In this document: positions 1-22,741 of the stretch, piece after piece | Position numbering within the stretch: position 1 is the stretch's first letter | How the letters are laid out: every line of letters begins with the position of its first letter | Virus record (IMG/VR): IMGVR_UViG_3300032665_000200 | Span: 1 to 22,741 of that record | Direction: 5' to 3' (one strand) | Source: a virus | Length of the DNA: 22,741 bases | Translations under genes and position numbers: made by a program | Notes under the pieces: model-generated | What the model was told of the DNA's origin: nothing | The model's database searches: none | The model's input: only the letters and a program-made list of their open reading frames with translations

Positions 1-5
1 AAGAA

Positions 6-866
6 ATGGCAACTTCATTTAGCAGAATGTCCAAAATGGACACCACTGAGCCTTCAGTTGATGAAGTCGGCAGTGGCATGAAGCGTGGTGGTCATGCACG
101 CAAGAAAATGGCTTTGGGCGGTGGATTGCCTATGGGTCGTATTACTGGTGCAGCCGCTCCTGAACAAGCCGCTCAAATGGCTGCTGTTCGTCCTCGTGGC
201 GCAACTATGATGGCACCTCGTGCAATGGGTCGTCCTGCCTCAGGTATGCCCGTCATGCGTAAAAGCGGCGGTAAGCTTGAGAAAGAAATCCGCAATGAGC
301 GTGAAGAGTTGCATCGTGTAGACGAGCGCCTCAACCGTCATGAGAGCATGAAAGCTGGTAAGGCTCATCATGGTCTTAAGATGGGCGGTAAGGTTGACGT
401 ACCCGGCGGTTTGTTGGGTGGCGTTGAGGCTTACGGCGCTCATAGCAAAGGCAAGACTGGCGGCATAGAAGGTCCGGGCTACAAGAAAGGCGGCAAAGCA
501 ATGCACAAAGCTATGGGCGGTAAGATTCAGAAAGACACCGTTGCATCTGAAGCCAATACCAAGGTAGTTGGTGCCAAAATGCGCAAGTCAATCTCCTCAA
601 AGACTGGTGCGCTTGAAGGCGTTGGCTACAAGAAAGGTGGTAAGGCTCACTATGCTAAAGGTGGCTCGGTTAAGCCTTACGAAAACACCGAAATGCATGG
701 TGGTCCAAAAATGCCTACCAAGAAGCTCGGCACTGGTGAGATTAAACAATCACCTGCTGGCTACAAGCACGGCGGTCACGTAAGCATGAAAGATCATTCA
801 GCAAAACATTCGCATGGTCACACGCATACTGAGCCAATGAAACGTGGTGGTAAGTGCAACTACTAA
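6..866 (+). CDS. Lys/Gly/Met-rich repeat protein, probable virion-associated
   Basis: A 286-residue, strongly basic, low-complexity protein. The motif G-Y-K-K-G-G-K-A occurs near residues 156-165 and 205-214, inside a longer repeated unit that begins K-T-G and contains E-G-x-G-Y-K-K-G-G-K. A variant, A-G-Y-K-H-G-G-H, sits near residue 251. Further R-G-G and M-G-G-K elements are scattered through the chain. A short charged helix (about residues 90-115) could form a coiled coil. The C-terminus is His-rich (HSAKHSHGHTHTEP) and could bind metal. I have no catalytic family for it. Similar Gly/Lys repeat proteins are common beside structural genes of uncultured aquatic phages, so a DNA-associated or capsid-associated role is an inference. 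The ATG at base 6 is the first in the window. The frame is open to base 3, so the true start could lie upstream. Confidence 0.7.
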   Translation: MATSFSRMSKMDTTEPSVDEVGSGMKRGGHARKKMALGGGLPMGRITGAAAPEQAAQMAAVRPRGATMMAPRAMGRPASGMPVMRKSGGKLEKEIRNEREELHRVDERLNRHESMKAGKAHHGLKMGGKVDVPGGLLGGVEAYGAHSKGKTGGIEGPGYKKGGKAMHKAMGGKIQKDTVASEANTKVVGAKMRKSISSKTGALEGVGYKKGGKAHYAKGGSVKPYENTEMHGGPKMPTKKLGTGEIKQSPAGYKHGGHVSMKDHSAKHSHGHTHTEPMKRGGKCNY

Positions 867-873
867 TAGGAAC

Positions 874-895
874 GGGGGCGGCTTAGGTCGCCTCC
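874..895 (+). terminator. Strong intergenic hairpin, possible terminator or processing site
   Basis: A 9-bp perfect stem (two G-T wobbles) closes a TTAG tetraloop: bases 874-882 pair with 887-895. It lies in the 46-base gap between the Lys/Gly repeat gene and the next gene. Only ACCTTTAAGG follows, so the U-tract is poor. It could be a weak intrinsic terminator, or a hairpin that shields the 3' end of the upstream message. The AAGGA ribosome binding site of the next gene (902-906) lies just outside the stem. Confidence 0.5.
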
Positions 896-912
896 ACCTT
901 TAAGGATAGATT

Positions 913-1692
913 ATGAGCAATAACATTGTTGCGTCGGTAACCCGTGGCGGAGCGTATGAGCCTTTTGACCTTCAAGTGGCTCGTGGTCAGATCATGGGTC
1001 ATAGCGTTGTAAGTCTGTTCGGCTATCAATCTTCTGTTACAACGACTCCAATCCCTATTTGGGAAAATGCAACGACTTACACTTATATTACGTCAGCGTC
1101 AACTTTGACGATGGTAAGTACTTCAGCATCTGATGATACTTCTGCAAAAATTTTAATTAGCGGATTGGATTCAAACTTTAATCCAATTTCTGAAACCTTG
1201 GCATTAAATGGCATTACTGGTGTCACTACCGTTAATTCATATTTTCGTGTTAATAGCTTGTTGATGGTATCGCCCGGAACGGGACAAAACACTAACGTCG
1301 GAACGATTACCCTGAAGCAATCGTCTAATGTGGTAGCTCAAATCAACATCGGTATCGGCAAATCACAAAGCACTATTTATACTGTTCCTGCTGGATATAC
1401 TTTTTATCTTGATCTGGCTGAGGTTAATAGCTCAAACAGTTACACAGGTAGCACGATTATTACTTATAAAGTGCAAGCTATCAATAACGTAACTGGGGTT
1501 AAGTTAACCGTATTGCAACAGCCGTTCGTGTCAATATATACCGCCTCACGAGCTTCTGACCCGTTTGCTTACTCAGAAAAAACTGATATTCAATGGCAGT
1601 TAGTGACAAGCACTGGGACTATTGCCGCTGGTATTATCATTACTGGTAAGTTGATTCAAAACAACAACAACGTCACCGGCGTAGGTACTTAA
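913..1692 (+). CDS. Beta-rich hypothetical virion protein
   Basis: A 259-residue protein rich in Thr, Ser, Val, Ile and Asn, with no Cys and alternating hydrophobic patterns typical of beta-sandwich virion proteins. It opens with M-S-N-N-I-V-A-S-V-T-R-G-G-A-Y-E-P-F-D-L-Q-V-A-R-G-Q split over the first 27 residues. I see no signal peptide, membrane segment or enzyme motif. An AAGGA site at 902-906 with 6-base spacing supports the start. It stands before the head-completion protein, where phages often encode minor capsid, decoration or neck proteins, so a structural role is likely, but I do not recognise the family. The next gene begins two bases after its stop, consistent with one transcript. 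Confidence 0.7.
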   Translation: MSNNIVASVTRGGAYEPFDLQVARGQIMGHSVVSLFGYQSSVTTTPIPIWENATTYTYITSASTLTMVSTSASDDTSAKILISGLDSNFNPISETLALNGITGVTTVNSYFRVNSLLMVSPGTGQNTNVGTITLKQSSNVVAQINIGIGKSQSTIYTVPAGYTFYLDLAEVNSSNSYTGSTIITYKVQAINNVTGVKLTVLQQPFVSIYTASRASDPFAYSEKTDIQWQLVTSTGTIAAGIIITGKLIQNNNNVTGVGT

Positions 1693-1694
1693 TC

Positions 1695-2216
1695 ATGCCT
1701 AGCAAATCCCCTTCTCAGCATCGTCTGATGATGGGGGTTGCGCACTCCAAGGCGTTTGCCAAGAAAGTGGGCATCCCTCAGAAGGTCGGCAAAGAGTTTG
1801 CTGCGGCTGACGTTGGCAAGAAATTCAAATCTGGTGGGTTATACGCCAACATCCACGCCAAGCAAGAGCGTATTGCTCATGGATCTGGTGAGCATATGCG
1901 CAAAGTAGGTAGCAAAGGCGCTCCGACTGCGGAAGCTTTTAAGGAATCTGCAAAGACAGCGAAGATGAAAAAGGGTGGCGTATCTCTGGCTGTTGGTCGT
2001 GGCGAAAAGTTGCCCACAAAGCAAGGCGCAGGACTTACAGAAAAGGGTCGTGCCAAGTATAATCGTGAGACAGGAAGCCACCTGAAAGCGCCGCAACCAC
2101 AAGGCGGCAGTCGTAAGAATTCATTTTGTGCCAGAATGAGTCCTATTGCAGAAAAAAGTGAAAAGGGTAGTCGTGCAAGAGCATCAATGAAGCGTTGGAA
2201 ATGCCCAAATTGGTAA
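1695..2216 (+). CDS. Small basic phage protein with conserved Cys-containing C-terminal motif
   Basis: A 173-residue Lys/Arg-rich protein. The N-terminus (MPSKSPSQHRLMMGVAHS, then FAKKVGIPQKVGKEF) resembles short basic proteins common in phage structural clusters. The C-terminal 65 residues contain GLTEKGRAKYNRETGSHLK, then KNSFCARMSP and a terminal K-R-W-K-C-P-N-W. From memory this matches a domain of unknown function recurrent in cyanophages and pelagiphages (pattern GRAKYNRxTGSxLKxPxP...SFCARM; I believe it is the Pfam DUF6321 family, not verified). Two Cys and several His/Arg could bind metal or DNA. Its role is unknown; a minor virion or DNA-associated protein is an inference from position and charge. 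Confidence 0.7.
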   Translation: MPSKSPSQHRLMMGVAHSKAFAKKVGIPQKVGKEFAAADVGKKFKSGGLYANIHAKQERIAHGSGEHMRKVGSKGAPTAEAFKESAKTAKMKKGGVSLAVGRGEKLPTKQGAGLTEKGRAKYNRETGSHLKAPQPQGGSRKNSFCARMSPIAEKSEKGSRARASMKRWKCPNW

Positions 2217-2227
2217 TAGGATAAAGC

Positions 2228-3286
2228 ATGAGTACATCAGGAACCGTTAGTACGACTGTAATTACCGTCCAACAACTCATAGATCATGGAGCTAGGCGTG
2301 CGGGTAAGCTTGCGGAAGAGTTGACGGTTGAGCAAGTCTCTGCAGCTAAAGATAGCCTGTACTATTTGCTCTCAAGTCTAGCTAACTGGGGTGTCAACTA
2401 CTGGGCGATCAACAAGGTTGTCCTAGGCTTGATCCCAGATCAGTTTGAATACTACTTACCAGTAGGTACGGTTGACGTTTTGAACGCCAACTATCGTACT
2501 TTGACCAACGTCAATACGAACGCATACAGCACTTCTGGTGTTACGCTCAACGCTTTTAATGGCGTGGGCAATTTAATCTGCCAATTGACCAACAATACTG
2601 GCTCAATTGGTATTGCACCGGGTTCAGGTAGCCCTGTTTACATCAGCACAATCGGTATTTTGCCTGCTGTAACTGGATCTGTAACCGTAGAATTGCAATA
2701 TTCCTATGACAATATCACTTGGGTGACTGTTGAAGCGCCCGGAGCGGTCAATTGGACTGCCGGAACGTGGATTTATTACGACTTAGACCCATCTGCGACC
2801 GCTGGATTCTGGAGAATTCAGCAGATTTCTGGTGTAGACATGGGTTTTTATCAGGTTGTGTTCGGAACATTGCCTGTCGCCATACCAATGGCACGCATGA
2901 ACCGTGATGATTACTCAAATCTGCCAAATAGATCGTTTACTGCGCTGCGTCCGCTGCAATATTGGTTCAATCGCACGATTCCACAGCCAAATATGGAAGT
3001 GTGGCCTGTACCAAACAGCATCGGGCCGCAGCTTGAGCTGTGGTTAAGCCGCTATATTCAGGACGTGGGTGACTTGAGTGGCTCGATTGAGATTCCTCAG
3101 TATATGTACCTTGCGATCCAGTGGGGATTGTCACACCAGATGGCGTGTGAGCTACCTGCTGTCGATCCATCACGCATAACTTATTGCGAACAACAGTACG
3201 AAAAACATTTAGTCATGGCGCAAAATGAAAACCGTGACAAATCGCCGATACTAATTGCGCCAAATATTAGCTATTACACTAGGTGA
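2228..3286 (+). CDS. P22 gp4-like head-completion / neck protein with inserted beta domain
   Basis: A 352-residue protein in three parts. Residues about 12-60 are helical (QQLIDHGARRAGKLAEELT ... SSLANWGVNYW), the pattern of P22 gp4-like tail accessory proteins, which join the portal to the short tail and keep packaged DNA in. Residues about 95-212 form an inserted beta domain with ELQYSYDNITWVTVEAP, W-I-Y-Y-D-L-D and F-W-R-I, reminiscent of F5/8 type C (discoidin-like) carbohydrate-binding folds. Residues about 215-352 return to the core: MNRDDYSNLPNRS, LQYWFNR, W-P-V-P, RYIQDVGDL and a helical tail. P22 gp4 itself is only about 166 residues, so this is a much enlarged form. The start is supported by AGGATAAAGC upstream. 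The family call is by motif recall, and no alignment was run. Confidence 0.65.
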   Translation: MSTSGTVSTTVITVQQLIDHGARRAGKLAEELTVEQVSAAKDSLYYLLSSLANWGVNYWAINKVVLGLIPDQFEYYLPVGTVDVLNANYRTLTNVNTNAYSTSGVTLNAFNGVGNLICQLTNNTGSIGIAPGSGSPVYISTIGILPAVTGSVTVELQYSYDNITWVTVEAPGAVNWTAGTWIYYDLDPSATAGFWRIQQISGVDMGFYQVVFGTLPVAIPMARMNRDDYSNLPNRSFTALRPLQYWFNRTIPQPNMEVWPVPNSIGPQLELWLSRYIQDVGDLSGSIEIPQYMYLAIQWGLSHQMACELPAVDPSRITYCEQQYEKHLVMAQNENRDKSPILIAPNISYYTR

Positions 3287-3306
3287 TGGGGTAAAATAAG
3301 ACCATC

Positions 3307-3969
3307 ATGGAAGCCTTTGTTTATTCGTGGTCAGACCACAAAACTGCTAAGATTTATGTCGGCGTTCACAAAGGAAACGTCGAAGATGGGTATGTCTGTT
3401 CTTCTAAGTCTATGATGGTTGAACACAATAAAAGACCAGAGGATTTTACTCGTCAGATCATTGCCAAAGGCACATTAAATGATTGCGCTACATTAGAAGT
3501 TGCGATTATTAAACAATTGCTCAAAGACAAAAATACTTGCTATAACCGTGCCGCTGGCAAAATGATCATCAATGATGTTCCGCCTCGTTTAGGTGTGCCG
3601 CATTCAGAAGAAGCAAGAAAAAAAATAAGTCAAGCTAATGTTAATCGTAAAGTATCTGAAAAAACAAAACAACTAATGAGTATGCGCCATTCTGGCAATA
3701 AATACGCATTAGGGTCAATTCGTTCTGAAGAACATAAATTAGCAATTAGTATTGCCAATAAAAATAAAATTATATCTTTAGAAACTCGTAAAAAAATAGG
3801 TGAAAACACATCTAAAAAGCTTACGGGTAAAAAGTTAACGGCTGAGCATATTGAAAAAATGAAAAAAGCTGTTACTGGCAAACCCAAATCAAAAGAACAC
3901 GTTGAGAAAGTGCGGCGTGCGTTGATTGAATATTGGTCTAAAAAGAAAAAAGAGGCTGAAAATGCCTAG
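3307..3969 (+). CDS. GIY-YIG homing endonuclease with NUMOD3 repeats (Seg-like)
   Basis: A 220-residue free-standing homing endonuclease. The N-terminal nuclease core has a degenerate first motif (VYSW, residues 5-8, in place of GIY) and a good second motif (YVG, 17-19, followed by HKGNVEDGYV). Conserved-looking Arg49 (DFTRQII), Glu64 (ATLEVAIIKQL) and Asn80 (CYNRAAG) fit the GIY-YIG catalytic layout. From residue 96 on there are several NUMOD3-type DNA-binding repeats (GVPHSEEARKKISQAN, GSIRSEEHKLAISIANKNK, GKKLTAEHIEKMKKAVTGK). The 3' half is visibly richer in A than flanking genes, which suits recent transfer. It sits between two virion genes and its last 8 bases overlap the next gene. Its ribosome binding site is weak. 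It would nick or cut phage DNA lacking the insert and promote its own spread. Confidence 0.85.
   Translation: MEAFVYSWSDHKTAKIYVGVHKGNVEDGYVCSSKSMMVEHNKRPEDFTRQIIAKGTLNDCATLEVAIIKQLLKDKNTCYNRAAGKMIINDVPPRLGVPHSEEARKKISQANVNRKVSEKTKQLMSMRHSGNKYALGSIRSEEHKLAISIANKNKIISLETRKKIGENTSKKLTGKKLTAEHIEKMKKAVTGKPKSKEHVEKVRRALIEYWSKKKKEAENA
3951..3955 (+). promoter_or_regulatory. Ribosome binding site for the zinc-ribbon gene
   Basis: AGAGG lies six bases before the ATG at 3962, inside the end of the GIY-YIG gene. It decides the start of the following gene against the upstream in-frame start at 3926, which would add 12 basic residues read from homing-endonuclease DNA. Confidence 0.6.
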
Positions 3970-4333
3970 ATTCTTAGATACAATAGGTAATAGTACTCTA
4001 AGCGTGTTCGTGTGTGACCGCTGCAAAATGAAGCGTCCGTATAGTGATATGCGTCCAGACGGGAATATACCTGCGATAAAGGTATGCTCTGTTTCCTGCT
4101 CTGATGAATGGGATCCATACAGACTGCCTGCAAGATCCCCTGAAAAAATCACAATTCGGTTTCCGAGACCAGATTTGGATATTGCTGTGTACGATGATGC
4201 ACTCACGACCGATCCGAATGTTGCGCTTGATCCTAATCAGACACCGCAGCATACGACAGAAGGCGAGTTTGGAATTGCGCCAGAGCAGGGCGATACTCCA
4301 AATGATGGCAACCTCAATAATCTTTCGCCATAG
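3962..4333 (+). CDS. Zinc-ribbon phage protein of neck/tail cluster
   Basis: A 124-residue protein starting MPRFLDTIGNSTLSVFVCDR. Residues about 18-45 contain C-D-R-C, then K-V-C-S-V-S-C, giving a C-x2-C ... C-x3-C zinc-ribbon pattern. WDPYRLPARSPEKITIRFPR follows, a run I recognise from small phage proteins encoded next to gp4-like neck proteins. The C-terminal 50 residues are acidic, Pro/Asn/Gln-rich and probably disordered. The start at 3962 is chosen because AGAGG lies at the right distance and the protein then begins with the conserved MPRF-type start. It overlaps the GIY-YIG stop by 8 bases, suggesting the endonuclease gene inserted exactly at this boundary. Probably a minor virion or assembly protein; the role is inferred from neighbours only. 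Confidence 0.75.
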   Translation: MPRFLDTIGNSTLSVFVCDRCKMKRPYSDMRPDGNIPAIKVCSVSCSDEWDPYRLPARSPEKITIRFPRPDLDIAVYDDALTTDPNVALDPNQTPQHTTEGEFGIAPEQGDTPNDGNLNNLSP

Positions 4334-4340
4334 GTAAGGT

Positions 4341-7301
4341 ATGTCAAACGTACGGATCAGCCAATTACCGACCGCACAAAGCCCCATCACTGGTAGCGAA
4401 CTTGTCCCTGTCGTTCAGAACGGAGTGACGGTTCAGACGACTGTTTCGGCAATCACTCAAAGTCCATCACTCACTGAGACGTTTTTAACTGTCGGTCAGC
4501 AACCTTTATTGCCTAACAGTCGGTATTTTTCGGCTATTAACGGTATCGGCATTACTGACGGTGGTGCTCAGGGTGCTTACACGATTGCGCTTAATGGCAC
4601 CTCTGGATCGCTAGAATCAGCAGGCACAGGCGTTATCGTCAAGTCTGCAGCCAATACGATCACAGCTAGATCGCTCGCCACAAGCGGTAATGGCATTTCG
4701 GTTACCAACGGTAGTGGCGTATCAGGTAATCCAACATTCCAGTTGACTGGTTTAGCGCTGGCATTAGCTAACGCTACCGGCACAGGATTATTGGCGCTTG
4801 GATCGTCATCCACAATTAGCCCAGTAATTATTACTGGTACATCAAATCAAATCGGCGTGACAGGCGGTGATGGATCATCCACACCTACAATTAGTCTTGC
4901 AAGTAACCCAGTGATCCCCGGCACGGCTGGCGTGACACTTCCTGTTGGTACAACCGCTCAGCGTGGATCAACGACTGGAGAGATTCGCTATAACAGCGAT
5001 TTGGGTCGATTTGAGGGCTACTACGCAGGATCATGGCAGACGTTCGGTATCGGTGATGGTACGCTGACTTCTGTTAGCGGCACGACTAGCCAGATCAACG
5101 TATCTACTGTGGGTGGAATTTCGACGGTTAGTTTGGCGTCGAATCCAATAATCCCCGGCGCTGGTGCGATTCAGATACCTTCAGGAACGACTGCATCACG
5201 TCCAGCATCACCTGTAAACGGTGACTTGCGTTACAACACCACCACGCAGACGTTTGAGGGTTATGCAAACGGCGCATGGGGTGCGATTGTTTCTGGTTCT
5301 GGCGTGACCTCGGTAGGCACAGGAACGGGATTGACGGGTGGTCCGATCACCTCGACCGGTACGATTTCAATCGCTAATACTTCGGTGACGGCTGCGTCAT
5401 ATGGATCTTCATATCAAGTTCCTACCTTTACCGTCAATGCTCAAGGTCAACTGACTTTAGCCTCAAACACTACGATTGATGCCGTTACGCTGACAACTGG
5501 CTCGATCACCACGACGCCCGTTAACTCAAATGATATCGTCAACAAGTCCTATGTTGATTCTATAGCGCAGGGTTTGTCTGTCAAAGCACCAGTTTTATGC
5601 GCAACGACCACTAGCATCACGCTGTCTGGCGAACAAACCATTGACGGAATTACGACCTCTGCAAGTCGTGTGTTGGTTAAGAACCAAGCCACCTCGTCGC
5701 AAAACGGTATTTACGTTTCATCGTCGGGCGCTTGGTCACGATCATCTGATGCCAATACTTGGAATCAATTGGTATCTGCATTTGTGTTTGTTGAGAAAGG
5801 AACGACACAAGCTGACACGGGTTGGGTCTGTACGGTTGATCCGGGTGGTACGCTTGGCGTTACTGCGGTTACTTGGGTTCAGTTCTCTGGTGCTGGTACT
5901 TACACCGCAGGCACAGGACTGACACTTACTGGTAGCCAGTTCAGCATTACTAATACTGCTGTCACCGCAGGATCATACGGCTCTGCTTCATCGGTTGGTA
6001 CGTTCACAGTTAATGCACAGGGTCAGATAACGCTGGCTGGCAACACATCAATTGCGATTGCTGCTTCACAAGTGACAAGCGGCACGTTTACTGTATCCCA
6101 AGGCGGTACAGGCGTTGCCACGCTGACTGGGCTTGCCTACGGTAACGGCACATCGGCATTTACCGCAGCGACTGCAGCTCAGATCGTCAGCGCAATTGGA
6201 TCAACCGCAGTTACGAATGCGACAAACGCAACAACCTCTACTAACCTCGCAGGTGGTGCAAACGGTTCGTTGCCATACCAAACAGGTTCAGGTGCGACGA
6301 CGTTCTTAGCGGCGGGTACAAACGGTTATGTGTTGACGCTGGCTGGTGGCGTACCAACTTGGGCGGCTTCTACAGGTGGCGTGACATCATTCTCAGCAGG
6401 CACAACAGGTTTTACGCCAAGCACAGGAGCGACAGGCGCAGTGACGCTTGCAGGAACGCTTAACGTCTCCAACGGTGGTACGGGATTGACTTCGCTAACA
6501 GCGAACTACATTCCTTACGGCAACGGCACAAGCGCCTTACAATCTAGCGCCAATCATACGTTTGACGGCACTACTTTAACCCTTGGTAACGCAGGTGTAA
6601 CAGCTCGCTTCCAAGGTGATTTTAGCAATGCAACGGTAGCCAGCAGAACTGCGTTTATAACAGGCACGACCAACGGATCAACCGGCATTTATGCGCTGCC
6701 AAACGGTACGAGCACGGCTGCATCATGGCAGGCAACTAACGCTGCTGATCCTACCAACGCCTCAAAGATTCTGATTGCTACTAACGGCTCGACAGATGTT
6801 CAGTTGGTATCAGGAATTAACGGCACAGGCACATACTTGCCGTTGTCTATTTTTAATGGTGGTTTAGGTCGGTTTGTGTTTGGAACTGCGGGTCAGTTTG
6901 GGATTGGGCCAATCGCCAGCGTTTCATATGGTACATCAGGTCAAGTTCTGCAATCAAACGGTGCTTCGGCTGCGCCTACTTGGGTAACACCCGCAGGTGG
7001 TGTGACTCTGTCAAACGACACGTCTACCGCTTCAAACCTATACCCTACGTTTGCCTCAGCGACGTCAGGGTCAGTGTCTACTGTATATACTGGCAATGCT
7101 AACTTATTGTATAAGCCAAGTACTGGTGAGTTTCAATCTCAAGCACTCATGGCAATTAACGGCTTGACGCTGAACAATGCAACAGTGAATACTAGCTACA
7201 CAATCCCAACGGGTTATAACGCCGTGAGTGCTGGGCCAATGACCATCGCTTCTGGCGTAACGGTTACGATCCCGGCAAGCAGCGTATGGGTCGTGGTGTA
7301 A
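4341..7301 (+). CDS. Long modular tail fibre protein
   Basis: A 986-residue fibre. The first 35 residues (MSNVRISQLPTAQSPITGSE and on) are a common phage tail-fibre N-terminus, probably the virion-attachment end. Next come low-complexity Thr/Ser/Gly shaft segments. Two PVGTTAQR...G.W stalk modules lie at residues 200-232 and 279-313. Two VTA.SYGS...FTVNAQGQ modules fall near residues 350-385 and 540-570. Between them is a block (residues 395-530) with NKSYVDSIAQGLSVKAPV, RVLVKNQATSSQNGIYV and GAWSRSSDANTW, a well-known fibre domain. Residues 585-760 carry VSQGGTG and VSNGGTG repeats. The last 36 residues (tip) resemble the end of the next small gene. No C-terminal intramolecular chaperone or enzyme was recognised. 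It would trimerise and reach for a host surface receptor. AGGTAAGGT precedes the start. Confidence 0.85.
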   Translation: MSNVRISQLPTAQSPITGSELVPVVQNGVTVQTTVSAITQSPSLTETFLTVGQQPLLPNSRYFSAINGIGITDGGAQGAYTIALNGTSGSLESAGTGVIVKSAANTITARSLATSGNGISVTNGSGVSGNPTFQLTGLALALANATGTGLLALGSSSTISPVIITGTSNQIGVTGGDGSSTPTISLASNPVIPGTAGVTLPVGTTAQRGSTTGEIRYNSDLGRFEGYYAGSWQTFGIGDGTLTSVSGTTSQINVSTVGGISTVSLASNPIIPGAGAIQIPSGTTASRPASPVNGDLRYNTTTQTFEGYANGAWGAIVSGSGVTSVGTGTGLTGGPITSTGTISIANTSVTAASYGSSYQVPTFTVNAQGQLTLASNTTIDAVTLTTGSITTTPVNSNDIVNKSYVDSIAQGLSVKAPVLCATTTSITLSGEQTIDGITTSASRVLVKNQATSSQNGIYVSSSGAWSRSSDANTWNQLVSAFVFVEKGTTQADTGWVCTVDPGGTLGVTAVTWVQFSGAGTYTAGTGLTLTGSQFSITNTAVTAGSYGSASSVGTFTVNAQGQITLAGNTSIAIAASQVTSGTFTVSQGGTGVATLTGLAYGNGTSAFTAATAAQIVSAIGSTAVTNATNATTSTNLAGGANGSLPYQTGSGATTFLAAGTNGYVLTLAGGVPTWAASTGGVTSFSAGTTGFTPSTGATGAVTLAGTLNVSNGGTGLTSLTANYIPYGNGTSALQSSANHTFDGTTLTLGNAGVTARFQGDFSNATVASRTAFITGTTNGSTGIYALPNGTSTAASWQATNAADPTNASKILIATNGSTDVQLVSGINGTGTYLPLSIFNGGLGRFVFGTAGQFGIGPIASVSYGTSGQVLQSNGASAAPTWVTPAGGVTLSNDTSTASNLYPTFASATSGSVSTVYTGNANLLYKPSTGEFQSQALMAINGLTLNNATVNTSYTIPTGYNAVSAGPMTIASGVTVTIPASSVWVVV
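4938..5036 (+). repeat. Fibre stalk module, copy 1
   Basis: Encodes a LPVGTTAQR ... GEIRYNSDLGRFEGYYAGSW module inside the long fibre. Related copies occur in the same gene and in three later fibre genes, with a partial copy in fibre B. Confidence 0.7.
5175..5279 (+). repeat. Fibre stalk module, copy 2
   Basis: Encodes IPSGTTASRPASPVNG followed by LRYNTTTQTFEGYANGAW, a second copy of the stalk module within the long fibre, 35 codons long. Conservation is at protein level more than at base level. Confidence 0.7.
7191..7298 (+). repeat. Fibre tip module, copy 1
   Basis: The last 36 codons of the long fibre encode S-Y-T-I-P-T-G-Y-N-A-V-S-A-G-P-M-T-I then SGVTVTIPASSVWVVV. The last 36 codons of the next gene encode a clear paralog. 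Confidence 0.7.
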
Positions 7302-7311
7302 AGGAAAAGAC

Positions 7312-7638
7312 ATGGCACAAACTGGATTTACACCTCTCATTAGTTATCACAGCACAACGTCTGGAAACGTCCCGTCGGTGTCTAATCTCGCTGTGGGTGA
7401 GATTGCTGTCAACGTCGCTGATAAGAAGCTGTACATCACTGACGGAACAACGGTTTACGGTATTACGGGCGGTGCAACCGGCGGCGGTACGGATCAGGTA
7501 TTTGTTAACAACGGGCAGACTGTTAATTACAATTACACGATACCTAGTGGTCAGAATTCGATGAGCACTGGGCCAATTTCAATCAACTCGGGCGTGACTG
7601 TGACGATCAGCTCAGGTTCAGTTTGGGCAATCATATAA
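7312..7638 (+). CDS. Small tail-fibre-like protein (attachment plus tip)
   Basis: A 108-residue protein. Residues about 20-50 contain VGEIAVNVADKKLYITDGT, a motif found near the N-terminus of many phage tail fibres. After a Gly-rich linker, the last 36 residues (YTIPSGQNSMSTGPISI then SGVTVTISSGSVWAII) copy the tip of the preceding long fibre. It therefore looks like a minimal fibre: an attachment motif joined directly to a tip, with no shaft. AGGAAAAG precedes the start with good spacing, and its stop overlaps the next start (TAATG). It could be a short accessory fibre or a remnant of an internal deletion. The intact start and coupled downstream gene argue that it is expressed. Confidence 0.75.
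   Translation: MAQTGFTPLISYHSTTSGNVPSVSNLAVGEIAVNVADKKLYITDGTTVYGITGGATGGGTDQVFVNNGQTVNYNYTIPSGQNSMSTGPISINSGVTVTISSGSVWAII
7528..7635 (+). repeat. Fibre tip module, copy 2
   Basis: Protein-level paralog of bases 7191-7298, both exactly 36 codons and both ending a gene. Shared pattern: Y-T-I-P-x-G-x-N-x-x-S-x-G-P, then S-G-V-T-V-T-I, then S-V-W. The base sequences have diverged, so the duplication is not recent or was acquired separately. Confidence 0.7.
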
Positions 7639-7886
7639 TGGGACTCCGACTCAAAGCTCCCTCGCTAGGTACGGTTGAAGTCAACCCTGTTGACACGGCA
7701 TCTAATTTGTCTGTAAACGTGCAGGCTGCGAGTGGCGTGTTGTCTTACGCTGATTCTTCAACGGGTGGATTGTTTTTACCAGTAGGAACTACGGCGCAAC
7801 GTCCTGCAAGTCCTAGCACAGGGCAGATGAGATTCAATACCACGACGGGTTCAGTCGAAACTTACAACGGCTCTTCTTGGGGTTAA
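7638..7886 (+). CDS. Short fibre protein: N-terminal and stalk module only
   Basis: An 82-residue protein starting MGLRLKAPSLGTVEVNPVDT and ending Y-N-G-S-S-W-G. It is a clear paralog of the first 83 residues of the glycine-rich fibre encoded next: K-A/L-A-P-S followed by V-x-x-N-x-V-D-T-A, then the LPVGTTAQRPASP stalk module. It stops exactly where the neighbour continues into its glycine-rich domain. The ATG at 7638 overlaps the upstream TAA by one base; an in-frame TTG at 7623 would add only five residues and is less likely. It may be a capping or adaptor subunit, or the leftover of a duplication that lost its receptor-binding half. The gene has no internal stop or frameshift. Confidence 0.75.
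   Translation: MGLRLKAPSLGTVEVNPVDTASNLSVNVQAASGVLSYADSSTGGLFLPVGTTAQRPASPSTGQMRFNTTTGSVETYNGSSWG
7776..7880 (+). repeat. Fibre stalk module, copy 3
   Basis: Encodes LPVGTTAQRPASPSTGQ then MRFNTTTGSVETYNGSSW (35 codons). Bases 7785-7805 match 11313-11333 in fibre C at 19 of 21 positions, a possible recombination tract. Confidence 0.7.
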
Positions 7887-7889
7887 CAA

Positions 7890-8891
7890 ATGTCTGGAAA
7901 CATCAAACTCGCAGCACCATCAGGCGGAAGTGTCACGCTAAACGCTGTCGATACTGCAAACAACTTTGTAATGAGTGTCCCTGCGGCGGCGGGTATTCTG
8001 ATTAACGCTGACTCTGCTACGGGTGCGGCACAACTTCCTGTAGGAACGACTGCACAACGCCCTGCTAGTCCTGTTACTGGTCAATTAAGATTTAACAGCA
8101 CTAACACGGGTGCTGAGTTTTACAATGGCACAGTTTGGACTGGTCTTGGTAAATACAACGTTAATCTTTTGATTGTTGCTGGTGGTGGTGGAGCGGGTAC
8201 TAGTAATGGCGGTGGTGGCGGTGCAGGGGGCGTTTTAACTGGTCTAAATATAGTTACACCCGGAACTTCGTATGCAATTACAGTTGGTGCAGGTGGCGCA
8301 ACGCATACTAATGGTAATAATTCATTAGTTTCTGGAATAGCAACAGCAATTGGTGGTGGATATGGAGGTCAACCATCAACTTACAATGGTGGATCAGGAG
8401 GTTCTGGGGGCGGATCTGGAACAGATGGGGTTACAACTGGTTCTGGAGGAGCTGGAACTAGTGGTCAAGGGTTTGCAGGCGGCTCTAACGCATCTGGTAC
8501 TACTTCACCTTATCCGGGTGGTGGTGGTGGCGGTGCGGGTGCAGTAGGCGCAAACAGTTCTAGTGGAAGCGGTGGTGCTGGCGGCAACGGGGTTATTAAC
8601 ACAATTGCAGGATCATCAACATATTATGGAGGCGGTGGCGGTGGTTACGGTAGTGGCCCTGCTGCGGGAGGTTTAGGCGGAGGCGGTGCGGGTAACGGAA
8701 CTGCTGGAACTGCAAATACAGGCGGCGGTGGTGGTGGAAATGGCGGCGCAGGCGGATCAGGGGTTGTTATTATTGCTTACGCAAGCACTGCACAAATTGG
8801 TACAGGCGGTACGGTTACTTCATATACTAATGCTGTTGGCGCAACTGTCTGGGTACACACTTTCACGAGTTCTGGCACATTTACAGCATAA
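7890..8891 (+). CDS. Glycine-rich tail fibre A
   Basis: A 333-residue fibre. Residues 1-83 are the N-terminal and stalk module shared with the preceding gene (SGNIKLAAPSGG ... NAVDTANNF ... LPVGTTAQRPASP). From residue 90 a glycine-rich domain begins (VNLLIVAGGGGAGTSNGGGG) with many G-G and G-G-G-G runs, GTSGQGFAGGS, and AGSSTYYGGGGGG, ending GGSGVVIIAY ... VHTFTSSGTFTA. The core pattern V-V/I-A-G-G-G-G matches the phage glycine-rich domain family (I believe Pfam Gly_rich_2). In Salmonella phage S16 gp38 a glycine-rich fold of packed polyglycine II helices displays receptor-binding loops; a similar role is inferred here. The gene is followed at once by an HNH endonuclease. Confidence 0.85.
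   Translation: MSGNIKLAAPSGGSVTLNAVDTANNFVMSVPAAAGILINADSATGAAQLPVGTTAQRPASPVTGQLRFNSTNTGAEFYNGTVWTGLGKYNVNLLIVAGGGGAGTSNGGGGGAGGVLTGLNIVTPGTSYAITVGAGGATHTNGNNSLVSGIATAIGGGYGGQPSTYNGGSGGSGGGSGTDGVTTGSGGAGTSGQGFAGGSNASGTTSPYPGGGGGGAGAVGANSSSGSGGAGGNGVINTIAGSSTYYGGGGGGYGSGPAAGGLGGGGAGNGTAGTANTGGGGGGNGGAGGSGVVIIAYASTAQIGTGGTVTSYTNAVGATVWVHTFTSSGTFTA
8034..8138 (+). repeat. Fibre stalk module, copy 4
   Basis: Encodes LPVGTTAQRPASPVTGQ then LRFNSTNTGAEFYNGTVW at residues 49-83 of fibre A, 35 codons like copies 2 and 3. Confidence 0.7.
8751..8888 (+). repeat. Glycine-rich fibre C-terminal module, copy A
   Basis: Encodes GGSGVVIIAY ... TGGTVTSY ... VHTFTSSGTFTA. It is the more diverged of three C-terminal copies, carrying about six extra residues before H-T-F-T-S-S-G-T. 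Confidence 0.65.
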
Positions 8892-8900
8892 GGAAAAAAC

Positions 8901-9404
8901 ATGACTGCCAAAAACGAAACTTTTGACATGGATATTGAGTTAGCTCATAGCCTGTTTGAGTATCGTGACGGTGCTTTGTACTGGAAATCTGACGTTGCTC
9001 GCAATGTGAAGGCTGGTGATCGTGTTGCCAAAAATAGTAATGCGCCACGTTTGCGTGTTTGTTATGACGGGAAATACCATACGCTTCACCGCATTATTTT
9101 TGCCATGAATCACGGCTATTACCCTGAAGTTGTTGACCACATCAACGGGGATGGGCGTGACAATCGGATTGAAAATTTACGGTCGGCTGATATGCGAACT
9201 AATGCCCAAAACCGTAAGCGACATACAAAAAACGCTAGCGGCGCAAAGAATGTTGGATTTAAGTCTGCACGAAACAGATGGCGTGTCACGATTACAAGAA
9301 ATGATGGTACGACTATGGATAAGCTGTTTAAACATTTTGACATTGCCTGTACGATTGCTGAGTTGGCTCGGCTGAAGTACCACGGCGAATTTGCACGAGC
9401 ATAG
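8901..9404 (+). CDS. HNH homing endonuclease with AP2-like domain (HNH-1)
   Basis: A 167-residue protein. The HNH core runs from His63 (LHRIIFAMNHGYYPEVVDHI) through Asp79-His80-Ile81-Asn82, N-G-D-G-R-D-N-R-I-E-N-L-R and Asn101/Asn104, the HNH_3 arrangement. Residues 113-167 (GAKNVGFKSARNRWRVTI ... FKHFDIACTIAELARLKYHG) are an AP2-like DNA-binding domain ending in the typical H-G-E-F-A. This architecture is standard for free-standing phage homing endonucleases. AAGGAAAAAAC precedes the start. It separates fibres A and B, and a related gene separates the 122-residue gene from fibre C. It would cut an unoccupied allele of its insertion site, probably in a neighbouring fibre gene, so that repair copies it and flanking sequence. 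Confidence 0.9.
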   Translation: MTAKNETFDMDIELAHSLFEYRDGALYWKSDVARNVKAGDRVAKNSNAPRLRVCYDGKYHTLHRIIFAMNHGYYPEVVDHINGDGRDNRIENLRSADMRTNAQNRKRHTKNASGAKNVGFKSARNRWRVTITRNDGTTMDKLFKHFDIACTIAELARLKYHGEFARA

Positions 9405-9413
9405 GAGAAATAT

Positions 9414-10355
9414 ATGACCGCTTTCGTCGGAGGAAGTACAGGGTTCGGCCCTCCATCATGGACAACGGCAGGTAGACCATCTTCACCCGTGAACGGGCAG
9501 ATGGGATGGAATACGACGCTTGGTCAATTAGAATGCTGGACAGGCTCACAATGGCAACAGATTACTTCGTTGTTGTACAGCATTAGCTATTTGGTTGTAG
9601 CGGGTGGTGGAGGTGGTGGTTCTGGTGCTGGCGGTGGAGCAGGAGGATTTTTAACTGGAACAACTGCTATTTCTGCAGGAATTGCATATGCGATTACCAT
9701 TGGTGCAGGTGGTACTGGGGGTCAAACAAACGTAAGCAGAGGTACAAACGGAGGTAATTCTTCTTTTAGTACTATTGCCACATCTTTAGGGGGCGGTGGC
9801 GGGGGGTCATTTAACACCTATGCTGTAGGATCATCGGGTGGTTCTGGTGGCGGCGGTTCTGTGAGTTCCGGCGGTGGCGCTGCTGGCGGCTCAGGGACTT
9901 CTGGACAAGGTAATGCTGGCGGCACTGGTGGCACAGGAGGTACTGGCACTTCAGGCGGCGGCGGTGGAGCAGGAGCTGTTGGTGGTAATACAGTAATTAC
10001 GGGAGCAAACGGCGGCGTTGGACTTATATCTACAATTAGCGGAAGTTCCGTTTATTACGCTGGTGGAGGTGGTGCTGGTGGCGATACAACTATCGGCTGG
10101 GCTAATGGTTCTGGCGGGTTAGGCGGCGGTGGGAATGGGAATAGCACAGCAACACCTACAGCAGCAACAGCAAACCTAGGCGGTGGCGGTGGTGGTGCTG
10201 GGTATAATGGGTCAAACTATACCGGGGGTACAGGCGGTTCAGGTATTGTCATCATTTCTTACGCTGGCACACAGCGTGGCACGGGTGGCACAGTCACTTC
10301 ATCAGGCGGTTATACAATTCACACGTTTACAAGTTCAGGCACATATAACGCCTAA
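9414..10355 (+). CDS. Glycine-rich tail fibre B
   Basis: A 313-residue paralog of fibre A with a much reduced N-terminus: only the second half of the stalk module remains (AGRPSSPVNGQMGWNTTLG ... W-T-G-S-Q-W, residues 19-47). The glycine-rich domain then starts at SYLVVAGGGGGGSGAGGG. Internal landmarks are GTSGQGNAGGTGG, ISGSSVYYAGGGGAGG and the C-terminal 40 residues, which differ from fibre C at only two positions. AGGAG at 9403-9407 overlaps the HNH-1 stop and gives good spacing to ATG 9414. Likely a receptor-binding fibre. It contains runs of five and six G (9789-9793, 9801-9806) inside coding sequence, which may be slippage-prone. Confidence 0.85.
   Translation: MTAFVGGSTGFGPPSWTTAGRPSSPVNGQMGWNTTLGQLECWTGSQWQQITSLLYSISYLVVAGGGGGGSGAGGGAGGFLTGTTAISAGIAYAITIGAGGTGGQTNVSRGTNGGNSSFSTIATSLGGGGGGSFNTYAVGSSGGSGGGGSVSSGGGAAGGSGTSGQGNAGGTGGTGGTGTSGGGGGAGAVGGNTVITGANGGVGLISTISGSSVYYAGGGGAGGDTTIGWANGSGGLGGGGNGNSTATPTAATANLGGGGGGAGYNGSNYTGGTGGSGIVIISYAGTQRGTGGTVTSSGGYTIHTFTSSGTYNA
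9471..9554 (+). repeat. Fibre stalk module, partial copy 5
   Basis: Encodes GRPSSPVNGQMGWNTTLGQ to the closing Trp (residues 20-47 of fibre B). The first part of the module (LPVGTTAQ) is missing, so it is shortened at the N-terminal side. Confidence 0.55.
10233..10352 (+). repeat. Glycine-rich fibre C-terminal module, copy B
   Basis: Forty codons, GGSGIVIISYAGTQRGTGG through HTFTSSGTYNA. The protein is identical to bases 12108-12227 at 38 of 40 residues, while the DNA differs at many synonymous positions. Confidence 0.8.
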
Positions 10356-10373
10356 TTTTCAGGAGATTTTTAA

Positions 10374-10742
10374 ATGTCGCATTTCGCAAAAGTAGTAGAC
10401 GGCAAAGTCACTCAAGTGATCGTAGCTGAAAAAGAATTCTTCGACACGTTCGTGGACAACAGTCCCGGTCAGTGGCTGCAGACCTCATACAATACTCGTG
10501 GCAATGTTCACTACGGTGCTGACGGTAAGCCTGACGGTGGCGTAGCCCTGCGTGGTAACTATGCTGGCATCGGTTACACCTACGATGCAGTTAAAGACGT
10601 CTTCGTCGCACCCCAGCCATTCCCATCGTGGACGCTAAGTGCAAACTATTTGTGGGAAGCACCAGTAGCGATGCCTACGGATGGTAAGCCATACGCTTGG
10701 GACGAGGCTACCAAGGCTTGGAAAGAAGTAGTTGCAGCTTAA
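10374..10742 (+). CDS. Conserved small phage protein of the fibre cluster
   Basis: A 122-residue protein beginning MSHFAKVVDGKVTQVIVAEK, with SYNTRGNVHYG, RGNYAGIGYTYD and a C-terminal part rich in Trp/Pro (W-T-L, Y-L-W-E-A-P, Y-A-W-D-E-A-T-K-A-W). I recognise this as a conserved protein seen beside tail-fibre and structural genes in cyanophages and other aquatic phages, without assigned function. The regular spacing of Trp and Pro in the second half suggests small repeated beta units; similar endings occur in fibre-tip or fibre-assembly proteins. AGGAG at 10361-10365 precedes the start. It lies between fibre B and HNH-2. A fibre accessory role is an inference from position. Confidence 0.75.
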   Translation: MSHFAKVVDGKVTQVIVAEKEFFDTFVDNSPGQWLQTSYNTRGNVHYGADGKPDGGVALRGNYAGIGYTYDAVKDVFVAPQPFPSWTLSANYLWEAPVAMPTDGKPYAWDEATKAWKEVVAA

Positions 10743-10744
10743 TT

Positions 10745-11266
10745 ATGCCAGCTAAACCTAAACCTTTGCCGAGCATGGAAACCTTGAATTCATTATTTGA
10801 GTTCAAGGATGGCGTGCTTTACAACAAGCCTGACAGATCGTATCCGGCAAAGGCTGGTCAGCCTGTTGGTTATGAAATTGCTGGGTATCAATTTGTTGAC
10901 ATCAAACGGCAAAAGTATGCCGTTCATCGTATTGCGTTTTATATGCACCACGGTTGGGTTCCAGATCAAATCGATCATATTAACGGCAACGGGCTTGACA
11001 ATCGTATTGATAATTTACGTCCTGCGACTGATGCACAAAACGCTTACAACAGGGCAACAAGCAAGACCAACACTAGCGGGCATAAAGGCATCGTAGAGTA
11101 CAAAGGCAAAAAAGCAAGTAGCTGGATTGCGCAAATTTGGTATGGCGGTAAATACAAACACCTTGGCTCGTTCTCATCAAAAGAACTAGCTGTTGATTTT
11201 TTAGAATTAGCTCGTGATCTAACTCACGGCGAATATGCCAATCACGGCACTTTTAGGAGTATTTGA
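10745..11266 (+). CDS. HNH homing endonuclease with AP2-like domain (HNH-2)
   Basis: A 173-residue relative of HNH-1. The HNH core comprises His61-Arg62 (AVHRIAFYMHHGWVPDQIDH), D-H-I-N at 77-80, N-G-L-D-N-R-I-D-N-L-R and Asn99/Asn102. The AP2-like part has H-K-G-I-V-E-Y, W-I-A-Q-I-W-Y-G-G-K-Y-K-H-L-G-S-F and H-G-E-Y-A. The ATG at 10745, two bases after the previous stop, is preferred to the TTG at 10697, which lies inside the 122-residue gene. After H-G-E-Y-A, where HNH-1 practically ends, this protein runs on for eight residues (N-H-G-T-F-R-S-I) encoded by the leader of fibre C, including its ribosome binding site. Function as for HNH-1. Confidence 0.9.
   Translation: MPAKPKPLPSMETLNSLFEFKDGVLYNKPDRSYPAKAGQPVGYEIAGYQFVDIKRQKYAVHRIAFYMHHGWVPDQIDHINGNGLDNRIDNLRPATDAQNAYNRATSKTNTSGHKGIVEYKGKKASSWIAQIWYGGKYKHLGSFSSKELAVDFLELARDLTHGEYANHGTFRSI
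11255..11259 (+). promoter_or_regulatory. Ribosome binding site for fibre C inside HNH-2
   Basis: AGGAG lies eight bases before GTG 11268. It supports the GTG as start of fibre C over the in-frame ATG at 11235, which has no such site and would lie wholly within HNH-2. Confidence 0.6.
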
Positions 11267-11267
11267 C

Positions 11268-12230
11268 GTGGCTCTCGATATTCAAGGCACAGACTACTTA
11301 AAGCTCCCAGTCGGGACTACGGCGCAGCGTCCTTCTACGCCTGCGTCAGGTATGGTTCGCATGAACTCTACTACCAATAATCCTGAGTGGTACGACACAA
11401 CTACGTCCTCATGGCTTCAATTCTCACAACCTGCTGGATATTCGGTTAACTACCTTGTTGTTGCTGGTGGCGGTGGGGGTGGATATAACAAATCCGGTGG
11501 CGGCGGGGCGGGCGGCGTATTAGCAACAACTGTCACTTTAACCTCTGGTACTGCTTACACAATTACTGTTGGTTCTGGAGGTGCTGGCGCATCATCAAAT
11601 TCAAGCGCAGGAACAAGTGGAGCAAACTCATCAATTTCAACTATCGCAACAGCAACTGGCGGTGGTGGCGGTGGAACATACAACGGTAGCGCAACGTATG
11701 AAAACGGATTAAGTGGTGGCAGCGGCGGCGGTGGAGCAGGCGGAGATTACAGTCCTGCAGGAACCGGAGGCTCTGGAACTTCAGGTCAAGGTTATTCGGG
11801 AGGTTCTGGCTATTACCAAAGTGGCGGTGGATCAGGTGGTGGCGGTGGTGGAGCTAGTGCCGTAGGTCAAAATGCGGCTAGCAATAATGGTGGGAATGGC
11901 GGAAATGGTGTTTCATCATCTATTTCTGGAACGTCTACATATTATGGTGGCGGTGGTGGCGGTGCTAACTTTAACGGTGGTACGAGCGGAACAAACGGCA
12001 CAGGAGGATCAGGTGGTGGTGGTTCGGCTACAAATACCACTGGTAATTCTGGAACTGCTAATACCGGTGGTGGTGGCGGTGCTGGTTACACTGGAGGTGG
12101 CGGTGCAGGTGGCTCAGGCATCGTAATCATAAGCTACCTCGGCAGTCAGCGTGGCACAGGCGGTACGGTTACTTCAAGCGGCGGATACACCATTCACACA
12201 TTCACTTCATCTGGAACGTATAACGCATGA
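11268..12230 (+). CDS. Glycine-rich tail fibre C
   Basis: A 320-residue fibre with a GTG start, one base after the HNH-2 stop. A very short N-terminus (MALDIQGTDYLK) leads into a stalk module (LPVGTTAQRPSTPASG ... S-S-W, residues 13-49). Then comes the glycine-rich domain (VNYLVVAGGGGGGYNKSGGG), GTSGQGYSGGS, ISGTSTYYGGGGGG and a C-terminus nearly identical to fibre B. Fibres A, B and C keep the same order of landmarks and differ mainly in the stretches between glycine runs, where receptor-contact loops would be expected. The in-frame ATG at 11235 could add 11 residues, but the AGGAG site favours GTG. The last codons overlap the next ATG (ATGA). Confidence 0.85.
   Translation: MALDIQGTDYLKLPVGTTAQRPSTPASGMVRMNSTTNNPEWYDTTTSSWLQFSQPAGYSVNYLVVAGGGGGGYNKSGGGGAGGVLATTVTLTSGTAYTITVGSGGAGASSNSSAGTSGANSSISTIATATGGGGGGTYNGSATYENGLSGGSGGGGAGGDYSPAGTGGSGTSGQGYSGGSGYYQSGGGSGGGGGGASAVGQNAASNNGGNGGNGVSSSISGTSTYYGGGGGGANFNGGTSGTNGTGGSGGGGSATNTTGNSGTANTGGGGGAGYTGGGGAGGSGIVIISYLGSQRGTGGTVTSSGGYTIHTFTSSGTYNA
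11304..11414 (+). repeat. Fibre stalk module, copy 6
   Basis: Encodes LPVGTTAQRPSTPASG through the closing Trp (37 codons) in fibre C. It shares a 21-base tract (19 matches) with copy 3 at 7785-7805. Confidence 0.7.
12108..12227 (+). repeat. Glycine-rich fibre C-terminal module, copy C
   Basis: Forty codons ending fibre C. It differs from copy B (10233-10352) only by Ala to Leu and Thr to Ser in the G-G-S-G-I-V-I-I-S-Y-x-G-x-Q-R region. Confidence 0.8.
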
Positions 12231-12370
12231 ACATTTCTATCGAACTTATCAACGCAATCATGGGCTATCTTTGTTCAAAGCCTTATGCTGAAGTGGCTCA
12301 ATTAGTGAGCCAGATTCAGGTTGAAGTAATGAAAGCGCAAGCACCCGTAGACGAGCAACCAAAGGAGTAA
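12227..12370 (+). CDS. Small conserved phage protein, 47 residues
   Basis: A short gene (MNISIELINAIMGYLCSKPY, then AEVAQLVSQIQVEVMKAQAP, ending D-E-Q-P-K-E). The ATG overlaps the stop of fibre C (ATGA), and the gene ends with AAGGAGTAA, which also serves as the ribosome binding site of the next gene. The protein is mainly one or two amphipathic helices with the motif I-x-x-Y-L-x-x-x-P-Y-x-E-V, which I recall from tiny proteins encoded next to lysis or tail genes in other phages. Function unknown. Coupling to both neighbours and the recognised motif support it as real despite its length. Confidence 0.65.
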   Translation: MNISIELINAIMGYLCSKPYAEVAQLVSQIQVEVMKAQAPVDEQPKE

Positions 12371-12373
12371 ACC

Positions 12374-12715
12374 ATGCAATTCCTAAAAGAGATTCGTGAG
12401 CATCTAGCTAATTATGAAACCGAGGCTGCGGCTGAGATTCATAAGTTTATTGATTGGCTGCATACCAAGTATGTAGAACCCGGCGCACCCGTCGTCGCTC
12501 CTCCGGTGACTAGCTATGTCGAACAAGCTCCTACATTCACTCCTGCAGCCGATAATGCTCCTGCTGCTAGTGCTCCTTCTGCCGTTCCTGCTGTTGATAG
12601 CGCTGCTGCACCAGTTGATCCTGCACCTGTGGAAGCACCCGCTGATGAGCCTGCTGCTGATCCTGCTCCTGCTGCAGATGAAACCGTGGTAGAGGCCAAA
12701 GATGGCAACGCATAA
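12374..12715 (+). CDS. Ala/Pro-rich protein with helical N-terminus
   Basis: A 113-residue protein. The first 35 residues (MQFLKEIREHLANYETEAAA ... IDWLHTKYV) form a charged amphipathic helix. The rest is an acidic Ala/Pro/Asp-rich, probably disordered tail made of loose A-P-A-x-x-A and D-P-A-P units. AGGAG at 12363-12367 gives six-base spacing. No enzyme motif, signal peptide or Cys is present. It lies in the run of small genes between the fibres and the lysis cassette; its function is unknown. The Ala/Pro codons produce a long open frame on the opposite strand, which I regard as a compositional shadow. Confidence 0.65.
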   Translation: MQFLKEIREHLANYETEAAAEIHKFIDWLHTKYVEPGAPVVAPPVTSYVEQAPTFTPAADNAPAASAPSAVPAVDSAAAPVDPAPVEAPADEPAADPAPAADETVVEAKDGNA

Positions 12716-12881
12716 GACACATTGGATCGCCGGAGCAATTAAAAAACCCGGCGCTTTGCGTGAAGCGCTTCATGTCCCAGAGGGCAAGAAGATACCCGCA
12801 AAGAAGTTGGATGCCACCGCTAAAAAGCCCGGCAAGTTAGGTCAACGTGCAAGATTAGCAAAGACATTGAAGGGGTTCTAA
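12702..12881 (+). CDS. Small basic phage protein, 59 residues
   Basis: A short basic protein: MATHKTHWIAGAIKKPGALR, E-A-L-H-V-P-E-G-K-K-I-P, then KKPGKLGQRARLAKTLKGF. I recognise this as a conserved small phage protein (pattern W-I-x-G-A-x-K-x-P-G-A-L-R ... K-K-I-P-A-K-K-L ... K-P-G-x-L-G-Q-R-A-R-L-A). It recurs in structural and lysis regions of many phages and is of unknown function. AGAGG at 12691-12695 gives ideal spacing. It overlaps the previous gene by 14 bases, and the next ATG follows its stop directly. The high positive charge would suit nucleic-acid or membrane-surface binding, but that is conjecture. Confidence 0.8.
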   Translation: MATHKTHWIAGAIKKPGALREALHVPEGKKIPAKKLDATAKKPGKLGQRARLAKTLKGF

Positions 12882-13115
12882 ATGGATTGGCAGCAAGTCA
12901 TCAATCTTGGCGCTGGTGCGGCGCTTGGCGTCATAGGATGGTTTGCTCGCCAACTTTGGGAAGCCGTCCAAAAGCTCAAAGAGGATGTCTCTGGACTTGA
13001 GCTTCATGTTGCTGAAAACTACGTCAAAAAAGTAGACATTACGGCTCGGTTTGATCGTATTGAAATGCTTCTTGACAAGTTGTACGACAAGCTCGATCAA
13101 AAGGCGGACAGATAA
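12882..13115 (+). CDS. Small membrane protein with coiled coil, lysis cassette
   Basis: A 77-residue protein. Residues about 6-23 form one hydrophobic, Gly/Ala-rich helix (VINLGAGAALGVIGWFARQL). The rest is a charged amphipathic helix (A-V-Q-K-L-K-E-D-V-S-G-L-E-L-H-V ... FDRIEMLLDKLYDKLDQKAD) likely to form a coiled coil. AAGGGG at 12870-12875 precedes the start, and the stop overlaps the holin start (TAATG). The topology is compatible with an inner-membrane spanin-like or accessory holin protein. No partner lipoprotein gene was found, so the spanin idea is unsupported. Its position immediately before the holin makes a lysis-related role reasonable. Confidence 0.75.
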   Translation: MDWQQVINLGAGAALGVIGWFARQLWEAVQKLKEDVSGLELHVAENYVKKVDITARFDRIEMLLDKLYDKLDQKADR

Positions 13116-13516
13116 TGGATCCAATTAGCGCTCTATTGAATATTGGAAACACGCTTATACAGCGTATATTTCCTGATCCTGCGCAAGCGGCTCAGGCTCA
13201 ATTAGCTTTGCTAAAGATGCAGCAGGATGGTGATTTGGCTGCAATCAGCGGTCAGATGGACATCAACAAGGTGGAAGCCGCTTCCACTTCAATATTTGTG
13301 TCTGGCTGGCGTCCATTCTGTGGATGGATCTGTGGATTTGGCTTGGGCTATGTTGCCATCCTAGAGCCTATTGCAAGGCTCGTAGCGACCCTTGTGGGCT
13401 ACTCAGGATCATTCCCCCAGATTGATACTACCCTGACGATGCAAGTCCTCCTAGGTATGCTTGGTATGGGCGGATTACGTTCTCTAGATAAAGCCAAAGG
13501 CGTTGCGTCAAAATAA
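13115..13516 (+). CDS. 3TM holin (GTA_holin_3TM family)
   Basis: A 133-residue protein matching the holin family with up to three membrane segments known from gene transfer agents and many proteobacterial phages. An N-terminal amphipathic part is rich in Ala/Gln (FPDPAQAAQAQLALLKMQQD), followed by the family signature S-G-W-R-P-F (residues 63-68). Hydrophobic segments lie at about 69-95 (CGWICGFGLGYVAILEPIAR) and 107-122 (LTMQVLLGMLGMGGLRSLDK), and the C-terminus is basic. It would collect in the inner membrane and open holes for the endolysin encoded two genes later. Start and stop both overlap neighbours (TAATG at each end), indicating a coupled lysis operon. Confidence 0.85.
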   Translation: MDPISALLNIGNTLIQRIFPDPAQAAQAQLALLKMQQDGDLAAISGQMDINKVEAASTSIFVSGWRPFCGWICGFGLGYVAILEPIARLVATLVGYSGSFPQIDTTLTMQVLLGMLGMGGLRSLDKAKGVASK

Positions 13517-14172
13517 TGGTTACTGCTAAAAAATCCGCAGTTAAAAAGACGGTGAGGCGAACTACAAGACGACCACCACCTAAAGAAGACTTTACTGACA
13601 AGGTCGTTGATTTAATTAAATGGATTGACAGTCCGTTTAAGTTAATCACGGTGGTGCTGATTTCGTTTATTGCTTTTGCTGGTTATTTCGCTTGGGATTC
13701 CCGACAGGTCATTTTGGGTGCGATTGCAGCCAAGAAAACCGAAATGAAAGAAGTACCGGCAATTGAGGCAATATCCAAAAATTTATTGTATGACCTAAGC
13801 GCAGATGTGGTCGTGGTTAATGCTGTAAACCTGCAGGCAAATAGCCGAAGCACATTGTTGGTGCTGAGCAATCAGGGTAGAGATAAAGCCTTGGAGGGGT
13901 CAATCAACGCATTATTTACTAGCGTTCCCGAGCATAACAAATCCGTCATTACAATGTTTCAGGGTGAAGTTTCCTGTGAACCATTTATTCCAGCATCAAA
14001 ACTTGGGGATTTTGCCATCAAGCACGGTGTGACATATATGTGCAGAGGTTCTGTTCCGCCAGAAATGGGACGGTTTGTAGGCTATATCGCTGTTGGCTTC
14101 GCAGTCCAACCCAAAGATGTAGCGCAAGTCAAAGCTCGGATTAACCTTGCAAGTACGGAGATGGCTAAGTGA
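13516..14172 (+). CDS. Membrane-anchored protein with predicted periplasmic domain, lysis cassette
   Basis: A 218-residue protein. Residues 1-24 are very basic (MVTAKKSAVKKTVRRTTRRP), and one hydrophobic helix lies at 41-60 (FKLITVVLISFIAFAGYFAW). By the positive-inside rule the remaining 155 residues would be periplasmic. That part looks alpha/beta: several beta-like runs (DVVVVNAVNLQAN, STLLVLSNQ, FVGYIAVGFAVQ) and two Cys (V-S-C-E-P-F and Y-M-C-R-G) that could form a disulfide. I do not recognise the family. It is encoded between holin and endolysin with overlapping codons on both sides, so a role in lysis timing or envelope disruption is plausible. It lacks the long coiled coil of a typical inner-membrane spanin. 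Confidence 0.75.
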   Translation: MVTAKKSAVKKTVRRTTRRPPPKEDFTDKVVDLIKWIDSPFKLITVVLISFIAFAGYFAWDSRQVILGAIAAKKTEMKEVPAIEAISKNLLYDLSADVVVVNAVNLQANSRSTLLVLSNQGRDKALEGSINALFTSVPEHNKSVITMFQGEVSCEPFIPASKLGDFAIKHGVTYMCRGSVPPEMGRFVGYIAVGFAVQPKDVAQVKARINLASTEMAK

Positions 14173-14789
14173 TAACTAAAAACCTTTTGGTTGACAGCGG
14201 CACTTGCTCAGACGCAATGGCGGATATGTGGCTGGATGCATTGAATGCAACTTGCGAAAAGTACGAAATCAACACCCCAGAGCGGGTAGCTGGTTTTTTG
14301 TCCCAAGCTGCCCACGAGTCTGGTGGATTCAAGTTTGTGGCGGAAAACCTAAATTATTCCGCACCTGCCCTGCGCTCCATCTTTGGTAAGTATTTTCCTG
14401 ACGATTCAGTAGCAAATGCCTACGCCCGTAATCCAGAAAAGATAGCAAATAGAATATATGCAAACAGGATGGGCAATGGTGACGAAGCTTCTGGGGAAGG
14501 TTTTAAGTACCGTGGTCGAGGGCTTATTCAACTCACGGGCAAGGATAATTATGTTGCATTTGGTAACGCTACTGGGGTGGACGCTGTTAATAATCCTGCT
14601 CTTGTTGAACATCCTGAAGCGGCGGCTCTATCTGCTGGCTGGTTTTGGAGTACTCGCCACCTTAATAATTATGCTGATGTAAAAGACGTGGTTGGCATGA
14701 CAAAACGAGTAAACGGCGGTACAAACGGCTTGGATGATCGCCAAATGCGTTATGCCAAGATCATGGACTATTTTAATGCACAGGGGTAA
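14169..14789 (+). CDS. Endolysin, glycoside hydrolase family 19 (chitinase-like lysozyme)
   Basis: A 206-residue single-domain GH19 enzyme that would cleave the glycan strands of peptidoglycan. Key motifs are AAHESGGF with catalytic Glu50, AENLNYSA with the second candidate acid Glu59, then A-N-R-I-Y-A-N-R-M-G-N-G-D. The substrate-groove signature YRGRGLIQLTGKDNY spans residues 114-128, and RVNGGTNGLDDR lies near the C-terminus. No signal peptide, SAR helix or separate wall-binding domain is present, so release depends on the holin. The GTG start overlaps the upstream stop (GTGA), with GGAG at 14157-14160; no better in-frame ATG exists nearby. Length is normal for single-domain phage GH19 lysins of Gram-negative hosts. 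Confidence 0.93.
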   Translation: MITKNLLVDSGTCSDAMADMWLDALNATCEKYEINTPERVAGFLSQAAHESGGFKFVAENLNYSAPALRSIFGKYFPDDSVANAYARNPEKIANRIYANRMGNGDEASGEGFKYRGRGLIQLTGKDNYVAFGNATGVDAVNNPALVEHPEAAALSAGWFWSTRHLNNYADVKDVVGMTKRVNGGTNGLDDRQMRYAKIMDYFNAQG

Positions 14790-14801
14790 AATTAAGGCGT
14801 G

Positions 14802-14825
14802 TCGGTTTGTTAAAAACTGAGCCGA
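14802..14825 (+). other. Weak hairpin in gap after the endolysin
   Basis: The 57-base gap between endolysin and adaptor genes holds TCGGTT pairing with AGCCGA, extendable to eight pairs if G-T pairs are counted, around an A-rich loop. No U-tract follows, so it is not a convincing intrinsic terminator. It could mark the boundary between lysis and tail transcripts. The remaining gap shows only a weak GGGAC ribosome binding site before 14847. Confidence 0.3.
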
Positions 14826-14846
14826 ACCTTACTTGGGACAACTGAC

Positions 14847-15482
14847 ATGACCGCATCTTTTGCTTTAACTTACGACAATCTAGTGACTGCCGTGGAGCAG
14901 TACTTAGAACGTAGTGACGCCTCTGTCGTTCAGCAAATCCCCACATTTATTACCCTAGCTGAGTTTGAAATCGCTCAGCAGATTAAGACGCTCGGTCAAA
15001 TTGAAGTCGCGCAGGGTTATATGGAACCGAATAATCCGGTTATCCCCAAGCCCGCGCGTTGGCGCAAAACTGTGTCCATGAGCGTGGTTGACTCCACGGG
15101 TGAACGTGTTCCGGTGTACCTTAGAAAGTACGAATACCTTACCAATTACAATGCAGAAAGCCCATCGGGTTTACCCTTATATTACGGGGATTATGATTAT
15201 GATAACTGGTATGTTTCACCAATCCCTGACCAAGCTTACCAATTTGAAGTCTTGGTTTATCAGCGTCTGCAACCACTGTCTTCAACGAATCAGACGAATT
15301 GGCTGACCAATAATGCGCCAAATGCGATGTTATTTGGCACGCTTTTACAAGCATCTATTTACGTCACAAACGATGCTCGATTGCAGTTATTCCAACAAAA
15401 ATACGACGTGGCGATGCAAGCCTTGAAAGCAGAAGACGTGGCTCGTGTGGGCGATAGATCGGCTATCGCTGTGGATTCCTAG
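14847..15482 (+). CDS. Head-to-tail adaptor protein (SU10/T7 gp11-like)
   Basis: A 211-residue protein with the usual adaptor layout: an N-terminal helical part (LVTAVEQYLERSD ... VQQIPTFITLAEFEIAQQIK), then a beta-containing part with PARWRKTVSMSV, YLRKYEYLTNY, L-P-L-Y-Y-G-D-Y-D-Y-D-N-W-Y-V-S-P-I-P and Y-Q-F-E-V-L-V-Y-Q-R-L-Q-P-L. Next comes N-Q-T-N-W-L-T-N-N-A-P-N-A-M-L-F-G-T-L-L-Q-A-S and a long C-terminal helix. This is the pattern of phage adaptor proteins that form a ring of subunits under the portal and hold the nozzle. It is encoded shortly before the nozzle, as expected for a short-tailed phage. The family name is by recall, and no alignment was run. Confidence 0.8.
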   Translation: MTASFALTYDNLVTAVEQYLERSDASVVQQIPTFITLAEFEIAQQIKTLGQIEVAQGYMEPNNPVIPKPARWRKTVSMSVVDSTGERVPVYLRKYEYLTNYNAESPSGLPLYYGDYDYDNWYVSPIPDQAYQFEVLVYQRLQPLSSTNQTNWLTNNAPNAMLFGTLLQASIYVTNDARLQLFQQKYDVAMQALKAEDVARVGDRSAIAVDS

Positions 15483-15490
15483 AGGTAATT

Positions 15491-16726
15491 ATGACGTCAT
15501 ACGTTAATCCATTGACCGGTCAGACCATTAGCCCTTCACAGGTGGGCTATGAGGCGCTGACAATATCGACGAGCACAGTGCTTAACTGGCCTATCAACAG
15601 CTCATACACCACTGACACGCCTACCGTTGCGGCAATTATGCAGGTGACGGCAACTGCCGTAGGGCTTGATCTGCTCATGCCACCGGCTAATCAGGTGTCT
15701 ACTGGTCAAGCGGTCTTAATTGAGAACGTCGGTACGATTCCTTTCACAGTAACGGACAACTCAGGCAATACTATTATTGTCGTGAACTCCACGCTAGCGC
15801 AGTATGTATTCCTGACCGATAACTCCACGATAAATGGAATTTGGTCAAGCATCGGATTTAATGCAAGCGGCTCATCGTCTAGCGCTGCTGCGCTTGCAGG
15901 TTACGGTCTTGAGGCTATTGGCAACACGCTTAATACGGTTTTCTATGAAGGCACAATCGCTTCAAGCACAAGCCTTACTTCAACTTATCAGTCCCAGTTT
16001 TTGGTTTGGACGGGCGGTGTAGGAACGATTACATTCCCATCAAGTGCATCGGCAGGCATAGGTAATGGCTGGTTTGTTGCCCTAAGAAACGGCGGCACGG
16101 GTACGCTCACTTTGACGCCATCCGGCACCGATACGATTGACGGCAATTCTAATAAGCAAATCAACCCGACCGAGTCGTTGGTGATCGTTTCCAACGGCAC
16201 GAACGGATGGTCAACCTTTGCTTATGGTCGCAATAACAACTTCATTTACACGCAGTTGGCAATTGGCGTGACTGGTGGCACATTAACTTTGTCGGCTACG
16301 CAATATGCCAACGTCGTGCAGACCTACACAGGTACGCTTACATCCAACCAGATCGTCATTCTGCCTTCTACGGTGCAGATTTACTACGTTGAGAATTCAA
16401 CTAGCGGGTCATACTCGTTGACCTTTAAGACCTCATCGATGACAGGCTCAACAGTATCTGTACCCCAAGGTCAGACGCTTACTATTATTTGTGATGGCAC
16501 GAACGTATATAACGCCTCAAGCGCTGCGGCAAGTTCATTAACCACGCTGACAATTAACTCAGGCTCGGCGACCAACCCGTCGCTAAACTTTTCTGGCGAT
16601 ACAAACACCGGTTTTTATCACCCGGGTTCAGGTCAGCTCGGTTTTGCCCTATCTGGTGCAAATGCCATGACGCTTAATAGCTCGGGGTTGACAGTTGTGA
16701 ATGGTATTAGCGGAGGTATGTTTTGA
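15491..16726 (+). CDS. Fibre-like appendage protein between adaptor and nozzle genes
   Basis: A 411-residue Ser/Thr/Gly/Asn-rich beta protein starting MTSYVNPLTGQTISPSQVGY. Its first 130 residues hold short beta repeats (TGQAVLIENVGTIPFTV, W-S-S-I-G). The middle contains TITFPSSASAGIGNGWFVAL and NGGTGTLTLTPSGTDTIDG units. The last 50 residues carry PSLNFSGDTNTGFYHPGSGQ then LGFALSGANAMTLNSSGLTV, a signature found near the C-terminal third of many phage tail fibres, normally followed by a knob or chaperone domain that is absent here. AGAGG at 15481-15485 precedes the start, and the stop overlaps the nozzle start. It is probably a fibre or spike attached near the adaptor or nozzle, or a head fibre. 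The protein looks complete but short for a fibre. Confidence 0.75.
   Translation: MTSYVNPLTGQTISPSQVGYEALTISTSTVLNWPINSSYTTDTPTVAAIMQVTATAVGLDLLMPPANQVSTGQAVLIENVGTIPFTVTDNSGNTIIVVNSTLAQYVFLTDNSTINGIWSSIGFNASGSSSSAAALAGYGLEAIGNTLNTVFYEGTIASSTSLTSTYQSQFLVWTGGVGTITFPSSASAGIGNGWFVALRNGGTGTLTLTPSGTDTIDGNSNKQINPTESLVIVSNGTNGWSTFAYGRNNNFIYTQLAIGVTGGTLTLSATQYANVVQTYTGTLTSNQIVILPSTVQIYYVENSTSGSYSLTFKTSSMTGSTVSVPQGQTLTIICDGTNVYNASSAAASSLTTLTINSGSATNPSLNFSGDTNTGFYHPGSGQLGFALSGANAMTLNSSGLTVVNGISGGMF
16712..16716 (+). promoter_or_regulatory. Ribosome binding site for the nozzle gene
   Basis: GGAGG lies six bases before TTG 16723 and supports this rare start codon. The nearer ATG (16718) is in the upstream frame and reaches a stop after two codons. 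Confidence 0.65.
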
Positions 16727-18510
16727 CTAAGCAAGTCCTGTCGCTGAAGATACCTCCCGGTATTCAACGGGATGGTACGATCCTCGATGCGCCGTCTTAT
16801 GTCGATGGCTCATGGGTTCGTTTTCAGCGTGGTCGTCCTCGCAAAATGTGGGGTTATAACGCCATTTTCCAGAATGCTACAGGGGTTTCCCGTGGCATGG
16901 TGATGAGTTCATATAACGAGGTCAACTACGTCTACTCGGGCTATAACGGTGGACTTCAGTATTGGTCAACAAGCAATAACGGTGGCGTGGGGTCTGGCCC
17001 ATACCCCATCACGATGTCTGGGTTTACATCTAGCCCAAATAACTTATGGCAGTTTGACATTGGATATGACTCCAACGGCGGCGGAGCTACAACAATCGTT
17101 GCTCACCCCGGTCAGAACCTCAATGACATTAGTAGCACTGTCGATACCCCGGTGTTGTACGGCACATTTCCCGGCGGATCGTTATCTGAGGTAGGTCAAT
17201 TTACCGCCTCCGTAGCGCTCACAAACGGCACAAATACTGGCGTGATTACTGGTGTGAATGGTTTGGTATACCCCGGACAGTTAGTAATAGGCGCAGGGTT
17301 CGTCGCTGGCACAACGGTAACCCAAGCCATCGTAAATAGTGGCAATACTGACCTGACATTTTCAAATAACTATACAGGCACGACTGGCACTGAAACATTG
17401 ACATTCGATAATCAGATTAGTGTGTCAGGTGGGTGCTGCATTATTTATCCTTATTTGTTTGTATACGGCAATAATGGATTGATTCAGAACTCGTCGGCGG
17501 GTAATTTTCAGAACTGGGTGGCAGCAGATGCGAATGCGAACAACGTCGCTACTGGCAAGATTGTTAAGGGTATGCCTCTGCGTGGCGGTACTACTTCCCC
17601 TAGTGGCTTGTTCTGGTCTTTGGACAGTATCATTCGGGTTTATTACAACCCAGTCTCGGTAGGCTCAGGCTCAACCACCAGTACGACGTACTGGGGTTAC
17701 GACCTGATTAGCTGCCAATCATCACTACTTTCTTCATCCTCCATTATTGAATACGACGGTATTTTCTACTGGTGCGGTACAGACAGATTCCTTTGCTACA
17801 ACGGTATCGTGCAGGAAATGCAAAACACGATGAACATGAACTACTTTTTTGACAATCTGAACTATGCTCAGCGTCAGAAAGTATGGGTATCAAAAGTGCC
17901 ACGTTGGGGTGAGATTTGGTGGTTTTACCCTCGAGGCGATGCTACAGAATGCAATGACGCCATTATTTACAATGTGCGTGAAAAGACTTGGTACGATGCT
18001 GGTCAGGCGCTAGGCGCAAGACGCTCCGCAGGTGTGTTTACAGAAGTGTTCAGATTCCCCGTTTGGGCAGGCAATGATGAGGATACTAACGGGAACACTA
18101 TCTTGTGGCAACATGAGACAGGTGTAGATCAAATCTACCAGAACACGCAAACAGCAATTCAAAGTTACTTTGAAACCAATAGCATTGGGTATAACACGGG
18201 TGGGCCGGGGCTTTCCCGCCAGACCGTGCAAGGTCAAAACAACTGGATGAGAATAGAGCGTGTTGAACCTGATTTCATCCAGTCCGGTGAAATGGACATC
18301 TACGTTACTGGACGTAGTTATGCGGATGATAATGATCAGGTGAGTGGTCCGTATCCGTTTGACCCCACGACGTTAAAAGTTGATATGCGTGAGCAGCGCC
18401 GTGAGCCTAGATTAAAGTTTAATAGTAACGTCGTAGGTGGCGATTATCAGATGGGTAATGTTTTAATATCCGCTGAAATCAGTGATGTTCGTGGTACAGG
18501 TAACCCATGA
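16723..18510 (+). CDS. Tail nozzle / hub protein (P22 gp10 / T7 gp12-like)
   Basis: A 595-residue protein with the classic nozzle N-terminus: L-K-I-P-P-G-I-Q-R-D-G-T then A-P-S-Y-V-D-G-S-W-V-R-F and Q-R-G-R-P-R-K-M-W-G-Y (residues 8-45). Later landmarks are V-N-Y-V-Y-S-G-Y-N-G, FVYGNNGLIQNSSAGNFQNW, GMPLRGG, FYWCGTDRFLCYNG, KVPRWGEIWWFYPRGDATEC, DAIIYNVREKTWY and MRIERVEPDF. Such proteins form a hexameric propeller that closes the short tail and keeps DNA inside. Residues about 160-236 are an inserted Thr/Gly-rich beta module (V-Y-P-G-Q-L-V-I-G-A-G-F-V-A-G-T-T-V-T-Q) of a type more often seen in fibres. A TTG start preceded by GGAGG overlaps the upstream stop. Coupling to the adaptor and fibre genes fits assembly of one tail complex. 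Confidence 0.85.
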   Translation: MTKQVLSLKIPPGIQRDGTILDAPSYVDGSWVRFQRGRPRKMWGYNAIFQNATGVSRGMVMSSYNEVNYVYSGYNGGLQYWSTSNNGGVGSGPYPITMSGFTSSPNNLWQFDIGYDSNGGGATTIVAHPGQNLNDISSTVDTPVLYGTFPGGSLSEVGQFTASVALTNGTNTGVITGVNGLVYPGQLVIGAGFVAGTTVTQAIVNSGNTDLTFSNNYTGTTGTETLTFDNQISVSGGCCIIYPYLFVYGNNGLIQNSSAGNFQNWVAADANANNVATGKIVKGMPLRGGTTSPSGLFWSLDSIIRVYYNPVSVGSGSTTSTTYWGYDLISCQSSLLSSSSIIEYDGIFYWCGTDRFLCYNGIVQEMQNTMNMNYFFDNLNYAQRQKVWVSKVPRWGEIWWFYPRGDATECNDAIIYNVREKTWYDAGQALGARRSAGVFTEVFRFPVWAGNDEDTNGNTILWQHETGVDQIYQNTQTAIQSYFETNSIGYNTGGPGLSRQTVQGQNNWMRIERVEPDFIQSGEMDIYVTGRSYADDNDQVSGPYPFDPTTLKVDMREQRREPRLKFNSNVVGGDYQMGNVLISAEISDVRGTGNP

Positions 18511-18755
18511 TAGTCTATGATCCCCGTGGGCATGACTGGAATCATTGGTGCGCTCGCATGAATGAGTTGTTTGCGGCGAACCAGCTCGGCACGGTGCCAG
18601 AGGATCAATGGCGCAGCTGGGCGGAAGGTATGTTAGGAATTGGGTATTTTAATAGTTCTGCCGTTGCAGACCCTAGGTTATTTAGTACTTGGCAAGAATG
18701 GGCAGAACGTATGGTAGAGGCAATGACAGTGTTGCCTATTACAGGTAAAGGCTGA
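18507..18755 (+). CDS. Small protein coupled to the nozzle gene
   Basis: An 82-residue protein (MIVYDPRGHDWNHWCARMNE, then LFAANQLGTVPEDQWRSWAE, ending VEAMTVLPITGKG). It is rich in Trp (six) and likely all-helical, with two similar units (WNHWCARMNELF; W-Q-E-W-A-E-R-M-V-E-A-M) that suggest an internal duplication. The start overlaps the nozzle stop (ATGA). Comparable small proteins follow the nozzle gene in related phages, usually without a known role. An assembly factor or minor tail subunit is an inference from coupling alone. Confidence 0.75.
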   Translation: MIVYDPRGHDWNHWCARMNELFAANQLGTVPEDQWRSWAEGMLGIGYFNSSAVADPRLFSTWQEWAERMVEAMTVLPITGKG

Positions 18756-18757
18756 TT

Positions 18758-20368
18758 ATGGCATGGTCACAAGTTCAATCTGGCGATGGGAGCACTTATT
18801 ACGTAAGTGATACGGGGGAGACGTCCAATGACCCGTCCGTGATGAGTAATCAGAGCTTGGCTTCACAGCCTGTTACTGCGCAAAATGTTGCACAGGCATA
18901 CCAACAGGTAATGGGTACAGCGCCAACGCAGGATTGGATTAACCAAACCGTTTCGGCATATAACGATCCAAACGCTACTGTGGGTAATGTCATTCGTGAC
19001 ACCGCTACGGCAGCATCTGCAAGCGGCACGCCGTTTACCAATACTGCGGGTGATCCAAATAGTTTTGCTGCTGGCGCTCAATATTATCAAAACCAAGGGT
19101 ACATACCCGGTGGCACTACATATGAAGGCGTGCCTACTTCATTTGTTGACCCGAAAACAGGTAAAGTAGTTGCTCAATATGGTGTAACACAACAGGATCA
19201 AGGCGGTACGCCAACGTCTTATGCATCTAGTCAATTTCAGTGGAACCCATCAAGCTCAGTTCCACAAGGATACACCACAGCTTTAGCTATTCCACAGACC
19301 GATTACAACACTGGTCTTTTGGATGCGCTTAAAGGTGTTGGAATGGTGGTAGCCACTATCGGAGGCGCTGGTGCGCTTGATGCTCTCGGCGGAGCAGATG
19401 CATTGGCAAGTACGGGGTTTGGAGGTGGCGCTCCGGCCTCATTATCTAATGGTGCAGCAGCTACAGAAGCCGCATATGAATCAGCATTGCCCGGTGCAGG
19501 CCAAGGCGCAGACGCACTTGTTAACGGTGCAGTACCTGCTACGTCAGGATTAAGCGCATCTCAGATTGCACAGCTAGCAACGAAAGCCTTGCCGCCTCTT
19601 TTAAAAGTTTTAACGAGTTCGGGAACTACATCATCGGGTCAGGGGTCATCTAGTCAAGGATTACCCACTAGCCAAAGCACCTCTGGTCAAAGTTCTCAAT
19701 CTACTAGTTCAAATGGCCCGTGGAACAACAACGGCAATCCGTTGCAAGCTACCGAATTGACTTGGTCACCAACTGCAGAAAAACCCATTACAGCAGGGGA
19801 TGCAAATTTACAAATGTTACTTCCTAACTTAGACCCCAGCTTGATGCGTCAGTTTGCCATGAACGGCATGATCCCCTCTGGTGTGGGCGGTCAATCTTCA
19901 GTAGGCAATACTCAACAGCCTAGCTATTACACCTATGGCTCACCAGCTCAAACCACGCAATTCACGACCGCTCAAACGCCCTTATCAATTGATAAGAATT
20001 CAATCCAAAGCGGTATGGCAGGTTATGCAGGTGGGGGTGGTGTCTTAGCCTCTTTCAGAGATGGGGGTCAGGATCATGTACCCGAGTTTATTACTGGCGC
20101 AACTGGTCATTATGTCAAAGGGCGTGGAGACGGCCAGTCAGATGATATCCCTGCAATGTTGGCAGAAGGTGAATATGTGTTTGATGCTGACACGGTTGCC
20201 CAACTTGGAAATGGATCAAGTGATGCAGGAGCCAAAGTGCTTGATAAAATGAGGGAGGCGATAAGAGAGCATAAGCGTAGCGCCCCCGTAAATTCTATTC
20301 CACCTAAGGCAAAATCTCCACTTGAGTACCTGAAAGAAGGTATGAAAATGAAAGGCAAAAGGAAATAA
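18758..20368 (+). CDS. Candidate internal virion (ejection) protein with conserved C-terminal domain
   Basis: A 536-residue protein. Residues about 40-75 (NVAQAYQQVMGTAPTQDWIN) resemble short helical modules (A-Y-Q-x-V-L-G-R-x-P type). A hydrophobic Gly/Ala stretch at about 190-215 (LKGVGMVVATIGGAGALDAL) could insert into a membrane. Residues 290-340 are Ser/Gln/Thr low-complexity. The C-terminal 115 residues are a recognisable phage domain: G-G-G-G-V-L-A-S-F-R-D-G-G, FITGATGHYVKGRGDGQSDD, I-P-A-M-L-A-E-G-E-Y-V-F-D-A-D-T-V and LGNGSSDAGAKVLDKMREAI, ending very basic. This G-D-G-x-S-D-x-I-P-A-x-L-x-x-G-E-x-V pattern occurs in internal virion and tape-measure-like proteins. It is the first of three such genes in a row. 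Confidence 0.75.
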   Translation: MAWSQVQSGDGSTYYVSDTGETSNDPSVMSNQSLASQPVTAQNVAQAYQQVMGTAPTQDWINQTVSAYNDPNATVGNVIRDTATAASASGTPFTNTAGDPNSFAAGAQYYQNQGYIPGGTTYEGVPTSFVDPKTGKVVAQYGVTQQDQGGTPTSYASSQFQWNPSSSVPQGYTTALAIPQTDYNTGLLDALKGVGMVVATIGGAGALDALGGADALASTGFGGGAPASLSNGAAATEAAYESALPGAGQGADALVNGAVPATSGLSASQIAQLATKALPPLLKVLTSSGTTSSGQGSSSQGLPTSQSTSGQSSQSTSSNGPWNNNGNPLQATELTWSPTAEKPITAGDANLQMLLPNLDPSLMRQFAMNGMIPSGVGGQSSVGNTQQPSYYTYGSPAQTTQFTTAQTPLSIDKNSIQSGMAGYAGGGGVLASFRDGGQDHVPEFITGATGHYVKGRGDGQSDDIPAMLAEGEYVFDADTVAQLGNGSSDAGAKVLDKMREAIREHKRSAPVNSIPPKAKSPLEYLKEGMKMKGKRK

Positions 20369-20370
20369 TT

Positions 20371-21630
20371 ATGGCTGGCGTCGGACTTAGCTCAACTTAC
20401 ACAACACCCGCTGATATCGGTACTGCAGGGTCAACCAGTAGCGGATCCCTAACACAGGGTGCAGCACTGCCCAATATTACTACGACGCAACAGCAGGCAA
20501 CTGCAGCGCCTAGTTGGTACACGGATTATCTCCAAAATATTGCTCAGCAGGGTGCACAGGCCGCGCAGAATGCTCAGTTTGTGGGTATTCAGCCGATGCA
20601 GCAGCAGGCGTATAACCTCGCTCAGTCTAACGTCGGTAATTACCAACCTACGCTGAATACAGCTACCGGCGCTTTAGGCTCATCAATTAACGCTACCTCG
20701 CCGTTAAGCGCTGCGCAGCCTTACCTCAGTTCTGCCGCTAATCCGACCTACAACACCGTCAACCAATATATGAATCCTTACGTCAATGACGTGGTTTCGC
20801 AGATTGGTAATCTGGCTGAACAGAATGTAATGAACAACGTCGCTCCGCAAACGACCGCGGGGCTAGTGGGTACGGGTCAATTCGGTTCACAGCGCGGCGC
20901 TCAGGCATTGGCATCAAACTTAGGTCAATATGGCCAACAGACTACTGCCCTACAAGCCAATGCGCTGAACACTGGGTATCAAAATGCCATGACCGAAGCG
21001 CAAGCCCAAGCTGTGTTGCAGGGTCAGTTAGGTCAAACAGCAGGCTCGTTGGCGTCACAAGGTCAACAGAACTTAGCCAATGCTGCGCAAATAGGCGGTC
21101 AGTTAGCCACTACAACTCAGAATTTAGGCTTAGGTGATGTCAATGCCCTAGATACGCTTGGCACGCAACAGCAGCAGATTTTGCAAGCCCAGCAGCTATT
21201 TCCGCTGCAGATGGCTCAAGCTGAAGCTGGATTGCTCCAAGGCGCTCAGATTCCTACTTCTGTATCGTCTACCTATACAGGCCCAATACCGGGTGCTTAC
21301 CAGAATTCGCCGTTGTCTCAAATTGCTACGCTCGGCAGTACGATCGGTGCAATAAGCAACACGCCGTTCGGTCAGGCGATTGGGAATGCTGTAGGTAGTT
21401 ATTTTGGATCAAATACAACCCCAACATTTAACAGTCTAGATCCTTACAATACGACGACAGCTGGTCAAACTACTGCAGATTCGATGCTAAATAATCCGTC
21501 CACGTTGTTTACCAATACATCTGGATTGTCTCCTTCAAATGCAAGCTATTTAACAAATAACGGCTTTGGTTCTGGGTTAAATTTAAATAACATACCGGCT
21601 TCACCTTCTTATATTGGTGTTGGCGACTAA
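20371..21630 (+). CDS. Gln/Ala-rich candidate internal virion (DNA ejection) protein
   Basis: A 419-residue protein whose central 250 residues are Gln/Ala/Asn-rich helices: A-P-S-W-Y-T-D-Y-L-Q-N-I-A-Q-Q-G-A-Q, QPMQQQAYNLAQSNVG, AEQNVMNNVAPQTTAGLVGT, QFGSQRGAQALASNLGQYGQ and QQQQILQAQQLFPLQMAQAE. A mildly hydrophobic Gly-rich segment lies near 315-350 (IATLGSTIGAISNTPFGQAI). This composition and its place between two other large genes after the nozzle match ejection proteins of podoviruses, which leave the capsid and form a channel through the envelope. The run W-Y-T-D-Y-L then Q-P-M-Q-Q-Q-A-Y is a pattern I associate with these proteins. AAGGAAA precedes the start, and the gene is intact. Confidence 0.75.
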   Translation: MAGVGLSSTYTTPADIGTAGSTSSGSLTQGAALPNITTTQQQATAAPSWYTDYLQNIAQQGAQAAQNAQFVGIQPMQQQAYNLAQSNVGNYQPTLNTATGALGSSINATSPLSAAQPYLSSAANPTYNTVNQYMNPYVNDVVSQIGNLAEQNVMNNVAPQTTAGLVGTGQFGSQRGAQALASNLGQYGQQTTALQANALNTGYQNAMTEAQAQAVLQGQLGQTAGSLASQGQQNLANAAQIGGQLATTTQNLGLGDVNALDTLGTQQQQILQAQQLFPLQMAQAEAGLLQGAQIPTSVSSTYTGPIPGAYQNSPLSQIATLGSTIGAISNTPFGQAIGNAVGSYFGSNTTPTFNSLDPYNTTTAGQTTADSMLNNPSTLFTNTSGLSPSNASYLTNNGFGSGLNLNNIPASPSYIGVGD

Positions 21631-21640
21631 GGAATAAATT

Positions 21641-22741
21641 ATGGCAACTGGCGCACTTCCTACAGCACCTACAATGATCGGCACCGATCCGGATGCTCAG
21701 AAAGAATACTTTGATGCCTTAAACCAGGCTTTAAAAGCTCTTGAAGGACGACAAGAAACGAACTGGTGGAACGTAGCTGCTGGTTTTGCTAAGCCTACTC
21801 GATCAGGGTCTTTTGGGGAATCCCTTGGTAATGTTGCTGAGACTCTAGGCAAACAGCAAGAAGAGCAAGAAGCACGTGCTCCTGCCATTGCTCAGATGCG
21901 TGCTGCATTGGCTGGTCAGAAATTTCAAACCGCCCAAGAAGTCGGCGCTCAGAACATATTACTCAACGCTTTAGGCGGTCAGAACCTAGGCGAAGTAGCC
22001 CAGCAATTCGCGACTCCCGAAGGCGCTATCGCAGACCCTTCGTTAGTTATGAGATTAGCTCGTGCGCAGCAGCTCACCCCGCCGGGTACTAGGGCGGCTG
22101 AGCAGTTGAAAGGGTTGATTGACACGCAGATGAAAATGCTAGACTTCGGTATCAAGTCTAACACCCTCACTAACGACCAAATAAAAACCTACAACGAAGG
22201 GCTAAAGACGCAGTTTCAAACGGGTATTACTCCTATTTTACCCAACGTGGGCGGTCGTCAGCCGCAACCCGCTACGGCTGCGCAAGCCCCCGCGGTTGGG
22301 CAACCCGCTACAAACACCACGCAGGTCGCTGCGCCCAACACCATAGTACCACGGGAAGCAGTGGTCAACGCGCTTACTAATATGTATGACCTGAAGTCAG
22401 ACCAGCTTTCCTCCAGCCGCTCTCGTGAAGAACAGCAGGCTCTTTATGACCGTTGGAAAGCGGGCGATAAGAGCGTCTTCACGCCCGTTAATCCTGCGGA
22501 TTACCCAGACCAAAAGGTGTTCCACGCTAACGCCTTAGATGTCCCTCGCGCTGTACCCGAGAAATTCATGAACTCGCTGGGCTGGTACCGTCCTAATCCG
22601 GAGAAAGATCCCGTTCACTACGAGCCTATGAAGCCGGGGGCGGTTTCTGGCGCGGTGGAGAATAAACCCTCCGCATTAGTGCCTGAGTCGGCGCAAAAAG
22701 ACATACTGGCTCAAAAAGAATTTGAGCGTCAGCAATTAGAA
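21641..22741 (+). CDS. Large candidate internal virion protein with M15 peptidase-like region (partial, 3' end outside)
   Basis: The open frame runs from ATG 21641 (AAGGAATAAATT upstream) to the window edge, 367 residues, no stop. It begins MATGALPTAPTMIGTDPDAQ. Residues about 20-185 are charged and Gln-rich helices (coiled-coil like). About 190-235 form a Pro/Gln/Ala linker. Residues 257-328 resemble peptidase M15 / D-Ala-D-Ala carboxypeptidases (VanY-like): S-S-S-R-S-R-E-E-Q-Q-A-L-Y-D, then H295-A-N-A-L-D300, then G-W and DPVHYE with His326. These would be the zinc ligands of a peptidoglycan-trimming enzyme carried in the virion. The His-to-Asp spacing (five) is shorter than the usual seven, so activity is uncertain. 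The last residues return to a Gln/Glu-rich helix. Confidence 0.75.
   Translation, partial: MATGALPTAPTMIGTDPDAQKEYFDALNQALKALEGRQETNWWNVAAGFAKPTRSGSFGESLGNVAETLGKQQEEQEARAPAIAQMRAALAGQKFQTAQEVGAQNILLNALGGQNLGEVAQQFATPEGAIADPSLVMRLARAQQLTPPGTRAAEQLKGLIDTQMKMLDFGIKSNTLTNDQIKTYNEGLKTQFQTGITPILPNVGGRQPQPATAAQAPAVGQPATNTTQVAAPNTIVPREAVVNALTNMYDLKSDQLSSSRSREEQQALYDRWKAGDKSVFTPVNPADYPDQKVFHANALDVPRAVPEKFMNSLGWYRPNPEKDPVHYEPMKPGAVSGAVENKPSALVPESAQKDILAQKEFERQQLE

Follow-up and report, generated by a model that had tools for sequence, protein, structure and literature searches.

The last gene of the contig and its layout

The stretch of DNA analysed here, a contig of 22,741 bp from the IMG/VR record of an uncultured phage, will be called the window. 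At its end lies the gene of a candidate ejection or inner-virion protein, which is cut by the contig end after 367 of 578 amino acids (Table 1). The remainder of the gene, whose retrieval the preliminary description had recommended, is supplied by two near-identical IMG/VR contigs (L003:6001-7737; L002), where the complete gene encodes 578 aa and is followed by a stop and then by a further gene of 451-455 aa. Matches of the whole protein to Ribosomal_S16 (0.19) and TPR (0.29) were taken as chance, and scans for promoters and terminators gave results at chance level.

Table 1. Positions in the window of the last gene, its upstream neighbour, and the regions and residues of the encoded protein.
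Feature	Position	Strand	Basis or remark
Directly upstream gene, 419 aa, VGTGQFGSQRGAQ family	20371..21630	+	Anchor of ortholog survey
Candidate ejection/inner-virion protein gene	21641..22741	+	ORF, 367 of 578 aa, cut at contig end
N-terminal helical region, residues 1-194	21641..22222	+	AlphaFold2 model; first ~90 residues conserved among orthologs
Pro/Ala-rich linker, residues 195-233	22223..22339	+	Low pLDDT in model
Short-form M15-like peptidase domain, residues 234-333	22340..22639	+	Profiles, alignment, model
R260, S-x-x-R-[ST] element, counterpart of LysECD7 R41	22418..22420	+	Alignment and LysECD7 comparison
H295, proposed first metal ligand (HxxAxD)	22523..22525	+	Invariant in alignment A8
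D300, proposed second metal ligand	22538..22540	+	Invariant in alignment A8
D323, proposed catalytic Asp of DPVH, counterpart of LysECD7 D114	22607..22609	+	Alignment and LysECD7 comparison
H326, proposed third metal ligand, counterpart of LysECD7 H117	22616..22618	+	Alignment and LysECD7 comparison
Second linker, residues 334-348	22640..22684	+	Model

Several other parts of the window were noted. At 12882-14789, two small ORFs are joined by a third that may be membrane-anchored and by an endolysin of phrog_181 in what appears to be a lysis cassette; the endolysin gene, at 14169-14789, matches that family at 5.9e-85 and is separate from the last gene. Within the region 7890-12230, three long tandem ORFs (7890-8891, 9414-10355 and 11235-12230) have similar glycine-rich C-terminal halves, and the small ORFs between them, at 8901-9404 and 10697-11266, look by eye like HNH-type homing endonucleases. 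An ORF between structural genes, at 3307-3969, resembles by eye a GIY-YIG/NUMOD homing endonuclease.

The preliminary description proposed that a peptidase of the M15 (VanY-like) type is embedded between helical regions of the last protein, and the models bear out this arrangement. The full-length model has helices over residues 1-194, a low-confidence linker at 195-230, a compact domain at about 236-332 (pLDDT 82-91), a further linker at 335-347 and then helices over 349-577. The peptidase-like region is thus, as modelled, an autonomous domain of residues ~234-333, flanked by two linkers and two helical regions. When the helical body was compared with the PDB, only generic helix-bundle matches were obtained. 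The gene following the upstream anchor was collected from 80 loci. This yielded a set of 50 non-redundant orthologs, of which three are truncated at the end of their contigs. The orthologs conserve the N-terminal stretch and the C-terminal helical part and vary in the middle, which we refer to as the slot.

Relationship of the slot domain to M15 peptidases

The window domain matched no Pfam model, and thus none for VanY or M15 at the curated cut-off. Direct sequence searches of the PDB, whether with this domain or with the profile of the short-form domains alone, likewise found no M15 chain. Matches to the PDB obtained via alignment A5 were discounted as independent evidence, as that alignment includes rows of standard-type M15 domains. 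A link is provided by ortholog L064, whose slot domain is called VanY by Pfam above the cut-off (4.2e-9). The short-form profile reaches this slot domain at 1.5e-10 (Z=50; 50-protein set). A search with the L064 domain in turn recovers the full-length ortholog of the window protein at 7.5e-8, the match spanning residues 237-338. Comparison by hhalign of the short-form domains with four standard-type M15 domains gave a probability of 98.5, against 0.1 for a control alignment. Among phage protein families, phrog_2649 ("endolysin") was matched by all 10 members of the short-form alignment A1 (best 9.1e-10); the annotated endolysin of Microbacterium phage Honk (gp19) belongs to this family.

The predicted structure points in the same direction. 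Modelled in isolation by AlphaFold2, the domain reached a mean pLDDT of 85. All 14 entries listed in its structure comparison are M15 peptidases (Z 3.3-5.0, rmsd about 4), including VanYB, LdcB, DacB, VanXY, LysECD7 and ChiX; Z values this small can be incidental, and the weight of the result lies in its uniformity and in the coverage of residues 10-114. The best match, with Z 5.0 and rmsd 4.0 over 98 residues, indicates an M15 fold with moderate strength. A Foldseek search of the PDB with the domain gave nothing significant by E-value, the top entry being LdcB at 0.28, and the second structural aligner only re-ranked Foldseek's own PDB candidates. Among viral structures, the top matches with informative names were mostly M15 peptidases, peptidases and endolysins, led by "Peptidase M15B", "putative peptidase" and endolysins.

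The likeness to M15 could also be convergent or coincidental, in a domain of a different fold and with another role, and the lack of any Pfam or PDB sequence match for the domain alone would suit such an explanation. However, the transitive profile link leads to an ortholog domain that Pfam calls VanY and that occupies the same position in the protein, and the structural neighbours listed for a confident model are all M15; with these two results we regard coincidence as largely refuted and most improbable. The preliminary description had named the absence of an M15 hit as a ground for refutation. Sequence answers this only by half: the profile search that it suggested failed in Pfam for the window domain itself, but M15 is reached through the transitive profile link and through the fold. 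We conclude that the domain is a divergent short-form relative of the M15 peptidases that probably works as they do; because the SxHxxGxAxD motif is absent and the Pfam cut-off was not reached, we do not file it as a standard member.

Proposed active-site residues and the short-form family

The three motifs on which the preliminary description was built lie in M15 order at 22409-22624 (residues 257-328), exactly where it had placed them, and read S-S-S-R260-S-R-E-E-Q-Q-A-L-Y, F-H295-A-N-A-L-D300 and D323-P-V-H326-Y-E. The ordered set occurred in none of 20,000 shuffles of the protein. In the M15 endolysin LysECD7, zinc is bound by H62, D69 and H117, and R41 and D114 also belong to the active centre (PMC11267749). 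All five of these active-centre residues have counterparts in the window domain in the same order, as R260, H295, D300, D323 and H326. Its sequence holds the candidate metal ligands H, D and H in their proper order (H295, D300, H326), together with a D/E-x-x-H element (D323-P-V-H326) and an upstream Arg (R260). D323, three residues before the last His, and R260 are, as the alignment has it, also part of the signature, which extends it beyond the earlier account.

The domain departs from the standard type in the SxHxxGxAxD motif, where His and Asp are 7 apart. Both the window and every short-form relative lack this motif; the window has F-H-A-N-A-L-D, with a spacing of 5. The preliminary description was thus correct that the His-Asp spacing is two residues under the usual, as a comparison with H62 and D69 of LysECD7 also shows. 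When aligned by hhalign, H295 falls two columns away from the standard M15 His, which implies either a loop shortened by two residues or a His that has moved to a new site. In the model, DSSP assigns D300 (model residue 76) to a short strand, and a second strand begins at H326 (model residue 102); both positions fit an M15-type sheet. No publication on the contracted motif was found in the open-access literature.

When viral contigs were searched with the domain, 13 loci were obtained at first, then 21 and finally 49, a set in which many entries repeat the same contigs. A profile built from 29 relatives, with the window left out, detected the window at an E-value of 2.9e-38, against 0.2 for the best among 2,000 shuffles; none of the other reading frames of the window scored meaningfully with it. 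Across 30 non-redundant members, whose identity to the window goes down to about 27%, the columns Q, G, P, H, D, G and D-P-V-H are invariant and the Arg of the S-x-x-R element nearly so. The H-to-D spacing is 5 in all 30, a count that would be biased by the HxxAxD contained in one of the two search patterns used for the 49 loci; many members (e.g. FHTDAVDI, WFHENAVDI) do not fit this pattern and must therefore have been reached by the other. Because the short spacing is conserved among relatives, it characterises a subfamily and is no sign of decay.

The preliminary description had left two options for the short spacing, an inactive domain or a divergent metal site. We favour the divergent site, because none of H295, D300, D323 and H326 varies among 30 diverse relatives; the invariance of H295 in particular argues for a working site. 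Under the first option, a two-residue deletion would have destroyed the metal site, leaving a peptidoglycan-binding or structural module that anchors the injected protein in the wall. Every member seen has indeed lost two residues between H and D, the G of the standard motif is absent in many, and a few (L140, L153 and L159) also lack the Arg. Yet a domain that only binds would have no need of the four invariant residues, and the other cassettes found in the slot come from catalytic families. A dead domain is accordingly unlikely in our estimation.

The short-form domain occurs in at least four settings, one of which is the slot of the candidate ejection protein. In phage proteins of about 580-1,030 aa it lies close to the N-terminus, and in proteins of 565-580 aa with a tape-measure-like region (sub-threshold TMP_N; phrog_7694) close to the C-terminus. 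A fourth location is the interior of a 597-aa protein. A scan of bacterial genomes with the domain of one relative, informative on close relatives only, found none.

An exchangeable slot and the proposed role of its peptidase

Different orthologs carry different enzymes in the slot. The short M15-like domain is present in six of the 50 (L032, L036, L042, L044, L045, L091) and a standard M15 domain in two, L064 and L111, the latter labelled on its standard motif and a match to L064 (2.6e-15), with a sub-threshold Pfam score (0.041). Peptidase_M23 occupies the slot in eight orthologs, SLT in two, and other transglycosylase-type domains in a further two: L040, which matches phrog_873 (endolysin, 5e-26), phrog_7182 (tail injection transglycosylase) and a tape-measure family, and L065, which matches phrog_4067 (transglycosylase, 6e-5). 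L092 and L099, with slots that look transglycosylase-like by eye, were kept out of this tally. The remaining orthologs, more than half of the 50, have no recognised hydrolase in the slot, and a slot hydrolase is thus not essential in them. In a tree of the domains, the slot copies of the short form group with one another and away from those of the standard type, a split that is weakly supported (82/16); it is likely, as far as these sequences tell, that a slot M15-type domain was acquired more than once. The ortholog in MW202545 has no domain in the slot, and its next gene has an SLT-type domain. Overall, the protein gives the impression of a carrier in which unrelated wall cutters can be exchanged.

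Based upon these data, we propose, with a probability of roughly 80%, that the last gene encodes a mostly helical, probably ejected virion protein containing a divergent, shortened M15-like (LAS-type) zinc-peptidase cassette that cuts the wall at entry. The protein is helical, lies beside structural genes, takes several unrelated hydrolases in its slot and has a separate endolysin in the same genome; these features are best explained if it is ejected or sits inside the virion and carries the wall-opening cassette as an accessory. Its relatives carry peptidoglycan-degrading domains (M23, SLT, VanY and transglycosylase-type), as would be expected of an ejection protein; we infer this identity from the gene position, the helical body and the PHROG matches of orthologs. 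The protein, presumed to be present in the virion and used at entry, would be delivered into the host envelope at infection, where the domain would cut the peptide stems of the host peptidoglycan and allow passage of the DNA. The domain is predicted to bind metal and act as a catalyst, with H295, D300 and H326 holding the metal, D323 in the role of general base and the substrate polarised by R260.

A second endolysin, acting from inside at lysis, would be in keeping with the best PHROG match, which is to an endolysin family. But the separate endolysin gene makes this domain a poor candidate for the lysis enzyme; it is, moreover, fused between helical regions of a protein adjoining structural genes, and ortholog L040 matches families of tail injection transglycosylases and tape measures. 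We judge a role at lysis very unlikely and prefer one at entry.

The kind of peptide bond cutter can be narrowed somewhat. The preliminary description spoke of a carboxypeptidase, which is probably the wrong activity. An endopeptidase seems likelier, because the D-x-x-H element resembles that of the endopeptidase LysECD7 and because a mesh has to be cut. The M15B carboxypeptidases VanYB (5zhf), LdcB/DacB (4oxd, 4nt9) and VanXY do give the highest structural Z (5.0-4.5), and the L064 slot domain shares the VanY call with them; unlike them, the window domain is only ~100 aa, has DxxH, and lacks both SxHxxGxAxD and a VanY match. With the M15C endopeptidases and phage endolysins LysECD7 (PDB 8q2g) and ChiX (5opz) it shares the modelled fold (Z 3.5 and 3.3), and with LysECD7 the order R...H...D...D-x-x-H (PMC11267749). 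It differs from both in its H-D spacing of 5 in place of 7, and in being embedded in a helical protein of ~580 aa and not a free endolysin. The phrog_2649 endolysins, whose profile the short-form members match, are likewise free, with a longer and different H-D region.

Lytic transglycosylases occur in ejection or internal virion proteins, such as T7 gp16. The proposed local opening of the wall at DNA entry is similar, and orthologs of the window gene carry SLT/transglycosylase-type domains in the slot; the window, however, has a peptidase in place of a glycan-cleaving enzyme, and the likeness seen is one of proposed role. Mycobacteriophage tape measure proteins offer another parallel, as small exchangeable wall-hydrolase motifs of several kinds lie within a structural protein, and motif 3 of the TM4 tape measure is non-essential and aids DNA injection into stationary cells (PMC1796659). 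The TM4 system differs in being the tape measure of a long-tailed phage, in its enzyme families, and in having been tested experimentally.

Of greater interest among these findings is the interchangeable slot. A broader proposal, to which we would give even odds, is that the short-form domains are an unnamed M15-like subfamily, active with a contracted HxxAxD and largely confined to phage virion proteins, and that in this phage lineage they are one of several unrelated wall hydrolases swapping in and out of one fixed ejection-protein slot, which would record adaptation to different host walls. The window would offer a testable case of a phage that opens the wall at entry by a peptidase instead of a transglycosylase, and about 20 natural hydrolase cassettes in one scaffold make it possible to ask which wall chemistry selects which enzyme. 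Current family models miss the contracted metal motif, and such domains are therefore under-annotated.

Some further observations concern the ortholog loci. The gene after the candidate ejection protein starts with an NNPG domain in one locus (L109:8544-9968) and has an SLT-like N-terminus (1e-4) in another (L036:8899-10461); the wall enzyme can accordingly be housed by either of the two adjacent genes. The orthologs of the two upstream genes in MW202545 (L031:2758-5919) are extremely cysteine-rich, with runs such as CCSCCCSCCC, and one of them is annotated "coronavirus S2 glycoprotein", which is probably spurious; no such richness is seen in the candidate ejection ortholog of MW202545 or in the gene after it.
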